64,000 nucleotides of DNA from Indolivaga alginatilytica (GTDB taxonomy: Bacteria > Bacteroidota > Bacteroidia > Bacteroidales > Dysgonomonadaceae): contig NZ_QICL01000017.1 of the NCBI RefSeq assembly GCF_003201355.1, positions 1 to 64,000 on the forward strand, given 5' to 3'. The notes below the pieces were generated by a model that was not told where the DNA came from, searched no databases, and saw nothing but the letters and a program-made list of their open reading frames with translations. Positions within the stretch are counted from its first letter, which is position 1. Each line of letters opens with the position of its first letter. Shown here one piece after another: positions 1 to 64,000 of the stretch. Position numbers and translations under genes: made by a program.

Positions 1-318
1 CAGAAAGTCAGATCAACATCCGGACTACTAGTACATACGATGGGTAAAATTGCAATCGCATTTATTTATCTAATTTTTTAAATACTGATTCGCATGATTA
101 ACATATTTCTCACTGCCATTTGTATTGAAATTGAATAAAGAACCATCCTCTAGGCAAACGCATAAAAAAATCTATCCATCTAAATGGTATTATATGGACT
201 GTGAGTATACCGTGAAAATGCTATTTAGAAATATCCTTAATAACATAAAATCATATAAATTTGGTTCTAAACGTATTATGTTTTCAAAAATCTTTCATAC
301 GTTTGTCCCTCGTTTGTT
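1..318. other. left edge, no firm gene
   Basis: No gene can be supported here. Frame 1 on the plus strand is open from the window edge to a TAA ending at 81 (26 codons, hydrophobic end) and could be the tail of a gene outside the window, but frame 3 is also open to a stop near 46, so neither is secure. The 72-codon frame at 125-343 has no recognisable domain and runs into the 3' end of the opposing gene at 319; I take it as chance. The rest is AT-rich spacer. Confidence 0.3.
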
Positions 319-978
319 TTATTCAACATATCCTTTTCCGTAGCAAACTTTACATATTGGTGTATTGTGCGTATGGGATGCACTTGTACTACCACATTGA
401 CTGCAATATCTATTATTATTGCCTCCTGTATAATTAGGCGAATAAGTTATTTGGTCCATACCTTTTTTTGTGCCATTGCACCCTGGGCATTGCTTTCTGG
501 TTGAATTACTACTACTCGCAGCGGGAGTAGCAGGGCTTACTATAATGGAAATAGGAGAGTTAGTTGTATTAGAGATAGGTTTTTTAATCAAAGCACAGGT
601 TAGTATATTTTTCGGCGGGCTTGCCAGCACATAAACATAAGTTGAACCATCGTTTTCGACTCGTATGTTTAACCTACCGTAATTTTCGGTGAATATATAA
701 GTAGCCACACCCCAATAGCTGTTACCCCGATAATATACCTTACCGTTGCTTGTTGCACCGTATTTCAGAAATCCGTTATCTACCGTATATCCCGATCTGT
801 CGGAATCATAACATCCTTTCTCGTTAAAAGTTATGAATTGTCCTCTATTATTTCCTTTCATCTCTTTCCCATCTTTTGAAACAACCTTTAGCTGCGTGTA
901 ATAATGTGTTACCGGCTTGCCAGCAAATAGGTACAAAGAAAAGAAAATTAGAGTCAATGCTAATACAATTTTTTTCAT
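319..978 (-). CDS. secreted protein with C-terminal CxxC zinc-ribbon
   Basis: 219 residues. The N-terminus (MKKIVLALTLIFFSLYLFAG) is a Sec signal peptide. The middle is a Ser/Thr/Asn-rich, Tyr-rich region of unknown fold. The last ~60 residues hold three cysteine pairs, CPGCNG, CSQCG and CKVCYGKG, resembling the CxxCxGxG repeats of DnaJ-type zinc domains; the middle pair is less regular. A zinc ribbon on an exported protein is unusual because DnaJ-type fingers are normally cytoplasmic. It is the last gene of the minus-strand run, 97 bases downstream of rdgB, with a plausible ATG start. Function unknown; the signal peptide and cysteine pairs are directly visible, metal binding is inferred. Confidence 0.75.
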   Translation of the reverse strand: MKKIVLALTLIFFSLYLFAGKPVTHYYTQLKVVSKDGKEMKGNNRGQFITFNEKGCYDSDRSGYTVDNGFLKYGATSNGKVYYRGNSYWGVATYIFTENYGRLNIRVENDGSTYVYVLASPPKNILTCALIKKPISNTTNSPISIIVSPATPAASSSNSTRKQCPGCNGTKKGMDQITYSPNYTGGNNNRYCSQCGSTSASHTHNTPICKVCYGKGYVE

Positions 979-1075
979 CCTTCAAGGTCGTTTTTTTATT
1001 TTTAGACAGGTTTTCCAGAGCGATAAATATATAAAAAAGTCGCTTCAAAAAATCGAGGATACTGAAAAAAATTCT

Positions 1076-1657
1076 TTATTTCCTTAAAAATAGAACTAAT
1101 TGCTCTACAGCTTTTGCTCTATGGCTTATGTTGTTCTTATCTTCAAGGGTCAATTCTGCAAATGTTTTATCGTAACCGTCAGCCTGAAAAACAGGATCGT
1201 ATCCAAAACCCGATGTTCCTTTAGGCGATGTTGTAATAACGCCTTCTATTATTCCTTCGAACAGATAACGCTTACCACCCATAATAAGGGCAATCACTGT
1301 TCTGAAACGAGCTTTTCGGTTCTCTTTACCTTCCAATTCTTTAAGAAGTTTAGCAACATTGTCTTCCGAGCTTTTATGTTCTCCTGCATATCGTGCCGAA
1401 TATACTCCGGGAGCATTATCTAATGCTTCTACTTCAAGACCTGTATCATCAGCAAAGCAATTCAAGTGGTAGGTATTCCATAGGTAGTCGGCTTTTATCA
1501 TAGCGTTTTCCTCCAGTGTATCGCCTGTTTCGGGAACATCGGTATCATCACCAAGATCTTTTAGGCTTATAACCTGATAGTATTTGCCTACTTTGGCTCT
1601 TACTTCTTCGAGTTTATGTTCGTTATTTGTTGAAAAGACTAATTTTCTTATTTTCAT
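1076..1657 (-). CDS. rdgB: dITP/XTP pyrophosphatase (RdgB/HAM1 family)
   Basis: 193 residues, the usual length. This cytoplasmic house-cleaning enzyme hydrolyses non-canonical purine nucleoside triphosphates (dITP, XTP) to monophosphates and pyrophosphate, keeping them out of DNA and RNA. Family marks: N-terminal [14 protein letters not shown] (the TxNxxK substrate loop), [23 protein letters not shown], and C-terminal GFGYDPVF followed by SHRAKA. The start overlaps the 3' end of the upstream membrane-protein gene by 35 bases, so the two are probably co-transcribed and translationally coupled. Nothing appears truncated. Confidence 0.95.
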
Positions 1658-2777
1658 TTTTGTCTGTTTTAGAGAGACATAAGCCTAGGACAACAAACGG
1701 AATAGTGATGTTGAAATAAGATATGTCGAATAGATCATTTGTAAGAGTTTCCATAAAACCATCTAAATAGAGGAATTTTATAAAACTCAAAAATATAAAA
1801 CTAAAGAGTATAATCGAAATATAGAGAAGATATTCTTTATAGCTTTTCCAGCAAAAGGAAAATATGCTGATAAATACGAGTCCTGCCATTAATGTATAAA
1901 TACTTCCCTGCTTTGTTTGAAGTATGAGAGGACTGTATTCGAAGAAAAACAGCATGTCGAAATCCCAGATCATTAAAGGTATAAACGGGCATACGAAGCC
2001 TAAAAGGCAACCTGTGATCAGTTTTAATTTTTCTATTTTATTTTTTCTAAAAAAGTAGGGTATAAAATAAATAGCTAAAGGTATTCCCGTAAATAGGCGG
2101 GTGCACAATAAAAGACCTATGATTAGTCCTAATGGGATCAGGTATTTTGTGTTTCTAAAGCTAAAATGGAATATAGTAATAAAGAGCAGGCAGATGAACA
2201 TATTGTTCATTAAATCGCTTCTTACAGCTATTTCCCACCAATAGCAAGGTGATAGTAGCAGCAAGAATAGAAACAGCGTTAAGTTAAACTCTTTACGATA
2301 TGTAAATAATACAAAAGATACTAAGGCAAGTGTAACCAAATGCCCGACACCCATTTCTCCGAGAAAATAAAAGGGGATATGTAATACTTGCCATACAGGA
2401 AATGGCGACGGGTAATTACCCGTAACATGTGTATATGTATAGTAAGGATATTTACCTTGAAAGAGAGTATCAGACCAGTTATACAGGGCAGACCAACGGT
2501 CTACAGTTACATTATAAGGGTCGATAAGCAGTAATAATGAAATAGCAATGCAAATTATTATTGCGAGTAGTATATAGCTGTATCGCTTTTTATTCAGCTC
2601 TTCTTGTAAGAAATATTTATAGAAACAATAGGATGAAAATAAAGCAATCCCATATATTGCCGATACATAAAATGAATACGCAGGACAGTATTTTACGACA
2701 AATAACATATTAATAATCACCAAAATGAATAGTAATACCTTTTGGGTGTTATTGTCAAATATTTGTCTTTTCGTCAT
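1623..2777 (-). CDS. polytopic membrane protein, possible GT-C glycosyltransferase
   Basis: 384 residues, mostly hydrophobic, with about ten predicted transmembrane stretches. An early extracytoplasmic loop contains [10 protein letters not shown] and NYPSPFPVW, and a later loop NAVRSD-like residues; the first-loop acidic position and aromatic-rich layout recall lipid-linked GT-C glycosyltransferases (mannosyltransferase/DUF2029-like), but I cannot assign the family securely. It lies 91 bases downstream of gldN and overlaps rdgB at its 3' end. If it is a GT-C enzyme it would transfer sugar from a polyprenyl-phosphate donor at the outer face of the inner membrane. A transporter or other membrane function remains possible. 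Confidence 0.6.
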
Positions 2778-2855
2778 TTTTTAGTTTACGAACTGTTAGT
2801 AAATGAGCTCACAAATCTCACTTATCAACTACTTTTTACTTAGCCAAGTTATAAA

Positions 2856-2870
2856 AAGGTCTGAGACCTT
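2856..2870 (-). repeat. stop-codon-fused palindrome, gldN 3' end
   Basis: The 15-base sequence AAGGTCTGAGACCTT has 7-base arms and a single central base, and its last bases form part of the gldN TAA stop. In the gldN sense it reads as a 6-bp hairpin with loop TCA followed by TTTTTAT, so it looks like a miniature Rho-independent terminator. It belongs to a family found at ten clear sites in this window. Confidence 0.8.
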
Positions 2871-3927
2871 AGTTTCTTTTTCGGTTTCTCATACTACGTG
2901 CAGGAGCCGATTGCGATTTAGCCTCTTTTTGAACAGTTGCTCTGGTAGTACCTGTTGTACTGTTGGCTGTTGGAGCATTCTTTATGCTTGGACCTTTCCC
3001 TTTGTTATTAGCTTGAGCGGCAGCATTATTTGCTGCAACAGAATCGTTATACACCCAAAGATTAGCATTGAACTCTTTTAACTGAGCTTCAATTTTCTTT
3101 TGTGCTTCTTTACGTTTCGCTTCATCGGGATATAGTTGAGCCAAAGTGAGGTCACGCACATTGGTCGTTTTTTCGATATCTCCTTCAAACAGATGTTTGG
3201 TGAAGTAATCGTTGATAGTCAAGGTCGTTGCATTATTCAAACTCGATACCATAATAGGCATACGCGATGTGTAAGGTCGTATATTTTCGTAAGGAACCCA
3301 GAACATCGGATAACGGGTTCTATCCACACCAAAATCATCTTGTCTGATAATTACAGGAGATATAGCCAGTGTTTTGATATCTACAATAGAATTGTTTTTA
3401 TCAAAATACCAAGCCTCTTTTACATAATAGCCCAATACCTCATTGCTAGGGATATCTACATCTTCAACAATAAATTTACCGTTTTCCTGACGATACATAA
3501 TATTGAAATCTTCCAATACATCTTTGAAAGTTTCTCTGTTCTCTTCAGTGAAAACCTCAGCACCACCCAATTTGTATCTGTAGACAGTTATATCTCCATT
3601 TTGGAGATGTCTGAATATCAGAGTAAACAGATTGGTACGCTCTCCGATAGGCGTTACAGGATAGTATAGGGTAGCGTTTTTTTCTTTTTCGAGATCGATA
3701 AAACGATATATCTCACGCATCCAGGGAGCATTATCTATCTCCTGAGTTTGCGATTCGTTCATTATTTGGGCTCTCACAGTCAACGGAGGTTTTCCCGAGT
3801 TGCTCTGCTGATTTTGTCGTTTGGCGATACGGTCACGCAAAGACGACTCCTGATCTTGTGCAGAGATTGTCTGGGCGATTAGCAAACTACATAACCCTAT
3901 AGTAATTGTTAGAAATAATCTTTTCAT
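2869..3927 (-). CDS. gldN: type IX secretion protein GldN/PorN
   Basis: 352 residues with a signal peptide (MKRLFLTITIGLCSLLIAQTISAQ). GldN/PorN is a periplasmic protein that, with the lipoprotein GldK, forms the large ring under the outer membrane in the type IX secretion system. Family features: the DNAPWMREIYRFIDLEKEKN region, NATLYYPVTPIGERTNLF, and APWMREIYR-type conserved N-domain; the C-terminus is low-complexity, Ala/Asn/Ser-rich and basic. It is the last core gene of the porP-gldKLMN run, 106 bases after gldM. The spacer contains two copies of the GGTC...GACC palindrome in opposite orientations. Confidence 0.92.
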   Translation of the reverse strand: MKRLFLTITIGLCSLLIAQTISAQDQESSLRDRIAKRQNQQSNSGKPPLTVRAQIMNESQTQEIDNAPWMREIYRFIDLEKEKNATLYYPVTPIGERTNLFTLIFRHLQNGDITVYRYKLGGAEVFTEENRETFKDVLEDFNIMYRQENGKFIVEDVDIPSNEVLGYYVKEAWYFDKNNSIVDIKTLAISPVIIRQDDFGVDRTRYPMFWVPYENIRPYTSRMPIMVSSLNNATTLTINDYFTKHLFEGDIEKTTNVRDLTLAQLYPDEAKRKEAQKKIEAQLKEFNANLWVYNDSVAANNAAAQANNKGKGPSIKNAPTANSTTGTTRATVQKEAKSQSAPARSMRNRKRN

Positions 3928-3946
3928 ATATATTTTGTTCTAATCG

Positions 3947-3961
3947 AAGGTCACAGACCTT
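3947..3961 (+). repeat. palindrome copy, plus orientation, gldM-gldN spacer
   Basis: AAGGTCACAGACCTT followed on the plus strand by TTTTATATAA. This copy points against the direction of the type IX operon and faces the copy at 4016-4030, so the two bound an ~84-base unit whose interior also has TTAAGC and GCTTAA as inner inverted arms. Confidence 0.7.
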
Positions 3962-4015
3962 TTTATATAATAAAGTTAAGCTGATTCTGAATAATTTATT
4001 TGTTTAAGCAATAAA

Positions 4016-4030
4016 GAGGTCTGAGACCTC
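4016..4030 (-). repeat. palindrome copy at gldM 3' end
   Basis: GAGGTCTGAGACCTC, a perfect palindrome apart from its central base, three bases beyond the gldM stop codon and followed in the gldM sense by TTTATTGC. The compensated G-C change in the outer pair (A-T in other copies) preserves the stem. Confidence 0.8.
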
Positions 4031-4033
4031 GGC

Positions 4034-5572
4034 TTAATTTATTCTTACTTCGATAGCTGTGAGATCTCTTTCCACACCATCTTTTCCTCTCACTTTTACC
4101 TCGGTGATAAAGAAGGTTTTTCCTCTGGGCAACTCTCTGATCTGAGCTTTCTGTTTGTCGGAAAAGTTACCTCCATCAGATGCTATACGAACGCCATTTC
4201 CCATAGCGTCGATAAATAAGGTGGTAAATTTCAATACGGTAAATTGCCTGTCGAGTAATCCGTCATCGATAGATGCTTTTACACCTGTGGCGTTTGTTAT
4301 AACCGATTTAGAGATTCTGCCTCCTTTATATCTTTTGAGGTTACCATCGGCATCGGCATATTCGATGTATGGAGTAGGGTCGGGTAGGAGACGTACTCTG
4401 AATTCCTGATCGCTTACAAAAGTAGTTCCGTTAAATACCGATATTTTCATATTGGTTCCGGCTCTGGTTGGTTTAGCGATCCAGTTTTGTCCCGATTTGG
4501 TAATTGCTCCGTTAGTTGCTGTAACGCGAAGCTGATCGTTAGACATACCCGGAACGGATATAGTCAATTTGTTATCTTCTCCCTGATACAAAACATTGGC
4601 TTCGGCTACTTGTATAGTAGTCATACGCGGTACAACGTGGTATTCGCTTTTAAACGGACGGGTAATAACCTCTCCGTCGGGCGTACTGAGTGTAACCATC
4701 CCCGAGAATACTTTATTGATACCAACACCGCCTGCTCCAACTTTAAATTCTCCGTTTGCATTGATCGAAGGTAAACTAAACGTCGGACGTTTGGTAGTAT
4801 CTATTGCAGTAAGTACTACACGACCTTCGTATGTTCCTCCCTCCATTATGAATTCCGATTTGGGAACAACTTCTGCTTGCAAACTATTTACACGGAAGTC
4901 TTTTGCTCCTATCTGATTATAAAGGTCAGCTAATACTTCGCCTTGCGTGGCACGTATATCGCTTTGTATTTTAGTTAGCATAGTAATTGTAACCGAAGTA
5001 GGCATTTGTTCGAATAATGCTTCTTCCCAGTTTTTATTGTCCAGATTACCCCTTTTCGGATTATCTGTGTTAAGTCTGCTTTTTATAATATCTTTTCTTG
5101 ATGTTCCGGTAATCAGATTGATAGCCTGTTCACGGTATACATCTATAGACGATTTCAGTTTTTTAGCTTCGTTATTTATGCCTACCAACATAACATCGGT
5201 TGAAGCATCAATATTTTCTCTGTTTATTATGTTATTCAAATCTCCTTTTTCTCCATCCGCTTGTTTTACTATGCGGGTCTTTAACTCCTGAATGTGATTA
5301 TATAACTGATCCGATTGTTGAGAAAATTGAGCAGCAGGAAGATACCATTGTTCTGCTTTTATGGGATTCTGATTGTTTATATCTGTGAGACTGTTAAAAA
5401 CGAGTTGATTTTGCGCCTCCGAACTTTTTATAGTTTGGTTTAATCCTTCGTCTACCATGTCAAAACCATCAAGTACCTCTTCGGGTAGATTGATAGCAAG
5501 CATAGCGATAAAAACCAGATACATCAGGTTTATCATTTTCTGTCTTGGAGACCTTGGATTAGTTGAAGCCAT
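4034..5572 (-). CDS. gldM: type IX secretion/gliding motor protein GldM/PorM
   Basis: 512 residues, normal length. GldM spans the inner membrane once and reaches through the periplasm to the GldK/GldN ring; with GldL it forms the proton-driven rotary motor of the type IX system. The N-terminus (ASTNPRSPRQKMINLMYLVF) is typical of the family, with one transmembrane helix at about residues 13-33 ending in LPEEVLDGF. The rest is the chain of periplasmic domains, including the GGTYEGRVVLTA and GMVTLSTPDGEV segments. The start codon is unambiguous. A duplicated 14-base motif lies just before it. Confidence 0.95.
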   Translation of the reverse strand: MASTNPRSPRQKMINLMYLVFIAMLAINLPEEVLDGFDMVDEGLNQTIKSSEAQNQLVFNSLTDINNQNPIKAEQWYLPAAQFSQQSDQLYNHIQELKTRIVKQADGEKGDLNNIINRENIDASTDVMLVGINNEAKKLKSSIDVYREQAINLITGTSRKDIIKSRLNTDNPKRGNLDNKNWEEALFEQMPTSVTITMLTKIQSDIRATQGEVLADLYNQIGAKDFRVNSLQAEVVPKSEFIMEGGTYEGRVVLTAIDTTKRPTFSLPSINANGEFKVGAGGVGINKVFSGMVTLSTPDGEVITRPFKSEYHVVPRMTTIQVAEANVLYQGEDNKLTISVPGMSNDQLRVTATNGAITKSGQNWIAKPTRAGTNMKISVFNGTTFVSDQEFRVRLLPDPTPYIEYADADGNLKRYKGGRISKSVITNATGVKASIDDGLLDRQFTVLKFTTLFIDAMGNGVRIASDGGNFSDKQKAQIRELPRGKTFFITEVKVRGKDGVERDLTAIEVRIN

Positions 5573-5575
5573 TAG

Positions 5576-5603
5576 TAGTTACAAGTTAATAGTTACAAGT
5601 TAC
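5576..5603. repeat. 14-base direct repeat before gldM
   Basis: Two adjacent near-identical units, TAGTTACAAGTTAA and TAGTTACAAGTTAC, sit in the gldL-gldM spacer immediately upstream of the gldM ATG. Similar GTTAC/CAGTTAA short tandem motifs recur in spacers near 9585, 21400, 48288 and 62101. They may be slippage-prone microsatellites. Confidence 0.7.
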
Positions 5604-5635
5604 AAATTTGTTTCTTAGAGGATAAATTCCTCAAA

Positions 5636-6799
5636 TCAAGGTTGAGGATCGTTACCTATTGTATTAGGATTGAAGCCTCCGCCCATATTCATGTTACTTG
5701 TCATAGCTTGCAGCAAACGAGCATATACTTTGTTAAGTTCGGTAAGTTGCTGAGCCATTTTTTCTGTTTCGTTTTTGAAGATAGAACTATCTACAAGCGA
5801 TCCGCCGTATAATTTCTTGATACGGTCTAAGCCTGCATTGATTTCTTCGATTGTATGAATCTGACCACTTACGCCCTTCAATTGTATTTCGTATATGGTA
5901 TTTAATCCCGAAATATTACGATTGAGAGTTTCCATTTGGGTGACATACCCTTGGGTATTCGTTCCGATACCATCCGAATTATCAATAATAGTTTGGAATG
6001 AACCTAACAGCGACTCGGATATTTTGCCCAATGACTCGGTTACTTGTGCAAACTTAGCCATGTTATCAGACATGTGAGACATTTGATCAACATACTTTGC
6101 AGAAGCTTCTACAACATTGGCTCCATCAAGAACCACAGCTCCACCGGTAACTATTGTACCGCCGGATATTGATCCTCCGCCGCTGCCTGAACCCGCCGGT
6201 GCATATTGATTTCCTCCGGATACGTTTGAAGAAGTTCCCGAAGAAGCAGTACCTCCACCACCTATTATAGTTGTGCCACCGCCTGCGTTTCCTCCTCCAT
6301 TGTTATTATTTCGGCCACTATTTCCACCACCACTGTTACCGCTTTGAGGTATATTGTTGTTGCCGGTGTTATTAGTATTACCAGTATTACCAGAGCTTGC
6401 AACATTATTTCTGCCACTACCGCCAGTAGAGCCGGCATTACCTCCTTGTTGTGAAGGAGTAGAGGTTTGCTGTATAGCAGGTCCACTTTGTTGTTGTATT
6501 TGTGCTCTTTCGGCTCTTGGGACAAAACCCTCTTCATCTACCAAAGCAGGATACACTTCTTCCCATTTATACTCTTTAGCAGGTTTTTCGAATGCTGACA
6601 ATAAGAATACAATAGCCTCGGTTATCATACCGATCATAAGCATCTGATTACCGAAAGGAAGGTGAAGAATCTTGAACATCGCACCTAGAATAACGATAGC
6701 AGCACCTACACTATAAACGACATTGAAGAAGCGTTTACCGTTGTTACTGTCCAGATATTTTTCAAGAAAGTTTTTATATCGTCTGTACTTTTTACCCAT
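5636..6799 (-). CDS. gldL: type IX secretion/gliding motor protein GldL/PorL
   Basis: 387 residues from the ATG at 6799; an in-frame TTG seven codons upstream is less likely. GldL is the inner-membrane stator-like partner of GldM and conducts protons. Two transmembrane helices occupy about residues 26-42 and 53-69; the second contains the acidic residue of MITEAIVFLLSAF (near 61), matching the functionally important glutamate of the family. The N-terminal GKRFFNVVYSVGAA and HLPFGNQM are conserved. Residues ~98-223 are a Gly/Asn/Ser-rich low-complexity linker, making the protein longer than most relatives I know, followed by a helical C-terminal region. Its 3' spacer lacks the palindrome seen after the other core genes. 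Confidence 0.93.
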   Translation of the reverse strand: MGKKYRRYKNFLEKYLDSNNGKRFFNVVYSVGAAIVILGAMFKILHLPFGNQMLMIGMITEAIVFLLSAFEKPAKEYKWEEVYPALVDEEGFVPRAERAQIQQQSGPAIQQTSTPSQQGGNAGSTGGSGRNNVASSGNTGNTNNTGNNNIPQSGNSGGGNSGRNNNNGGGNAGGGTTIIGGGGTASSGTSSNVSGGNQYAPAGSGSGGGSISGGTIVTGGAVVLDGANVVEASAKYVDQMSHMSDNMAKFAQVTESLGKISESLLGSFQTIIDNSDGIGTNTQGYVTQMETLNRNISGLNTIYEIQLKGVSGQIHTIEEINAGLDRIKKLYGGSLVDSSIFKNETEKMAQQLTELNKVYARLLQAMTSNMNMGGGFNPNTIGNDPQP

Positions 6800-6888
6800 G
6801 GTTGTACTGTTTTTAAGCAAAAGAAAGTATTTAGTTATGTATTTAAATTATAACAGTCTATATTTGTTATAGTTGTCAAAGTAATAAA

Positions 6889-6903
6889 CAGGTCTGAGAC
6901 CTT
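6889..6903 (-). repeat. palindrome copy at gldK 3' end
   Basis: CAGGTCTGAGACCTT, one base beyond the gldK stop, followed in the gldK sense by GTTTATTAC. The outermost pair is broken here but the GGTCTGAGACC core is intact. Confidence 0.8.
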
Positions 6904-6904
6904 C

Positions 6905-8329
6905 TTATCTTTTTGATCTGGCAAATCCTATCTGAGTTCTCACACAACGGAATCCCACGTAGGAACGAGGCTGATTTTGATATTCCGAGTCACGCATATC
7001 GCCACGAATAAATCGACCGACATCTTTCCATGAACCTCCTTTTATAACCTTTTTCTTTGCGGCGTAAGGGTCTTCGATGGCTGCGTTGTACTTATATTGA
7101 GGATTCAGATCATTCATTTCCTTGCTTCCGGCTTCGGTGTAGGTTGTTGATGTCCACTCAGAGACGTTTCCTGCCATATCATAAAGTCCAAAAGCATTGG
7201 GCGAGTAGCTGCCCACACGAGAGGTTATAAGATTACCGTCTTTAGTATAGTTTCCTTCTCCCGGTTTGAAGTTGGCCATAAAGCATCCCTTCTCGGATTG
7301 GGTACTTTCGGAATCCCAAGGATATTTGTTTTCTGATTTTCCGCTTCTGGCAGCAAATTCCCATTCGCCTTCAGTCGGTAATCTATAAGGTTCTATATTA
7401 CGCCCTCTGGTTCCCATTCCCATTTTAAAGAACATGGTTCTCCATTCGCAAAATGCAGTAGCCTGCTCCCAGGTTACACCTACGACCGGATAGTCGTTGT
7501 AACCCGAATGTGAGAAGTACATACGCATATAAGGTTCATTATAAGCATTATTGAAATCGTTGACCCAAACAGTTGTATCGGGGTAAATGTTAACGATTTT
7601 GGTATTCAGGAAATCGAATAATGAACTTAAGGGCCGGTTGATTGTCATATTCACAGGCTTTCCGTTCTCGTCAAGAAAAGCAGTATCCTTCGAAATCATA
7701 ATCATTTCATTGGGGTCAACCTGTATATCGGTATTTAAGATACGTTGAGCAGGGTTTAATCTGTTGCGGCGTTTTGCAGCCTCTGTATGATCAAACCATT
7801 CGTATCTGAAATTAAATTGTTCGGGATCGAGACCTCTTTCTCCTGTAATCGGATTTACTTCGGTCAAACTCAATATAGCACGTTCTTCGTCTTCATTAGG
7901 ACGCTTTGGTATTGGTCTTTTCCAATTCAGGTATGGTTTTACAGGATCTCCATAGCGATCCTCTGTAATTTTGTAAGTTTCATCGCCTCCGAACGCAGGG
8001 TCGGCCAGACGTTCTCTGAGGATAGAGTCACGTACCCAATATACAAACTGGCGATATTCGGAGTTGGTGATCTCCGTGTCGTCCATCCAGAAAGCATCTA
8101 CTGATACTCCTTTGGCGTTTGCTGTGATGCCCCATAATGAATCGCTGTCAGCAGGACCCATAGCAATAGAACCTCGCGAAACCAGAACCATTCCATAAGG
8201 ATTCGATTCTGCCCACGATGAACTTCCGATGCCTACAAGTTCACCTCCTACGCTTCCCGCACCTCCCGGTTTCCCGCAAGAGGTAGTCAGCATCAGGATG
8301 GTGATCGATGCAAAAAGTAAATTCTTCAT
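6905..8329 (-). CDS. gldK: type IX secretion lipoprotein GldK/PorK
   Basis: 474 residues from the ATG at 8329, chosen because it gives a clean lipoprotein signal peptide with lipobox TTSC and Cys at 18; a start 11 codons upstream would spoil it. GldK is an outer-membrane lipoprotein that binds GldN to form the periplasmic ring of the type IX system. The mature part is a formylglycine-generating-enzyme (FGE/SUMF1) fold, visible as VDAFWMDDTEITNSEYRQF, RLPTEGEWEFAAR, GNVSEWTS and VIKGGSWKD...GFRCVR. This fold is structural in GldK. It is the second gene of the run, after porP. Confidence 0.94.
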   Translation of the reverse strand: MKNLLFASITILMLTTSCGKPGGAGSVGGELVGIGSSSWAESNPYGMVLVSRGSIAMGPADSDSLWGITANAKGVSVDAFWMDDTEITNSEYRQFVYWVRDSILRERLADPAFGGDETYKITEDRYGDPVKPYLNWKRPIPKRPNEDEERAILSLTEVNPITGERGLDPEQFNFRYEWFDHTEAAKRRNRLNPAQRILNTDIQVDPNEMIMISKDTAFLDENGKPVNMTINRPLSSLFDFLNTKIVNIYPDTTVWVNDFNNAYNEPYMRMYFSHSGYNDYPVVGVTWEQATAFCEWRTMFFKMGMGTRGRNIEPYRLPTEGEWEFAARSGKSENKYPWDSESTQSEKGCFMANFKPGEGNYTKDGNLITSRVGSYSPNAFGLYDMAGNVSEWTSTTYTEAGSKEMNDLNPQYKYNAAIEDPYAAKKKVIKGGSWKDVGRFIRGDMRDSEYQNQPRSYVGFRCVRTQIGFARSKR

Positions 8330-8430
8330 ATAATTTATTGAGAGTCCGGATCTCTTTGTCATAAAAGTCTTGTTTCAGTTATAATAACTCTTTAGTAATT
8401 TCAACTATTTGTTACTGCGTTTTATTTATA

Positions 8431-8450
8431 AGGGCAGACCTATGTGTTTA
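8431..8450. repeat. degenerate GGGCAGAC-CTRYGT-GTCTG palindrome
   Basis: AGGGCAGACCTATGTGTTTA in the porP-gldK spacer resembles the better-preserved palindrome at 25078-25103. The right arm is degraded here, so membership in one family is tentative. Confidence 0.35.
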
Positions 8451-8498
8451 TCATCAATAGGTTAAGACATTGGTTCGTCCTTATATTAATCGTATAAA

Positions 8499-8513
8499 AA
8501 GGTCTGAGACCTT
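8499..8513 (-). repeat. palindrome copy at porP 3' end
   Basis: AAGGTCTGAGACCTT overlapping the porP TAA stop, followed in the porP sense by TTTTATACG. It is identical to the copy at the gldN end, 5.6 kb away. Confidence 0.8.
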
Positions 8514-9459
8514 AAAGTATTCTGACACTTTTGTGCCTGTTTTGTCCATTTTTTGCAAGTTTGATCGGCATTGCATAGCGTACAAAAAACTCATGGCTTC
8601 CTCCGCTTTTCAGTGCTATTTCCGAAGTGGAGAGGTCATAAGCATATCCGGCATCTACGCCAAAGATATTTATTCCGAGCAAAAATACAAAACCGTCGTC
8701 TTTCCTCCAACTTATACCTCCGTTAAACATTTTATTGTATACAACTCGTGCTGTTACATCGTATTGTGTAACTACATTATCTGTTTTTACCAACACCGAA
8801 GGCTGTAGCTCATACAACGGATTACGTAATCTTAAATTGTATCCTGCTGTAAAATAGTATACTCTGCCTACAAGCGTTGCTGTACCATCATCAAGCTCAA
8901 AAGTGGGCTGGGTGATATGTGTCAACGATATTCCTATATAATACCTTGGTGCTACCCATGCCAGTCCGATATTGCCATCTATAACCCGAGCTTCGGCAGG
9001 AACACTGGGTATTTCGAGCCCGTCCTCCTTCTGACTATCGGGAATGCGTATTTTAGATGCATCAAAGCCTATATTCAGGAAACCTGCTTGTACTCCTACA
9101 TTAAGAAGGTTTCTTTTAAAACGTTTTTTATATACATACTGTGCTCCGACAGATGTGTTTTTAAATAAACCGGACGATTCGGTCAATGCCACTATTCCTA
9201 CACCATGCTTGCGCCCTAAAAAACTGATTGGCATATCTGCCGATAAAATAAATGTTTTAGGAGCATTCTCTATTCCTACCCATTGCTGACGGTGCAATAG
9301 GGTTGCTTGTATAGAATCTTTTTCGGCGGCAAAGGCAGGGTTGAAAAAAGTTTTAACTTTCCAATACTGACTAACTTGTCCATCCCATTGAGCTTTTAGA
9401 TCCAAAGAGAAGCAAAAGCTAATAAGCAACGCCAGTAAGATATAACCAAATTTCATCAA
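8512..9459 (-). CDS. porP: PorP/SprF family type IX secretion outer-membrane protein
   Basis: 315 residues with a signal peptide ending near SLDLKAQWDG. PorP/SprF proteins are outer-membrane beta-barrels that associate with the type IX secretion machinery or dock cargo to the rotating complex. Family marks: QYWKVKTFFNPAFAAEKD (the N-terminal FNPA motif), LHRQQWVGIENAPKTF, and repeated amphipathic strands to the C-terminus. It is first in the porP-gldKLMN order also known in Porphyromonas. A well-formed promoter lies 31-63 bases upstream. Confidence 0.9.
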   Translation of the reverse strand: MMKFGYILLALLISFCFSLDLKAQWDGQVSQYWKVKTFFNPAFAAEKDSIQATLLHRQQWVGIENAPKTFILSADMPISFLGRKHGVGIVALTESSGLFKNTSVGAQYVYKKRFKRNLLNVGVQAGFLNIGFDASKIRIPDSQKEDGLEIPSVPAEARVIDGNIGLAWVAPRYYIGISLTHITQPTFELDDGTATLVGRVYYFTAGYNLRLRNPLYELQPSVLVKTDNVVTQYDVTARVVYNKMFNGGISWRKDDGFVFLLGINIFGVDAGYAYDLSTSEIALKSGGSHEFFVRYAMPIKLAKNGQNRHKSVRIL

Positions 9460-9489
9460 TACCTTTTATAAATCAAATATTTAGCTCGG

Positions 9490-9522
9490 CAAAAGTACAT
9501 TTATTATTTAGTATGCCCCAAA
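9490..9522 (-). promoter_or_regulatory. promoter of the porP-gldKLMN operon
   Basis: On the minus strand TTTG (9519-9522), a 21-base spacer and TACTTTTG (9490-9497) match the Bacteroidota primary-sigma consensus TTTG / TAnnTTTG exactly. Transcription would begin near 9483, giving a leader of roughly 25 bases before the porP ATG. Confidence 0.75.
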
Positions 9523-9584
9523 AATATGAATAAATCTTAATTCTTTTTCACAATATGGGTGTTAAATAATGAGACATCGTAAAT

Positions 9585-9626
9585 AGTTACAAGATAAAAA
9601 CAAGCTTGTACTTATTATCTGTAACT
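9585..9626 (-). terminator. long imperfect hairpin between ispG and porP
   Basis: Arms beginning AGTTAC and ending GTAACT fold around the central AAGCTT, with small bulges. The hairpin is 22 bases beyond the ispG stop and probably ends or stabilises the ispG transcript; a T-rich tail is not obvious, so the role is uncertain. Confidence 0.45.
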
Positions 9627-9647
9627 CGTAACTACTTTACTTCTTCC

Positions 9648-11492
9648 TTAATCAGGTTCTACCCAATCTCCATGAGATTTAATCAGTTCTACTAATCTTT
9701 CCACAGCCTGTTCCGAAGGAATGTTTTTCTCTATAAGATCTTGTCTTTTATAGAGTGATATTTTTCCTTTTTCAGCACCTACATATCCATAATCGGCATC
9801 CGCCATTTCTCCGGGACCGTTAACAATACAGCCCATTACACCAATCTTCAGGTGTTTGAGGTGAGAGGTCGACCCTTTCACTCGTGCCACTGTCGATTGC
9901 AGATCGAATAATGTACGTCCGCAACTGGGGCATGATATATATTCGGTTTTGGTTGTACGGACACGCGCCGCCTGCAATACTCCGAAAGTATAGGCGTCAA
10001 TATTTTTTTGAGGAATAGTACCTCCGTTTTCTATCATAGCACCATTACCAAAGCCATCGAGAAGTATTGCTCCAAAGTCGATACCTGCTTTTATCTGTAT
10101 ATCTTCTTCTTGATTTTCGTTGTATTTGCGATTGAGTACTATAGGTGTTTTGCAATCGTTGTTCATCAATGTATGGATGAATGCACGTTGTTCTCCCACG
10201 CCATTTTTGTGGTCTGTGGTTATAATGACAACAATACTTTGATCTGCTTTTAAGATAGATATAACTTCGTCCGATAGATCAGGGTAACCTATTTGAAGGA
10301 ATTTGATTGCTGCTGTATTATCTTTTATTTTATTGAAATTATCTTTATTGAATAAAGGATAGGTATTCTTTTCTTCTTTCCAGCCGTCAGCATCTATGAT
10401 TATGGAAATAGATCTCGGGGCTTCGGCAGGTAATTCTTTACCTACATATATGTAGTCGGGTAAGAAATGAACATTAAATTCAAAATTACCGTTCGACCTG
10501 TTCGAAATTACGATAGGTAATTTATCTCCTCCTATATTTTCTATACTGTATGTCTTGCGTTTTAGGGTAGAGAATGGTGAGAAATTAGGATTAATAGTTG
10601 CTTTTATTTCGGGATGATTGGCACGTTCTAACACGTAATTTACCATCTTCTTGGCAACGGGAACTTCAAATTCGGGGTCTTCACTCAGTGATACGCGTAC
10701 GGTATCGCCAATTCCATCCGAAAGTAATGCACCGATGCCTACAGCCGATTTTATACGTCCGTCTTCGCCGTCTCCTGCCTCGGTTACGCCAAGGTGAAGA
10801 GGGAAAGCCAAACCTTCTTCATCCATCTTTTGTACCAATAGCCGCACTGCCTTGGTCATTACAATGGTATTGGATGCTTTCATTGATATGGCTATATCCG
10901 TGAAATTCTGCTCAAGGCAGATACGAAGAAATTCCATACACGATTCTACCATGCCTTCGGGAGTATCTCCGTAGCGAGTTAGAATACGATCAGATAATGA
11001 TCCGTGATTCACGCCTATACGAACAGCGGTATTGTGTTCTTTGCAAATGTTGAGGAATGAAGTCAGTTTAGTCCGTATCTTTTCTATTTCGATAGCATAC
11101 TCTTCGTCGGTAAATTCTTTACCTTCAAAAACTTTAGCTCCGTCTACAAAATTACCGGGATTGATACGTACTTTTTCTACGTGTTTTGCTGCGGCTTCGG
11201 CTGCTCGGGGGTTAAAGTGAATATCGGCGATGAGAGGGGTATTGTATCCTCTCTTGCGGATTTCTTCTTTTATGTTTTTCAGATTTTCGGCTTCACGGAC
11301 TCCTTGAGCCGTTAAGCGTACATAATCAGCTCCGGCCTCAATAATACGAATAGTTTGTTCTACACTACTTTCTGTATCATTGGTATTGGTGCTTGTCATC
11401 GATTGTATTCTGATCGGATTGTCGCCACCCAGAGGGGTATTCCCTATTTTTGCTATAGACGATACACGTCTTTTATAATTGAAAAAATCCAT
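9648..11492 (-). CDS. ispG: 4-hydroxy-3-methylbut-2-enyl diphosphate synthase
   Basis: 614 residues. IspG (GcpE) is a cytoplasmic 4Fe-4S enzyme converting methylerythritol cyclodiphosphate to HMBPP, the penultimate step of the MEP isoprenoid pathway. The N-terminal TIM barrel is visible in NPIRIQSMTSTNTNDTES, LIADIHFNPRAA, RINPGNFVDG and RIGVNHGSLSDR. The C-terminal ferredoxin-like domain carries the cluster cysteines in CPSCGRTLFDL and MGCIVNGPGEMADADYG. The region between them (about 290-500) is the extra domain present in plant and Bacteroidota-type enzymes, which explains the length (short forms are ~370). It lies upstream of the porP operon, which has its own promoter. Confidence 0.97.
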   Translation of the reverse strand: MDFFNYKRRVSSIAKIGNTPLGGDNPIRIQSMTSTNTNDTESSVEQTIRIIEAGADYVRLTAQGVREAENLKNIKEEIRKRGYNTPLIADIHFNPRAAEAAAKHVEKVRINPGNFVDGAKVFEGKEFTDEEYAIEIEKIRTKLTSFLNICKEHNTAVRIGVNHGSLSDRILTRYGDTPEGMVESCMEFLRICLEQNFTDIAISMKASNTIVMTKAVRLLVQKMDEEGLAFPLHLGVTEAGDGEDGRIKSAVGIGALLSDGIGDTVRVSLSEDPEFEVPVAKKMVNYVLERANHPEIKATINPNFSPFSTLKRKTYSIENIGGDKLPIVISNRSNGNFEFNVHFLPDYIYVGKELPAEAPRSISIIIDADGWKEEKNTYPLFNKDNFNKIKDNTAAIKFLQIGYPDLSDEVISILKADQSIVVIITTDHKNGVGEQRAFIHTLMNNDCKTPIVLNRKYNENQEEDIQIKAGIDFGAILLDGFGNGAMIENGGTIPQKNIDAYTFGVLQAARVRTTKTEYISCPSCGRTLFDLQSTVARVKGSTSHLKHLKIGVMGCIVNGPGEMADADYGYVGAEKGKISLYKRQDLIEKNIPSEQAVERLVELIKSHGDWVEPD

Positions 11493-11799
11493 TTGAAGTT
11501 TTAATTAGTTGAACTAAACTTTAACAAAGGTAGATATTTTTTGTTCTCTCTATTTTATATCCGATGCTAAATAAATGATTCTCTTTTTCTAAAACACTAT
11601 TGCATACTCTATTGTTGTATATTGTAGTGACAAATATACCAAAAATAGGAATAAAGAAACTGTATACATTAAGAACTCTTATTTATTGATGCTATTAATA
11701 TTTTGTATTACTTATATTTGTACATCAAATATTGTGTAATTTAAATTATACGACTCACTGAATAAAATAACATAACTTGCATCCTTTATTTTACAGAAT
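11493..11799. promoter_or_regulatory. divergent spacer with two -7-like boxes
   Basis: 307 bases between divergent ispG and the MscS gene. On the minus strand TACCTTTG (11525-11532) fits the Bacteroidota -7 box for ispG, though no good TTTG lies at the right distance. On the plus strand TATATTTG (11713-11720) fits the -7 box for the channel gene, with a poor -33 TTG at 11686-11688. No small gene or RNA is evident. Confidence 0.45.
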
Positions 11800-13464
11800 A
11801 TGTATAAAAAATATTCAATCTCATACCGCTTCGTCTTTTTGCTCGCATTATTAATATTATGCTGTGCCCCTGCATTTGGTCAAAAGAAGAAGAATAAGAA
11901 AAAAGCAGTTGAAGTTGTTCAGATAGATACGATTCAGATTGCAAAGCTGTTTCCTAAAAAAGCACCGGTGGTTCCTTTCCGTGATACCATATTTTACATA
12001 TACGGGAATATGGGATCTTTTACCTCGGAACAAAGAGCTGCTGCCATAAGTGAAAGAATAAGAGTTTTGTATGATGATCCCCATTTTGATGACGATTCTA
12101 TAAAACTGATAGATATTGATGATAATATCAAGCTTGTATATAAAAATGATTTGATAGTTAGTGTAGATACTTTGCAGGCTGCATTGGGAGAGAAAACAAA
12201 AATAGCACTGGCGCAATTCTTCAGAGAGAAGATCATAACTTCCATTCATAAACATCAGGAAGAAAATAGTTTAAAGCGAATTGCCATTCAAGCAGGATGG
12301 GTAGCATTAATATTGCTGGTGATATTTTTCCTGTTAAGAGGCCTTTTCTTTGTATATCGAAGAGTCAAAATATTTATCAGGCTGCAAAGAGGAAAACGGA
12401 TAAAAGGAATCTTTGGGCTTATAGATGCCGACCGGGAGGTGCATCTCTTTATCTTTTTGCTTAAGCTTCTACGGTTCATCTTGATAATTATGTCTCTTTA
12501 TTTGGGTATTTGGGCTTTGTTCAAAGTGTTTCCTAATACCACAGATCTTTCGGATCGATTATTAAATTATGTTCTTTCTCCATTAAAATCTATAGCTCGT
12601 AGTATAATTGACTATTTACCCGAGTTTTTCACCATTCTGGTGATTATGGTTATCTTTATGTATATCCGTAAGTCATTTCGTTTTATAGCACAACAGATTA
12701 GTAGTGGTAAAATTACGATTAAAGGTTTTTATCCCGATTGGGCTACTCCTACATATAATATCCTGAATGTGATATTGTATATCTTTATGTTTATACTCAT
12801 ATTCCCTTATTTGCCAAAGTCGGATTCTACAGTATTTCAAGGGGTATCGGTTTTTGCGGGTATTATGCTTTCGCTTGGGTCAACTTCCATAATAGGAAAC
12901 CTTGTGGCAGGACTGGTTATAACTTATATGCGCCCTTTCAAGATCGGTGACCGTATTAAGATGGACGATTGCCTGGGGGATGTTGTAGAAAAAACAGCAC
13001 TTGTAACACGGGTAAGAACTCTCAAGAATGAGATTATAACAATACCCAATTCGAATGTGATGAACACTAAGACCCTTAATTATTCGGCTTCTGCACGTGA
13101 ATATGGTCTGATTTTATATATACATGTAACAGTTGGTTACGATGTTCCATGGGAGCAAGTACACGACCTGCTTTTGACGGCTGCCTCGCATACCGATAAT
13201 CTACTGAAAAAGCAAAAACCTTTTATATTACAAACTGCATTGGATGAATTCAATATAGAGTATCAGTTGAATGTGTACACGAAAGAGGCCGGTAAAATGA
13301 GCGCAATATATTCCGATTTACGAAAACATGTACAAGATGTATTTAAAGAAGCAGGTATAAATCTTGTTTCGCCACATTTTATTATAAATAAGAATTTTGA
13401 CGGAGATAAGGAGGCGAATCAAAATTCTGTTAAGCCCCAATCTACTAAATCCTCTGATAAATAA
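11800..13464 (+). CDS. MscS-family mechanosensitive channel
   Basis: 554 residues. The protein begins with a signal-like segment ending FGQKKK, then a ~120-residue periplasmic domain, several transmembrane helices (about 165-190, 215-245, 270-295 and 325-350) and the MscS core: the pore-lining helix region GVSVFAGIMLSLGSTSIIGNLVAGLVI, the beta domain PFKIGDRIKMDDCLGDVVE, and a C-terminal alpha/beta domain. MscS channels open under membrane tension to release solutes on hypo-osmotic shock. The extra N-terminal domain places it among the larger MscS relatives. It converges on the SGNH gene with only seven bases between. Confidence 0.9.
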   Translation: MYKKYSISYRFVFLLALLILCCAPAFGQKKKNKKKAVEVVQIDTIQIAKLFPKKAPVVPFRDTIFYIYGNMGSFTSEQRAAAISERIRVLYDDPHFDDDSIKLIDIDDNIKLVYKNDLIVSVDTLQAALGEKTKIALAQFFREKIITSIHKHQEENSLKRIAIQAGWVALILLVIFFLLRGLFFVYRRVKIFIRLQRGKRIKGIFGLIDADREVHLFIFLLKLLRFILIIMSLYLGIWALFKVFPNTTDLSDRLLNYVLSPLKSIARSIIDYLPEFFTILVIMVIFMYIRKSFRFIAQQISSGKITIKGFYPDWATPTYNILNVILYIFMFILIFPYLPKSDSTVFQGVSVFAGIMLSLGSTSIIGNLVAGLVITYMRPFKIGDRIKMDDCLGDVVEKTALVTRVRTLKNEIITIPNSNVMNTKTLNYSASAREYGLILYIHVTVGYDVPWEQVHDLLLTAASHTDNLLKKQKPFILQTALDEFNIEYQLNVYTKEAGKMSAIYSDLRKHVQDVFKEAGINLVSPHFIINKNFDGDKEANQNSVKPQSTKSSDK

Positions 13465-13471
13465 GATAGTA

Positions 13472-14371
13472 TTATTTTAGACTATCCATTTGTCTTTTAA
13501 AAAAGAGTGTGTATTTTTCGGCAGATGCTCCATCTAAATGGAGTCCATCTGTTGTACCATAATTGCTACAGTCGGGCATATCGATATATTGATATTTATC
13601 GCGGGGAAATGTTCTATAAAATTGATTGCGTATCGCTGTCGGTTTATTCAATCCGCACAATTCATGTTGAATAGGCATTTCAAAAAATACTACAGTTACA
13701 TTGTTTTTCTCAAGGATATCAACGTAGTATTTAAGATTTTGAGCATCTTTTTCTAAGTCTGAAGCATTTGGCATCTGTGATTCTTCTTCTAATAACCGGG
13801 GTAGGATTCTAGTAAGCATATCTACTTCTTCTATTCCATGATGTTCTCTGGTAACTATTTTTCCTGCAACACTGTGTAGTATAGTTTGAGTAATGTATAT
13901 CCCATAAGCTGTAATTTTTTGTCCATAAGGTATGGCAATAAACCCCATCGGTTGTTTTCCATCGCGAATAGGGATAAAATACTTACGCAGGAATGTCATT
14001 ACCGGATTATTCAGCGAAGTGGTGAAATCTACGGAAGCTTTCCTGTCAATCTTATTCATCTCGATGAAGATCTTTTGGGGATATACACCTTTTCTTGTTA
14101 AGGTTTGTAGTCCGTCAAAAATACCAAGTCCTCCCATGGAGAGATTATAGACATTGGGTAGGTAGCCAATAATAAGCCTGTCTGCTAATGACGATCCTAC
14201 AATAATATTTTCAACCGAATCGGTATCTGAATATAGATATTCCTGAGCTTTTATTTGATTATCCTGCCATTGATGTTCCGATACAAATCGGTGAGAGTCT
14301 GTTACAAATGTTACTATAATTGTATAAGCTATAAATATAATAAAGAATGATAGTAAAGTTTTTTTTACCAT
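13472..14371 (-). CDS. SGNH-like membrane-anchored acyltransferase/esterase partner
   Basis: 299 residues. One N-terminal membrane anchor (LLSFFIIFIAYTIIVTFVT) is followed by an extracytoplasmic domain. IIVGSSLADRLIIG fits the block I serine (GSS) of SGNH hydrolases, NLSMGGLGIFDGL the Gly/Asn region, and TDGLHLDGASAEKY the C-terminal DxxH block with Asp and His. It lies 108 bases downstream of an MBOAT protein on the same strand. By analogy with AlgI/AlgJ-X and DltB/DltD pairs, it probably passes an acetyl group from the MBOAT to a secreted glycan; the substrate is unknown. Confidence 0.7.
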   Translation of the reverse strand: MVKKTLLSFFIIFIAYTIIVTFVTDSHRFVSEHQWQDNQIKAQEYLYSDTDSVENIIVGSSLADRLIIGYLPNVYNLSMGGLGIFDGLQTLTRKGVYPQKIFIEMNKIDRKASVDFTTSLNNPVMTFLRKYFIPIRDGKQPMGFIAIPYGQKITAYGIYITQTILHSVAGKIVTREHHGIEEVDMLTRILPRLLEEESQMPNASDLEKDAQNLKYYVDILEKNNVTVVFFEMPIQHELCGLNKPTAIRNQFYRTFPRDKYQYIDMPDCSNYGTTDGLHLDGASAEKYTLFFKRQMDSLK

Positions 14372-14467
14372 AATCCCGATATATTAAGTAAATAAAAATA
14401 TTTGATGATATATTTTAGAGTCATAAAAGTTTATAGTTTTTATACTTGGCAAATATTAAAATTAAAT

Positions 14468-14481
14468 AGGTTTGAAACCTT
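14468..14481 (-). repeat. palindrome variant at MBOAT 3' end
   Basis: AGGTTTGAAACCTT overlapping the TAA stop of the MBOAT gene. It is a GGTTTGAAACC variant in which both arms have changed together (C to T, G to A), keeping the palindrome; TATTTAAT follows in the gene sense. Confidence 0.65.
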
Positions 14482-15892
14482 AAAATTGAAAATAAATGAA
14501 TGAACCACTGGTTCCGGAGTTTGTAATCACAAAAAATAAAAGAATCGCATAAAGGATATATTCTTTCTTCTTTAAGATGAACCAAAATTTACTATTTCTA
14601 TATAAGTATAATAAATGGTAAATAATAACAGGGATTGAATACAGGATAATATACATATTCAGTTTCACATTGCTTTGTATAAACACATTATTTGCCATCG
14701 ACTCAAAGTATTTAATAACATGGCTAAAGTCGGGCAGTTTAAATAGTAGCCAAGCCAATGTAACCATCGTAAATACAAAGAATCCCTTAATTACAAGTAG
14801 AAATCGGGGGAGCTTTATTTTTATATTATCATTAGTTAGCCTTTCTATTGCTAACATTCCTCCGTGCAATGCTCCCCAGGTAGCATAGCTCCATCCTGCC
14901 CCGTGCCAAAGTCCTCCAAGTACCATAGTGAGTAATAAGTTAAAATAAGTTCGCCATTTTCCTTTGCGGTTTCCACCCAAAGGGAAGTATAAATACTCCA
15001 TAAGGAAGGTGGAAAGTGAAATATGCCATCGTTTCCAAAACTCCTTAAAAGAGGTTGATATATAGGGGAAATTAAAATTCGTTTGAAAATCGTATCCGAA
15101 TACTTTTGCCAATCCTATTGCAATTAATGAATAGCCTGCAAAATCGGCAAAGATCTGGATAGAATATCCAAATAGCATTGTGGATAGATCGATTGTTGAA
15201 TATTTTTCAAAGTAGGGATAGCTGATCCAGAATGTGAAATTTTTCAGATTATCGGCAATAACCATTTTCAGAAAATATCCTGTAATGAGGTTTTTGACCG
15301 CACTCTCCCAGTTTATCTCTTTGAAACGTTTGTCCATGATTTGGGGATAGAAATCATGAGCCTTCAAAATAGGACCTGCTATAAGGTGTGGAAAGAATGA
15401 AATGAAAAACAGGGTTCGCTGAGCGTGTTGTAAAAGGGAGGGCGAAATGAATGTTTTTGCTTTTTCGTCAGCGTCTTTATCTCTCCATACATCTATCAAT
15501 AGGCTTATTCCTTCGAAAGTAAAAAATGAAATACCTATAGGAAGCGGAATCATCAGTAAGAAATGACCTACTGAACTCTCCGGATTGAAAAGAGTAGCCG
15601 ATATTAATGGACTATACTTGAAGAAAGCCAATCCGAGAACATTAAGAATAACCCCTGTTGTTGCAACCAGTTTTCTTTTTTGAGGATTGCCATATACTAC
15701 ATAATAGCTGGTAGCAATATTAAGCCCCGCAGAAAAAAGTAAGAGAAGTGTAAACCATGGTTGATCGTATGCATAGAAGATCAGACTGGATATCACTAAT
15801 ATAGATACCTGATGCTTAGATACCTTGGGTAAATAATACAGGATAAAAGTTATAAGAAACAGAATGAGAAAAGGTACACTTGTAAATAGCAT
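14480..15892 (-). CDS. MBOAT family O-acyltransferase (AlgI-like)
   Basis: 470 residues with ~11 predicted membrane helices. The MBOAT signature is clear: FPHLIAGPILKAHDFYPQI, FWKRWHISLSTFLMEYLYFP, GGNRKG and the catalytic histidine in GGLWHGAGWSYATWGALHG. AlgI-like proteins carry acyl groups, usually acetyl from acetyl-CoA, across the inner membrane for O-acetylation of an exopolysaccharide or cell-wall polymer. The adjacent SGNH-like protein is the probable periplasmic partner. No polysaccharide polymerase genes are next to the pair, so the acceptor cannot be named. Confidence 0.9.
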   Translation of the reverse strand: MLFTSVPFLILFLITFILYYLPKVSKHQVSILVISSLIFYAYDQPWFTLLLLFSAGLNIATSYYVVYGNPQKRKLVATTGVILNVLGLAFFKYSPLISATLFNPESSVGHFLLMIPLPIGISFFTFEGISLLIDVWRDKDADEKAKTFISPSLLQHAQRTLFFISFFPHLIAGPILKAHDFYPQIMDKRFKEINWESAVKNLITGYFLKMVIADNLKNFTFWISYPYFEKYSTIDLSTMLFGYSIQIFADFAGYSLIAIGLAKVFGYDFQTNFNFPYISTSFKEFWKRWHISLSTFLMEYLYFPLGGNRKGKWRTYFNLLLTMVLGGLWHGAGWSYATWGALHGGMLAIERLTNDNIKIKLPRFLLVIKGFFVFTMVTLAWLLFKLPDFSHVIKYFESMANNVFIQSNVKLNMYIILYSIPVIIYHLLYLYRNSKFWFILKKKEYILYAILLFFVITNSGTSGSFIYFQF

Positions 15893-15971
15893 TTATAACG
15901 ATTGATAAATGATTGGGGTGTAAGTCAACTAAAAAATAATAGGCTGTAGTGTGAGTATGCTATTAAAGAAA

Positions 15972-16006
15972 AAAAGTTACTACTCAATTGCTGAGGAGTA
16001 ACTTTT
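15972..16006 (-). terminator. rpsO terminator
   Basis: Two 15-base arms (AAAAGTTACTACTCA and TGAGGAGTAACTTTT, one mismatch) with loop ATTGC, about 19 bases past the rpsO stop. In the rpsO sense the stem runs into a T-rich stretch, as expected of an intrinsic terminator. Confidence 0.8.
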
Positions 16007-16024
16007 ATACTTTTGGAAAAGATT

Positions 16025-16294
16025 TTACTTTCTGATTCCAAGCTCTTTGATGATAGCACGATATCTGTTGATATCTACTTCGATCAGGTAATCCAATAAA
16101 CGACGACGTTTACCTACCAACATTTTAAGAGCACGTTCAGTGTTATAATCTTTGTGATTTGACTTTAAGTGACCAGTCAAATGCGAAATACGGTACGAAA
16201 ACAATGCAATCTGCGCTTCAGGTGAGCCAGTATCAGTGTTAGACTTTCCGTATTTAGCGAAGATTTCTTCTTTCTTTTGCGAATCTAAATACAT
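16025..16294 (-). CDS. rpsO: 30S ribosomal protein S15
   Basis: 89 residues, full length. S15 is a primary 16S rRNA-binding protein of the small subunit platform. Family residues: KYGKSNTDTGSPEAQIALFS, ISHLTGHLKSNHKDYNTERAL and LVGKRRRLLDYL. It is a single-gene transcription unit with a strong promoter at 16327-16357 and a hairpin terminator. Confidence 0.98.
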   Translation of the reverse strand: MYLDSQKKEEIFAKYGKSNTDTGSPEAQIALFSYRISHLTGHLKSNHKDYNTERALKMLVGKRRRLLDYLIEVDINRYRAIIKELGIRK

Positions 16295-16326
16295 AATTCG
16301 TTTTTATTTTGATTAAAAATTCGCTG

Positions 16327-16357
16327 CAAAGATAAGAGTTATTTTCTGATGAACAAA
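16327..16357 (-). promoter_or_regulatory. rpsO promoter
   Basis: Minus-strand TTTG (16354-16357), 19-base spacer, TATCTTTG (16327-16334): an exact match to the Bacteroidota promoter pattern. Transcription would start near 16320, leaving a ~26-base leader before rpsO. Confidence 0.75.
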
Positions 16358-16462
16358 TGTTTATGATGTTTTTTGCCTCTGAATAGCATTGTTTAATAAT
16401 GGCTACTGTATTTTTCTTTACCTTATTTTTCTTTATCCCAATTATCAAAAACCTCTGTATTT

Positions 16463-16837
16463 TTAATAGAAGAAAGCAACTATTCTTATCTTTTTACCCA
16501 AAGTTTCATCAATAAAAAATCCCAGAATTAATTCAATACTTGAATCAAAGGTGTTGATTAAATTACTTAATACATCCATTTCTTCCACTTTAGGTTGGAA
16601 TTCTCTATTTGATAATAGAAATATGCAGATATAATTAAACGGTTTTATATTTATAAGAATCTGTTCGCAGACATCTTTCATCCTTTGAGGCGAATCAGAT
16701 GAATAGTCTAAAACAGACCCATTATTATTATCCAATACGGGTTGAATATCCTCTATTGTTATTGCTATAAACGATTCTAGTGATAATAAATCAATATAAG
16801 AATCTAACTTTTCTTTTTCTAACTCTTTTATCTTCAT
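16463..16837 (-). CDS. stand-alone FtsZ C-terminal-like domain protein
   Basis: 124 residues from the ATG at 16837; an upstream in-frame TTG at 16867 is less likely. Residues ~30-124 resemble the C-terminal (activation) domain of FtsZ: EDIQPVLDNNNGSVLDY aligns with the D-V-x-x-V-M...G segment, SSDSPQRMKDVCEQIL with the G-x-x-R-A-x-x-A-A helix, ILINIKPF with VLVNITAG, and LILGFFIDETLGKKIRIVAF with the I-x-G-x-x-I-D-E-x-L-x-x-x-I-R-V-T-V strand motif. The GTPase half is entirely missing. It is third in a minus-strand unit 71 bases after the nuclease gene. The resemblance is my reading by eye; the function is unknown, and an interaction with FtsZ is speculative. Confidence 0.6.
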   Translation of the reverse strand: MKIKELEKEKLDSYIDLLSLESFIAITIEDIQPVLDNNNGSVLDYSSDSPQRMKDVCEQILINIKPFNYICIFLLSNREFQPKVEEMDVLSNLINTFDSSIELILGFFIDETLGKKIRIVAFFY

Positions 16838-16908
16838 TGATACAAAGATCGAATAGAGGTCTGCCAAACTAAAGCAGATCAGTTTTATTTATGGGAATTT
16901 ACTACAAT

Positions 16909-17847
16909 TCATATATATAATCGTATTACTTCATCAATATACTCTTCCAGTATATGTTGTTGTTCTTTCGCATTACTGGCATTGTCGAACATTGTATTAA
17001 AGTTATCATTAGTATAAACGAAATATTGGTTGTTTCCGGGAGAAGGTTCTTTGGCGTATATTAATTGATCCGATTTTAACTTTGGGGTTTCCAGAATATC
17101 AAAAAAAGGTTTCCCCCAATTTTCTTTATTGTCTATAGCAATACAAATAAGAGGTTTTTCTCTATTGTAGTATATTCCTGCCCATATCCATATATCTTTA
17201 ATTTCCACCTTGCTTTGCACTGATACTTTAAAATAAAACCCACTCCATTCAGTTTGTAAATCTTGTTTATATATCTCAAGTGTGTAATTATCAATACTTC
17301 TATTTAAACTTGATTTTAGTATTTCTGTAAAACTGTATAGAGAATAAACTTGTTCTATTTTCATTTTTCTTGTTATTTTAACTATTGAACAGACATTTCT
17401 TAAATAGCCTAGATAGGCTGTAAATAATTCTTTTTCGGCAGAGATATTCTCAGGTATATTTTCATTTAGCATATCGTAAAACTCATGCCATGTCTTGGTC
17501 TTGAAGGACTCCTTCCATAAAACATAATTAGTTATATAGCCTAACTGAGTACTCGGAATATTGAATGTTGTGCAGTATTGCTCAAAGTGATGGTTTCGAT
17601 CACCTATTTTACATTCGATTAGATATATCTGATCGCGATTTTTTATTAGAAAATCGGGTCTGCTATCTCCTTCCGAACTCTCTCTTTCGAACCTAGTTAT
17701 ATTATCAAATACCACTTCAGGAAAAAAGAAATTAAGAAATAATTTCTTGAAGTTTTCACTTGTTTGGCACATACTCCATGTTATATCAGACAGAGCGTTT
17801 TCATTTCGCAATCGACTTGATATATTTTGTAAAAAATCGTTTATCAT
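16909..17847 (-). CDS. PD-(D/E)XK nuclease superfamily protein
   Basis: 312 residues. The nuclease core sits near the N-terminus: GDSRPDFLI with Asp at about 65, then YLIECKIGDRN with Glu 78 and Lys 80, the D-x(12)-E-x-K arrangement of restriction-type nucleases. The remaining ~200 residues, Trp/Tyr-rich, have no recognised fold. Its start overlaps the stop of the upstream WYL gene by four bases (ATGA), so the pair is translationally coupled. WYL-regulated nucleases are frequent in phage-defence loci. Whether it cuts DNA or RNA, and what restrains it, cannot be seen. Confidence 0.75.
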   Translation of the reverse strand: MINDFLQNISSRLRNENALSDITWSMCQTSENFKKLFLNFFFPEVVFDNITRFERESSEGDSRPDFLIKNRDQIYLIECKIGDRNHHFEQYCTTFNIPSTQLGYITNYVLWKESFKTKTWHEFYDMLNENIPENISAEKELFTAYLGYLRNVCSIVKITRKMKIEQVYSLYSFTEILKSSLNRSIDNYTLEIYKQDLQTEWSGFYFKVSVQSKVEIKDIWIWAGIYYNREKPLICIAIDNKENWGKPFFDILETPKLKSDQLIYAKEPSPGNNQYFVYTNDNFNTMFDNASNAKEQQHILEEYIDEVIRLYI

Positions 17848-18755
17848 ACTGTTTGTCTATATCTGATATTCATTTCATTTATGACTTCTCTTATTTCTTC
17901 TCTAAACCATATTGGCTCTAGTATTTCAATCTCAGCTCCCATAGATAGCAACTCCTTCCGAAAATCGAATGTTGGATGTATATAATATTGAAATACAGAA
18001 AACTTTTCATTAATTTCTATCTCTTTTTGAGAATGATGCAACGGCAGGCTTTTTAGATATTCTGCTTGATAGGTATTTGCTGATATTTTCACTTTGCAGG
18101 GAGGGCTATTCTCATCATTTATAATGCCAAAATAATTATAAAAATATTCTTCAGAATCAAATTCTTTTGGTAATTCAAAGTATCGATCGATAAGTGACAG
18201 TTTCCGGATGCGATCCAATGCGTATATCATAATTTTCTGCGGCCCCTGACTATAAGCTATTACATACCAACGTTGCTTGAAGACCTTTACGAAATACGGT
18301 TCGATAGGAAAGGTCGTGGGTGTATCTCTCCAATAACTCTGATAGGTAATCTCAAGAGCTATATTGTCTCTCATGGCTTCTATTATAGCCGTAAGATATT
18401 CTTGCCCAGATGGAATCTGTTCAAATTGGAATCTGTTTTTTAGTTTATGGCTCTCATTAATAAGGTTATTTATAGCGAATGTATTAAGTAACCAGCTACG
18501 GAGTCCGCCTTGTTCTATATCTTTAACATTCTCGATATAGTATTTGTATCCGTTTTTTCGATCACATTCTATTATTATATCGAAAATATCTTCGATTGCT
18601 TTTCTATGATTATGAAAAGTCCGGAGAGGAATATCATCCCCATTATTCATCGTATTCCTCACCCAACGCTCATTAATCTCTTCAAAAGTAATTTGTTTTG
18701 CTTTATAGATTGTATCTACTAACCAAATGTAACGATTGAATATGTCTTTTGCCAT
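17844..18755 (-). CDS. WYL-domain transcriptional regulator
   Basis: 303 residues. An N-terminal winged-helix region (about 1-65, including DIPLRTFHNHRKAIEDIFDI) is followed by the WYL domain (about 130-205) with ALEITYQSYWRDTPTTFPIEPYFVKVFKQ-type residues and RWYVIAYSQG, and a C-terminal WCX-like part. WYL proteins bind nucleic-acid ligands and commonly repress or activate defence genes. It is the first gene of the unit and overlaps the nuclease gene. No good promoter was found upstream, so it may be autoregulated through sites in the 18756-19299 spacer. Confidence 0.88.
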   Translation of the reverse strand: MAKDIFNRYIWLVDTIYKAKQITFEEINERWVRNTMNNGDDIPLRTFHNHRKAIEDIFDIIIECDRKNGYKYYIENVKDIEQGGLRSWLLNTFAINNLINESHKLKNRFQFEQIPSGQEYLTAIIEAMRDNIALEITYQSYWRDTPTTFPIEPYFVKVFKQRWYVIAYSQGPQKIMIYALDRIRKLSLIDRYFELPKEFDSEEYFYNYFGIINDENSPPCKVKISANTYQAEYLKSLPLHHSQKEIEINEKFSVFQYYIHPTFDFRKELLSMGAEIEILEPIWFREEIREVINEMNIRYRQTV

Positions 18756-19299
18756 ATATTATTGTTGTATAAAGAGGATGATGCTTTTTTCTATATATCT
18801 AGAAAAGGTAATAAATTTATGGTAGATTCTTTTAGTTCTTCTATAAATCTAAATTAAATATTTTGAGAAAAAAAATCTAAAATACACAGACTGTTTTTTA
18901 TCTTGTAAAGAAAACATTATATTATGCCATAATATAGCACAAGAGTTGACTTTTGTCTTTTGTAATAATTTGAACTTGTTTAAATATTAATGAAGAGCAT
19001 GTGTAGGGATGAAAAATCTTTTAGCGGTTGTTTTATGGAGCGTATAATTATACGCCCCTAGGGTTGTTTCATATGATTATCACATGTCGTTTCTCGAATT
19101 TAAGCGGACTCTTAGAAAGCTATAATTGAGTTTCGGACATCAATGTTTATTAATTAAATAATATTTTTACATAAAATTGCAAACTCCATGTTACAATTTA
19201 CTATATTTGTGTTAATAAAAAAACCAAATAAGAAGATATTGGTTATAACTGTCAAAATTGAGTTACGGTCAATCTTCAAAAGTAATAATATAGTAGACT
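18756..19299. promoter_or_regulatory. divergent spacer: pta promoter and 16-bp palindrome
   Basis: 544 bases between the divergent WYL gene and pta. A perfect palindrome GCGTATAATTATACGC lies at 19040-19055, extended by GG/CC-type flanks. TATATTTG at 19202-19209 is a good -7 box for pta, with TTG at 19177-19179 and a 22-base gap; transcription from near 19216 would leave a leader of about 84 bases. No coding frame or convincing structured RNA was found in the remainder. Confidence 0.55.
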
Positions 19300-20310
19300 A
19301 TGGATCTTATTAATGAAATCATTGCCAGAGCAAAAGCAAACAAACAACGTATTGTATTGCCCGAAGGAACAGAAGAAAGAACAATAAAAGCAGCCGATCA
19401 ATTGCTTGCCGATGGTGTTGCAGAAATTATTCTGATAGGGAATCCTACCGAAATAAAGAATCTGGCTGTAAAATTTAATTTAACTCATATCGATAAGGCT
19501 CAAATAGTTGATCCTAAAGACAATGTTAAAAAGCAGGTATATGCCGATTTGCTTTTTGAATTACGCAAAGCAAAAGGTATGACGCCTGAGCAAGCAGCAA
19601 CACTGGCAGAAGACCCCTTGTATCTGGCTTGTCTGATGATTAAAAACGGAGATGCTGACGGCGAAATTGCCGGAGCTCAAAATACAACAGGAAATGTATT
19701 GCGTCCTGCATTGCAGATTATAAAGACAGCACCGGGAATCAGTGTTGTTTCGGGAGCATTTATGATGTTTGTAAAAGACAATGAATATGTACCTAGTGGT
19801 GTATTGGTATTTGCAGACTGTGCTGTAACACCAAACCCAACGGCACCTCAGTTAGCAGAAATAGCTATAGCATCGGCACATACCGCAAGAGCTCTAGTAG
19901 GCGAAGAGCCAAGAGTGGCTATGTTGAGTTTTTCAACAAAAGGAAGTGCCAAAGATCCTATGGTAGACAAAGTGGTTGAAGCGACAGCTTTGGCAAAAAA
20001 AATAGATCCAACTGTGGAAATTGATGGAGAGCTGCAAGCAGATGCGGCATTAGTGCCATCTGTAGGAAACAGTAAAGCTCCCGGAAGTTTGGTTGCAGGT
20101 AAAGCAAATGTGCTTGTATTCCCTACATTAGAAGTGGGCAATATCAGTTACAAATTGGTACAACGATTGGCAGGAGCCGAAGCAGTAGGTCCTGTTTTGC
20201 AAGGTATGGCTGCCCCAGTTAACGATTTGTCAAGAGGGTGTTCTGTAGACGATATCTATAAAATGGTAGCTGTAACGGCTAATCAGGCGATAGCCGCCAA
20301 AAAGAAATAA
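19300..20310 (+). CDS. pta: phosphate acetyltransferase
   Basis: 336 residues, the short single-domain type without the DRTGG regulatory domain. Pta converts acetyl-CoA and phosphate to acetyl phosphate plus CoA. Visible motifs: RIVLPEGTEERTIKAADQLL, GEIAGAQNTTGNVLRPALQ, AMLSFSTKGSAKDPMVDKV, EIDGELQADAALVP and NVLVFPTLEVGNISYKLVQRL. Together with ackA at 21476 it makes acetate and ATP from acetyl-CoA, or works in reverse. The gene order is pta, a dehydrogenase-like gene, ackA. Confidence 0.97.
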   Translation: MDLINEIIARAKANKQRIVLPEGTEERTIKAADQLLADGVAEIILIGNPTEIKNLAVKFNLTHIDKAQIVDPKDNVKKQVYADLLFELRKAKGMTPEQAATLAEDPLYLACLMIKNGDADGEIAGAQNTTGNVLRPALQIIKTAPGISVVSGAFMMFVKDNEYVPSGVLVFADCAVTPNPTAPQLAEIAIASAHTARALVGEEPRVAMLSFSTKGSAKDPMVDKVVEATALAKKIDPTVEIDGELQADAALVPSVGNSKAPGSLVAGKANVLVFPTLEVGNISYKLVQRLAGAEAVGPVLQGMAAPVNDLSRGCSVDDIYKMVAVTANQAIAAKKK

Positions 20311-20323
20311 GATCGCAGACCTT
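20309..20323 (+). repeat. palindrome copy at pta 3' end
   Basis: AAGATCGCAGACCTT, starting within the pta TAA stop and followed by ATTATTGC in the gene sense. The left arm is imperfect (GATC for GGTC), but the placement and the TTATTGC tail match the family. Confidence 0.65.
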
Positions 20324-20419
20324 ATTATTGCTTTGGGTAAAATATCTTATCTAAAGCTTATTATCACTTAATAATCTAATCTGACACTATAAATTTATTG
20401 AAGTTTAAATAATATAAAT

Positions 20420-21385
20420 ATGGCTGAAATAGTAGAACCGATAGAAGGTTACGGATTAAGTAAGAAGGATCAGGAGAGAGCATTGTTCTCGAAAATAGGT
20501 GTTGTCGGTTGCGGTCGTGATGGACGCAGTATCGTTAATCTGACAGCACAATCGGGTATGGAGGTAGTATTTATCGAAATATCAGAAGAAAAAATACAGG
20601 ATGCTCTAAGAGAGATTGAGCATAGTTTAGATACAAAAATAGAAAACTGGGGGCTGACTCAAGGCGAAAAACGTGGTACGATGGGACGTATTACGGGTTC
20701 TTTGGATTATGCGGACCTTCGGGATTGTGATTTTGTGATAGAGTGTATCCGCTACGAAGCCAATGGTGAGCGTAGTACAACTCTACGTAAAGAAGTTTTT
20801 AAAAAATTAGAGGAAGTTCTTTCGCCCGATGCTATTATTGCAACTAATGCAACAACAGTAATTATCAGTGAGCTTTCGGCTGACATGACCTATAAGGAGC
20901 GTTGCGTGAGTTTACACTTTCCTATTCCTCACAGCGATGCAAGATTGCTTGAAATTGTAAAAGGAACGTTTACTTCTCCTGAAGTAGTTGAAAAAGTAAT
21001 TCGTTTCTCAAACCTAATCAAACACCTGCCAATAGAAGTTCGTGAGAGTAGCGGATTGGTTAGTATGCGTCTGATGACAATTATGTTGAACGAAGCATGT
21101 CATATATTAATGGAAAATTTGACATCGATGGAAGACATCGACAAAGAATTTACCGTTATTTATGGACAACGTTATGGTATATTCGAATTAGCAGATCTTC
21201 TGGGTATTGAAAAAATTGTTATGTTGATGGAAGACATGTTCAATGAATATGGAGACCGTAAGTATAAAGCATCGCCAATTTTGTGGAGACTGTATCACTC
21301 AAAACAATACGGAGTGCAAACGGGAAGAGGTTTCTATATTTATGACGAAGCCGGAAAACGTGTGACACCTAACAATTTAATCTAA
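20420..21385 (+). CDS. 3-hydroxyacyl-CoA dehydrogenase-like protein
   Basis: 321 residues. An N-terminal NAD-binding Rossmann fold shows GVVGCGRDG (GxGxxG, Gly 30-35) and the acidic end VVFIEISEEK. The middle has DFVIECIRYEANG, IIATNATTVIISEL and SLHFPIPHSDARLLEIVKG, aligning with the catalytic region that carries His and Glu of 3-hydroxybutyryl-CoA dehydrogenases. The usual PGF-x-x-N-R segment reads SSGLVSMRL, so the conserved Asn is replaced, and the catalytic Ser position is Thr. The C-terminal helical domain is present and ends in GRGFYIYDE. Its position between pta and ackA suggests acyl-CoA metabolism, but the substrate is uncertain. Confidence 0.8.
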   Translation: MAEIVEPIEGYGLSKKDQERALFSKIGVVGCGRDGRSIVNLTAQSGMEVVFIEISEEKIQDALREIEHSLDTKIENWGLTQGEKRGTMGRITGSLDYADLRDCDFVIECIRYEANGERSTTLRKEVFKKLEEVLSPDAIIATNATTVIISELSADMTYKERCVSLHFPIPHSDARLLEIVKGTFTSPEVVEKVIRFSNLIKHLPIEVRESSGLVSMRLMTIMLNEACHILMENLTSMEDIDKEFTVIYGQRYGIFELADLLGIEKIVMLMEDMFNEYGDRKYKASPILWRLYHSKQYGVQTGRGFYIYDEAGKRVTPNNLI

Positions 21386-21398
21386 GGGCTCAGACCTT
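21384..21398 (+). repeat. palindrome copy after the dehydrogenase gene
   Basis: AAGGGCTCAGACCTT, overlapping the TAA stop. One base of the left arm (G for T) breaks the perfect palindrome. Confidence 0.65.
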
Positions 21399-21399
21399 T

Positions 21400-21434
21400 C
21401 AGTTAACAGTTAACAGTCAACAGTTAGCAGTTTT
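21400..21434. repeat. heptamer tandem repeat (CAGTTAA)
   Basis: Five 7-base units: CAGTTAA, CAGTTAA, CAGTCAA, CAGTTAG, CAGTTTT. They lie between the palindrome copy and the ackA start and could change length by slippage. Confidence 0.8.
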
Positions 21435-21475
21435 TACCCGTAGCTATTTTACTTTACTTACTTAAGACGAAGATC

Positions 21476-22672
21476 ATGAAAATATTAGTATTGAACTGCG
21501 GAAGTTCATCCATAAAATACAAGCTTTTCGATATGGAAAGCAAAGAAGTGGTTGCTCAGGGAGCCATTGAAAAGATAGGATTAAAAGGTTCTTTCCTCAA
21601 ATTTCCTTTCAAAAACGATAAAGTTATTCTCGAAGGTGAAATTTTGGAACACAAATCGGGCATAGAATATATATTAGGTGTATTGACCAGCGAAAAATAC
21701 GGCTGTATTAAATCGCTAAGTGAGATCGATGCAGTAGGTCACCGTGTGGTGCATGGCGGCGAGAAGTTCAACAAAAGTGTACTTATCACCGACGATGTAA
21801 TGGCAAAAGTGGTAGAGTGTATAGATATTGCACCGCTTCACAATCCGCCCAATTTAGCAGGTATCAATGCTGTTAAAGACTTGATGGGCGATATTCCTCA
21901 GGTGGCAGTATTCGATACGGCATTTCATCAGACAATGCCATCAAAAGCATATATGTATGGTCTGCCTTATTCGTTGTATGAGAAATATGCTATCCGCCGT
22001 TACGGTTTTCATGGTACAAGCCATAGATATGTAACACGCCGTGCGTGCGAATTTTTAGAAGTTCCTTTCGAAAGTCAGAAGATAGTATCGGCACACATCG
22101 GTAACGGGGGCTCTTTAGCTGCTGTTGCAGAGGGGAAATCAGTAGACACAAGTATGGGGATGACTCCTGTTGAAGGTCTGTTGATGGGAACCCGTGCAGG
22201 CGATGTGGATGCAGGCGTGTTGTCTTTCATTATGGAAAAGGAAAACGTAGGACCTCAAACCATGTCTACCATCGTAAATAAATTCAGTGGTTTGTTGGGT
22301 ATCTCGGGATTATCATCTGATATGAGGGATATTCGTGCAGGTATCGATAAAGGAGATAAGAGAGCCGAACTGGCATTCGATATGTTTACCTACCGTATCA
22401 AGAAATATGTGGGTGCTTATGCTGCTGCTCTGGGTGGTATGGATGTACTTATATTTACGGGTGGTATTGGAGAAAATCACTCTATAACCAGAGAGATAGT
22501 GTGTAAAGATCTGGAGTTTATGGGTGTGAAACTCGATTTTGATAAAAACAACGAAATTCATGGAGATGAGGCTGTAATCAGTACTCCCGATTCGAAGGTC
22601 AAGATTGTGGTGATTCCTACCGATGAAGAATTTATGATTGCTTCCGATACAATGGGAATAGTAAGCGCTTAA
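21476..22672 (+). CDS. ackA: acetate kinase
   Basis: 398 residues, normal length. AckA converts acetyl phosphate and ADP to acetate and ATP. Motifs: the N-terminal phosphate loop LVLNCGSSSIKYKLF, VGHRVVHGGEKF, VFDTAFHQTMP with the catalytic Asp, RYGFHGTSHRYV, HIGNGGSLAAV, and the C-terminal FTGGIGENH. The upstream spacer is 90 bases and contains the heptamer repeat. The gene is followed by a 40-base perfect palindrome that probably ends the pta-ackA transcript. Confidence 0.98.
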   Translation: MKILVLNCGSSSIKYKLFDMESKEVVAQGAIEKIGLKGSFLKFPFKNDKVILEGEILEHKSGIEYILGVLTSEKYGCIKSLSEIDAVGHRVVHGGEKFNKSVLITDDVMAKVVECIDIAPLHNPPNLAGINAVKDLMGDIPQVAVFDTAFHQTMPSKAYMYGLPYSLYEKYAIRRYGFHGTSHRYVTRRACEFLEVPFESQKIVSAHIGNGGSLAAVAEGKSVDTSMGMTPVEGLLMGTRAGDVDAGVLSFIMEKENVGPQTMSTIVNKFSGLLGISGLSSDMRDIRAGIDKGDKRAELAFDMFTYRIKKYVGAYAAALGGMDVLIFTGGIGENHSITREIVCKDLEFMGVKLDFDKNNEIHGDEAVISTPDSKVKIVVIPTDEEFMIASDTMGIVSA

Positions 22673-22743
22673 GCACACATACCTTTTTATAAAGAAAAGC
22701 TAAAGATTAAATAGGCTAGAGGCATTAAAGTCTATTGGGATAT

Positions 22744-22783
22744 CAAACAAGCCGCAATTAAATATTTAATTGCGGCTTGTTTG
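22744..22783. terminator. 40-base perfect palindrome after ackA
   Basis: Two 20-base arms with no unpaired centre: the left arm begins CAAACAAGCCGCAATTAAAT and the right arm is its exact complement. The GCCGC/GCGGC core plus flanking A and T runs makes a bidirectional intrinsic terminator. Its last four bases (TTTG, 22780-22783) are also the -33 element of the aguA promoter. Confidence 0.85.
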
Positions 22784-22812
22784 CATAAGATAACGCAAAA
22801 TATGTAATTTTG
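22780..22812 (+). promoter_or_regulatory. aguA promoter
   Basis: TTTG (22780-22783), a 21-base spacer and TAATTTTG (22805-22812) match the Bacteroidota consensus. Transcription would start near 22819, giving a leader of about 120 bases that contains the hairpins at 22828-22897. Confidence 0.7.
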
Positions 22813-22827
22813 TATACTGATATTGGC

Positions 22828-22897
22828 TTTTACGTGTGGGGTTCTGCTCTGACCGTAAAACAGTAAAGTTTAACAGGCGTTTGGAGTAGAACCCCAC
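22828..22897 (+). promoter_or_regulatory. foldable 5' leader of aguA
   Basis: Stem A pairs GTGGGGTTCTGCTC (22836-22849) with GAGTAGAACCCCAC (22884-22897): 14 pairs including one G-U wobble, 34-base loop. Stem B pairs TTTTACG (22828-22834) with CGTAAAA (22854-22860), enclosing the left arm of A, so the two either compete or form a pseudoknot. This is the shape expected of a regulatory leader. It does not match a riboswitch class I recognise, and it could instead be a dispersed repeat. Confidence 0.5.
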
Positions 22898-22941
22898 CCC
22901 TGCAAAATACGAGAGTAAATAGTTGAAAGAATTTAGAAGTA

Positions 22942-23988
22942 ATGAAAAACGATAAAAATAAATTATTCACCCTTCCTGCCGAATGGCATCCGCAAAGTGC
23001 AATTCAGTTGACATGGCCACACTATGGGACAGATTGGGATTATATGCTTGAAGAGATAACCGCATGCTATATAAATTTGGCACGCATCATTCTTCAATAC
23101 CAAAAACTGATCATTGTTTGCCGAGATGATGCAGCCGTAAAGTTACTGCTGAATGTAGATGAAAGTCTACTTGAAAATCTTGTTTTGGTAGAACTGCCTA
23201 CCAATGATACCTGGGCACGGGATCATGCCGCAATTTCGGTTTTTGATGAAGATAATAAGAAGTATTTGTTAGACTTTACCTTCAATGGTTGGGGACTCAA
23301 ATTTCCATCTAATTATGATAATCAAATAAACAGAGGGCTGTTTGCTGCTACGGTTTTTCAATCGGATGTAGAATATGTCAATAAAAAAGACTTTGTTCTT
23401 GAAGGAGGTGCATTAGAATCGGATGGAAAAGGCACATTGCTTACAACATCCGAATGTTTGTTGTCTCCGAATAGAAATTCAGCTTTTACTAAATCGGAGA
23501 TCGAAAGTTATCTGACTGATACTTTTGGTTTAAAGAAGGTATTATGGTTAGATCACGGTTACCTGGCAGGTGATGATACGGATAGCCATATAGATACACT
23601 GGCTCGTTTATGTGACGAGCATACTATTGCTTATGTAAAATGCGAAGATGAGGCTGACGAGCATTATGATGCTCTTTTGAAAATGGAAAAACAATTGCAA
23701 GGTTTTGTTGATCTGAATGGAAATCCTTATAATCTGATTGCATTGCCTATGGCAGATAAGGTGATTGAAGATGGTCAACGACTTCCGGCAACCTATGCCA
23801 ATTTTTTAATAATGAATGAGATTGTACTTCTTCCATTCTACAATACAGCAACAGATTTAATGGCTCAGGAGCAATTACAGAAAGCTTTTCCAACCCGAAA
23901 AGTGATAGGTACAGACTGTTCTGCTATAATCAAACAGCACGGATCGCTGCATTGTATCACTATGCAATACCCCGAAGGTTTTTTATGA
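22942..23988 (+). CDS. aguA: agmatine deiminase
   Basis: 348 residues. AguA hydrolyses agmatine to N-carbamoylputrescine and ammonia. Family marks: N-terminal PAEWHPQSAIQLTWPH, NDTWARDHAAISV (substrate acids), DFTFNGWGLKFPSNYDNQIN, LEGGALESDGKGTLLTT, the catalytic histidine in DDTDSHIDTLARL, and the nucleophilic cysteine near 338 in GSLHCITMQYP. With aguB at 25349 it makes putrescine from agmatine. The gene is preceded by a good promoter and a foldable leader, and its stop overlaps the start of the next gene. Confidence 0.95.
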   Translation: MKNDKNKLFTLPAEWHPQSAIQLTWPHYGTDWDYMLEEITACYINLARIILQYQKLIIVCRDDAAVKLLLNVDESLLENLVLVELPTNDTWARDHAAISVFDEDNKKYLLDFTFNGWGLKFPSNYDNQINRGLFAATVFQSDVEYVNKKDFVLEGGALESDGKGTLLTTSECLLSPNRNSAFTKSEIESYLTDTFGLKKVLWLDHGYLAGDDTDSHIDTLARLCDEHTIAYVKCEDEADEHYDALLKMEKQLQGFVDLNGNPYNLIALPMADKVIEDGQRLPATYANFLIMNEIVLLPFYNTATDLMAQEQLQKAFPTRKVIGTDCSAIIKQHGSLHCITMQYPEGFL

Positions 23989-25013
23989 TGAAGCAATTAA
24001 CAACTTTTTTTTGGGTATCTCTGTTTGCAACGTCGTCTGTTTTCGGACAAAAATCAAATGATTTTACAAGAATAGATTCGCTTATTCATGCCGAATCTCA
24101 AAAGCCTTTTAACGGAGTCATTCTTATTTCTCAAAATGGGAAGACTGCTTATTTTAAAAAGCAGGGATATTCGGATTTAGAGAAAAAGACGGTTCTAAAA
24201 GACGATAGCCAGTTTGTAATAGGGTCTGTTTCCAAGCAAATTACGGCTGTTATGATTTTGCAGGAATATGAAAAGGGACATATTCAACTTCATGAACCGA
24301 TAAAGGCTTATTTACCTGAGTTGACTCAGGGTTGGGCAGATTCGGTAACCGTTCACGATTTATTGTGCCATACGCATGGAGTAGTCGATTTTAATAAACT
24401 GTCTCTATTTCCGGCAGGTAGTCAATATTTATATTCTCAGATCGGCTATGAAATATTATCCGATATAGTAGAAAGGATAAATAATGACAGTTTTGCTAAT
24501 CTATCATTAAAACTATTCAGGAAGATCGGAATGAATAATACATTTCACCCCGAATCGAAATACTACAAAGATCTTGTGAAATCTTATAATGAAGATGAGA
24601 ATGGCGTTCTTATTCCAGAGACCGAAAAGACAAAGTATGCTCCTGCAGGCGGTTTTATCTCAACGGCAAATGATCTTTTGACCTGGAATGATTATTTATA
24701 TAATGGGAAATTGCTTCAACAATCGACTTTTGATTTGATGACTACCAAACAGCCCAATGCTGTGAGGAATCATCCTATATTTGGAGAAACGAGTTATGGT
24801 TATGGTATCACAGTAGATACCAATAATGATATTCAACAGTTAGGGCAGACAGGCTATGTACCGGGTTCGGTTTGCATGAGCTTTTATTTTCCCGAATCCA
24901 AAGTCGGTGTCATAGTTCTAGAAAATATAGCTTATGATGCGGACAATATAAAGGAAACATTTTTTTATCATACTGCTATTTTAAATATGGTAAGAGATAA
25001 TTTAAGTAAATAA
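23985..25013 (+). CDS. secreted serine hydrolase, beta-lactamase/PBP-like family
   Basis: 342 residues from the ATG at 23985, which overlaps the aguA stop (a second ATG follows at 23988). A signal peptide ends near SSVFGQKSN. The domain is the class C beta-lactamase/penicillin-binding fold (Beta-lactamase family PF00144-type): GSVSKQITAVMIL gives the Ser-x-x-Lys pair, VTVHDLLCHTHGVVDF is the conserved HLLTHTSG-like segment, and YSQIGYEILSDIVE stands where the Tyr-x-Asn motif is expected, with Gln instead of Asn. It is probably a periplasmic esterase or peptidase rather than a true beta-lactamase. Why it is coupled to agmatine genes is not clear. Confidence 0.8.
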   Translation: MMKQLTTFFWVSLFATSSVFGQKSNDFTRIDSLIHAESQKPFNGVILISQNGKTAYFKKQGYSDLEKKTVLKDDSQFVIGSVSKQITAVMILQEYEKGHIQLHEPIKAYLPELTQGWADSVTVHDLLCHTHGVVDFNKLSLFPAGSQYLYSQIGYEILSDIVERINNDSFANLSLKLFRKIGMNNTFHPESKYYKDLVKSYNEDENGVLIPETEKTKYAPAGGFISTANDLLTWNDYLYNGKLLQQSTFDLMTTKQPNAVRNHPIFGETSYGYGITVDTNNDIQQLGQTGYVPGSVCMSFYFPESKVGVIVLENIAYDADNIKETFFYHTAILNMVRDNLSK

Positions 25014-25348
25014 TGCGAATCAGTAGCGGAGTCATTTTATCTATCTATATAAGGGGCAGTTACCAAGTTAGGGTGCAGTAGGGGCTGACCTGCGTGTCTG
25101 TCCGATGGAAAAACCCAAGAACAGTAAACAGTAAAAAAGAACTCGAAAAAAAGTGTTACTTTTGTTACCTTTGTAACTTTTTAAATAGTGAGTCTTTGAT
25201 TTACAGTAAATTAGAAAAATACCAAAAGTGACACTTATCGGTCATTTAACGGTTACTTTTGTTACCTTAATTGTTTACTTTTTGTAACCTTTGACTACTT
25301 ACGATGTAACTTTTTACTCTTGATTGGCATAAATAATAATTGAAGATT
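25014..25348. repeat. repeat-rich spacer before aguB (copy 1 of a ~200 bp family)
   Basis: Two elements fill this non-coding stretch. At 25078-25103 GTAGGGGCTGACC and TGCGTGTCTGTCC form a short palindrome. From ~25121 to ~25310 lies an AT-rich block with the 34-base core 25151-25184 (AAGTGTTACTTTTGTTAC, then CTTTGTAACTTTTTAA), made of 9-base units of the form ACTTTTGTN; further ACTTTTGTTAC and CTTTTTGTAAC units follow. The block is matched at 62200-62400. No promoter or gene was recognised. Confidence 0.7.
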
Positions 25349-26224
25349 ATGAAAATAGGAATAGTACAACAATCGAATACTTCGGATATAGAAGTCAATA
25401 TAAATAAATTAAAGGCTAATATCAGAGAGCTTGCTTCACAGGGAGCCGAACTTATAGTATTACAAGAATTACATAACTCTCTTTATTTCTGCCAAACAGA
25501 AAACACGGATATTTTTGATCTGGCAGAAACGATTCCGGGTAAATCGACCGATCAGTTTGGCTTATTGGCTAAAGAATTAGGTGTTGTTCTGGTTCTTTCT
25601 CTGTTCGAGAAAAGAGCTCCCGGATTATATCACAATACGGCGGTAGTTATAGAAAAAGACGGTTCAATTGCTGGTAAATACCGTAAGATGCATATTCCGG
25701 ACGATCCGGCATATTATGAGAAATTTTATTTTACTCCCGGTGATTTAGGTTTTCAACCGATCGAAACCTCTTTGGGTAAGTTGGGTGTTCTTGTTTGCTG
25801 GGATCAATGGTATCCCGAAGCTGCACGCCTTATGGCTTTGGCAGGGGCGGATATTCTTATCTATCCTACGGCTATCGGTTGGGAGTCAACTGACTCTGAT
25901 GATGAAAAGAACAGACAAAGAGATGCATGGACAATTTCTCAGCGTGGGCATGCTGTTGCTAATGGATTACATGTAGTTTCGGTTAATAGAATCGGGCATG
26001 AGCCCGATCCGTCGAATCAGACAAATGGAATCCAATTTTGGGGAAGCAGTTTTGTTGCAGGCCCTCAGGGTGAAATTCTGTGGACGGGATCGGATGATAG
26101 GGAGGAGAATCAATTAATAGAAATAGATATAAAAAAATCGGAGAATGTTCGTCGTATTTGGCCATTCTTTAGAGATCGCCGTATAGATGCCTTTTCGGAG
26201 ATTACAAAGAGGTTTATTGATTAA
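25349..26224 (+). CDS. aguB: N-carbamoylputrescine amidohydrolase
   Basis: 291 residues from the ATG at 25349; an in-frame TTG three codons upstream is not needed. AguB hydrolyses N-carbamoylputrescine to putrescine, CO2 and ammonia, completing the agmatine route begun by aguA. It belongs to the carbon-nitrogen hydrolase (nitrilase) superfamily, with the catalytic triad visible as Glu 40 (VLQELHN), Lys 113 (KYRKMHIPDDP) and Cys 150 (LVCWDQWYPEAARL). YPTAIGWE and GSSFVAGPQGE are also typical. The block of repeats upstream separates it from the serine hydrolase gene. Confidence 0.95.
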   Translation: MKIGIVQQSNTSDIEVNINKLKANIRELASQGAELIVLQELHNSLYFCQTENTDIFDLAETIPGKSTDQFGLLAKELGVVLVLSLFEKRAPGLYHNTAVVIEKDGSIAGKYRKMHIPDDPAYYEKFYFTPGDLGFQPIETSLGKLGVLVCWDQWYPEAARLMALAGADILIYPTAIGWESTDSDDEKNRQRDAWTISQRGHAVANGLHVVSVNRIGHEPDPSNQTNGIQFWGSSFVAGPQGEILWTGSDDREENQLIEIDIKKSENVRRIWPFFRDRRIDAFSEITKRFID

Positions 26225-26247
26225 ATATTGTGATCGATACAATATTT
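26223..26247. promoter_or_regulatory. 9-bp dyad before the polysaccharide genes
   Basis: AAATATTGT and ACAATATTT flank a 7-base spacer that itself contains ATCGAT. The dyad begins in the aguB stop codon and lies 126 bases before the next gene. It could be an operator or a weak terminator; no T-run follows. Confidence 0.4.
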
Positions 26248-26372
26248 GTAAAGTCTCTGCGTTTTTCACTAAGCGAGTGATCTTTTCACTTGATTAAGAT
26301 TTTGCTGTTCTATTTAATCCTTCAAAAATTAAGGAATGAATAGATAGAGTTCTTATCTATCAAAAAACAAAA

Positions 26373-27311
26373 ATGAAAAAAACAATTTTACTGACAGGAG
26401 CATATGGTTTTGTTGGTTCTAATCTTGCGAATTATTTAAAATCAGAATATACAATCTGGGCGTTGGATATTAAGGAGTTTAAAGTTGGGCTATATGATAA
26501 ATATTTTTCATGGACAGATTTTAGTTCTATCCCTTTCGATGAAATCGACACGGTAATTCATCTTGCAGGCAAAGCACACGATACAAAAGGAAAAAGTCAA
26601 GCTAATGAATACTTTGAAATAAATACAGGCTTAACTCAAAAAATATACGATCGATTTTTATCATCCCAAGCTAAAAGATTTATATTTTTTAGCTCAGTGA
26701 AAGCTGCAGCTGATTCAGTGGAAGAAGGTTTTTTGACTGAAGAAATTATACCTAATCCTAAGGGGGCGTATGGCGAAAGTAAAATCAAAGCAGAAGATTA
26801 TATTCTTAGTCAAAACTCCGGTAATAAGAAATATTATATTTTACGTCCGTGCATGATACATGGTCCGGGTAATAAGGGTAATTTAAATCTGCTATATACA
26901 TTTATTCAGAAAGGCATACCTTATCCGTTAGGAGCATTTGATAATAAACGATCATTCACATCTATTGACAATCTAAGTTATATTATCGAAAAGATTGTTT
27001 CATTAGATATTGATAAAGGAATATATAATATAGCAGATGATGTACCATTGTCTACTAATGAATTAATACGTATTATTTGCAAAGGGGTGAATCAAAAGCC
27101 TAAAATCTGGAAGTTTCCGGTGCCTTTAGTTACTTGGGGAGCTAAAGTAGGTGATTTGCTGCATCTTCCTTTAAATACCTTTAGATTGAACAAACTAACT
27201 GAAAATTACCTTGTTAGTAATGAAAAAATAAAACGAGCCATAGGTGTCGATACGCTTCCTGTTTCATCTGCTGACGGCCTTGAAAAAACAATAAAGTCTT
27301 TTAATGAATAA
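26373..27311 (+). CDS. NAD-dependent nucleotide-sugar epimerase/dehydratase
   Basis: 312 residues, extended SDR family. The N-terminus has the dinucleotide-binding TGAYGFVGSNL (GxxGxxG) and the catalytic pair appears as YGESKIKAE (Tyr-x3-Lys) after FFSSVKAAADS. RPCMIHGPGNKGNL is the usual substrate-domain segment. Relatives next to WecA/WbpL-type transferases often epimerise UDP-HexNAc sugars (WbpK/GalE-like), so it may supply or modify the first sugar of a lipid-linked glycan. It starts a four-gene plus-strand set and ends three bases before the next start. Confidence 0.85.
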   Translation: MKKTILLTGAYGFVGSNLANYLKSEYTIWALDIKEFKVGLYDKYFSWTDFSSIPFDEIDTVIHLAGKAHDTKGKSQANEYFEINTGLTQKIYDRFLSSQAKRFIFFSSVKAAADSVEEGFLTEEIIPNPKGAYGESKIKAEDYILSQNSGNKKYYILRPCMIHGPGNKGNLNLLYTFIQKGIPYPLGAFDNKRSFTSIDNLSYIIEKIVSLDIDKGIYNIADDVPLSTNELIRIICKGVNQKPKIWKFPVPLVTWGAKVGDLLHLPLNTFRLNKLTENYLVSNEKIKRAIGVDTLPVSSADGLEKTIKSFNE

Positions 27312-27314
27312 AAT

Positions 27315-28283
27315 ATGCTTTATCTACTGATTACTTGTATACTGGCAATCTTAATGGTTGTTTACTTCAAAATTGCAGAAAGGTATAATATTGTCGATAA
27401 ACCAAATGAAAGAAGCTCCCACAAGGAGGTGACTTTAAGAGGAGGAGGTATTATATTCTGGTTTTCGGCTTTACTGTATTTCACTCAACACGCCTCTGAA
27501 AATTATTTATTTTTCATAGGAATCACTATTGTTAGTTTAGTTAGTTTTTGGGACGATATTCAGAGTTTGTCTAATAAAGTTAGAATTTTAGCACACTTTT
27601 TAGCAATATCTCTGATTTTCTGGAATGTTGATCTTTTCAGCCTTTTGCCTTGGTGGGCAATCGCAGTCTCCTATATTGTAGCCATAGGTATTATAAACGC
27701 ATATAATTTTATGGATGGAATTAATGGTATAACAGGACTCTATACCTTGATTGTGATGGGTTCTGTATTATATGTAGACTGTTTTATTGTCAGTTTTATG
27801 GATAAAGATTTTATAATCTATGGAATGTTGGCAAGTATCGTTTTTCTGTTTTTTAATTACAGAAAAAAAGCCAAATGTTTTGCGGGTGACGTAGGCAGTA
27901 TTGCTATTGCTTATTGGGTTATATATCTATTAGTAGCCTTAATGATATCTACCGATTCTTTAATCTGGATTTTATTTTTGGCAATATACGGAGTAGACGC
28001 AATATGTACAATTCTTCACCGTTTATATTTAAGACAGAATATATTTAAACCACATAGATTACATTTCTATCAGATTATGAGTAATGAGTATAAAATAGAT
28101 CACCGGATAGTTGCTCTTGGCTATGCAATTGTGCAGATGATAATCTCATTTGTAGTTATTATCAGTTATAATAAGCTGGATAGTTATCTTATTATACTAG
28201 TTGTTTTATGTCCTCTGATTTTAATTTATTTATTGAAATTTAAACTTATAGCTTTACAAAAGAATGAAAGCGCAACTAATTGA
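27315..28283 (+). CDS. polyprenyl-phosphate N-acetylhexosamine-1-phosphate transferase (WecA/WbpL-like)
   Basis: 322 residues with ~10 membrane helices. The MraY/WecA family motifs are intact: KPNERSSHKEVTLRGGG at the N-terminus, FWDDIQSLSNKVR (the DD magnesium site), NAYNFMDGINGITG, CFAGDVGS and the HRLHFYQ loop. The enzyme transfers a sugar-1-phosphate from a UDP-sugar to undecaprenyl phosphate and so starts O-antigen or capsule synthesis on the inner membrane. It overlaps the next gene by 20 bases. Confidence 0.92.
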   Translation: MLYLLITCILAILMVVYFKIAERYNIVDKPNERSSHKEVTLRGGGIIFWFSALLYFTQHASENYLFFIGITIVSLVSFWDDIQSLSNKVRILAHFLAISLIFWNVDLFSLLPWWAIAVSYIVAIGIINAYNFMDGINGITGLYTLIVMGSVLYVDCFIVSFMDKDFIIYGMLASIVFLFFNYRKKAKCFAGDVGSIAIAYWVIYLLVALMISTDSLIWILFLAIYGVDAICTILHRLYLRQNIFKPHRLHFYQIMSNEYKIDHRIVALGYAIVQMIISFVVIISYNKLDSYLIILVVLCPLILIYLLKFKLIALQKNESATN

Positions 28284-28686
28284 AGGAGGATCTTTTCAGG
28301 ATTCCAGAGGAAGCATATCATTTGTGAATGATTTTTGCTTTAAAGATATTGTGAGATTTTATATTCTGGAAAATTCGGAAGAGAATAAGATAAGAGCGTG
28401 GCAGGGACATAAGTTAGATTGTAAAAATTTTTATTGTCTTGTTGGTTCTTTTCGCGTATCGTATGTGAAAATTGATAATTGGGATAAACCTTCCAAGGCA
28501 TTAAAAGTTGAAAGTGTAATTCTTCGTGCAAGTAAAAGTCAAATATTGTCTATCCCTGCAGGTTATGCCAATGCTATTGAATCTTTAGAAGCCAATTCGA
28601 AATTAATATCTTTTTCTACATTGCCATTAGATGAAGTTAAAGATGACGATGTCAGGTACAATAAAGATATGTGGTTACTTCAATAA
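28264..28686 (+). CDS. cupin-type sugar 3,4-ketoisomerase (FdtA/WxcM-like)
   Basis: 140 residues, a single small cupin. GGSFQDSRGSISFVNDF and YILENSEENKIRAWQGHKLDCKNFYCL are typical of the FdtA/WxcM ketoisomerase group, which converts dTDP-4-keto-6-deoxyglucose to a 3-keto isomer on the way to 3-amino sugars. The histidine in WQGHK matches the active-site region. No aminotransferase gene is adjacent, so the pathway is not complete here and a dTDP-sugar epimerase role is possible. Its start lies inside the end of the transferase gene, implying coupled translation. Confidence 0.75.
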   Translation: MKAQLIEGGSFQDSRGSISFVNDFCFKDIVRFYILENSEENKIRAWQGHKLDCKNFYCLVGSFRVSYVKIDNWDKPSKALKVESVILRASKSQILSIPAGYANAIESLEANSKLISFSTLPLDEVKDDDVRYNKDMWLLQ

Positions 28687-28753
28687 TTAAAAGGTAAATA
28701 CTTTGTTTAGTTAGAAGTCGAAAATCTCAAGTCATGTTTAAAATCACAGAAAA

Positions 28754-30661
28754 ATGATACACGAAATATTTAATGCTTTTTTAAAGAAAAATTTCCTAAG
28801 TAGATGGGTTATTTTGCTAATAGATTTATTTATTATTCTAGGAGTATCTATCCTGTCGTATACTATTGTAAATCAGGTGTATCACAGCTTGTCTGTTGTT
28901 CTTCCCGATTTTAATGAATTTATCTGTATCTCGGTTGTGGCAAACTTATGTGCATTTTTGGTATTTAAAACATATCATGGTATTGTACGTTATTCTACAT
29001 TTTATGAGATTCAACGTATTTTTATATCTCTATTAGTTTCCCATGTAATTATATTTCTTCTGATCCACTTTCCTCTTAATTTTTCAGGGAGTATTACAAT
29101 TGCTTATTGTTTTATATCGCTGTTATTTTCTATAATCGGATTACTTGGGTTTCGCTTATTTATCGTATTTGCCTATCAAAGCTTTCTGTTCAGGAAAAAT
29201 AAGGATAAAAAAATATCAGTCTATATATACGGGACATCGCCCGAAAGTGTTTCTTTACAGCAATCAATTTCTATGTATAGAAATAAATACCACATAAAAG
29301 GTTTTATTTCATTGGATAAGGGTAATACTTCGAAACGTATTGCTAACTATCCTATTTTATGCGTTGAACGTGATCAGCTGGATGATTTAAAGAAAGAGGG
29401 GGTTCGAGCGATTCTGTTCCCCAATGATGAATATTTTAAAAATGATAAGAAGTTATTAGACAGGCTTCTGAGTTTAAAAATTAAGACCTTTGTTGTTCCT
29501 CAGCTTAAGGATGCTAATGAGCCTATACACGAACGTATACGTTCTGTTCAAATAGAGGACTTATTGGGTCGTCCTGAAATAGAAGTGAGTTTTGGTATTA
29601 TTGAGAAAAATGTCAAAGGAAAAACCGTTTTAGTGACGGGGGCTGCAGGGTCTATTGGTAGTGAAATTGTTCGACAATTAGGACACTTTGCTCCGAAGTT
29701 AATTGTTTGTGTAGATCAAGCCGAAACTCCGTTGAATGAGTTGGAGTTGGAATTAAGAGAAAATTTCAAAGGTTTAAATTTTGTGACCTCTATAAGGGAT
29801 GTACGTAATAAAACTAATATAGCCAAGGTCTTTAATGAGTTTAAACCTAATGTTGTATATCATGCAGCGGCATACAAGCATGTCCCTATGATGGAAAAAG
29901 ATCCTTGTGAGGCGATTACAACAAATGTGCAGGGAACAAAGATATTGGTTGATCTTTCGATTGAGTATTCTGTAGGCATGTTCGTTATGATCTCTACAGA
30001 TAAAGCTGTAAATCCAACGAATATTATGGGTACATCAAAGAGAATTGCAGAAATTTATGTACAAAGCTGTGCTATGAATCCATCTATTAATAAATCGAAT
30101 ACTAAATTTGTGACTACGCGTTTTGGGAATGTCTTAGGTAGTAACGGATCAGTTATACCTAGATTTAGAAAGCAAATAGAAGGAGGAGGACCTATTACAG
30201 TAACAGACGCTAATATTACACGTTACTTCATGACTATTCCCGAAGCTTGCCGTTTGGTACTTGAGGCGTCGGTAATAGGAAAGTCGGGTCATATATATGT
30301 TTTTGATATGGGTGAACCAGTTAAGATATTGGATCTGGCTACAAGAATGATCGAATTGGCGGGTTTAGTTCCTCATCGAGACATTAAAATTGCATTTTCG
30401 GGACTACGCCCCGGTGAAAAGCTCTATGAAGAATTATTAAATGACTCGGAAATAACTCAACCGACCACACATGAAAAAGTGATGATCGCTAAAGTCAGAG
30501 AGTATGACATTGAAGAAGTAGCTCCTCAGATTGAAGAGATAATCCATAAAGCGAAAAACGGTGACAAAAATAGGATGGTGATTTTGATGAAGGACCTGGT
30601 TCCCGAATTTATTAGTAAAAATTCTGAATTTGAACACTTTGATAAGCAAAAAGTAGAATGA
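28754..30661 (+). CDS. CapD/WbpM/FlaA1-like nucleotide-sugar 4,6-dehydratase
   Basis: 635 residues. Four N-terminal membrane helices (about 20-145) are followed by a CoA-binding-like domain and, from about residue 285, an SDR dehydratase domain with VTGAAGSIGSEIVRQL, YHAAAYKHVPMME and ISTDKAVNPTNIMGTSKR. The Met-x3-Lys in place of Tyr-x3-Lys is characteristic of the WbpM/FlaA1 group. These enzymes convert UDP-GlcNAc to a 4-keto-6-deoxy sugar, an early step toward QuiNAc, FucNAc or bacillosamine. Together with the three upstream genes it can make and load the first sugar of a surface glycan, but no glycosyltransferases follow. Confidence 0.92.
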   Translation: MIHEIFNAFLKKNFLSRWVILLIDLFIILGVSILSYTIVNQVYHSLSVVLPDFNEFICISVVANLCAFLVFKTYHGIVRYSTFYEIQRIFISLLVSHVIIFLLIHFPLNFSGSITIAYCFISLLFSIIGLLGFRLFIVFAYQSFLFRKNKDKKISVYIYGTSPESVSLQQSISMYRNKYHIKGFISLDKGNTSKRIANYPILCVERDQLDDLKKEGVRAILFPNDEYFKNDKKLLDRLLSLKIKTFVVPQLKDANEPIHERIRSVQIEDLLGRPEIEVSFGIIEKNVKGKTVLVTGAAGSIGSEIVRQLGHFAPKLIVCVDQAETPLNELELELRENFKGLNFVTSIRDVRNKTNIAKVFNEFKPNVVYHAAAYKHVPMMEKDPCEAITTNVQGTKILVDLSIEYSVGMFVMISTDKAVNPTNIMGTSKRIAEIYVQSCAMNPSINKSNTKFVTTRFGNVLGSNGSVIPRFRKQIEGGGPITVTDANITRYFMTIPEACRLVLEASVIGKSGHIYVFDMGEPVKILDLATRMIELAGLVPHRDIKIAFSGLRPGEKLYEELLNDSEITQPTTHEKVMIAKVREYDIEEVAPQIEEIIHKAKNGDKNRMVILMKDLVPEFISKNSEFEHFDKQKVE

Positions 30662-30664
30662 AAA

Positions 30665-30712
30665 TTTAAAACAAAGGAGGCATACTATATAGTATGACTC
30701 CTTTGTTTTAAA
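30665..30712. terminator. bidirectional terminator between CapD-like gene and comF
   Basis: A 48-base near-perfect palindrome: TTTAAAACAAAGGAGGCATA and its complement arm, with one mismatch. It ends both convergent transcripts and contains the comF stop codon. Confidence 0.85.
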
Positions 30713-31400
30713 CAGCAAATCCTACGGTAAATATACTGATTCTTGCCTCCGGGCATGATACGATGAGTTTAGCACAGGCCTCGAGTGTAGACCCTGTTGT
30801 CACTACATCATCAATAAGCAGGATATGCTTGTCCTTAAACTGATTTTTATCTTTTATACCAAATATACCTTCTGTGTTTTTCCATCGTTCAAATCTGGAG
30901 TTTTTTGTTTGAGACGGATTGTCTATAATGCGGATTAAATTCTCTGCATTTACAGGTATGTTTATCTTACTCGATATTCCGTTTGCAAGCATCATAGCTT
31001 GGTTATAGCCTCTGCTTTTTAATCTGTTCCTGTGCAAAGGGATGGGTACAATAAAATCGACATCATCGAAATAATTGCTTTTTGCAATTTCCTTACCACA
31101 TATCTCTCCTATATAAATAGCCAACCGGGAATTGTTTTTGTATTTGATTTCGTGGATAATCTTTTGAATACTTCCTCCTTTTACAAAATAAGCAAATGAG
31201 GCTATACGGACAAAAGGGAACCGTCCGGCAAAAAACACCTCTAATTTGTTATCCGGATTTGCGAGGTGATTGGTTTTGGGTAGTTTGTATAGGCAATTCA
31301 GGCAGATAAATTTTTCACTATTGACGAGTCTTTCCCCACAACAGACACATAGCCGTGGGAAAAAAAGTTCAAAGAAATGATTCAAAATAGTCTTCACCAT
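30708..31400 (-). CDS. comF: ComF family phosphoribosyltransferase-like protein
   Basis: 230 residues. N-terminal cysteines CVCCGERL and CLNCL form the zinc finger of ComF/GntX proteins; the C-terminal half is a PRTase fold with VDFIVPIPLHRNRLKSRGYNQAMML and the PRPP loop ILLIDDVVTTGST. In naturally competent bacteria ComF helps move imported single-stranded DNA. The start overlaps recX by 32 bases, so comF is the distal gene of prmC-recX-comF. Competence is not proved by this gene alone. Confidence 0.9.
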   Translation of the reverse strand: MVKTILNHFFELFFPRLCVCCGERLVNSEKFICLNCLYKLPKTNHLANPDNKLEVFFAGRFPFVRIASFAYFVKGGSIQKIIHEIKYKNNSRLAIYIGEICGKEIAKSNYFDDVDFIVPIPLHRNRLKSRGYNQAMMLANGISSKINIPVNAENLIRIIDNPSQTKNSRFERWKNTEGIFGIKDKNQFKDKHILLIDDVVTTGSTLEACAKLIVSCPEARISIFTVGFAV

Positions 31401-31863
31401 CAGTATCCAGTATTTTTGATAAACACTTCTTTATTTGATCAAAAGAATAACCTCTTCCCATTCCGAAACGAACAAGCTTAGTCCACTTTTCATAATCGTT
31501 AGAGGCTTTCACGCTTTTGGCTTTATTAATAAGTATTTTCATGAGAGGAGCTTCAAAATCGGCTCCTTCTATTTCTTCGAAGCAGGAGTTAATTGTAGAC
31601 TCGGAGATTTGCTTTTTTTTCAGTTCAAATACAATCTTTACTTTACCCCATTTATTGAATTGTATTTTATCTTTTATAAAACTCCTGCAATAACGCTCTT
31701 CATTCAGAAAGTTTTCTTTTTTTAAGCGGGCAATGATTCTTTCGGTACTTTCATTCTCTAATTCCCATCCTTGGAGTTTCTTGCGTACATCAGATTCCGC
31801 TCTTTCGGCTTTGGAGCAGTACGCAGCGATTTTAGGTAAAGCCTGAGTCTCGGAGTATCTCAT
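31369..31863 (-). CDS. recX: RecX family regulatory protein
   Basis: 164 residues. RecX is a small helical protein that binds and inhibits RecA filaments. Typical features: an N-terminal Cys-containing helix followed by RKKLQGWELENESTERIIARL, FLNEERYCRSFIKDKIQFNKWGKVKIVFELKKK, and a C-terminal three-helix repeat with GYSFDQIKKCL. It overlaps prmC by four bases and comF by 32, and no recA gene is in the window. Confidence 0.9.
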   Translation of the reverse strand: MRYSETQALPKIAAYCSKAERAESDVRKKLQGWELENESTERIIARLKKENFLNEERYCRSFIKDKIQFNKWGKVKIVFELKKKQISESTINSCFEEIEGADFEAPLMKILINKAKSVKASNDYEKWTKLVRFGMGRGYSFDQIKKCLSKILDTDGEDYFESFL

Positions 31864-32708
31864 CGTGATTTGTAATATTCGGCTCTTACCATTCGGTCAT
31901 TACCTGAAATGTCTTTGATCAATTGAATGGTAGAAAAATTCTTGTCTTTAAGCATTTTGATTGTTTCCTGCCCTTTCATTCTGTTGATCTCGAAATACAG
32001 TTTCCCTCCATTCGTGAGTAGCTGTGTAGCAACATCTGCTATTCTCTCGTAAAACAACAAAGGATTGCTGTCTGCTACAAAAAGAGCTGTGTGAGGTTCA
32101 TACTCCAATACATTTGTGTGCATCTGAGATTTTTCAGAATCCAAAACATAAGGCGGATTGCTTACAATTATATCAAATCTTTGTTCTGTCGGATAGTCTG
32201 AGAGTATATCTACCTGACTAAAGGCAACATCAACCGAATTGTTTTTACTGTTACGATTGGCGACCTCCAGTGCTTCGTTCGAAATATCCCAGCCTTCCAC
32301 AGTACTTTGAGGTATGTATTTTTTTAGAGAGATGGCGATGCACCCGCTTCCTGTTCCTATATCTAAGATCCGAATATCCTCTCTTTTGTTTTCATTGATG
32401 ATAAGTTCAACAAGCTCTTCTGTTTCGGGTCGTGGAATAAGGACGTTTTTATTTACCGAATAAGGAAGTCCATAGAACTCGGTTTCTCCTAATATATATT
32501 GTATGGGTTCGAATTTTTGCAGGCGTTCTATAATCTTGTCTATTTTTAGAAGCTCCTCTCCTGTTATTTTCTTACTTTTGTCAGATAAAAAAGCCGGGAT
32601 CGACGATTGGGTGACATTCTCGATCAATAATCGGGTAAGTCCCGATATTTCAGTGTCAGGATAAAAATCGGACAATGATTTTCGGATATTTTGGATTATA
32701 TCTTGCAT
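31860..32708 (-). CDS. prmC: peptide chain release factor glutamine methyltransferase
   Basis: 282 residues. PrmC (HemK) methylates the glutamine of the GGQ motif in release factors RF1 and RF2. The N-terminal helical domain is followed by a Rossmann methyltransferase with LIPRPETEELVELI, ILDIGTGSGCIAISL (SAM-binding) and the substrate-glutamine pocket IIVSNPPYVL. It is the first gene of prmC-recX-comF and is divergent from ribD. Confidence 0.96.
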   Translation of the reverse strand: MQDIIQNIRKSLSDFYPDTEISGLTRLLIENVTQSSIPAFLSDKSKKITGEELLKIDKIIERLQKFEPIQYILGETEFYGLPYSVNKNVLIPRPETEELVELIINENKREDIRILDIGTGSGCIAISLKKYIPQSTVEGWDISNEALEVANRNSKNNSVDVAFSQVDILSDYPTEQRFDIIVSNPPYVLDSEKSQMHTNVLEYEPHTALFVADSNPLLFYERIADVATQLLTNGGKLYFEINRMKGQETIKMLKDKNFSTIQLIKDISGNDRMVRAEYYKSR

Positions 32709-32815
32709 AAAGGCAAAATTAAATATTTTTATTAAGTAAACAAGCGGAAGAGTTACGAGTCACGAATGTAGCAAAGCAGGTAAAACCTGTTTACTGATAA
32801 TTGATAATTGAGAAG

Positions 32816-33883
32816 ATGCTTACAGACAACAAATATATGAAACGATGCTTGCAGTTGGCTGCCTGCGGAAAGGGCTATGTTGCCCCTAATCCGATGGTTG
32901 GTGCTGTCGTTGTGCATAATGGCAAAATAATAGGAGAAGGCTATCATCGGCAATATGGAAAGGCGCATGCTGAAGTGAATGCCATAAATGCGGTTTCGGA
33001 TAAAAGCTTATTAAAAGAATCGACCATCTATGTGTCTTTAGAGCCCTGCTCGCATTACGGAAAAACTCCTCCCTGCTCGCAGTTAATTATAGATTCGGGT
33101 ATTCCACGAGTAGTTATTGCAACTCTTGACCCATATCATAAAGTGTCGGGTAGGGGGGTGAATATGCTTAAAGAGGCAGGTGTCGATGTTGTAACAGGTA
33201 TTCTCGAAAAAGAGGCTCAGTATTTAAATAAGGAATTTTTTGTTTCACAAACTCAACACCGACCTTATATCTACTTAAAATGGGCACAAACGAAAGATGG
33301 TTTTATTGATAAAAAAAGAAAGGATGGGGAAGCGGTAGAACCCACTCCTATATCCAATAATTTAACAAAAACGCTGGTGCATAAATTGCGATCAGAGGTT
33401 TCGGCTATTATGATTGCAACGAATACGGCAGTAAACGATAATCCTTCACTGACAACCCGTTTGTGGTTTGGTAAAAATCCTGAACGGATTATTTTGGATA
33501 GAACAAGACGAATTCCTGAAAATTACCATCTTTTTGATAACACCGTAAATACAATAATCTTTACAGAAAAAGTGGAAAAAGAGGTCGTAAATGATAAAGT
33601 AAATTTTGTTCCTCTTCAATTCAATCAAGAGATAATTCCATTAGTTTTAAAAGAGTTAAATAAAAGAAAAATAGACTCTTTACTTGTTGAAGGAGGAGCC
33701 GCTCTATTGCAGGGCTTTATTGATAGGGGGGCTTGGGATGAGGCTTACATAGAAGTTGCCGATAAACGCTTTACAGAAGGAACAAGAGCACCTGATATAC
33801 ATGGTGAAATAGTGGATGATCGGAAAATCATAGACTCTCATGCTATACATTTGGTGAACAACCGTAATTATAAAATATTATAA
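32816..33883 (+). CDS. ribD: riboflavin biosynthesis deaminase/reductase RibD
   Basis: 355 residues from the ATG at 32816; a TTG five codons earlier is not preferred. RibD deaminates diaminohydroxyphosphoribosylaminopyrimidine and then reduces the ribose in riboflavin synthesis. The N-terminal deaminase domain has zinc ligands in HAEVNAI and PCSHYGKTPPC; the C-terminal reductase domain shows IMIATNTAVNDNPSLTTRLW and LLVEGGAALLQGF. No other rib genes are nearby. The spacer before it contains TGATAAT/TGATAATTGAG-type short repeats. Confidence 0.96.
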   Translation: MLTDNKYMKRCLQLAACGKGYVAPNPMVGAVVVHNGKIIGEGYHRQYGKAHAEVNAINAVSDKSLLKESTIYVSLEPCSHYGKTPPCSQLIIDSGIPRVVIATLDPYHKVSGRGVNMLKEAGVDVVTGILEKEAQYLNKEFFVSQTQHRPYIYLKWAQTKDGFIDKKRKDGEAVEPTPISNNLTKTLVHKLRSEVSAIMIATNTAVNDNPSLTTRLWFGKNPERIILDRTRRIPENYHLFDNTVNTIIFTEKVEKEVVNDKVNFVPLQFNQEIIPLVLKELNKRKIDSLLVEGGAALLQGFIDRGAWDEAYIEVADKRFTEGTRAPDIHGEIVDDRKIIDSHAIHLVNNRNYKIL

Positions 33884-33895
33884 ATATTAGCATTC

Positions 33896-33928
33896 TTCGA
33901 GTTTTAGTGGAAAATCTTTCTATTTTTG
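33896..33928 (+). promoter_or_regulatory. probable promoter before the DUF6242-like gene
   Basis: TATTTTTG at 33921-33928 matches TAnnTTTG, and TTCG at 33896-33899 sits 21 bases upstream in place of TTTG. A start near 33935 would give a leader of about 27 bases. Confidence 0.5.
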
Positions 33929-33961
33929 CACACTGATACAGTATAAAACCGTATAAACAAA

Positions 33962-35362
33962 ATGAATATAAAGTATATAACTTTCCTATTTTCGTGTTTA
34001 CTTCTTTTTTTATTATTTCCATCTTGCGGTGATAATGATACTACTACTGACTATACTTCTTCATCGAAAGATGCACAGATTTATTCTTTTTCGATAACAG
34101 CAATTGCACCCATCAGCGAAGACTCTGTTCAAAGGGCGCAAGATTCTATTCGATTCATTCGGGTTGGCAAGACTAAATTTGCGATAGATCAAGTGGCAGG
34201 AGTTATTTATAATCCTGATTCATTGATGTATGGTACAGTCCTTGATTCGGTAAAAGTGGCGATAACATTCAATGGAAGTTATCAGCCGGCTAAAGTGTTG
34301 GTTACTACGCCTGACTCGGTGAATGGTTATGTCTGGAATCTGGAGGATTCTATCAGTTTTGCTAAACTGCCGGTCAAACTTACTGTAACATCACCAAGCG
34401 GAAATCTTAAAACTTACAATATTGATATCCGTACACACAAAATAGATCCTGATACCCTTCTCTGGAAACAGATGACATCATATCCAAGTACTTTTGGCGA
34501 GTCAAAAACTTTATTGTTAAAAGACAGTGCTTTTTATACCTATGGAATTAGCGGTAGCTCTGCTTTATTGTATACAAGCAGTAAGTCGTCAACCTTAAGT
34601 TGGACAAAACAAACTTTATCGGGTTTTTCGTCTAATGTGAAGCCTGAAAGTATCTTTTTGATGAATGGAGTGTTTTACGCATTAGATCAGACGGGGAATT
34701 CATATAGTTCAGCCAAAGGTCTTGACTGGAAAAAATTAACGACTACAAAAACCTTAACTTCAATCTTAGGAGTCTTACCCGCAGCTAATAGAGCAGACGA
34801 CCAGTTGTTGGTTACCTATAATAATGGTGGTAAGTATTATTTTGGAAAAACAAAAGATCTGATAACTATAACAGAGGTTTCATCTATAAGCGTGTCTCCT
34901 TATGACAATCAGGTTCCATCTAATTTTCCTTTACAAAAAGCAGCATCTTATACAAGTATAACTACCAATAAAAATAAGAGGATGTTGATTCTTACTGCCG
35001 GTATCAGCAGTGGAGGAGTGGAACTGCCTTATACATGGCTTATTAAAGATTCGGATGATGGGCTCGAAATGTCTCCATTTATAAAGAATACTCTTTTTAA
35101 AGGAGCTGGTCTTTCTAATTTTGTTTATGGTGATAATTTATATGCATTAAGCAATAACCAATTCTATATATCTGTTTTATGGGGCGAGTTGTGGACTATA
35201 GCTCCTAATAAGCAAAAATTCGATCCTGCTATTGCTGCACGGACCGGGCAAACGGCTATTGTAGATGCCAATAATTTTATCTGGATATTCGGAGGAGTAT
35301 CAGAAGGAAACAAAGGTTTAAGTGATGTTTGGAGAGGCCGTTTAAATAGCCTTATACCTTAA
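33962..35362 (+). CDS. DUF6242-like secreted lipoprotein
   Basis: 466 residues with a lipoprotein signal (LLLFLLFPSCGDND, lipobox FPSC). The N-terminal ~150 residues carry an Ig/BACON-like repeat (SVQRAQDSIRFIRVGKTKFA, VAGVIYNPDSLMYGT). The rest looks like a repeated beta-propeller/kelch domain with Trp and Gly motifs (WIFGGVSEGNKGLSDVWRG at the end). It resembles the DUF6242 lipoproteins of Bacteroidales. It precedes the DUF6089-uppS-bamA run; the function is unknown and probably outer-membrane or surface. Confidence 0.7.
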   Translation: MNIKYITFLFSCLLLFLLFPSCGDNDTTTDYTSSSKDAQIYSFSITAIAPISEDSVQRAQDSIRFIRVGKTKFAIDQVAGVIYNPDSLMYGTVLDSVKVAITFNGSYQPAKVLVTTPDSVNGYVWNLEDSISFAKLPVKLTVTSPSGNLKTYNIDIRTHKIDPDTLLWKQMTSYPSTFGESKTLLLKDSAFYTYGISGSSALLYTSSKSSTLSWTKQTLSGFSSNVKPESIFLMNGVFYALDQTGNSYSSAKGLDWKKLTTTKTLTSILGVLPAANRADDQLLVTYNNGGKYYFGKTKDLITITEVSSISVSPYDNQVPSNFPLQKAASYTSITTNKNKRMLILTAGISSGGVELPYTWLIKDSDDGLEMSPFIKNTLFKGAGLSNFVYGDNLYALSNNQFYISVLWGELWTIAPNKQKFDPAIAARTGQTAIVDANNFIWIFGGVSEGNKGLSDVWRGRLNSLIP

Positions 35363-35420
35363 TCGAAACTATCCCAGGAATAAAATAATTGCATACCTTA
35401 CTTGCAAAACAAGAGTATTG

Positions 35421-36143
35421 ATGAGAAGAAGCCTATATGAAAATAGAAACAAGATACATATTCTCCTGTTGGTTTTCATGGGGTTGTTTTCTTCTGTAAA
35501 TGGCTTTTGTCAAGAATATGAATATGAAATAGGAGGAATGACGGGAATATCCTCATATATGGGAGATGCCAATAAGACAAACCTGTTTCAGAGTCCTAAT
35601 TTTGCTCTGGGAGCAGTATTCAGGTATAATAAAAACTTTAGATGGGCTTATAAAGCGAACCTTGTGGTTGGAGGAGTTTCAGGGGATACGCGTAAATCCG
35701 GAAATGTTTTTCCCAATCAACAAAATACTTCGTTTAGTCGAACGTTTTATGAATTAGGAGGACAGGTTGAGTATAATTTTTTCCATTATAGTGATAAATA
35801 TCAGTATTTGGGAACCAGAAAATTCTCTCCTTATATTTTTACCGGACTTGGTTTCACAGTGGGCTCCGGAGATGAAACGTTTTTTGGGATGAATCTACCG
35901 TTGGGTATTGGCCTTAAATATAAATGGAAAGATCGCTTAAATCTGGGCTTTGAATTTTCATTCCGAAAGTTATTTGGCGATTCTTTTGATGTAACTTCTA
36001 AAAAAGGAGATTTATCTTTAGATGACCCGTATAATATAAAGAGTAGTTTTTTCAAGAATAAAGACTGGTATCTTTTGACTATGTTTTCGGTAACCTGGGA
36101 TTTTGGTTTACGTAGCAAATCCTGTGTAGATAGTTTATATTAA
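35421..36143 (+). CDS. DUF6089-like outer-membrane beta-barrel protein
   Basis: 240 residues from the ATG at 35421 (TTG one codon earlier). The N-terminal hydrophobic segment ends near VNGFCQEYEYE and acts as a signal peptide. The mature protein is made of alternating beta strands with conserved EIGGMTGISSYMGDAN, FRYNKNFRWAYKANLVVG and FSPYIFTGLGFTVGSG, consistent with a small outer-membrane barrel. In Bacteroidota a gene of this kind commonly sits just before uppS-bamA, as here. The function is unknown. Confidence 0.75.
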   Translation: MRRSLYENRNKIHILLLVFMGLFSSVNGFCQEYEYEIGGMTGISSYMGDANKTNLFQSPNFALGAVFRYNKNFRWAYKANLVVGGVSGDTRKSGNVFPNQQNTSFSRTFYELGGQVEYNFFHYSDKYQYLGTRKFSPYIFTGLGFTVGSGDETFFGMNLPLGIGLKYKWKDRLNLGFEFSFRKLFGDSFDVTSKKGDLSLDDPYNIKSSFFKNKDWYLLTMFSVTWDFGLRSKSCVDSLY

Positions 36144-36216
36144 TGTAATTATACATATTCAATAGAGTATTATTCAGTTTAACTGACGGTTTTTGATTAC
36201 TTACAAAAGCAATAAA

Positions 36217-36231
36217 AAGGTCTGAAACCTT
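36217..36231 (-). repeat. palindrome copy between DUF6089 gene and uppS
   Basis: AAGGTCTGAAACCTT, oriented opposite to the surrounding genes (TTTTTATTGC lies on the minus strand next to it). It lies between 36143 and the uppS start, so it is not attached to a stop codon here. Confidence 0.65.
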
Positions 36232-36256
36232 AATTCATATATAAAGAGAAAAATAG

Positions 36257-36994
36257 ATGTCGCTTTTAGAGAAAATAAATAAAGATCGATTACCGCAACA
36301 CGTTGCTATCATTATGGACGGCAATGGGCGTTGGGCAAAACAACGTAACCTTGATAGGACATTTGGGCACAAAGAAGGAGCTGTGTCTGTTCGTAGTGTG
36401 ATAGAGACAGCTGCAAGACTTGGGATTTCATATATAACCTTATATACATTCTCGACAGAGAACTGGAATAGACCTGCTGAAGAAGTGGAGGCTTTGATGT
36501 CGCTTCTGATTGAATCGGTATCAAGAGAAACTCCGGAACTTATTAAAAATAATATAAGACTAAAAGCTATAGGAGATTTGGATCGGTTACCGGCCAAAAC
36601 CCGTACGGCTTTGGATAACTGTATCAAAGAAACCTCTGTAAGTACAGGTCTTACGCTGGTATTAGCTTTAAGTTATTCGGCGCGATGGGAAATAACGGAA
36701 GCAACCAGAAAGATAGCAGCTGCTATAAATTCAGGGGAATTAACGCATGTTGATGAATCTACGATAAGTGATTTTTTGACAACAAAGGGTATCCCCGATC
36801 CGGATTTGTTGATTCGTACCGGAGGCGAACTTCGAATAAGCAATTTCCTTTTGTGGCAGGCAGCTTATTCCGAATTTCATTTTACGGAGACTTTATGGCC
36901 CGATTTTCGGGAAGAGGCTTTGTATGAAGCTGTAGTGGATTATCAATGCCGTGAAAGACGCTTTGGCAAAACGAGTGAACAAATCAACAGTTAA
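36257..36994 (+). CDS. uppS: isoprenyl transferase (undecaprenyl diphosphate synthase)
   Basis: 245 residues. UppS condenses isopentenyl diphosphate units in cis onto farnesyl diphosphate to make undecaprenyl diphosphate, the lipid carrier for peptidoglycan and surface glycans. Motifs: [14 protein letters not shown] with the catalytic Asp, [39 protein letters not shown], and the C-terminal [19 protein letters not shown] and FTETLWPDF. It is translated just upstream of bamA (22-base spacer). Confidence 0.97.
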
Positions 36995-37016
36995 TTGAAT
37001 TAAACAAAAAAAGAAT

Positions 37017-39680
37017 ATGCTCAAAAGAGGTTTATTTGCTTTATTATTATCATCTTTTATTTTTAAGATTGACGCACAAGTCCAACAAACGGATAGTGTG
37101 GCATTAAAAGCTGTGAATGAAGCAATAGCGAATTCAACTAGTTCTGTTGATAATGGTCCACTTCCTGTTATAACCTATACTCTTACCCCAAAGAAGTATA
37201 AGATCGCAGAAATAACGGTATCAGGTATTAAGAATTCAATGTACGAAGATTTTGTTCTGATAGGGTTTTCAGGATTATCAGTTGGTGATGATATAGAAAT
37301 ACCCGGTACTGAAATAACAAATGCTGTAAGACGTTTCTGGAAACAGGGACTTTTTTCGGAAATAAAAATTACTGCAACTAAAATAGTTGGCGAAAAAATC
37401 TGGTTGAATATTGAATTGAAAGGTCGTCCCCGTATTTCCGACATCTCTTATGAAGGTGTGAAGAAAGGTGAAAGAGAAGATATAGAAAGCAAGCTCGGAA
37501 TGGTAAAGGGTAATCAGATTACTCCTAACATGATAGATGGAGCAAAAAAAATAATCAAGAGATATTTCGATGACAAAGGCTTTAATAATGCTGTTATTAC
37601 TATAACACAGGAAGAAGACCTATCGAAAGAGGATCACATTATTTTGAAAATCGCAGTAGATAAGAAAGAAAAGATCAAAGTATATGATGTTGTCCTAGAC
37701 GGTAATGTGGAAGTTTCGGACGAAACGCTTGAAAAAGCAATGAAAAAAACGAGACATAAACATACTATGTCCGCTAAAGTTCGAAATTTCCTTCGTTCTA
37801 CAAATTATGTACCGGAAAGTTATGAGGCGGACAAAGCAAATCTGATTGCTAAATATAACGAATTGGGGTATCGTGATGCCCGTATTCTTTGGGATACAGT
37901 ATACAAATACAATGATAAGAAAGTACAAATAGATATTAAACTTGACGAAGGTCAACAATATTTTTTACGCAGTATAAATTGGGTTGGAAATACTGAGTTC
38001 TCAACAGATCAGTTAAATGCTGTATTGAATATGAGAGCCGGAGATGTTTATAATCAAAAGAAACTATCATCCCGTTTAACTGGTGACGAAGATGCGGTAG
38101 GTAATTATTACTATTACAATAATGGTTACATATTCTATCAGGCGGATCCTGTAGAAATCAATATTGATAAAGACTCGGTGGATCTTGAGATACGGATTTT
38201 CGAAGGTCCCAAGGCTACAATACGAAAAGTGATGATTTCGGGTAATGATCGTCTGTACGAAGATATTGTAAGACGTGAACTTAGAACTAAGCCGGGAGCA
38301 TTGTTTAGTCGTGAAGATTTGATGCGTTCGTTGCGTGAGGTTGCCCAGATGGGACACTTTGATCCTGAGAAGATACAACCGGATGTTCAACCCGATAGAG
38401 AATCAGGAACGGTAGATATAGCATATCCGTTGGTTTCTAAAGCAAATGACCAGGTCGAATTTTCAGCAGGATGGGGACAAACCGGTATATTAGGTCGTCT
38501 TAGCTTGAAATTCACAAACTTTTCTTTAAAGAACTTATTGAATCCCGGATCATATAAAGGAATCATACCTCAGGGAGAAGGTCAAACACTGCAATTGAGT
38601 GGACAAACAAATGGTAAATATTACCAATCTTATTCAGTTTCATTTACCGACCCTTGGTTTGGAGGAAAACGTCCTAACTTCCTTTCTGTTGGAGCATATT
38701 ATTCTATACAAACGGGTGTAAATAGTAACTTCTTTAACACTAGTAATTTGACTAACTCAAATTATATGTATAATCAGGGAGCTTCAGAGTCTATGCTGAA
38801 TAACTCTTTAGATCCTGACAAATCAATTAAAACTTTTGGAGTATCTGTCGGATACGGAAAACGTTTAAATTGGCCGGATGACTATTTTCAACTGGAAGGG
38901 GGATTATCATATCAATTGTACAGCATGAAAAACTGGGACTATTTCTTGGTTCGTAACGGACAAAGTCATAATATCAGTGCATCAGTAACATTGTCTCGTA
39001 ACTCTATAGATAATCCTATCTACACACGTCGAGGTACTCAATTCTCGTTAAGCGTACAAGCTACACCTCCTTACTCGCTTTGGAATGGAGTAGATTATGC
39101 TTCTATGGGAAGTGATGTCGCAGGTGTGGATGCAGGAGAAAAATACAGATGGGTAGAGTATCACAAGTGGAAATTTAAATCCAAGACATTTACATCTCTG
39201 ATGCCTTCTATTCAAAAAACTCCGGTATTAATGACTCGTGCTGAATATGGTTTAGTCGGATATTACAATAAACATAAAAAATCTCCTTTCGAAACATTCT
39301 ATATGGGGGGTGATGGTATGTCCGGAGCTTCTTCAGGATATGCAACCGAAATCGTAGGTCTTCGTGGATATGAAAACGGATCTATAGGATATTATGCAAG
39401 TGCATATACCCGTTTAGCTTTAGAGCTTCGTTATCCGTTAATTCTTGAGCCATCATCAACTATTTATATCCTATCATTTGTTGAGGCCGGTAATGCTTGG
39501 AGTGATATTAAAGATTTGAATCCGTTCGATCTTAAACGTTCGGCAGGTTTTGGAGCACGTATTATGCTACCTATGATCGGACTTATTGGTATCGACTGGG
39601 CGTATGGATTTGATAAAGTTAACAATCAACGCCAGTACGGAGGAAGCCAATTCCACTTTATTATCGGGCAAGAGTTTTAA
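37017..39680 (+). CDS. bamA: outer membrane protein assembly factor BamA
   Basis: 887 residues. A signal peptide ends near IDAQVQQ. Five POTRA domains (about 60-480) are visible as repeats with the motifs VSGIKNSMYEDFVL, GRPRISDISYEGVKKG, KVYDVVLDGN, INWVGNTEFSTDQL and RKVMISGNDRLYED. The C-terminal ~400 residues form the 16-stranded barrel, ending in the outer-membrane signal IIGQEF. BamA inserts beta-barrel proteins into the outer membrane. Two skp/ompH periplasmic chaperone genes follow it, as in many bacteria. Confidence 0.97.
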   Translation: MLKRGLFALLLSSFIFKIDAQVQQTDSVALKAVNEAIANSTSSVDNGPLPVITYTLTPKKYKIAEITVSGIKNSMYEDFVLIGFSGLSVGDDIEIPGTEITNAVRRFWKQGLFSEIKITATKIVGEKIWLNIELKGRPRISDISYEGVKKGEREDIESKLGMVKGNQITPNMIDGAKKIIKRYFDDKGFNNAVITITQEEDLSKEDHIILKIAVDKKEKIKVYDVVLDGNVEVSDETLEKAMKKTRHKHTMSAKVRNFLRSTNYVPESYEADKANLIAKYNELGYRDARILWDTVYKYNDKKVQIDIKLDEGQQYFLRSINWVGNTEFSTDQLNAVLNMRAGDVYNQKKLSSRLTGDEDAVGNYYYYNNGYIFYQADPVEINIDKDSVDLEIRIFEGPKATIRKVMISGNDRLYEDIVRRELRTKPGALFSREDLMRSLREVAQMGHFDPEKIQPDVQPDRESGTVDIAYPLVSKANDQVEFSAGWGQTGILGRLSLKFTNFSLKNLLNPGSYKGIIPQGEGQTLQLSGQTNGKYYQSYSVSFTDPWFGGKRPNFLSVGAYYSIQTGVNSNFFNTSNLTNSNYMYNQGASESMLNNSLDPDKSIKTFGVSVGYGKRLNWPDDYFQLEGGLSYQLYSMKNWDYFLVRNGQSHNISASVTLSRNSIDNPIYTRRGTQFSLSVQATPPYSLWNGVDYASMGSDVAGVDAGEKYRWVEYHKWKFKSKTFTSLMPSIQKTPVLMTRAEYGLVGYYNKHKKSPFETFYMGGDGMSGASSGYATEIVGLRGYENGSIGYYASAYTRLALELRYPLILEPSSTIYILSFVEAGNAWSDIKDLNPFDLKRSAGFGARIMLPMIGLIGIDWAYGFDKVNNQRQYGGSQFHFIIGQEF

Positions 39681-39774
39681 TAAATGTTGATTTTAACACT
39701 ATTTACAGGTTCTGTAGTAAACTAATTGGAGGAATAGTTGTCTTATATATGTATGAAATAAATTTTGAGGCATC

Positions 39775-40290
39775 ATGAAGAAACTTATTTTGTTTTTCGG
39801 CTTATTTATTTCATTTGCATTCAGTGCGTATTCGCAAAAGTTTGCACTGATTGATATGGAATATATATTGAAAAATATAAGTAGCTACGAAACGGCCAAT
39901 CAACAATTGGAAGCTATATCGAAGAAATGGCAAACAGAAGTGGAAACTGCTCAACAAGAAGTACAGAATATGTATAAGACTTATCAGTCGGAAATAGTAT
40001 TCTTATCGGCAGAGCAAAAGACTAAAAAAGAAAACGAAATCGTTGAAAAGGAAAAAGCGGTGCAAGAGCTTAAGCGAAAATACTTTGGTCCCGAAGGCGA
40101 AGTTTTTAAGAGACGTGAGGCTTTGATTAAACCGATACAGGATGATATTTATAATGCTGTAAAGGAAATCTCAGATACTAAGGGATACCAATTGGTATTG
40201 GACAGAGCATCAGCCAGTAGTATTATTTTTGCATCTCCACGCATAGATATCAGCAATGAAGTATTATCTAAGCTCGGATATTCAAAATAA
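39775..40290 (+). CDS. OmpH/Skp family periplasmic chaperone 1
   Basis: 171 residues with signal peptide ending FSAYSQKFA. Skp-type chaperones hold unfolded outer-membrane proteins on their way to BamA. The mature protein begins with the beta segment ALIDMEYIL, then a long charged coiled coil (LEAISKKWQTEVETAQQEV to VKEISDTKGYQLV), and ends in a strand region. It lies 94 bases after bamA. Confidence 0.92.
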   Translation: MKKLILFFGLFISFAFSAYSQKFALIDMEYILKNISSYETANQQLEAISKKWQTEVETAQQEVQNMYKTYQSEIVFLSAEQKTKKENEIVEKEKAVQELKRKYFGPEGEVFKRREALIKPIQDDIYNAVKEISDTKGYQLVLDRASASSIIFASPRIDISNEVLSKLGYSK

Positions 40291-40352
40291 ATTATATACA
40301 TTTGCGATCAAAGAATTAAAAAGAACAATAAAAACAAAGAAACCGAAGCATT

Positions 40353-40850
40353 ATGTTTAAAAAATTAGTTATCCTTTTTCTTATTGTTGCTCCGATAGGA
40401 GTATACGCACAAGATAAACTAGCCTATATTAATACTCAAGAGGTATTTACTCAAATGCCTGAGATAAAAGATGTAGAGACTAAGCTGTCTGCTAAACAAG
40501 AAGAGATTCAAAAGAATTTGACTGCTATACAAGCAGAGTACGATAAAAAAATGGAAGAGTTTAAAGCGGATGCAACACAAGTTACGGAAGCTATCCTGAC
40601 AGATCGTCAAAAACAAATTCAACAAATTCAGGAAAGATACGAAACTTATCAGGAAAACAGTGAGAAAGAGTTTCAAACTCTTCGTCAACAACTACTAACT
40701 CCTATTCAACAAAAATTGCAACAAGCAATCAAATCTGTAGGAGATAAAAACGGATACGCTTATATTATCGAAGTAGGAGCAGTTCCTTACGTTTCTACGA
40801 GTGCGGTAGATGCAGGTAAATTAGTAAAAGCGGAATTAGGTATCAAATAA
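40353..40850 (+). CDS. OmpH/Skp family periplasmic chaperone 2
   Basis: 165 residues, a paralogue of the preceding gene with the same layout: signal peptide ending VYAQDKL, AYINTQEVFTQMPEIKDVE, a long coiled coil rich in Gln and Glu, and C-terminal YAYIIEVGAVPYVST. Tandem Skp genes after bamA are usual in Bacteroidota. It is followed by an intrinsic terminator. Confidence 0.92.
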   Translation: MFKKLVILFLIVAPIGVYAQDKLAYINTQEVFTQMPEIKDVETKLSAKQEEIQKNLTAIQAEYDKKMEEFKADATQVTEAILTDRQKQIQQIQERYETYQENSEKEFQTLRQQLLTPIQQKLQQAIKSVGDKNGYAYIIEVGAVPYVSTSAVDAGKLVKAELGIK

Positions 40851-40878
40851 TTAGATACTGATTGTCTCAAAATATAGG

Positions 40879-40907
40879 AAGGATGGCTTATCAATTATGC
40901 CATCCTT
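40879..40907 (+). terminator. terminator after the bamA-skp genes
   Basis: AAGGATGGC and GCCATCCTT pair around an 11-base loop, 28 bases after the second skp gene; the T-run after it is short. Confidence 0.7.
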
Positions 40908-40970
40908 TCGTGTATTAATTTTAAGAGCCTATTTGCAGAATATATTTAAAAAAAAATTTATAATATTAAG

Positions 40971-42590
40971 ATGACTGGTAAGAACATATTTTTTGTTATT
41001 GTAATGACATTGTTCGTTTTCGCCTCGTGTAGCGATTCTAAAGATCCGATAGATGCTATTCCGGCTGATGCCAATTATGTTGTTTGTGTGGATGCCAAAT
41101 CGTTGGTGACAAAATCAGAATACGATATTTTTGCAAATCCAATGATTCAACAGGCTGTCAGTATGTATAAGGTAACTTTGAAAGATGAGGCAGCCATAAA
41201 ACTATTGGATGGTTTTTTAAGTGATGCTAATTCTTTAGGGGTAAATCTTAAAAACGATTTATATTTTTATACGAACTATAAGGTATACGGAGTTGTAGTC
41301 GGTGTAAATAATGCTGATAAAGTAAAAGATGCACTTGTTAAATTTTCGTTGGTACAGGAAGCAGATATTAAGAAAGAGGGAGGAATATATACGGTTGCTC
41401 CTGAACCTCAAAGCTGTCTGGCTTGGAATGGAAATAAATTGTTATTACTGGTTGATATTGCCTCTGCATATGGAAATGGCACTGAAGCAGGAGAGCCTCT
41501 TAATCTGGCAGAGTTAGCTAAAACACAATTGAAACAAGGTGCCGATAAGAGTATTAATTCGAATGGAGCCTTTGCCGAATTTTTGAAGAGTAAGAAAGAT
41601 CTTTCGACCTTCTTCTCTATGAAAGGTTTAGATAAATCTCTTCCTGATCTGGCAGGTTTGGCTAAAGCTACCGAAGTGACTATACCGTTTAAAAAGTTTT
41701 TGTCTGATATAGACGGTGTATCTACAGGTATCTATACTTCTTTTGAAAATGGAGAAGTAAAATTTGAGAATAAGTATTTTTATGAGAATGCCGAAGCCGA
41801 AAAGAAATTTAAAGACTTACTGTCTCAGTTAAGTGGTAATATCAAAGGAGATCAATTGAAATACATCACCAGCGAGCCATTATTCTTGGCATCGGCGAAT
41901 GTGAAGGGAGAAGGTGCTTATTCGTATCTGGAAAAACTAGGATTTATTGAATTATTGACTAAAGAACTTCCCGAGAGTGTAGAGCCTGATGAGATTCAAA
42001 AAATATTAAAAGATCTGAATGGCGATATTACTCTTGCTATCACATCTAAAACAGCGACTAAAAAACAAGACGATATTTTTAGTGATATGGGAGCTCCGAC
42101 TCCTGAATTTGTATTCTTTGCAGATCTTTCGAATCCTTCGGAAGTGATCGATTTTATAAAGTTGCAATTGACGAGTGGTGAAATGAAGTACACAGAACTA
42201 TCTCCAACAAACTTCAAAATAAGTAGTAATAATGTGGATGTCTATTGGGGTGCAAATGGTAAAACGTTTTTCTTCACGAACAATGAGATTGTATATAATA
42301 ATATGAAGGCTTCAAATCTGACTAATAACTATTCAGCGGTTATTAAAGACAAATCAATCGTAATGTTTGGAGACTTGCAGGTTTTACAATCTTATACGGC
42401 GAATAACATTGCATTTCAAGCTTTCGGGCCATTCTTAAGTGAATTCGGTAAGTATGAGTTTGCCAGTACAAGCGATTTAACGGGTGTGGGTAGACTGGAA
42501 TTGGCTACAAAAGACAAGAATAGTCTGGCAGTTATTTGTAAGCAATTAGATCAGTTAATCTCCAGTTTCGGAGGTTTATTGGGCAGATAA
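40971..42590 (+). CDS. DUF4836-like secreted lipoprotein
   Basis: 539 residues with lipobox FASC (mature Cys about residue 20). DPIDAIPADANYVVCVDAKSLVTKS near the N-terminus is the opening motif of DUF4836 lipoproteins, and the rest alternates strand-helix repeats that fit a repeated ferredoxin-like fold. The family is large and secreted in Bacteroidota, with no agreed function. It is a single-gene unit after the skp terminator, with no recognisable promoter that I can assign. Confidence 0.75.
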   Translation: MTGKNIFFVIVMTLFVFASCSDSKDPIDAIPADANYVVCVDAKSLVTKSEYDIFANPMIQQAVSMYKVTLKDEAAIKLLDGFLSDANSLGVNLKNDLYFYTNYKVYGVVVGVNNADKVKDALVKFSLVQEADIKKEGGIYTVAPEPQSCLAWNGNKLLLLVDIASAYGNGTEAGEPLNLAELAKTQLKQGADKSINSNGAFAEFLKSKKDLSTFFSMKGLDKSLPDLAGLAKATEVTIPFKKFLSDIDGVSTGIYTSFENGEVKFENKYFYENAEAEKKFKDLLSQLSGNIKGDQLKYITSEPLFLASANVKGEGAYSYLEKLGFIELLTKELPESVEPDEIQKILKDLNGDITLAITSKTATKKQDDIFSDMGAPTPEFVFFADLSNPSEVIDFIKLQLTSGEMKYTELSPTNFKISSNNVDVYWGANGKTFFFTNNEIVYNNMKASNLTNNYSAVIKDKSIVMFGDLQVLQSYTANNIAFQAFGPFLSEFGKYEFASTSDLTGVGRLELATKDKNSLAVICKQLDQLISSFGGLLGR

Positions 42591-42610
42591 GGTTTTGGTG
42601 TTTGGGTATA

Positions 42611-42812
42611 GGGGGCTGTCTCAAAAGAAATTCCGAACACAGAATACACTGATGTTACAGATTTTAGTACCTCATCCCAGCCCTCTCCTACTGAGAGGGA
42701 GCAAAGAAAGAGAGGGAACAAAAAACTTTGCGTCTTTACGTTTAATACAATTCTGTGTTTTCTATTATCTCAGTGTATTCTGTGTTCTATTCAGACTTTT
42801 GACACAGCCCCT
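42611..42812. mobile_element. MITE-like element, copy 1 (inverted relative to copy 2)
   Basis: Terminal inverted repeats GGGGCTGTCTCAAAAG (42612-42627) and CTTTTGACACAGCCCC (42796-42811) differ at one base. Longer subterminal arms (GAACACAGAATACACTGA) also pair, and the centre has a CCCTCTCCTACTGAGAGGG hairpin. The ~200 bp element encodes no protein. Its reverse complement aligns along its whole length with 44701-44916. It lies between the DUF4836-like gene and the ABC transporter. No target-site duplication was recognised with certainty. Confidence 0.8.
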
Positions 42813-42840
42813 CACAAATAAATAATCAAAAGTATTTAGC

Positions 42841-43485
42841 ATGGATAAAATAATTTTCCGTAATACACTTCCTCTTATTTTTTCGGACGAAAAAGGATTG
42901 CAATCGGATGTCTGGTTACAGGATTTTAGTTTCGAAAAGGGTAAATCCTATTTGATAGAAGCCAATTCGGGTACCGGGAAAAGTTCGCTTTGTAGCTATA
43001 TTTATGGTTACAGAGACGATTATTCAGGAGATATTATATTCAATAATGTAAATATCCGCAGATTCAAAGCAAGGCATTGGGATAAAGTGCGGAATACCGA
43101 AATCAGCCTTTTGTTTCAGGAGCTTTGTCTTTTTCCTGAGCTGACCGCTTTGGAAAATGTGCAATTGAAAAATAATCTGACCGGATATAAAGAGAGCAGG
43201 CAAATTCATGAGATGTTTGATTTGTTGGGTATTGCCAATAAAAAAGATTCTCCGGTTGCTAAAATGTCGTGGGGGCAACAACAACGTGTAGCTTTAATCC
43301 GTTGTTTGTGCCAGCCATTCGACTTCTTGGTGCTTGATGAACCCATTAGTCATTTGGATGACGAAAATGCCTCTACGGTTGCTATATTGCTTCAGAGAGA
43401 GGCATGGCAGCAAGGTGCAGGTATTGTCGCAACATCTATAGGCAAGCATCTACCCTTGGAGTATACAAAAACATTTGCTCTATGA
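42841..43485 (+). CDS. ABC transporter ATP-binding protein
   Basis: 214 residues. Walker A is EANSGTGKSSLC, Q-loop LLFQELCLF, the signature MSWGQQQRVAL (LSGGQ-type, altered), and Walker B FLVLDEPISHLD. The expected switch histidine of the VTHD motif is not obvious; the segment reads GIVATSIGKHL. It is most like LolD/MacB-type ATPases that work with FtsX-like permeases. The gene overlaps the permease gene by four bases (ATGA). The pair lies between two inverted MITE-like elements. Confidence 0.88.
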   Translation: MDKIIFRNTLPLIFSDEKGLQSDVWLQDFSFEKGKSYLIEANSGTGKSSLCSYIYGYRDDYSGDIIFNNVNIRRFKARHWDKVRNTEISLLFQELCLFPELTALENVQLKNNLTGYKESRQIHEMFDLLGIANKKDSPVAKMSWGQQQRVALIRCLCQPFDFLVLDEPISHLDDENASTVAILLQREAWQQGAGIVATSIGKHLPLEYTKTFAL

Positions 43486-44663
43486 AATTGATTTGGAAAT
43501 TATTGCGTGAAAATATAAGTAAGCCACAATTAATTGGCTTTACTATTACGAGTTTGATTGGGATGAGCATTGTTTTGCTTGCATTCCAGTTTTATTTCGA
43601 TATCAATCCTATTTTTTCAGGTAAAGACAAACTGTTAAAAGAAGATTACCTGACCATAACTAAAAAAGTAGGTATACTTGGGGGACTGTCGTCTAAATCA
43701 ACCGGCTTTAGCCAAAGTGAGATTGATGAGTTGAAGAGTCAGCCTTTTATTAAGCATGTAGGAGCCTTTACGCCTTCTCAATTTAATGTGTTTGGAGGTT
43801 TTAACAGTCAAAAACTCGGAATAGCATTTAACACAGAGATGTTCTTCGAATCGGTGCCCGATGAGTTTATAGATGTAAGATCCGATAGCTGGCGATTCTC
43901 GCCCGTAGACAATACTGTACCTATTATTCTTCCTAAAAATTATCTGGATTTGTATAACTTCGGCTTTGCAGGAGCCAGCTCTATGCCTCAGATTTCGGAA
44001 CAGTTGATCGGATTGATTAATCTGGATATAACCATCACTGCAAAAAATGGGCAACGTCAGCAAATGAAAGGTCGTATTGTGGGTTTTTCGAACCGAATAA
44101 ATTCGATACTTGTACCCGAACCTTTTATGGAGTGGGCAAATCAGCAATTCGGAGGAGGCTCATTGCAACCTTCACGACTGATTGTTGAGGTGTCTAATAT
44201 AGCCGATCCTAATCTTTCGGGATATTTTAAAGACAGAGGTCTCGAAATAAGTGGAGACAATACTACGGCAAGTAGAATCTCGTTTTTCCTGAAAATCATA
44301 ATAGGGATCGTTATTTCTGTTGGAGTTGTAATCTGTATCTTGTCTTTCTTCATCTTGATATTGAGTATCTATCTGTTGCTGGAGAAGAATATGAGTAAGC
44401 TACGTACTTTACGCTTGATAGGCTATCCAAAATCGGCTGTCGTAAGACCTTACGAATGGCTTGTACTTAGTCTCAATCTGATTATTCTACTAATATCTTT
44501 ATTGATAACTTTTGTTGCAAGAACAAAATATCAGGAGTTTCTAGGTAAAATGTTTCCTATAAATGAAGCTTCATTTTCTATATATACAATTTTAATAGGG
44601 GTGGGTATATTTTTGTTTTTATCAGTATTGAATATTGCTGTAATAAGAAAGAAAGTAAAGTAA
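43482..44663 (+). CDS. FtsX/MacB-like ABC transporter permease
   Basis: 393 residues from the ATG at 43482, which overlaps the ATPase stop. One N-terminal helix (about 17-38), a large extracytoplasmic domain (about 40-260) and three C-terminal helices (near 270-300, 325-345 and 365-385) give the FtsX/MacB topology. With the preceding ATPase it would move lipoproteins or other substrates from the inner membrane or drive a periplasmic change; the substrate is unknown. No third component is adjacent. Confidence 0.82.
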   Translation: MKLIWKLLRENISKPQLIGFTITSLIGMSIVLLAFQFYFDINPIFSGKDKLLKEDYLTITKKVGILGGLSSKSTGFSQSEIDELKSQPFIKHVGAFTPSQFNVFGGFNSQKLGIAFNTEMFFESVPDEFIDVRSDSWRFSPVDNTVPIILPKNYLDLYNFGFAGASSMPQISEQLIGLINLDITITAKNGQRQQMKGRIVGFSNRINSILVPEPFMEWANQQFGGGSLQPSRLIVEVSNIADPNLSGYFKDRGLEISGDNTTASRISFFLKIIIGIVISVGVVICILSFFILILSIYLLLEKNMSKLRTLRLIGYPKSAVVRPYEWLVLSLNLIILLISLLITFVARTKYQEFLGKMFPINEASFSIYTILIGVGIFLFLSVLNIAVIRKKVK

Positions 44664-44700
44664 AAGGTCAGTAGTGGCCAGAAGATTGATTTTATTGGTC

Positions 44701-44916
44701 GTAGGAGGGTGTGTCAAAAGTCTGAACAGAACACAAATTACACTGAAATAAAAGAAAATACAGATTTTAATTAAACGCAAAGTCGCCAAGACGCCAAGAT
44801 TTTTATCCCTCTCCTTCTTTACTCCCTCTCAGTAGGAGAGGGGGTGAGGTGAAATACGAAAATCTGTAATATCGGTGCATTCTGTGTGCTCGATCTCTTT
44901 TGACACACCCTCCTAC
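44701..44916. mobile_element. MITE-like element, copy 2
   Basis: 216 bp with a perfect 20-base terminal inverted repeat: GTAGGAGGGTGTGTCAAAAG at 44701-44720 and its exact complement at 44897-44916. Interior features match copy 1 in reverse (CCCTCTCAGTAGGAGAGGG, ACGCAAAG, AAATCTGTAA). No reading frame of note. The two copies bound a 1.9 kb interval carrying only the ABC transporter pair. Confidence 0.85.
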
Positions 44917-44933
44917 GGTATACTATAATTAGT

Positions 44934-45128
44934 AGAGTTTATATCCAATAAAAGCATATGGTATTGATATCGTATAACTTAAACACAAAGTTCACAAAGG
45001 TGTTTTTCACAAAGAACACCATTTATAAGTATCTGAATGCGTACTTTGTGCCTAAACTTAGTTGTTCTCTGTGTTAAAAGCAAGTCGCTACAAATGAAAC
45101 ATATAATAGAGTTTATATTGAATAAGAG
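44934..45128. repeat. inserted repeat with ~21-base imperfect direct ends
   Basis: AGAGTTTATATCCAATAAAAG (44934-44954) and AGAGTTTATATTGAATAAGAG (45108-45128) are imperfect direct repeats. Between them are arms with CACAAAG and CTTTGTG and an inner GGTGTTTTTCACAAAGAACACC-type hairpin. This looks like a second small insertion with duplicated target ends, but it lacks a gene. Confidence 0.5.
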
Positions 45129-45391
45129 TTTATTTTAAATGATTATCAACGACTTATGAATTTATTTATTTTATAACACATTGGGAATAAGTAATTTGAT
45201 AAATGTGATTCATAACTATTTGATAATCATCAACCTCAAAGCTTATTGCATATAATGTCTAATAATCTTTTCAATTCCTTCCTTTTTTTCTAATAATCTC
45301 AGTGTTTGAGGTTAAATAAGGTTGTGCAATAAAATGTAACAATAATTTTATCATATATTACGCAAATTTTTCAATAAAACTAAGCTAAGCT
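45129..45391. promoter_or_regulatory. upstream region of the twin lipoprotein genes
   Basis: An imperfect inverted repeat has arms 45139-45161 and 45208-45230 (ATGATTATCAA outer, TTATGAAT inner). A second pair, AACCTCAAA (45232-45240) and TTTGAGGTT (45305-45313), lies closer to the gene. No exact TTTG/TAnnTTTG promoter was found. The dyads are candidates for operator sites or for a leader RNA; nothing else is seen in the interval. Confidence 0.45.
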
Positions 45392-45601
45392 ATGAAATTT
45401 AAAACATTATTAATCTCATTATCCATTATAGGTTTTTTATCATTTTTACTCACTTCATGCTCTAAAGAAGACGAAATGGGAGTAGGTGGTACAACAGGGG
45501 AGAACACACCTGACGGGCATGCATCATCAAAAGTACTCGATTCAGTACCATTCCCTAAAGATGATACCGTTACTAACTCTAACTTTTCAAATAAACAATA
45601 A
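45392..45601 (+). CDS. small lipoprotein A of tandem pair
   Basis: 69 residues. The signal peptide (MKFKTLLISLSII...) ends in lipobox LLTSC with Cys at 23. The mature part is 47 residues, starting CSKEDEMG and carrying the region PDGHASSKVLDSVPFPKDD near its C-terminus. It is highly similar to the next gene at both DNA and protein level, with the signal peptide and the PDGHASSKVLDS block nearly invariant and the linker variable. Relative ease of translation is suggested by AGCTAAGCT before the ATG. Exported and probably membrane anchored; not recognised from any family I can name. Confidence 0.8.
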   Translation: MKFKTLLISLSIIGFLSFLLTSCSKEDEMGVGGTTGENTPDGHASSKVLDSVPFPKDDTVTNSNFSNKQ

Positions 45602-45640
45602 AATATTTACTTCAAGTAATTTTTCAAAATATACTAGGCT

Positions 45641-45844
45641 ATGAAAATTAAAACATTATTAATCTCACTATCCATTATAAGCTGTTTATCATTTTTACTC
45701 ACTTCCTGTTCAAAAGAAGATGAGATGGGAATTGGTGTTACAGCAGGAGAGGGACCTGACGGACATGCATCATCAAAGGTCCTTGATTCAATACCATTTC
45801 CTGGAAATGATAACGTTACAGGCTCTAATTTTCCGAAAGACTAA
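45641..45844 (+). CDS. small lipoprotein B of tandem pair
   Basis: 67 residues, a paralogue of the gene ending at 45601, 39 bases apart. Lipobox LLTSC (Cys about residue 23), mature start CSKEDEMG, conserved block PDGHASSKVLDSIPFPGND and end SNFPKD. Compared with A, the variable stretch between GVTAGEG and the block is two residues shorter. The duplication looks recent: synonymous differences are few. Thirty-three bases separate it from the TPR gene, so all three are probably one operon. Confidence 0.8.
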   Translation: MKIKTLLISLSIISCLSFLLTSCSKEDEMGIGVTAGEGPDGHASSKVLDSIPFPGNDNVTGSNFPKD

Positions 45845-45877
45845 CACGTATTTGAGTTACAAACAAACATTACTACA

Positions 45878-47179
45878 ATGAAAATCTCAACACATATTTT
45901 ACTATTGTTGCTTTTATGTTTATTTATTTCTTGTAAAAAAGAGAATGCTTCGGTCAATTTATTAAGACAAGCACAGAATATAGTTGAAAATAAACCGAAC
46001 GAAGCTTTAGTATTACTTGATTCTATCCAAAACACCGAAAATCTGGATGCGGACAGCTACATGCAATATATAGTAACAAAAGTAGATGCAAAATATAAAA
46101 CAAAACAAGAAATATCAGGCGACACATTGATATTTGAAGCACAAAAATATTTTGATGGTAGCAAGAATGTGGAACAAGCCGCATTGGCTGATTATTACGC
46201 AGGAATTGTAAACCGTAAAATAAACAGGTATGATAAATCACTCATTAGTTTCTTAAAAGCAGGAGTCAACTCAGCCAAAACAGGAAACAATAGGTTGAGC
46301 GGTAAAATATTCGAAAACATAGGTTTTATTTATTTAGAACAAGGTGCTTTAGATAGTGCAGTTTTAAATTATAAAAAAGCAGTAAATTATTACATTTTAG
46401 AAAAAGATTCTGCTTCAACAATGAGGACAACCAATCAAGTAGGACGTTGCTATGAGGATTTAGTTAAGCTTGATAGTGCCTATGTTTATTTCAGTAATGC
46501 GTTACAAATAGCTGAGAATATAAATGATGAGAAATATAAAAGTAATATCACTCTAAATCTGGGCGTAATTCGTTTCGGTATGAGTGAATATGACAAAGCT
46601 ATTGCATATTTCGAGTCGGTCTTAAGTCTGGAAGCTACTACGCAAGAGCGAGTAAGACAAACAAATATTATGCTTCTTAATGCGTTTTCCTTGAAAAATG
46701 ACCTTAGTTCAGCAAAAGAGTTTGCACTTAAAGTAGAAGCAAGTATACCCGATGTAACAGATATGCATACAAAGGAAGAAATGTATGCCGCCCTAACCAA
46801 TTACTATAAACAGACAGGCAATTACAAACAGGCGTTACATTTTAATGAATTGGAAAAAGAAACCATTCAACAGATTGCCAAAGAAGAACGCCCTGTGGAA
46901 TTGATAAAAGCTGACACTGATTTTCGTGTAGAGCAAAAAGACAGAATTTATGGAGAATTACAATCCGACTTTTATCTTTTCTTGCTACTTTCAATAGCTG
47001 CTGCTATATTGATCTCGGTATTTGTTGTAATCAATTACCGTCAAAATAAGAAAGATAAAGAGATTTTCAGGAGCGAATCGGAAAAATACGATTTAATGAG
47101 ACGGCATTTGGAAGCATCTAACAGAGATTATGACCGCATCCAAGCCGAAATTAAAGATATACTGGAAGGTAATCAATAA
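45878..47179 (+). CDS. membrane-anchored TPR protein
   Basis: 433 residues. An N-terminal lipobox-like segment (LLLLCLFISCKKEN) is followed by TPR-like helical repeats from about residue 40 to 345, visible as KIFENIGFIYLEQGALDSAVL, QVGRCYEDLVKLDSAYVYFSNAL and NLGVIRFGMSEYDKAIAYFES. One transmembrane helix (about 365-387, LFLLLSIAAAILISVFVV) leads to a 46-residue charged coiled-coil tail without a DNA-binding domain. The repeats should therefore be outside the inner membrane. It is the last gene of the set with the twin lipoproteins. A sensing or scaffold role for a periplasmic ligand is an inference. Confidence 0.75.
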   Translation: MKISTHILLLLLLCLFISCKKENASVNLLRQAQNIVENKPNEALVLLDSIQNTENLDADSYMQYIVTKVDAKYKTKQEISGDTLIFEAQKYFDGSKNVEQAALADYYAGIVNRKINRYDKSLISFLKAGVNSAKTGNNRLSGKIFENIGFIYLEQGALDSAVLNYKKAVNYYILEKDSASTMRTTNQVGRCYEDLVKLDSAYVYFSNALQIAENINDEKYKSNITLNLGVIRFGMSEYDKAIAYFESVLSLEATTQERVRQTNIMLLNAFSLKNDLSSAKEFALKVEASIPDVTDMHTKEEMYAALTNYYKQTGNYKQALHFNELEKETIQQIAKEERPVELIKADTDFRVEQKDRIYGELQSDFYLFLLLSIAAAILISVFVVINYRQNKKDKEIFRSESEKYDLMRRHLEASNRDYDRIQAEIKDILEGNQ

Positions 47180-47238
47180 AATAAAGAGTAGGAGAGAATA
47201 ATTACACAATTACACAATTCAATTATTTTATTTAGATC

Positions 47239-47274
47239 AAGCCCGAATCGGAATTAATATTTCCGTTCGGGCTT
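47239..47274. terminator. terminator between TPR gene and corA
   Basis: AAGCCCGAA (47239-47247) and TTCGGGCTT (47266-47274) form the base of a hairpin whose inner part GGAATT/ATTTCC also pairs. The genes are convergent, so it can serve both. Confidence 0.75.
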
Positions 47275-47328
47275 TCCTTATTACTTTTCTTATTTGTATG
47301 TATGAGTATTTTATTGTCGATGTATGCC

Positions 47329-48273
47329 TTACAGCCACCTTTTCCTCTTGAAGTATACAAGTATACCACCCGAAGAGGCTAACATGAATACAATAGCTAC
47401 AATATAGCCATACTCCCATTGCAATTCGGGCATGATAGCAAAGTTCATCCCATAGATGCTTGCAATAAGGGTAGGGGGCATAAAGATGACCGATATAATT
47501 GTAAATATCTTGATGATCTTATTCTGCTCGATATTAACAAACCCGAGGAATGTATCTTGTAAATAGTCAAGTCTGTCAAAACTAAATTTGATGTGTTCGA
47601 GTAGCGAATTTATATCTTTTACAATGATGGTAAGTTTACCGTGTAATTCTCTATTGATTAGTTCGCTTTTCAACATACTCGATACAGCCCGTTGTTTTTC
47701 AATAATATTTTCACGAAGCATCATTGTCTTTTCCTGAAGGTCTTTGATTTCCATCAACAGCTCTTCATCGGCTTCTTCCATACTAAGGCTATTACTTAAT
47801 GTGGTAATCTTTTGAGTCATTTCCTCGATCATGTCAGCATCTACTTCAACACGAGTTTCCAGTAGGGCAACAAATACATGGTAGCCTGTGGGGTAATTGC
47901 GCGGATTGGCGGATATCTTTTTTACTGTCTCCTGAAATGAAGTCAGATCCTCGTCACGTACAGTAATAAGAATGTTATTCTTAAGAATAAATGAAACCAG
48001 TTCTTTATCAAAATTGGGTCGTAAGAAATTAAAATTGACTACCAGCGAATCGTACGTTTCGATGTATCGGGACGACATCTCGATCTCGATCATCTCTTCT
48101 TCTTCCTGAATATATATTTTCAGATAGTCTTCTAATTCGTTTTCTATTTCTTCATCAACATTGTTTAAGTCTATCCATAAAAAATTCTTTATAGGATTAG
48201 TCTTTAAAAATTCGATGCTACGACTTATACGAATTACATTGTCTTTGTGATAGAACAATCTTACTTCAGACAT
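47329..48273 (-). CDS. corA: CorA family magnesium transporter
   Basis: 314 residues. The large N-terminal cytoplasmic domain is rich in Asp and Glu. The C-terminus has two membrane helices: the first ends with the signature SIYGMNF (GMN motif) of CorA channels, the second runs through IVAIVFMLASSGGILVYF and a basic tail. CorA carries magnesium, cobalt or nickel into the cell as a pentamer. It lies 48 bases downstream of ksgA on the same strand. Confidence 0.94.
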   Translation of the reverse strand: MSEVRLFYHKDNVIRISRSIEFLKTNPIKNFLWIDLNNVDEEIENELEDYLKIYIQEEEEMIEIEMSSRYIETYDSLVVNFNFLRPNFDKELVSFILKNNILITVRDEDLTSFQETVKKISANPRNYPTGYHVFVALLETRVEVDADMIEEMTQKITTLSNSLSMEEADEELLMEIKDLQEKTMMLRENIIEKQRAVSSMLKSELINRELHGKLTIIVKDINSLLEHIKFSFDRLDYLQDTFLGFVNIEQNKIIKIFTIISVIFMPPTLIASIYGMNFAIMPELQWEYGYIVAIVFMLASSGGILVYFKRKRWL

Positions 48274-48308
48274 AATAAGTATTTAGTTATGAGTTACTGG
48301 TTACAAGT

Positions 48309-48323
48309 AAGGTCATAGACCTT
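48309..48323 (-). repeat. palindrome copy at ksgA 3' end
   Basis: AAGGTCATAGACCTT, overlapping the TAA stop of ksgA; the centre of the palindrome is ATA instead of TGA, and the stem is intact. Confidence 0.7.
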
Positions 48324-49137
48324 ATTCTTTTCGCTGGATGCCCGCGTCTTCTGCTCCTTGTGGCATGTGTTCTCGTGTGAGATTCGTCAAATATACAAAC
48401 TCCTCAACTGACAATTGTTCGGGGCGTTTGTCAAAAATAGGATCAGCATATATATCGTTATCTTTTCCCAACAGCGGTTTCATCGAATTACGCAATGTCT
48501 TGCGGCGTTGGTTGAAAGATGTTTTAATAACAGTTTTGAATAATTTTTCATCACAGCCTAAACTTTCGCGGTTATTACGCACCAGTCGTATTACGGCAGA
48601 TTTAACACGGGGAGGCGGATCGAATACAACTTCACTCACCGTGAATAGATATTCAATATCATACCATGCCTGAAGAAGTACGCTTAGTATTCCGTATGCC
48701 TTTTTTCCCGGTTTGGAGGCAATGCGTTCGGCAACTTCTTTTTGAAGCATGCCCGAACAGCAAGGGATGTGTTCTTTGTAATCGAGTACTTTGAAGAATA
48801 TCTGAGATGAAATATTATAGGGGTAGTTTCCTATAATACAAAACTGATCGGGATAAATATCAGTAGGATTCAATTGAAGAAAATCTCCTTCAATAATATG
48901 GTCTTTAAGTGCAGGAAAATGTTCGTTTAGATAAGGAACCGACTCTCTGTCGATCTCGATAACTGTGAGATCTCTGCTTTTTTCGAGTAAATATTGGGTG
49001 AGAACGCCCATTCCCGGCCCAACTTCTATAATGGGAGTATCCGGAAAATTATCTAACGTATCGGCTATTTGTTTTGCTATTTGCAAATCCTTCAAAAAGT
49101 GTTGTCCCAGAAATTTCTTTGCTCTTACATCTCCCAT
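48322..49137 (-). CDS. ksgA: 16S rRNA dimethyladenosine transferase KsgA
   Basis: 271 residues. KsgA (RsmA) dimethylates two adjacent adenosines near the 3' end of 16S rRNA. SAM-binding motifs: [44 protein letters not shown] and the catalytic [13 protein letters not shown]. The C-terminal region [14 protein letters not shown] is the usual RNA-binding tail. The gene lies upstream of corA. Confidence 0.97.
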
Positions 49138-49145
49138 CTATATAC

Positions 49146-49170
49146 TTAAAGTTTCCGACCTATTTATTGC
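49146..49170 (+). repeat. degenerate copy of the palindrome before ksgA
   Basis: TAAAGTTTCCGACC followed by TATTTATTGC: the right arm and tail resemble the family consensus but the left arm is changed. It lies in the divergent spacer and is not attached to a stop. Confidence 0.35.
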
Positions 49171-49253
49171 TTTAGTTGTGTAGCAACCAGAGCCTGTTAA
49201 TATTAAAAAATACAGCAACAAATATTTTACTTTACATATTATTAATATATCCT

Positions 49254-49261
49254 TATATTTG
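49254..49261 (+). promoter_or_regulatory. -7 box before the flippase-like gene
   Basis: TATATTTG matches TAnnTTTG; the -33 position is TTTA at 49231-49234. A start near 49268 would leave about 69 bases of leader before the ATG at 49337. Confidence 0.45.
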
Positions 49262-49336
49262 CAACGAACAAAGTTAATGAATTTATCATTGGAATACTCA
49301 TCAATGGCATTCATTTCCACCGAATAAGTAAACATA

Positions 49337-50350
49337 ATGGATATTAATCAAACCGAAGAACCTCAGAAAGAAGGGTCAGTAATAAGTAAATTCTTAAAAG
49401 TACTTATCCCGCTAGCCTTGGGGGTAGTTGTGTTATGGCTTTTGTATCGCGATACTGATTTTGGTAAAATGTGGATCACTATCAAAGATGCTAATTTTGC
49501 AATACTTCTGTTTTCTCTGATTTTTGGAGCATTGGGTAATGTTATCCGTGGTCTCAGATGGAAACTTTTAATAGAGCCACTGGGATACAATCCTCCGGCA
49601 TCGAGTTTAATATATGCCGTGTTAGGTAGTTATGCCGTAAACATTGCAATCCCTCGTGGAGGCGAAGTGTGGAGATGTGCCGTAGTTGCTAAGGATGAGA
49701 AGATACCTTTTGCTAAACTTTTTGGTACTATGCTTCTCGATAGGGTTAGCGACACGGTAACTGTAGCCTGCATCATTTTATTGGCGTGTTGCTTTAATGT
49801 CGAATTTTTTCTCTCTTATATTAAGGAACATGCCGCTTTGTCTAATTCCCTTGCTAGTATTTTCTCGTCAGTGTGGATGATTGGCGGAGTAATTGCTGCC
49901 ATTGTTTTGGTTATTGTAATTTATAAACTATTTAAAAATACAACACCAATCATCAAGCTTACCAATCTTTTTAAAGGACTGGGTCGCGATATGCAGACCG
50001 TATTCAAAATGAAAAGAAAAGGACGCTTTCTACTATATACAATTGGTATTTGGTTCTCCTATTTTCTATATTTCTATATAACATTCTATGCCTTTGATTT
50101 CACCAAAGATCTAGGACTTACTGCTGGTTTGATTGCTTTTGCTTTGAGTAGTTTAAGTATGGCTATCCCAACCAATGGAGGAATGGGTGTTTGGCATGCG
50201 GCAGTAGTACTATCTCTGGGATTGTATGGTGTAACTAAAGATTCGGGAGAAGCATTTGCATTTGCCGTATTTGCTATACAATCATTATGGATTGTGTTGT
50301 GTGGTTTATTCAGTATGGGAGCATTGACCGTTAAAAATAGAAATAAATAA
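49337..50350 (+). CDS. lysylphosphatidylglycerol synthase TM-domain (AglD-like) protein
   Basis: 337 residues with about eight membrane helices. Motifs: RGLRWKLLIEPLG, AIPRGGEVWRCAVVAKDEKI, LLDRVSDTVTVA and PTNGGMGVWHAAVV, the conserved pattern of the LPG_synthase_TM (UPF0104/AglD) family. Members are thought to flip or synthesise lipids at the inner membrane; the catalytic aminoacyl transferase domain of MprF is absent. Divergent from ksgA. Confidence 0.85.
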   Translation: MDINQTEEPQKEGSVISKFLKVLIPLALGVVVLWLLYRDTDFGKMWITIKDANFAILLFSLIFGALGNVIRGLRWKLLIEPLGYNPPASSLIYAVLGSYAVNIAIPRGGEVWRCAVVAKDEKIPFAKLFGTMLLDRVSDTVTVACIILLACCFNVEFFLSYIKEHAALSNSLASIFSSVWMIGGVIAAIVLVIVIYKLFKNTTPIIKLTNLFKGLGRDMQTVFKMKRKGRFLLYTIGIWFSYFLYFYITFYAFDFTKDLGLTAGLIAFALSSLSMAIPTNGGMGVWHAAVVLSLGLYGVTKDSGEAFAFAVFAIQSLWIVLCGLFSMGALTVKNRNK

Positions 50351-50442
50351 TCTGCTGAAGTATCTTTGTAAATAGTCTAGTTAATTATTCCTTGTGATGT
50401 CTATTTTATGAGTACCTTTATTCTATCAAAAATGGACATGTA

Positions 50443-50979
50443 ATGAAAAAAATATTATTTGTAATCCTAAGCTTAGGATTTGTTATATCTTCATACAGCC
50501 AACCTATTGAAGGTAAAAGTATCGGCTCAAATACAACTAAAGAAGAGCAGGACAGCGAAAATAAGATATTGGTGGACGCTGATTTTATTCAGGCTTGGGA
50601 ACAGAGTAGTCTCGATAAACAGTTTGCCGATAAAGATTTATATAAACTTGAAGCCTTTACCCGATTGAAAGGTGGAGAAGATCAATTCTCATATTATATT
50701 ATCAAAGAGCTAAGTTGGGGAGATTCATTCAAGTCGTATTTGATATACGAAGAGTACGAATCGGAAAGAGCTATCTGGTTAGCCAATTATACAAAAAATC
50801 ATACCCTTATTGATGCGGTTGAAGTGTATTATGACAACGCTGAAGGTGCTTGGTCAACTACTTCTATCATAAATCTTAAGGAGCATTCGCTAGAAATTAC
50901 CAAGTATGATGCTTATGCAGACCCTGATCAGACTCTACAGAGAGTTAAAATTACATCCAACGGAAAAGTTGAAAAATAA
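50443..50979 (+). CDS. secreted hypothetical protein
   Basis: 178 residues. A signal peptide (MKKILFVILSLGFVISSYSQ) is followed by a mixed alpha/beta domain with no recognised family. Trp-rich patches include ELSWGDSFKSYLIYEEYESERAIWL and EGAWSTTS. Thirteen bases separate it from pepD, and both read in the same direction, so co-transcription is possible. Function unknown. Confidence 0.65.
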   Translation: MKKILFVILSLGFVISSYSQPIEGKSIGSNTTKEEQDSENKILVDADFIQAWEQSSLDKQFADKDLYKLEAFTRLKGGEDQFSYYIIKELSWGDSFKSYLIYEEYESERAIWLANYTKNHTLIDAVEVYYDNAEGAWSTTSIINLKEHSLEITKYDAYADPDQTLQRVKITSNGKVEK

Positions 50980-50991
50980 AATACAATTATT

Positions 50992-52446
50992 ATGGCAAAA
51001 GAAATATTAAACCTAAAACCGGAAAGTGTTTGGAAACATTTTTATGAGTTGACTCAGATACCTCGTCCAACAGGACATACAAAAGCTGTAGAGAAATATG
51101 TAGTTGATTTTGCAAAATCGCTCAATATAGATGTTAAGCAAGATAAAGTGGGTAATGTACTTGTTACAAAACCGGCTTCGAAAGGTATGGAGAATGCTCC
51201 TACCGTAATTTTGCAGGCACACTTAGATATGGTTCCTCAAAAGAACTCGGATGTAAAACACGATTTTTTGAAAGATCCGATTGATGCATACATTGCAGGA
51301 GATAAGGTGAAAGCACGCTCTACTACTTTAGGTGCGGACAATGGCATAGGAGCTGCTGCTATTTTAGCCATTCTGGAGGACAACAGCCTTAAGCATGGTA
51401 AAATAGAAGGACTGTTTACTATTGATGAGGAAGAAGGCATGGTAGGTGCTTTTGGTCTTGAATCGGGATTCTTAACAGGTAGTATTCTTTTGAATCTGGA
51501 TACGGAAGAAGAAGGAGAACTTTGTGTAGGTTGTGCAGGAGGTATTGATGAAAATGTATCCTGGCAATTTAAAGAAGTGGAAGTTCCTGCAGGTGATGTT
51601 GCTCTGAAAATAAGCCTTACAGGACTTAGAGGCGGACACTCGGGTGGAGAGATTCATTTAGGTCGTGGTAATGCCAATAAATTGATGTTCCGTTTCCTTA
51701 AACAAGCTGTAGCCGAAGTAGAAGCTCGTTTGTCATTCATTGACGGAGGTTCGCTTCGTAATGCAATACCTAGAGAAGCATTCGCGATAGTGACAGTTCC
51801 TGCTGAGAATGTAGATGACTTGTTAGATTTAGTAGACGAATATCAAGAAATCTATAGCGAAGAGTATAAAAGTATTGAGGATAAACTGTCTCTTAAAGCT
51901 GAGAAAACCGATTTACCAAAATCATTGATTCCGGAAGAAATCCAAGATGATCTTATTAATGCTGTTGAAGCATGTCCAAATGGTGTTATCAGTATGTTAC
52001 AGGATTTCCCGGGTATTGTAGAATCATCTACAAACATAGCTTCTGTAAAATCGAGTGAAGGTTTGGTAGAGATAAAATTCCTTACACGTAGTTCTTCCGA
52101 AACAAAAAAATATGCACTTGATTCAAGTATAAATAGCTTATTCTCTTTGGCTGATGCCAAAGTAGAGGCTGTAAATGCTTATCCGGGCTGGCAGCCAAAT
52201 GCAAATTCTGCAGCTTTGGAGGTAATGAAAGATATATATATCAGAAAATTTGGCAAAGATCCTGTTGTGCAGGTTGTGCATGCAGGTCTGGAATGTGGTA
52301 TCATTCTTGATAGCACTCCCGGCTTGGATATAGTATCTTTTGGTCCTACTATTATGAATCCTCATTCTCCTGACGAATTAGTGGAGATAGATACTGTAGA
52401 AAGATTCTATGATTATCTGATAACTATTCTTGAAGAATTGAAATAA
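50992..52446 (+). CDS. pepD: aminoacyl-histidine dipeptidase (beta-Ala-His dipeptidase)
   Basis: 484 residues, usual length. PepD is a cytoplasmic dinuclear zinc peptidase of the M20 family that hydrolyses dipeptides such as carnosine and Xaa-His. Metal-site residues: LQAHLDMVPQ, TLGADNGIGAAA, GLFTIDEEEGMVGA, ILLNLDTEEEGEL, GLRGGHSGG and HAGLECG. The dimerisation domain lies between the two halves. Short spacer (13 bases) from the secreted hypothetical gene. Confidence 0.96.
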   Translation: MAKEILNLKPESVWKHFYELTQIPRPTGHTKAVEKYVVDFAKSLNIDVKQDKVGNVLVTKPASKGMENAPTVILQAHLDMVPQKNSDVKHDFLKDPIDAYIAGDKVKARSTTLGADNGIGAAAILAILEDNSLKHGKIEGLFTIDEEEGMVGAFGLESGFLTGSILLNLDTEEEGELCVGCAGGIDENVSWQFKEVEVPAGDVALKISLTGLRGGHSGGEIHLGRGNANKLMFRFLKQAVAEVEARLSFIDGGSLRNAIPREAFAIVTVPAENVDDLLDLVDEYQEIYSEEYKSIEDKLSLKAEKTDLPKSLIPEEIQDDLINAVEACPNGVISMLQDFPGIVESSTNIASVKSSEGLVEIKFLTRSSSETKKYALDSSINSLFSLADAKVEAVNAYPGWQPNANSAALEVMKDIYIRKFGKDPVVQVVHAGLECGIILDSTPGLDIVSFGPTIMNPHSPDELVEIDTVERFYDYLITILEELK

Positions 52447-52465
52447 AGCTTTATAATAAAAACTC

Positions 52466-52497
52466 ATGCCCTGTATACTGATTGGTTTACAGGGCAT
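52466..52497 (+). terminator. pepD terminator
   Basis: ATGCCCTGTA and TACAGGGCAT form a 10-base stem with a 12-base loop, then TTTTTATT; convergent with the hypothetical gene that follows. Confidence 0.8.
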
Positions 52498-52502
52498 TTT
52501 TA

Positions 52503-53390
52503 TTAATCCGGTTTTACGTTGACAAAACTATCTTTAGAAATCATAATACCGAACTCTTCAACTGTTTTCCATAACTTTATCTGGTTGAATTGTTTTGAAA
52601 TTTTATCAGAATCGATTAAACTTATAATCATAAGATCGGGTATCTCAGATTCAAACGGTTTAAAATAATCTTTAAATTTATCTATGACAGAGTTATAAGG
52701 AACCAATCCGGACTCCTCTACTTTTTTGAATAACTTTCTATACTTCTTGACGATCATAACATAATCAACAGGTGGTATAATTATGGGTAGATGTTCTGGC
52801 CATATTGTAAATGTATAGATAATGTTGTTCAATTTGTTTTTAATAAAAAAAATACCACAAACAAATACATCTTCCGTTAGACTTTCTTGCAAATGTTCTC
52901 TTTGGTACATGTACTTCCATGCATAATTCGATTCTTCCAGAGGGAAATATTGGAGGTCACAATCCATGTAATTAACTAAACTAAACTGATTGTTCTGCTC
53001 TACCCATTGATTCTGTAAATGATTCTTATCAAATTGGTAAGGAGTATTTATTTCTGAATCTTCTTGAGGATTGAAAATGTATATATCTAAGTCAATCATA
53101 AGTTTATCAATCAGAGGGAAAATCTCAAGACCGAAATATGACGGACGTAAATAATTGATGTAGAGAGTGAAATTCAGAGAGATGAAATCTTCAAAAATAG
53201 GAAAGTCTTCTAAATCCTCTTCTTCTATTTTTTCTATTATAAAATACACTCCGGTCTTTTCATTTGAATAATACCATTGGTGTGAATATTCACTGATATT
53301 GAATGGTAAATTATCATTCAGATAGTCTGTAATGTTCTGTTGTGTTATTTCACTCTCTTTACGCTTATATAGATATAGATCGAAACTCAT
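52503..53390 (-). CDS. hypothetical protein
   Basis: 295 residues, acidic, cytoplasmic (no signal or membrane helix). It starts MSFDLYLYKRKESEITQQ and is rich in Tyr, Phe, Asp and Glu, with no motif I recognise. The tone of the N-terminus resembles immunity or antitoxin-type proteins, but nothing near it suggests a toxin, so I make no assignment. It is a single-gene minus-strand unit converging on pepD. Confidence 0.6.
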   Translation of the reverse strand: MSFDLYLYKRKESEITQQNITDYLNDNLPFNISEYSHQWYYSNEKTGVYFIIEKIEEEDLEDFPIFEDFISLNFTLYINYLRPSYFGLEIFPLIDKLMIDLDIYIFNPQEDSEINTPYQFDKNHLQNQWVEQNNQFSLVNYMDCDLQYFPLEESNYAWKYMYQREHLQESLTEDVFVCGIFFIKNKLNNIIYTFTIWPEHLPIIIPPVDYVMIVKKYRKLFKKVEESGLVPYNSVIDKFKDYFKPFESEIPDLMIISLIDSDKISKQFNQIKLWKTVEEFGIMISKDSFVNVKPD

Positions 53391-53503
53391 AATTATTAGT
53401 TTTAGGTAGGTATAGGCAAATATAAAGGATTATTTTTTATAATTATTTAACTCGTCTTTTTATTTTAGAGTTTTAATATTAAGGTAATTAGATCAACGTT
53501 TGG

Positions 53504-53511
53504 TAGCTTTG
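53504..53511 (+). promoter_or_regulatory. -7 box before the EEP-family gene
   Basis: TAGCTTTG matches TAnnTTTG 37 bases before the ATG at 53548. No good -33 TTTG was found. Confidence 0.4.
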
Positions 53512-53547
53512 TTCTTTATTATGATCATACCTTAAATCAATTGTATT

Positions 53548-54609
53548 ATGAAAAAGTTTATTTATTTATTCTGTATTTCTTTTCTTCTTTTGAGTTGTGG
53601 AGGAAAAACGAATAAGACAGATGCTGTTTCGGATGTTGAAACATTCAAAGTTCTTCAATTTAATATTTGGCAGGAAGGGACTGTAGTACCTGATGGCTAC
53701 AAGGCTATTGTTCAGCAAATACTGGATTCAAAAGCCGATTTTGTAACATTGAGCGAAGTCCGAAATTACAAAGACACTCGTTTTTGCGACAGGATTGTCC
53801 AATCACTAAAAGATAGCGGACAAGTTTTCTATTCATTCTACAGTTACGATTCGGGTATTCTTTCCCGTTATCCTATTATAGATTCAACCACTGTATACCC
53901 TTGTGTTGATGATCATGGGAGTGCTTACAGGGCACTCATAGATATGAACGGACAGGAAGTTGCTCTTTATACAACCCATCTCGATTACCTCAATTGTACT
54001 TATTATGACGTAAAAGGTTATGATGGCTCTACGTGGAAAAAGCGTCCGCCCATGCTTGATGTCGATTCAATTTTGACAAACAATACCTTGTCTTTGAGAG
54101 ATGATGGAATGAAAGCCATACTTGCGAAAGCAAAAGAGGATAGAGATAAAAACCGTATTGTGATTATAGGTGGAGATTTTAATGAACCGTCTCATCTGGA
54201 TTGGACGGAAAAAACCAAAGATATGTTTTCCCGTCATGGTATGATTGTGCCGTGGACTGTAAGCATTTTACTTACTGATGAGGGATATATTGATGCATAC
54301 CGTAAAGCATATCCCGATCCCGTGACTCATCCGGGTATAACTTTTCCTGCGGATAATCCTCTGATGGATATAAATAAATTGACTTGGACACCTGACGAAG
54401 ATGAGCGGGAGCGTATCGATTTTATATATTATGCACCTTTTGATGGATTGGAGTTGACCAACGCAGTGATTTGGGGACCTGATGGTTCTATAGCATATAG
54501 TAAAAGAGTAAAGGACAATACACAAGATTCTTTTGAAATAGGTAAAGGTATTTGGCCTACCGACCATAAGGCTGTATTGGCTACGTTTACTTTGAATAAA
54601 GTAAAGTAA
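53548..54609 (+). CDS. secreted lipoprotein, endonuclease/exonuclease/phosphatase family
   Basis: 353 residues. The lipobox is LLLSC (Cys about 17). The EEP-fold residues are visible: KVLQFNIWQEG, TLSEVRNYKD (metal-binding Glu), YTTHLDY, GGDFNEPSHLDW (Asp-x-Asn) and C-terminal WPTDHKAVLATF (Asp-His). The domain hydrolyses phosphodiesters, such as extracellular DNA or a lipid or sugar phosphate. Anchored to the outer membrane or facing the periplasm, it may serve phosphate or nucleic-acid scavenging. Confidence 0.85.
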   Translation: MKKFIYLFCISFLLLSCGGKTNKTDAVSDVETFKVLQFNIWQEGTVVPDGYKAIVQQILDSKADFVTLSEVRNYKDTRFCDRIVQSLKDSGQVFYSFYSYDSGILSRYPIIDSTTVYPCVDDHGSAYRALIDMNGQEVALYTTHLDYLNCTYYDVKGYDGSTWKKRPPMLDVDSILTNNTLSLRDDGMKAILAKAKEDRDKNRIVIIGGDFNEPSHLDWTEKTKDMFSRHGMIVPWTVSILLTDEGYIDAYRKAYPDPVTHPGITFPADNPLMDINKLTWTPDEDERERIDFIYYAPFDGLELTNAVIWGPDGSIAYSKRVKDNTQDSFEIGKGIWPTDHKAVLATFTLNKVK

Positions 54610-54640
54610 TATTTCAGTGTAGAGCTTTATTTATCTAAAA

Positions 54641-54677
54641 TGAGAAAGGCACAGGTAATTCACCTGTGCCTTTCTCA
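54641..54677. terminator. bidirectional terminator between convergent genes
   Basis: Perfect 16-base arms TGAGAAAGGCACAGGT (54641-54656) and ACCTGTGCCTTTCTCA (54662-54677) with a 5-base loop AATTC. It ends both the EEP-family gene and the first paralogue gene. Confidence 0.9.
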
Positions 54678-54696
54678 TATACATGGGTTGTGATGG

Positions 54697-55776
54697 TTAT
54701 GCTTTTCGCGTTACAGACATAAATATTGTTTTACTGTAATTGTTTTGGGCATCTGTTTGCATCGCCCACCATTTCATTTCGTACCAACGCCATACTCCCG
54801 GACTAACTTGTACCTGTACATTAGAGGTTATGACCTCAGCATAAACAGTTGTCCAATAAACAGTATTATCAATATCAACCTGAATAAAACCACCGGTTGT
54901 AATAGTTTGGTTGAGTGCGGTACGGTTCTGATTTACCTCTGTTGCAAATGTTTGTAAACTAATTAGTTGTGGTTGGGATGAGACATTATAGATACGAGGG
55001 AAGTAAAAGGTTGGATCGTAGTATGCCAAATCCATCCTTAAGCCGTCGATAACGGGCAATTGATCGGGAAACTGGCTGGATAAAAGAATTTGACTATTAC
55101 CTGCGAAACCGGTTGTATTAAATATGCCTGAGAATGTGATAAAGCTTCCGATCTCTAATACCAAGCTGCCACTTACACCTGCAGTGCAAGTATTGCCTAG
55201 TACATTGATGTTAAAATAAGCGGTTGCGGGAGAGTCGAGCAGTGGAGTTCCAGATAAAGTATATCTCAATACGCCATTACCTTGTTGCAGTATTCCCGCT
55301 TGTAAAGTTGCAGTGAGACCCGTGTTGCCTGTTGAGGCAATAGCTGTTCCTGCGGGATAAGATGCACCATTACCACCCACATAAGGTATTTCCATAATTC
55401 CTTCATAAGGCACTCCTGCCTTAAAAATAGAAGGAGTCATGCTAGCTCCTGTACATTGTATGCCCGACACACCCGGAGCTTGTATATCTTCGGATTGCAG
55501 TTTGACCCACATGGTGCCATCCCAACTCATGTAGCCTGTTATTTTGAAGTCACCCAGACCTGTATTGTAGATTGTCAATCCTGTGGATGGATTGGGTATC
55601 GTTATTTTATCCGTATTCGAATTTAGTGCTATACGGGGAAAAATAACTCCTTTGTTACTACTCTTAACCTCGAGCATTGCCGAAGGGGAAATTTCGTGTG
55701 TACCAATACCTACTTGTGCATACATCAGCCCTATGCATACTTGTAATAATATCAATGTTAAGATTTTCTTATTCAT
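54697..55776 (-). CDS. secreted paralogue protein 1 (distal)
   Basis: 359 residues, one of three tandem paralogues. A signal peptide (MNKKILTLILLQVCIGLMYA) leads to the block VGIGTHEISPSAMLEVKSSN and KGVIFPRIALNSNTDK, an N-terminal segment common in Bacteroidota surface proteins and phage-tail-fibre-like repeats. The middle has IQCTGASMTPSIFKAGVPYEG and GGNGASYPAGTAIASTGNTG; two Cys can form a disulfide. The C-terminus is WRWYEMKWWAMQTDAQNN with IFMSVTRKA. Function unknown; secretion is supported and surface exposure is inferred. Confidence 0.8.
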   Translation of the reverse strand: MNKKILTLILLQVCIGLMYAQVGIGTHEISPSAMLEVKSSNKGVIFPRIALNSNTDKITIPNPSTGLTIYNTGLGDFKITGYMSWDGTMWVKLQSEDIQAPGVSGIQCTGASMTPSIFKAGVPYEGIMEIPYVGGNGASYPAGTAIASTGNTGLTATLQAGILQQGNGVLRYTLSGTPLLDSPATAYFNINVLGNTCTAGVSGSLVLEIGSFITFSGIFNTTGFAGNSQILLSSQFPDQLPVIDGLRMDLAYYDPTFYFPRIYNVSSQPQLISLQTFATEVNQNRTALNQTITTGGFIQVDIDNTVYWTTVYAEVITSNVQVQVSPGVWRWYEMKWWAMQTDAQNNYSKTIFMSVTRKA

Positions 55777-55793
55777 TTGTATATTTTCTTGTT

Positions 55794-55822
55794 AAGGTCT
55801 CAGGTCTGTTTATTATTTTCGA
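55794..55822 (+). repeat. degenerate palindrome between paralogues 1 and 2
   Basis: TTAAGGTCTCAGGTCTGTTTATTATTTTC on the plus strand (only the first 20 bases matter here: the left arm matches the family, the right arm reads GGTC instead of GACC). It is not fused to a stop codon. Confidence 0.35.
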
Positions 55823-55842
55823 TTTAGTTTAGGATCAGTTTA

Positions 55843-56907
55843 TTAAGCTTTTCTTATAACCGACATGAAAATTACTTTTTCCGTGCCAATTTGCATCGCC
55901 CACCATTTCATCTCATACCATCGCCACACACCCGAAACAATCTGTACCTGTACATTGGCAGTTATTACTTCTGCCGCAGATGTGGTCCAATAAACTGCGT
56001 CATTATTATCAACCTGCATACTGGCTCCGGCTAAAACGGTCTGATTTAAATTGCTTCGGTATTCATTCACTTGAGTTGCAAATGATTGTAAGCTTATCAG
56101 TTGACTGGTCGAATTGGTGTTGATAATCCGAGGTCTGTAATACGTTGTTGTATTGTATTCCAAGTCCATTCTTAAACCATCGATAACAGGCAGACCTGTT
56201 TTTAGAGATGACAGCAATGTCTTATCGGCTATACCCGTAGCAGGTATCGAGGTGATAAAAGTTAAAGATAACCCCACACCTAAGGTTACACCGCTTACGG
56301 CTGCACTACAACTATGCCCCAGAAAATTGATGTTGAACATGGCGGGTACCGGTGAGTCGTACAAAGGTGTTCCTGTTAATGTAAAGGTAAGTTCACCGGA
56401 GCCATATTGAAGTGTTCCTGCTTGCAAAGTTGCCGTTAGCCCGGTATTGTATCCGTTTGAAATTATTGGGCTGCCTGCAAGATAACTTCCGCCATTTCCA
56501 CCTGAGTAGGGAACGGTCATAGTTCCGTTATAAGGTACTCCCGCTTTAAAAAGAGCAGGACTCATTTTTGCATTTTCGCATTGTAAATTTGATATAGCAG
56601 GAGAAGCGGTAGCTGTGAGGTTGATTTTCTTCCAGCTTGTTCCGTCCCAGCAAACAAGCCCTTGATATTTCAAACCACCTGTTCCTGTATTGTATACTAA
56701 AAGCCCTTCCTGCGGATTAGCTACGGTTACCTGATCTTTATCTGATAATAATGCAACTTTGGGAAATAAAACCCCTTGATTGGTACTACTTATATCAAGT
56801 ATACTCGAATGGTCGGGGGTTTCGGTTCCGATTCCTATTTGGGCATATATCAGGTTCGTGGATAAGCAAAGGCTGAAAAAAAATAAAAATAAGATTCTTT
56901 TTTTCAT
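55843..56907 (-). CDS. secreted paralogue protein 2 (middle)
   Basis: 354 residues from the ATG at 56907; the longer frame to 56982 would overlap paralogue 3 and lacks a signal peptide at its N-terminus. MKKRILFLFFFSLCLSTNLI is the signal peptide. It shares with the others the VGIGT-like block, KGVLFPKVALLSD, IPYSGGNGGSYLAG-type repeats and the C-terminus WRWYEMKWWAMQ with FMSVIRKA. Eleven bases separate it from paralogue 3 and 66 from paralogue 1, so the three are probably one transcript. Confidence 0.8.
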   Translation of the reverse strand: MKKRILFLFFFSLCLSTNLIYAQIGIGTETPDHSSILDISSTNQGVLFPKVALLSDKDQVTVANPQEGLLVYNTGTGGLKYQGLVCWDGTSWKKINLTATASPAISNLQCENAKMSPALFKAGVPYNGTMTVPYSGGNGGSYLAGSPIISNGYNTGLTATLQAGTLQYGSGELTFTLTGTPLYDSPVPAMFNINFLGHSCSAAVSGVTLGVGLSLTFITSIPATGIADKTLLSSLKTGLPVIDGLRMDLEYNTTTYYRPRIINTNSTSQLISLQSFATQVNEYRSNLNQTVLAGASMQVDNNDAVYWTTSAAEVITANVQVQIVSGVWRWYEMKWWAMQIGTEKVIFMSVIRKA

Positions 56908-56918
56908 GATTATATCTA

Positions 56919-58025
56919 TTATGATTTTCTTACCAGTGACATGAAAATTACTTTTACAGTATTTATTTCCATTGCCCACCATGTCATTTCATACCATCTC
57001 CATTCCGAGGGACCCACCCGTACTTGTAAATCTGTAATAGCAGTTGAAGATGTGGTAGAACTCCATGCTACAGGATATACAGGGTTAGTAGTCCTTGCAG
57101 TTGCATTGATATAATCCCAGTTTGTAGCTGTAACCTCTGATTTTGTATAGATAGTTCTATTTAAATTTGTAACATTCTGAAGCCCTACGACCGAAAATGT
57201 TTGGAAGCTTACAATTTTTTGCTCAGAACTTTCATTGTAAACTCTTGGATAATAATAGGTTGTTCCGTTGGAGATAAGATCCATTCTTAGGCCATCAACA
57301 GTTGGTAGCTGAGTAGGATAATAGTTTGATAAAAGAACTCCTGTTATATTTTGTGCCTGAGTTAAACTGGCTATAAATGATATTTGTTCGCCAACCGCTA
57401 TTTGCTTGCCTGTTAAGGAAACAGAGCAGTTAAAATTCAGTTCATTAATGTTAAATATAGCGGCAGTTGGAGAGGAAGCGGAAGGTGTACCCGTAATTCT
57501 GAATACTAATTGTCCGTTGCCGGTTGCTAATTCGCCTCTCTGAAGTGTTGCTGTTAGCCCTGTATTTCCGGTTGAAGCTATGGGTGTGCCTGTGTTGTAT
57601 CCTCCACCGTTACCTCCCGTATATGGAATAGTCATTGTACCCTCATAGGGAACACCTGCCGTAAATGTGGATGGTGTGAAATCAGCTCTATTACATAGCA
57701 GACCCGTGATAGAAGGGTTTACCACTGTTGAGAGTGTTAATTTTTGCCATTCAGCCCCGTTCCAATACACATATCCCGGTGTATCTAAACCGCCATTTCC
57801 GGTATTGTACACTAAAAGCCCTGTGGTGGGATTTAAAACAGTAGTTATATCTGTTTTTGATGCTAAGCTGATTTTTGGGAATAAAACTCCTTTGTCTGTA
57901 CTTTCAATCTGAAGTATAGCAGATGGATGAGGACTTATTGTACCAATCCCAACACCTTTTTGAGCATATGTGAAGTTTATCGCATGAATGCAAAAGAATA
58001 GTAAAATGAGTTTTTTACTGTTCAT
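56919..58025 (-). CDS. secreted paralogue protein 3 (first in the run)
   Basis: 368 residues, first gene of the tandem set. The signal peptide (MNSKKLILLFFCIHAINFTY) is followed by GVGIGTISPHPSAILQIEST, KGVLFPKISLASKTD, IPYTGGNGGGYNTGTPIAST and the C-terminus EWRWYEMTWWAMEINTVK with FMSLVRKS. One stretch before the C-terminus has an extra Thr/Asn-rich insert (VTATNWDYINATARTTNP) absent from the other two. Function unknown. Confidence 0.8.
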   Translation of the reverse strand: MNSKKLILLFFCIHAINFTYAQKGVGIGTISPHPSAILQIESTDKGVLFPKISLASKTDITTVLNPTTGLLVYNTGNGGLDTPGYVYWNGAEWQKLTLSTVVNPSITGLLCNRADFTPSTFTAGVPYEGTMTIPYTGGNGGGYNTGTPIASTGNTGLTATLQRGELATGNGQLVFRITGTPSASSPTAAIFNINELNFNCSVSLTGKQIAVGEQISFIASLTQAQNITGVLLSNYYPTQLPTVDGLRMDLISNGTTYYYPRVYNESSEQKIVSFQTFSVVGLQNVTNLNRTIYTKSEVTATNWDYINATARTTNPVYPVAWSSTTSSTAITDLQVRVGPSEWRWYEMTWWAMEINTVKVIFMSLVRKS

Positions 58026-58564
58026 GATTTGTTTTTTGTTAATTCAATACCCAATTTTTTGCAGCTATGATACAAATGTTGTCTTTTGTATTATAGCAGT
58101 TCTTCATCAATTATAACAAAAAGTAGAAAAAAAAGATTTACAGAATACAGAGAAAAGACAGGTAGGATATGATCTGAATATTCTTATGCTAAATGAGTAT
58201 ATTTATATCTGAAGACGTGATATAGGTATAGTCATAGTATAATTCGTATGTATATCTATAAATCGAATTTGTTATTATGCTACTTTTATTTGGTAAAGAT
58301 AGCTTTTAAAGGACGAGGAAATGTGGGATTAATTCGTTTTAAGGTTTTATGTACCAAATTAACAGTTGTAGTGTTTTTTATTTTAAGATTTGGAAATTAT
58401 TTATTTATCATATCTTATAAAACATAAAACAGCCTATCCTATTCTCTCCACCCAAAAATGGGTAAAGAAAGCACTTTAGGGCTATTTGGACTTAAATATA
58501 AAATATGTCGCCAGCATTCCTTTTATTTGTGTGATTGAAATTATTTATATAGGATACTTTTTTC
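58026..58564. other. long spacer, nothing supportable
   Basis: 539 bases of AT-rich DNA between the paralogue set and the dipeptidyl peptidase gene. No frame, RNA or convincing promoter was recognised; the only visible element is CCCAAAAATGGG near 58451. The paralogue promoter is probably in the first 100 bases but does not match the consensus exactly. Confidence 0.4.
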
Positions 58565-60736
58565 TTATAGCGATTCCAGGAAATTATCGAAGTAACGGGT
58601 AATATGCTCATGTAGGTGTACACGGTCGTGCCCCGTCATATTATGCCCATGCCCCGGGTAAATAAACAAATCGGGGTGGGTGCCATTTTTGATAGCTGAT
58701 TTCATAAATTGAAGATTATGTTGCAATACAACAGTAGGGTCTTCGTCTCCGTGAATAAGTAAAAGTCTGCCCTTCAAGTCTCCTGCACGATCGACCATAC
58801 TGGTTTTAGAATAGCCTTCAGGGTTCTCTTTAGGAGAGTCCATATAACGCTCTCCGTACATTATTTCATAATATTTCCAGTCTGTAACAGGACCTCCGGC
58901 TACACCCACTTTAAATGTTTCGGGATGGCGAAGCATTAGGTTTAAAGTCATAAATCCTCCATAGCTCCAGCCATGAACACCTATTCTGTCAGAGTCAACA
59001 TAAGGTAATGATTTAAGGAAATTGACTCCGGTCATTTGATCCTCAGTTTCTATTATTCCCAATTGGCGGTGTGTGATGTTTTCAAAATCTATTCCTCTGT
59101 TTGATGTTCCCCTGTTGTCGATTGTAAATACTACATATCCTTTTTCAGCCATATAAATATCCCATCCGCGGGCTTGTCCCATCCATGAATTATCTACCAG
59201 TTGTGAGTGAGGACCTCCATATACATATATCACGGTTGGATATTTCTTTGCAGGATCATAATTAAGCGGCTTTATCAAGCGATAATACAGATCGGTTTTA
59301 TCATCATTTGCTTTTATAAATCCTATCTCTATTTCGGGCATGTTTATTTTACTGTATGGGTCTTTGGCTTCGAAGAAAGTATAGCTTTTATTGGTTTTTG
59401 TTTCTGTAATGGAAACTTTTCCCGGATTATGTTGTGATGTGTAACGATCTGCAATATATTTTCCGGATGAACTTAACTGAGCAGAATGTGCTCCTTCCTC
59501 TTTCGACAATTGAGTTCTTTTTCCGTTTTTCAGATTGAGTTGATATATATGCTTCTCTATCGGAGATATTTCTGTTGAGATATAATAGAGGTTGTTTCCC
59601 GCTTCGTCGAAACCTAAAATTTCAATAATATCCCAGTTTCCGGTCGTTAGTTGTTTCTTTAGATTTCCATTTAGATCATATTGATACAAATGATTGTGCC
59701 CATCTTTCTTACTCTGCCATATAAAAGACTGGGGATCACTCTTTAGAAATAGTACCGGATTTTCGGGTTCCACATATTTCGGATGTGTTTCGGTGAATAA
59801 TGTAGCGTCCAGTTTTCCGGATGCTACTTCATATCGGTTCAATTTACAAGTATCTTGTCCTCTGTTTAATTCTGCCAGATAGATGTATTTTTCATCGGGG
59901 CTCCATGCAATATTTGTAAGGTATTTTTCTTTGGGTGTCCCTGTTTTTAAGAATACGGTTTGTTGTGTTTCGGGATTGAAAATTCCAACTGTTACATGAT
60001 GGCTTTTCATTCCTGCCATCGGGTACTTGATATTTTTTAATTCTGCGACCCGTTCCGAAATATTTACCAGAGGATAGTCGGTTACCATTGTTTCGTCCAT
60101 TCTGTAAAATGCAAGTTGTTTTCCTGAAGGAGACCAGAAGGTTCCTTTCTTTATACCAAATTCATTGCGATGAACCGACTGTCCGTTTACGATACCTTTG
60201 TCAGTATCGGTAGTAACAGCTACTTCCTGCCCGGATGGTGATATTATATATAGATTATTATCCTTAGTATAGGCAAAAGTTTTACTTTTCTCGGAAAAAT
60301 CCTGATTGGTTCCATCTTTAGACAAAGTATAATCAGTTATAACTTTATTCGATTCGAAATTATATAGATAAGTTTCATCTCCATTGGTGAGCATCACTAT
60401 CTTTTCGTCTGCATATGGGAAACTTACCGAAAGTAAAGATTTTATGGTTTTCTTATTACTGGCTTCCAAACCTGCATTAATAGTCTTTTTGTCAATTATC
60501 AAGTTGTCTGTTTGTTCTTTAGATTTTGCAACAGACAGTATGGAATCTCCTTTGATATATGTGAGGTTATCTCCCCACCATTGTAGCTTCTGGGGAAATG
60601 ATATTCTATATTTAGCGTACGAATTACCTCCCGGAATAAGATCTTCTAATCCGAGCTGAATGGATGTGTCTTGTGCCATTGAAATAAACGATGATAAAGT
60701 AAAAATAGAAAGGAAACAGGTTTTCAGGATCTTCAT
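58565..60736 (-). CDS. dipeptidyl peptidase IV (S9 family)
   Basis: 723 residues. The signal peptide ends near SSFISMAQD. The N-terminal ~480 residues are the DPP IV beta-propeller (MDETMVTDYPLVN, WSPDEKYIYLAELNRGQD); the C-terminal alpha/beta-hydrolase has the nucleophile GWSYGGFMTLNLML, the acid in HGDEDPTVVL and the histidine in GHGHNMTGHD. The family releases Xaa-Pro dipeptides from exported or extracellular peptides and is common in Bacteroidales. It is a monocistronic minus-strand gene; the precise S9 subfamily is not proved. Confidence 0.94.
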   Translation of the reverse strand: MKILKTCFLSIFTLSSFISMAQDTSIQLGLEDLIPGGNSYAKYRISFPQKLQWWGDNLTYIKGDSILSVAKSKEQTDNLIIDKKTINAGLEASNKKTIKSLLSVSFPYADEKIVMLTNGDETYLYNFESNKVITDYTLSKDGTNQDFSEKSKTFAYTKDNNLYIISPSGQEVAVTTDTDKGIVNGQSVHRNEFGIKKGTFWSPSGKQLAFYRMDETMVTDYPLVNISERVAELKNIKYPMAGMKSHHVTVGIFNPETQQTVFLKTGTPKEKYLTNIAWSPDEKYIYLAELNRGQDTCKLNRYEVASGKLDATLFTETHPKYVEPENPVLFLKSDPQSFIWQSKKDGHNHLYQYDLNGNLKKQLTTGNWDIIEILGFDEAGNNLYYISTEISPIEKHIYQLNLKNGKRTQLSKEEGAHSAQLSSSGKYIADRYTSQHNPGKVSITETKTNKSYTFFEAKDPYSKINMPEIEIGFIKANDDKTDLYYRLIKPLNYDPAKKYPTVIYVYGGPHSQLVDNSWMGQARGWDIYMAEKGYVVFTIDNRGTSNRGIDFENITHRQLGIIETEDQMTGVNFLKSLPYVDSDRIGVHGWSYGGFMTLNLMLRHPETFKVGVAGGPVTDWKYYEIMYGERYMDSPKENPEGYSKTSMVDRAGDLKGRLLLIHGDEDPTVVLQHNLQFMKSAIKNGTHPDLFIYPGHGHNMTGHDRVHLHEHITRYFDNFLESL

Positions 60737-60891
60737 AGTTATACTATTTAAATAAGAAAGTAAAGATACTTATTCTGATTAGAATGCTAAGCATGAAGAA
60801 AAGAACTTTTTTGATGAACAAATTTGATAAATTATTGTTAAAAATAATGAAAATATGCAAGAATGGATTAAACGTAAATACTATCTTTGTG

Positions 60892-60899
60892 TCAGATTT
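60892..60899 (+). promoter_or_regulatory. -7 box before the redoxin-like lipoprotein gene
   Basis: TATCTTTG, an exact TAnnTTTG match, lies 99 bases before the chosen ATG. The -33 region (near 60868) is TTAA rather than TTTG. Confidence 0.4.
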
Positions 60900-60997
60900 G
60901 CTATAAATAGCATTTTATATAAATTAGGTATAATATTTGTACATGTCAATTGTACTAAAAAATCAAGAAATTGAAAACTTTGAAAATCTCTACCGTG

Positions 60998-62071
60998 ATG
61001 ATAAGAGGACTGATTATATTCAGTCTGATTATATTCAGCGTAATAAGTTGCACCAATACTTCGGATACGAATTTTACGGTCGAAGGCAAACTGGAAAATC
61101 TTTCAGTCTCTGAAATTTATGCTGTAAAAGAACTGACCAAGGATTCGATATCCATTGATACTATTACTGTAGACAAAGGAGGAAAGTTCACATATAAAGG
61201 AAAGGTAGAGTCTCAGGCTTTAGTTTCTCTATTTATGGGAGAAGGCTTAAAACCTCTCCGTTTCTTTCTTGAACCCGATTATAAGGTTAGTATTACAGGT
61301 GATGCCTTAGAAGGAGACCTTGTGGAGATAAGAGGTGGTAGAGTCAATAATGATCTGGCTGAATTCAAGAAAAAGAATGCTAATATATTACAGTCGCGAT
61401 ATAGAGTATTGGCAAAAAATGAAAATCTGGATGTATCAGAATTAAAGAATATTAATTATCAATTGGCACGCTGTGTTCGTGAATGTGTGGAAAGCGATCC
61501 TGCCAAAATATCGGCAGTGATTTTGATGAATGATTTTTCAATCAATAATATTTCACTCGATTTGTTAGGTAACGATATTGAATTATTGAAGGGCGAAGCT
61601 GCCAATTTTTACCTGACCACTTCCTTAAAGGAATATTATGACAGAGTCAAAATCTCAATGGTGGGTTCTGTTGCTCCCGATTTTACCCTGCAGAGTACAC
61701 GTGGAAAATCGGTAAGCTTAAAAGATTTTAAAGGGAAACCTGTTTTGTTGATCTTTGATCTCAAAGACGCTCCGGCTAATGAGGCTTACTTCACTTTGAT
61801 GAAAGAGACTCAGGCGAAATTAAAAGATAAGGTTCAGTTTGTAGCCATTGTAATTGATGAAGATGATAAGTCGCCCGACCCTAAAATTATAGAAATTGCT
61901 AATTCGTTAGATTGGACAGTACTATTAGATGGTCGTAAATGGAATTCGCAAACTGTAAAAAAATATAATGTGACAGAAGTCCCTTATATGATTCTTATTT
62001 CTAAAGATGGAATAATTGAGGATAGAGATGTATCCTTTGAGGCTTTGTTAGAGTTATATAAGAATAAATAA
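60998..62071 (+). CDS. redoxin-fold lipoprotein without CxxC
   Basis: 357 residues from the ATG at 60998; a TTG at 60971 would add nine codons. Lipobox SVISC (mature Cys about 18). The N-terminal half is DUF4369-like (NFTVEGKLENLSVSEIYAV, RFFLEPDYKVSITGDALEGD). The C-terminal half is an AhpC/TSA-thioredoxin fold: GSVAPDFTLQSTRGKSVSLK and GKPVLLIFDLKDAPANEAYF, then VAIVIDEDDK and VPYMILISKDG. The expected WCxxC redox site is absent, so the protein is unlikely to act as a disulfide reductase. A binding or scaffold role is possible. Confidence 0.8.
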   Translation: MIRGLIIFSLIIFSVISCTNTSDTNFTVEGKLENLSVSEIYAVKELTKDSISIDTITVDKGGKFTYKGKVESQALVSLFMGEGLKPLRFFLEPDYKVSITGDALEGDLVEIRGGRVNNDLAEFKKKNANILQSRYRVLAKNENLDVSELKNINYQLARCVRECVESDPAKISAVILMNDFSINNISLDLLGNDIELLKGEAANFYLTTSLKEYYDRVKISMVGSVAPDFTLQSTRGKSVSLKDFKGKPVLLIFDLKDAPANEAYFTLMKETQAKLKDKVQFVAIVIDEDDKSPDPKIIEIANSLDWTVLLDGRKWNSQTVKKYNVTEVPYMILISKDGIIEDRDVSFEALLELYKNK

Positions 62072-62100
62072 AGAGAAGAGTTATTTTATCTATCTGTTGG

Positions 62101-62130
62101 CAGTTAACCGTTAACCATCAGCAGTTATCA
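62101..62130. repeat. short CAGTTAACCGTTAACC-type tandem motif
   Basis: CAGTTAACCGTTAACCATCA and then GCAGTTATCA resemble the heptamers at 21400-21434, in degenerate form. Confidence 0.5.
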
Positions 62131-62199
62131 AAGTATAGTTAGAAACTGCTTTACCCGAATTAATCGCTATTAACACAACGAACAATTATCAATGAAAAG

Positions 62200-62400
62200 T
62201 AAACAAAAAAACAAGAGTAGAGAAAGCCTGTAAAAAGTGTCACTTTTGTTACTTTTGTCACTTTTTAATTTTCTGATGGCTGGTATTCAGCTGATTGTGT
62301 AAATTTAAAAAGTAACACTCAATAGTCACTTTCGTCACTTTATAGATTGCTTTTTGTCACTTTTGTAACGAATGTCACCTTATTAGAAGTTTGATGCGTT
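62200..62400. repeat. ACTTTTGTN-unit repeat block, copy 2
   Basis: Core 62235-62268 begins AAGTGTCACTTTTGTTAC and ends CTTTTGTCACTTTTTAA; it matches 25151-25184 at most positions. The block continues with GTCACTTTCGTCACTTT and TTTTTGTCACTTTTGTAAC. Both copies lie in otherwise empty spacers and share a TTTACTCTT motif near the end. The 441-base spacer 62072-62512 holds no gene; the remaining part has the yifB -7 box. Confidence 0.7.
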
Positions 62401-62438
62401 TACTCTTGGGATTTAACTAAATCTCTCTTTTTTTCTTT

Positions 62439-62446
62439 TATATTTG
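62439..62446 (+). promoter_or_regulatory. yifB -7 box
   Basis: TATATTTG 67 bases before the ATG at 62513, an exact TAnnTTTG match. No convincing -33 TTTG is present. Confidence 0.45.
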
Positions 62447-62512
62447 CCATTGCAGATACAAGTTCGGATGAAGGTTTCATCTCTCTTTTTTTATTACTTA
62501 TAACACAAAAGG

Positions 62513-64000
62513 ATGCTAGTAAAAGTTTTTGGCGCAGCCGTACAAGGAATTAACGCAACACAAATAACAATAGAAGTTAACTGTTCGAAAGGTATTAAAT
62601 TTATGCTGGTCGGACTTCCTGATGCTTCAGTAAAAGAAAGCCATGAGCGTATTATCTCGGCTTTACAAGTCAATGGATATAAGTTTCCACGCCAACAAAT
62701 TGTTATCAATATGTCTCCTGCCGATATTAAAAAAGAAGGATCAGCATATGATCTTCCTCTAGCTGTGGGAATAATGTCTGCTTCAGATAGTTTAAAAACG
62801 GATAAATTAGAAGACTATATGATGATGGGAGAATTATCTCTCGACGGATCTATTCTTCCCATTAAAGGGGCTTTGTCTATCGCGATTAAAGCGAGAGAGC
62901 TTGGATTTAAAGGCTTGATAGTTCCTAAAAAAAATGCTAAAGAAGCAGGAGTGGTTAATAACTTAGAGGTGTATGGAGTCGAAAATATAGCTGAGGTGGT
63001 CGATTTCTTTAATGGCGATTTAGAATTGGAGCGTGTTATAATAGATACAAGAGCTGAGTTTCTTAATAATCAGCAGAATTTTGAATTTAATTTTTCAGAT
63101 GTCAAAGGGCAGGAAAATGTAAAGCGGGCAATAGAAGTAGCCGCTGCCGGTGGGCATAATATCATAATGATAGGTCCTCCCGGAGCAGGTAAATCTATGA
63201 TGGCAAAGCGTATTCCTTCTATTCTTCCTCCTTTTACGCTGCATGAAGCCTTGGAGACAACCAAAATACACAGTGTGGCAGGAAAGATAGGAGGCGATAC
63301 GTCGCTGATGTGTATACGCCCTTTTCGCTCTCCACACCATACTATTTCTGATGTAGCAATGGTGGGTGGAGGAATTTATCCTCAACCCGGAGAAATTAGC
63401 CTGGCTCACAATGGAGTGCTTTTTTTGGATGAATTACCCGAATTTAACAGGAGTGTGCTTGAAGTCTTAAGGCAACCTTTAGAAGATCGTTCTATATCAA
63501 TCTCGCGATCGAAGTTCGCTGTAGAATATCCGGCTAGTTTTATGTTGGTGTCATCTATGAATCCATGTCCCTGCGGGTATTTTAATCATCCTGAAAAGCA
63601 GTGTGTTTGTTCTCAAGGAATTGTACAAAGATATCTGAATAAAATATCGGGGCCTCTGTTAGACCGAATCGATATTCAGATTGAAATCGTGCCTGTCCCT
63701 TTCGAAAAGATCTCTAATTCGGGAATGGCAGAAGATAGTTCTGAAATAAGACAAAGAGTTATAAAAGCCAGAGAGATTCAGGATGAACGATTTAAAGATC
63801 ATCCTGCGATTCATAGTAATGCTCAGATGACCTCCAAGTTGATGCGTAAATATGCAACGCCCGATCAGGAAGGGCTACAGCTGTTGAAGGCAGCAATGGA
63901 TCGATTCAATCTTTCGGCAAGAGCCTATGATCGGATTCTTAAAGTTTCGAGGACTATTGCCGATCTCGATAGTTCGGAGAAAGTCCTGTCTAAACATTTG
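62513..64000 (+). CDS. YifB/ComM family magnesium chelatase-like AAA+ ATPase (partial)
   Basis: The frame is open from the ATG at 62513 to the window edge, 496 codons; the family is about 510 residues, so roughly the last 15 are missing. ComM is a hexameric helicase that drives branch migration during natural transformation in some bacteria. The N-terminal ChlI domain shows GLPDASVKESHERI and INMSPADIKKEGSAYDLP; Walker A is GPPGAGKSMMAKR, Walker B VLFLDELPEFNRSVLE, and NPCPCGYFNHPEKQCVC carries zinc-site cysteines. Not in the listed frames because it runs off the edge, but the homology is clear. Confidence 0.95.
   Translation, partial: MLVKVFGAAVQGINATQITIEVNCSKGIKFMLVGLPDASVKESHERIISALQVNGYKFPRQQIVINMSPADIKKEGSAYDLPLAVGIMSASDSLKTDKLEDYMMMGELSLDGSILPIKGALSIAIKARELGFKGLIVPKKNAKEAGVVNNLEVYGVENIAEVVDFFNGDLELERVIIDTRAEFLNNQQNFEFNFSDVKGQENVKRAIEVAAAGGHNIIMIGPPGAGKSMMAKRIPSILPPFTLHEALETTKIHSVAGKIGGDTSLMCIRPFRSPHHTISDVAMVGGGIYPQPGEISLAHNGVLFLDELPEFNRSVLEVLRQPLEDRSISISRSKFAVEYPASFMLVSSMNPCPCGYFNHPEKQCVCSQGIVQRYLNKISGPLLDRIDIQIEIVPVPFEKISNSGMAEDSSEIRQRVIKAREIQDERFKDHPAIHSNAQMTSKLMRKYATPDQEGLQLLKAAMDRFNLSARAYDRILKVSRTIADLDSSEKVLSKHL

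Follow-up and report, generated by a model that had tools for sequence, protein, structure and literature searches.

Paired lipoprotein genes beside a TPR gene

What is the role of two tandem genes for very small lipoproteins that precede the gene for a membrane-bound TPR protein? We addressed this question for a unit of Indolivaga alginatilytica at 45392-47179 on the + strand of the window, the 64,000-nucleotide stretch of contig NZ_QICL01000017.1 that was analysed. Lipoprotein 1 (45392-45601, +; 69 aa) has a signal peptide at residues 1-22 and a predicted lipidated Cys23, and lipoprotein 2 (45641-45844, +; 67 aa) is also predicted to be lipidated at Cys23. After a spacing of 33 bases follows the gene for a TPR-TM receptor-like protein of 433 aa with lipobox Cys19 (45878-47179, +). 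Open reading frames, motifs and a structural model agree with the arrangement given in the original prediction, tandem lipoproteins with a lipobox-bearing TPR-TM protein 33 bases on. Pfam searches of the 5′ neighbours identified an ABC ATPase, an FtsX-like permease (below the Pfam cut-off) and a DUF4836 lipoprotein. On the 3′ side, in the opposite direction, lie what we take to be a CorA-like gene and an RsmA-like gene. A sigma-70 scan gave 15 sites against 14.0 in shuffles and hence no excess, with one site, at 44900-44929, matching 12/12; a Bacteroides-type promoter pattern matched fully at 0 and loosely at 2 sites in 11 upstream regions.

Both lipoproteins have the mature start CSKEDEMG and share the block PDGHASSKVLDS(V/I)PFP. 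The mature start of lipoprotein 1, CSKEDEMGVGGTTGENTPDG (45458-45517, +), is acidic/Gly-rich and conserved and contains a C-X-K-(D/E)2 export-like motif; that of lipoprotein 2, CSKEDEMGIGVTAGEGPDG (45707-45763, +), is conserved among relatives. The block of lipoprotein 1, PDGHASSKVLDSVPFP (45509-45556, +), has its counterpart in PDGHASSKVLDSIPFP of lipoprotein 2 (45755-45802, +) and is partly common to locus C1:307079/307330. Within the block, five of the six base differences between the twins are synonymous (P 0.006 under random changes), and dN/dS for the twins is 0.25 (NG86). Thus, the twins appear to be coding genes under selection rather than a chance repeat, in line with the selection on the duplicates that had been proposed. 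Over 12 lipoprotein pairs dN/dS ranged from 0.14 to 0.64, with twin pairs (C21, C39, G005) at the top (0.50-0.64); for two TPR pairs it was 0.19 and 0.21, respectively.

The unit recurs as a pair

Across 101 family genomes, 4 of which were positive, all 21 lipoprotein matches lay no more than 350 bp from a same-strand TPR gene. The lipoprotein was upstream of the receptor in 20 cases, and in the remaining case, scored as downstream, it had a TM-less copy on one side and the next TPR-TM gene on the other. Recurring adjacency, proposed in the original prediction as a check on the pairing, was therefore observed. The window genome (G000) encodes 8 TPR relatives at E ≤ 1e-20 (six TPR-TM, one TM-less of 379 aa and one cut down to 144 aa) and 11 such lipoproteins at E ≤ 1e-6. 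Tandem lipoproteins occur at four of its loci (the window, C1:307 kb, C21 and C39), with a fifth tandem in genome G005. Distances between partners and between receptors rose together (Mantel r 0.73 for whole and 0.61 for mature partners; 0/5000 permutations; 13 loci) in a set that excludes C20, the hybrid partner G003:C5, G005:195641, G019:C54:199667 and two TM-less copies. At the level of genome comparison, we show that the pair has been inherited and duplicated as a unit.

Within the genus, by which we mean group g1 (neighbouring group g3 also holds genes from Dysgonomonas loci), three of the six genomes (G000, G003 and G005) carry both genes, and in the other three the thresholds of E ≤ 1e-20 (receptor) and 1e-6 (lipoprotein) left no match to either gene. 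Relaxing the limit to E ≤ 0.001 gave weak matches only for G001 and G004, in longer frames of 169-607 aa. The Dysgonomonas locus L071 contains the same genes as G003. In the family outside g1, the lipoprotein form was found only in G019 (2 genes), and a search of 295 order genomes returned G000 and G005 only, besides long ORFs in G116 and G122 that we read as unrelated.

In two species, TM-less TPR copies with a lipobox (L021:2222-3361 and L071:2434-3570; 379 and 378 aa, ending Y.RY.EELF) stand immediately 5′ of a lipoprotein-TPR-TM unit; it is possible that they are soluble decoys or co-receptors. At the G005 tandem locus, a third small lipoprotein-like ORF (L056:745-927; CGKGETGSG...) lies ~540 bp upstream of the receptor.

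Two copies in the window genome are surrounded by phage tail genes. At C20 (L026:44-5882), the lipoprotein and 144-aa TPR genes lie amid genes that include a tape measure and a tail protein, with a phrog_10156 gene immediately upstream; by eye, a fragment resembling this gene is also present upstream of the C39 copy (L024:3913-4113). The other copy is C4, whose 553-aa receptor retains an HTH-like end. Beside the C4 unit, L025:31-1620 encodes a protein that resembles T6SS tube proteins of the TssD/Hcp type but extends further at its C-terminus; it had no PHROGs match. The 1 relative detected in viral contigs was the C4 locus itself, in IMG/VR contig L154, and 15 plasmid records had distant TPR matches, none reaching 80% coverage. 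The phage surroundings of C4 and C20 and the viral contig would suit a toxin/immunity, defence or phage-linked moron cassette, as would a relative pair in Bacteroides thetaiotaomicron that, in the available text of one report, is the first in a putative operon that also encodes MACPF proteins (PMC2954219). However, domain searches detected nothing toxin-like in the lipoproteins or the TPR protein, PADLOC yielded generic TPR matches only, and no phage genes adjoining the window copy were recognised. We regard such a cassette as very improbable.

The family conserves the lipoprotein head

The original prediction had singled out the C-terminal block as a candidate ligand or epitope. Beyond the window twins, however, the PDGHASSK... 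block was found at one locus only, C1:307079/307330. Aligning the block, the test set for this idea, revealed that conservation stops at this sister locus, and we rejected the block as a family epitope. Conserved instead is the acidic/Gly-rich mature N-terminus: C..(D/E)..M..G is present at the mature start of 21/21 lipoproteins, and the 20 inspected have 3 to 7 glycines at +2 to +20.

One paralogue carries the peptide twice. In C4 of the window genome (L025:3528-3839), one copy of GLGNTGGSGDPK is near the lipidated Cys and the other is far inside the protein. As all 7 base differences between the copies are synonymous (chance P ~1e-4), GLGNTGGSGDPK seems to be selected as a peptide, and not solely for a role in export next to the lipid. 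On the basis of this one protein, the acidic/Gly-rich peptide appears to be under selection.

About half of the heads also resemble an export signal. In the available text on Capnocytophaga, the optimal surface-export motif after the lipidated Cys is C-X-K-(D/E)2-X (PMC5080379), and the strict form C.K[DE][DE], as defined from that organism, occurs in 11 of the 21 lipoproteins, including both window copies (C-S-K-E-D-E). The strict motif was found in just 1/30 other lipobox-like ORFs of ≥120 aa in the genus sequence, a rough control in which 14/30 are TPR receptors, including the single match, and which contains the hybrid partner, its Cys misassigned, plus a few ORFs that look misplaced too. 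The lipoprotein could be a decoy cargo of surface-lipoprotein export: working export would send it to the surface and leave the sensor silent, and stalled export would leave its head in the periplasm to bind the TPR sensor, much as NlpE reports trafficking to Cpx. Such a role would resolve the conflict over the place of the lipoprotein, and the available parts of reports on NlpE/Cpx (PMC6538781) and QseG/QseE (PMC12691602) provide precedents. Against it, 10/21 lipoproteins lack the strict motif, and several other lipoproteins of the control have CSNDDD-like starts that come closer to the SDDDD type of Bacteroides. Partner L065 and those of g3 are non-lipidated, and the second GLGNTGGSGDPK of C4 is internal and so cannot be an export signal. 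We consider export surveillance of this kind unlikely.

The TPR protein is predicted to span the inner membrane

The window protein has TPR matches in Pfam, and its lipobox S18-C19 is invariant in 7 aligned paralogues of its own genome. A predicted single-protein model (mean pLDDT 90.4) has a helical solenoid at residues 24-336 (45947-46885, +), followed by one continuous helix at 339-432. Within this helix we placed a membrane helix by eye at residues ~363-385 (46964-47032, +), leaving a putative cytoplasmic tail of residues 387-433 (47036-47176, +) with a basic start and a conserved I.AEI...L motif; in full-length relatives the chain continues from here into an HTH-like domain. The signal peptide, together with basic residues that follow the membrane helix, predicts a periplasmic TPR part, outside the inner membrane, and a tail inside. 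Among 15 HTH-less rows, entropy was 1.41 for the cytoplasmic tail, 2.01 for the membrane helix and 1.09-1.67 for solenoid segments; the tail is thus more conserved than the membrane helix and similar to the solenoid. The conservation of a tail beyond the membrane suggests that an output remains.

The solenoid resembles LGN, whose structure was solved with peptides bound, and the Rap/NprR peptide receptors, with other TPR proteins scoring nearly as high. We also measured how conserved the groove is, a possible mark of ligand binding, and saw no excess. The likeness to Rap/NprR would fit signalling between cells, in which the head is released or displayed and sensed by the TPR sensors of neighbours, as a periplasmic counterpart of RRNPPA systems. 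The multi-copy epitope of C4, tandem twin precursors at 5 loci, between-locus variation with covariation and the two copies amid phage tail genes all agree with this, as does the description, in the available text of one article, of RRNPPA systems with multiple pheromones per propeptide or several similar propeptides (PMC9765709). Yet the unit as read has no protease or exporter gene, its partners bear a lipobox or a whole Ig-like domain, and there is no sign of release or outer-membrane passage. We judge communication between cells quite unlikely. A pheromone derived from the signal peptide, of the Enterococcus type, was set aside because the non-lipidated partners have different signal peptides.

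Longer relatives end in an HTH-like domain and often adjoin DUF3244 proteins

The unit had been thought to match no described family, a view that no longer stands, as NCBIfam BT3442_fam and Pfam DUF3244/BT3441 are its relatives. The window receptor matches the BT3442 family (NF053779) over residues 1-412 at E 3e-21 and 75.8 bits, far below the equivalog cut-off of 940 bits. It has the BT3442-family features of a TPR domain after the lipobox and a membrane helix, but lacks the C-terminal LuxR-like HTH, ending in a helix at residue 433. The available text of one paper mentions BT_3442 and BT_3441 of B. thetaiotaomicron as neighbours in a putative operon (PMC2954219). A literature search that left out preprints and most subscription journals found no study of the function of the pair or its relatives.

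Taking the best 16 candidates per genome, 68 of the 91 family receptor matches lie in frames >500 aa, and those inspected end in an HTH-like domain. The C-terminal domain of the longer g3 relatives aligns with the LuxR-type ends of more distant members (hhalign probability 90, E 1.5e-6), and one longer relative has a GerE match below cut-off (E 0.0023). In a tree of 37 rows, from which the 144-aa C20 copy and part of the matches were left out, the HTH-less receptors form one clade (support 100/97), with one change of length class and three changes of partner type. Most simply, the HTH would have been lost once in the window clade.

Full-length receptors often adjoin a secreted DUF3244 protein of ~120-145 aa; the structure of this Ig-like domain has been solved (3d33, 3sd2). 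Among the 91 DUF3244 matches listed, 39 of the 65 short ORFs and 0/26 long ORFs lay within 1.5 kb of a TPR match of profile A1; these counts are lower bounds because the best 16 TPR candidates per genome were scored. With a wider receptor HMM, a receptor-like ORF was present in the 1.5-kb flanks of 26/28 short DUF3244 loci, six of them resting on weaker matches of 67-97 bits. These comparisons show DUF3244 proteins to be neighbours of the full-length TPR-TM-HTH relatives. The DUF3244 gene can be upstream, downstream or on the other strand: among the short genes at L081-L089 and L109-L137, one lineage has it upstream, and others have it downstream or on the opposite strand.

Pfam returned zero families at E ≤ 1 for both window lipoproteins, which hence lack the Ig-like DUF3244 domain. 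They differ from BT3441/DUF3244 (NF053775, PF11589) in being 67-69-aa lipoproteins, doubled and upstream. A hybrid partner (G003:C5, L062) nevertheless joins a lipoprotein head, CEKDEMGIGTTGGGG, to a DUF3244-like end in a single ORF (lipoprotein profile E 1.4e-13; DUF3244 E 6.1e-4), the latter scoring 22.0 bits against a cut-off of 25, with another Ig-like model scoring slightly better. These profile matches show that the partner head also occurs in at least one protein with a DUF3244-like end. Given the hybrid and the DUF3244 pairing, the simplest reading of the small lipoproteins is as partners in which the Ig domain was lost or never retained, and DUF3244 proteins in general are possible receptor partners. 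A non-lipidated version of the partner, with DDGMGDGG, is encoded at a G005 locus. This locus and that of the hybrid adjoin what we take to be similar Fur-like genes; their receptors are not sisters in the tree.

Inspected by eye, six of the 11 receptor loci outside the genus (L139-L144, L147-L151) have a DUF3244-like neighbour (L140, L141, L143, L148, L149 and L151). The five without one by eye are L139, which has another small lipoprotein as neighbour, L142 and L150, which are short at a contig end, L144 and L147. At each of five further loci from outside Dysgonomonas, a small ORF of secreted appearance follows downstream (by eye), clearly DUF3244-like at L076 and L077; L075:6011-6268 has a signal peptide and head near-identical to those partners and a different, Cys-containing C-terminus. 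Receptors of this kind occur at E ≤ 1e-20 in 44/101 family genomes (best 16 candidates per genome), DUF3244 matches at E ≤ 0.01 in 55/101, and, in 198 order genomes, at least 8 match the BT3442 profile at E ≤ 1e-30 (best 6 candidates per genome).

That an entire clade lacks the HTH could also mean that the TPR protein is a non-signalling holder, escort or scaffold for the lipoprotein, the HTH having been lost once signalling ended. TPR proteins frequently act as scaffolds, and TM-less TPR lipoproteins stand beside the pair in two species. However, the tail past the membrane is still conserved, the relatives of the pair include receptors that end in an HTH-like domain, and short, probably unfolded lipoproteins scarcely need an escort. 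We find a purely structural role doubtful.

A proposed sensor with a private partner

The twin lipoproteins are probably private partners of the TPR protein, to judge from their shared inheritance, and we hold it evenly balanced that the unit is a periplasmic TPR sensor with its private lipoprotein partner. The likeness of the solenoid to peptide receptors, together with the HTH of the relatives, favours a sensor with the lipoprotein head as its private ligand. The ligand-receptor reading of the original prediction is upheld in part: adjacency, covariation, the TPR fold and HTH-bearing relatives support it, but its epitope, the C-terminal block, does not stand.

A sensor of this kind might work as follows. 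The partner, lipidated in the envelope, would present its flexible head to the TPR solenoid of the cognate sensor, itself anchored at the inner membrane by its N-terminal lipid and one membrane helix. Binding of the head, or loss of binding, would move the long helix through the membrane. In full-length relatives, this shift could act on the LuxR-like HTH to give a transcriptional output; in the HTH-less genus (group g1), output would instead pass through the conserved ~45-residue cytoplasmic tail to another protein. Tandem twins and receptor copies would provide several insulated partner-sensor channels per cell. Against so simple a scheme stands a groove with no special conservation; the surface-export-like motif in 11/21 heads and the lack of an HTH in the window sensor further complicate simple inner-membrane sensing.

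If a small exported protein does address the TPR sensor, this would provide a ligand for a group of Bacteroidota regulators, and the genus would supply a minimal version of ~45 mature residues. It is improbable that acidic/Gly-rich peptides of lipoproteins are epitopes sensed by private periplasmic TPR proteins. Such envelope peptide-epitope signalling would be a counterpart, outside the cytoplasm, of the Firmicute RRNPPA systems, spanning in one genome 8 receptor relatives (6 TPR-TM), partly among phage genes, with the peptide doubled within one precursor or carried by tandem precursor genes.

Comparison with known systems

RRNPPA receptors such as Rap and NprR are described, in the available text, as cytoplasmic and from Firmicutes (PMC9765709); the window receptor is predicted to be periplasmic, lipidated and anchored by one membrane helix, and would thus differ in not being cytoplasmic. 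In Porphyromonas gingivalis FimS, the periplasmic sensor region consists of eight TPRs, and a protein has been suggested as its signal; the available text of that report names no lipoprotein partner (PMC5706477). The FimS profile matches the window receptor at E 2e-7 and 29.6 bits, against a cut-off of 600, and FimS, as described there, ends in a histidine kinase, unlike the window receptor. QseG-QseE (PMC12691602) and NlpE-Cpx (PMC6538781), likened here by description only and from the available text, are cases of a lipoprotein addressing inner-membrane signalling; QseE is a histidine kinase, unlike the window TPR protein. By sequence, the pair is a variant of the known but functionally uncharacterised BT3441/BT3442 kind, in which, as here, a small exported protein is encoded beside a TPR-TM receptor.
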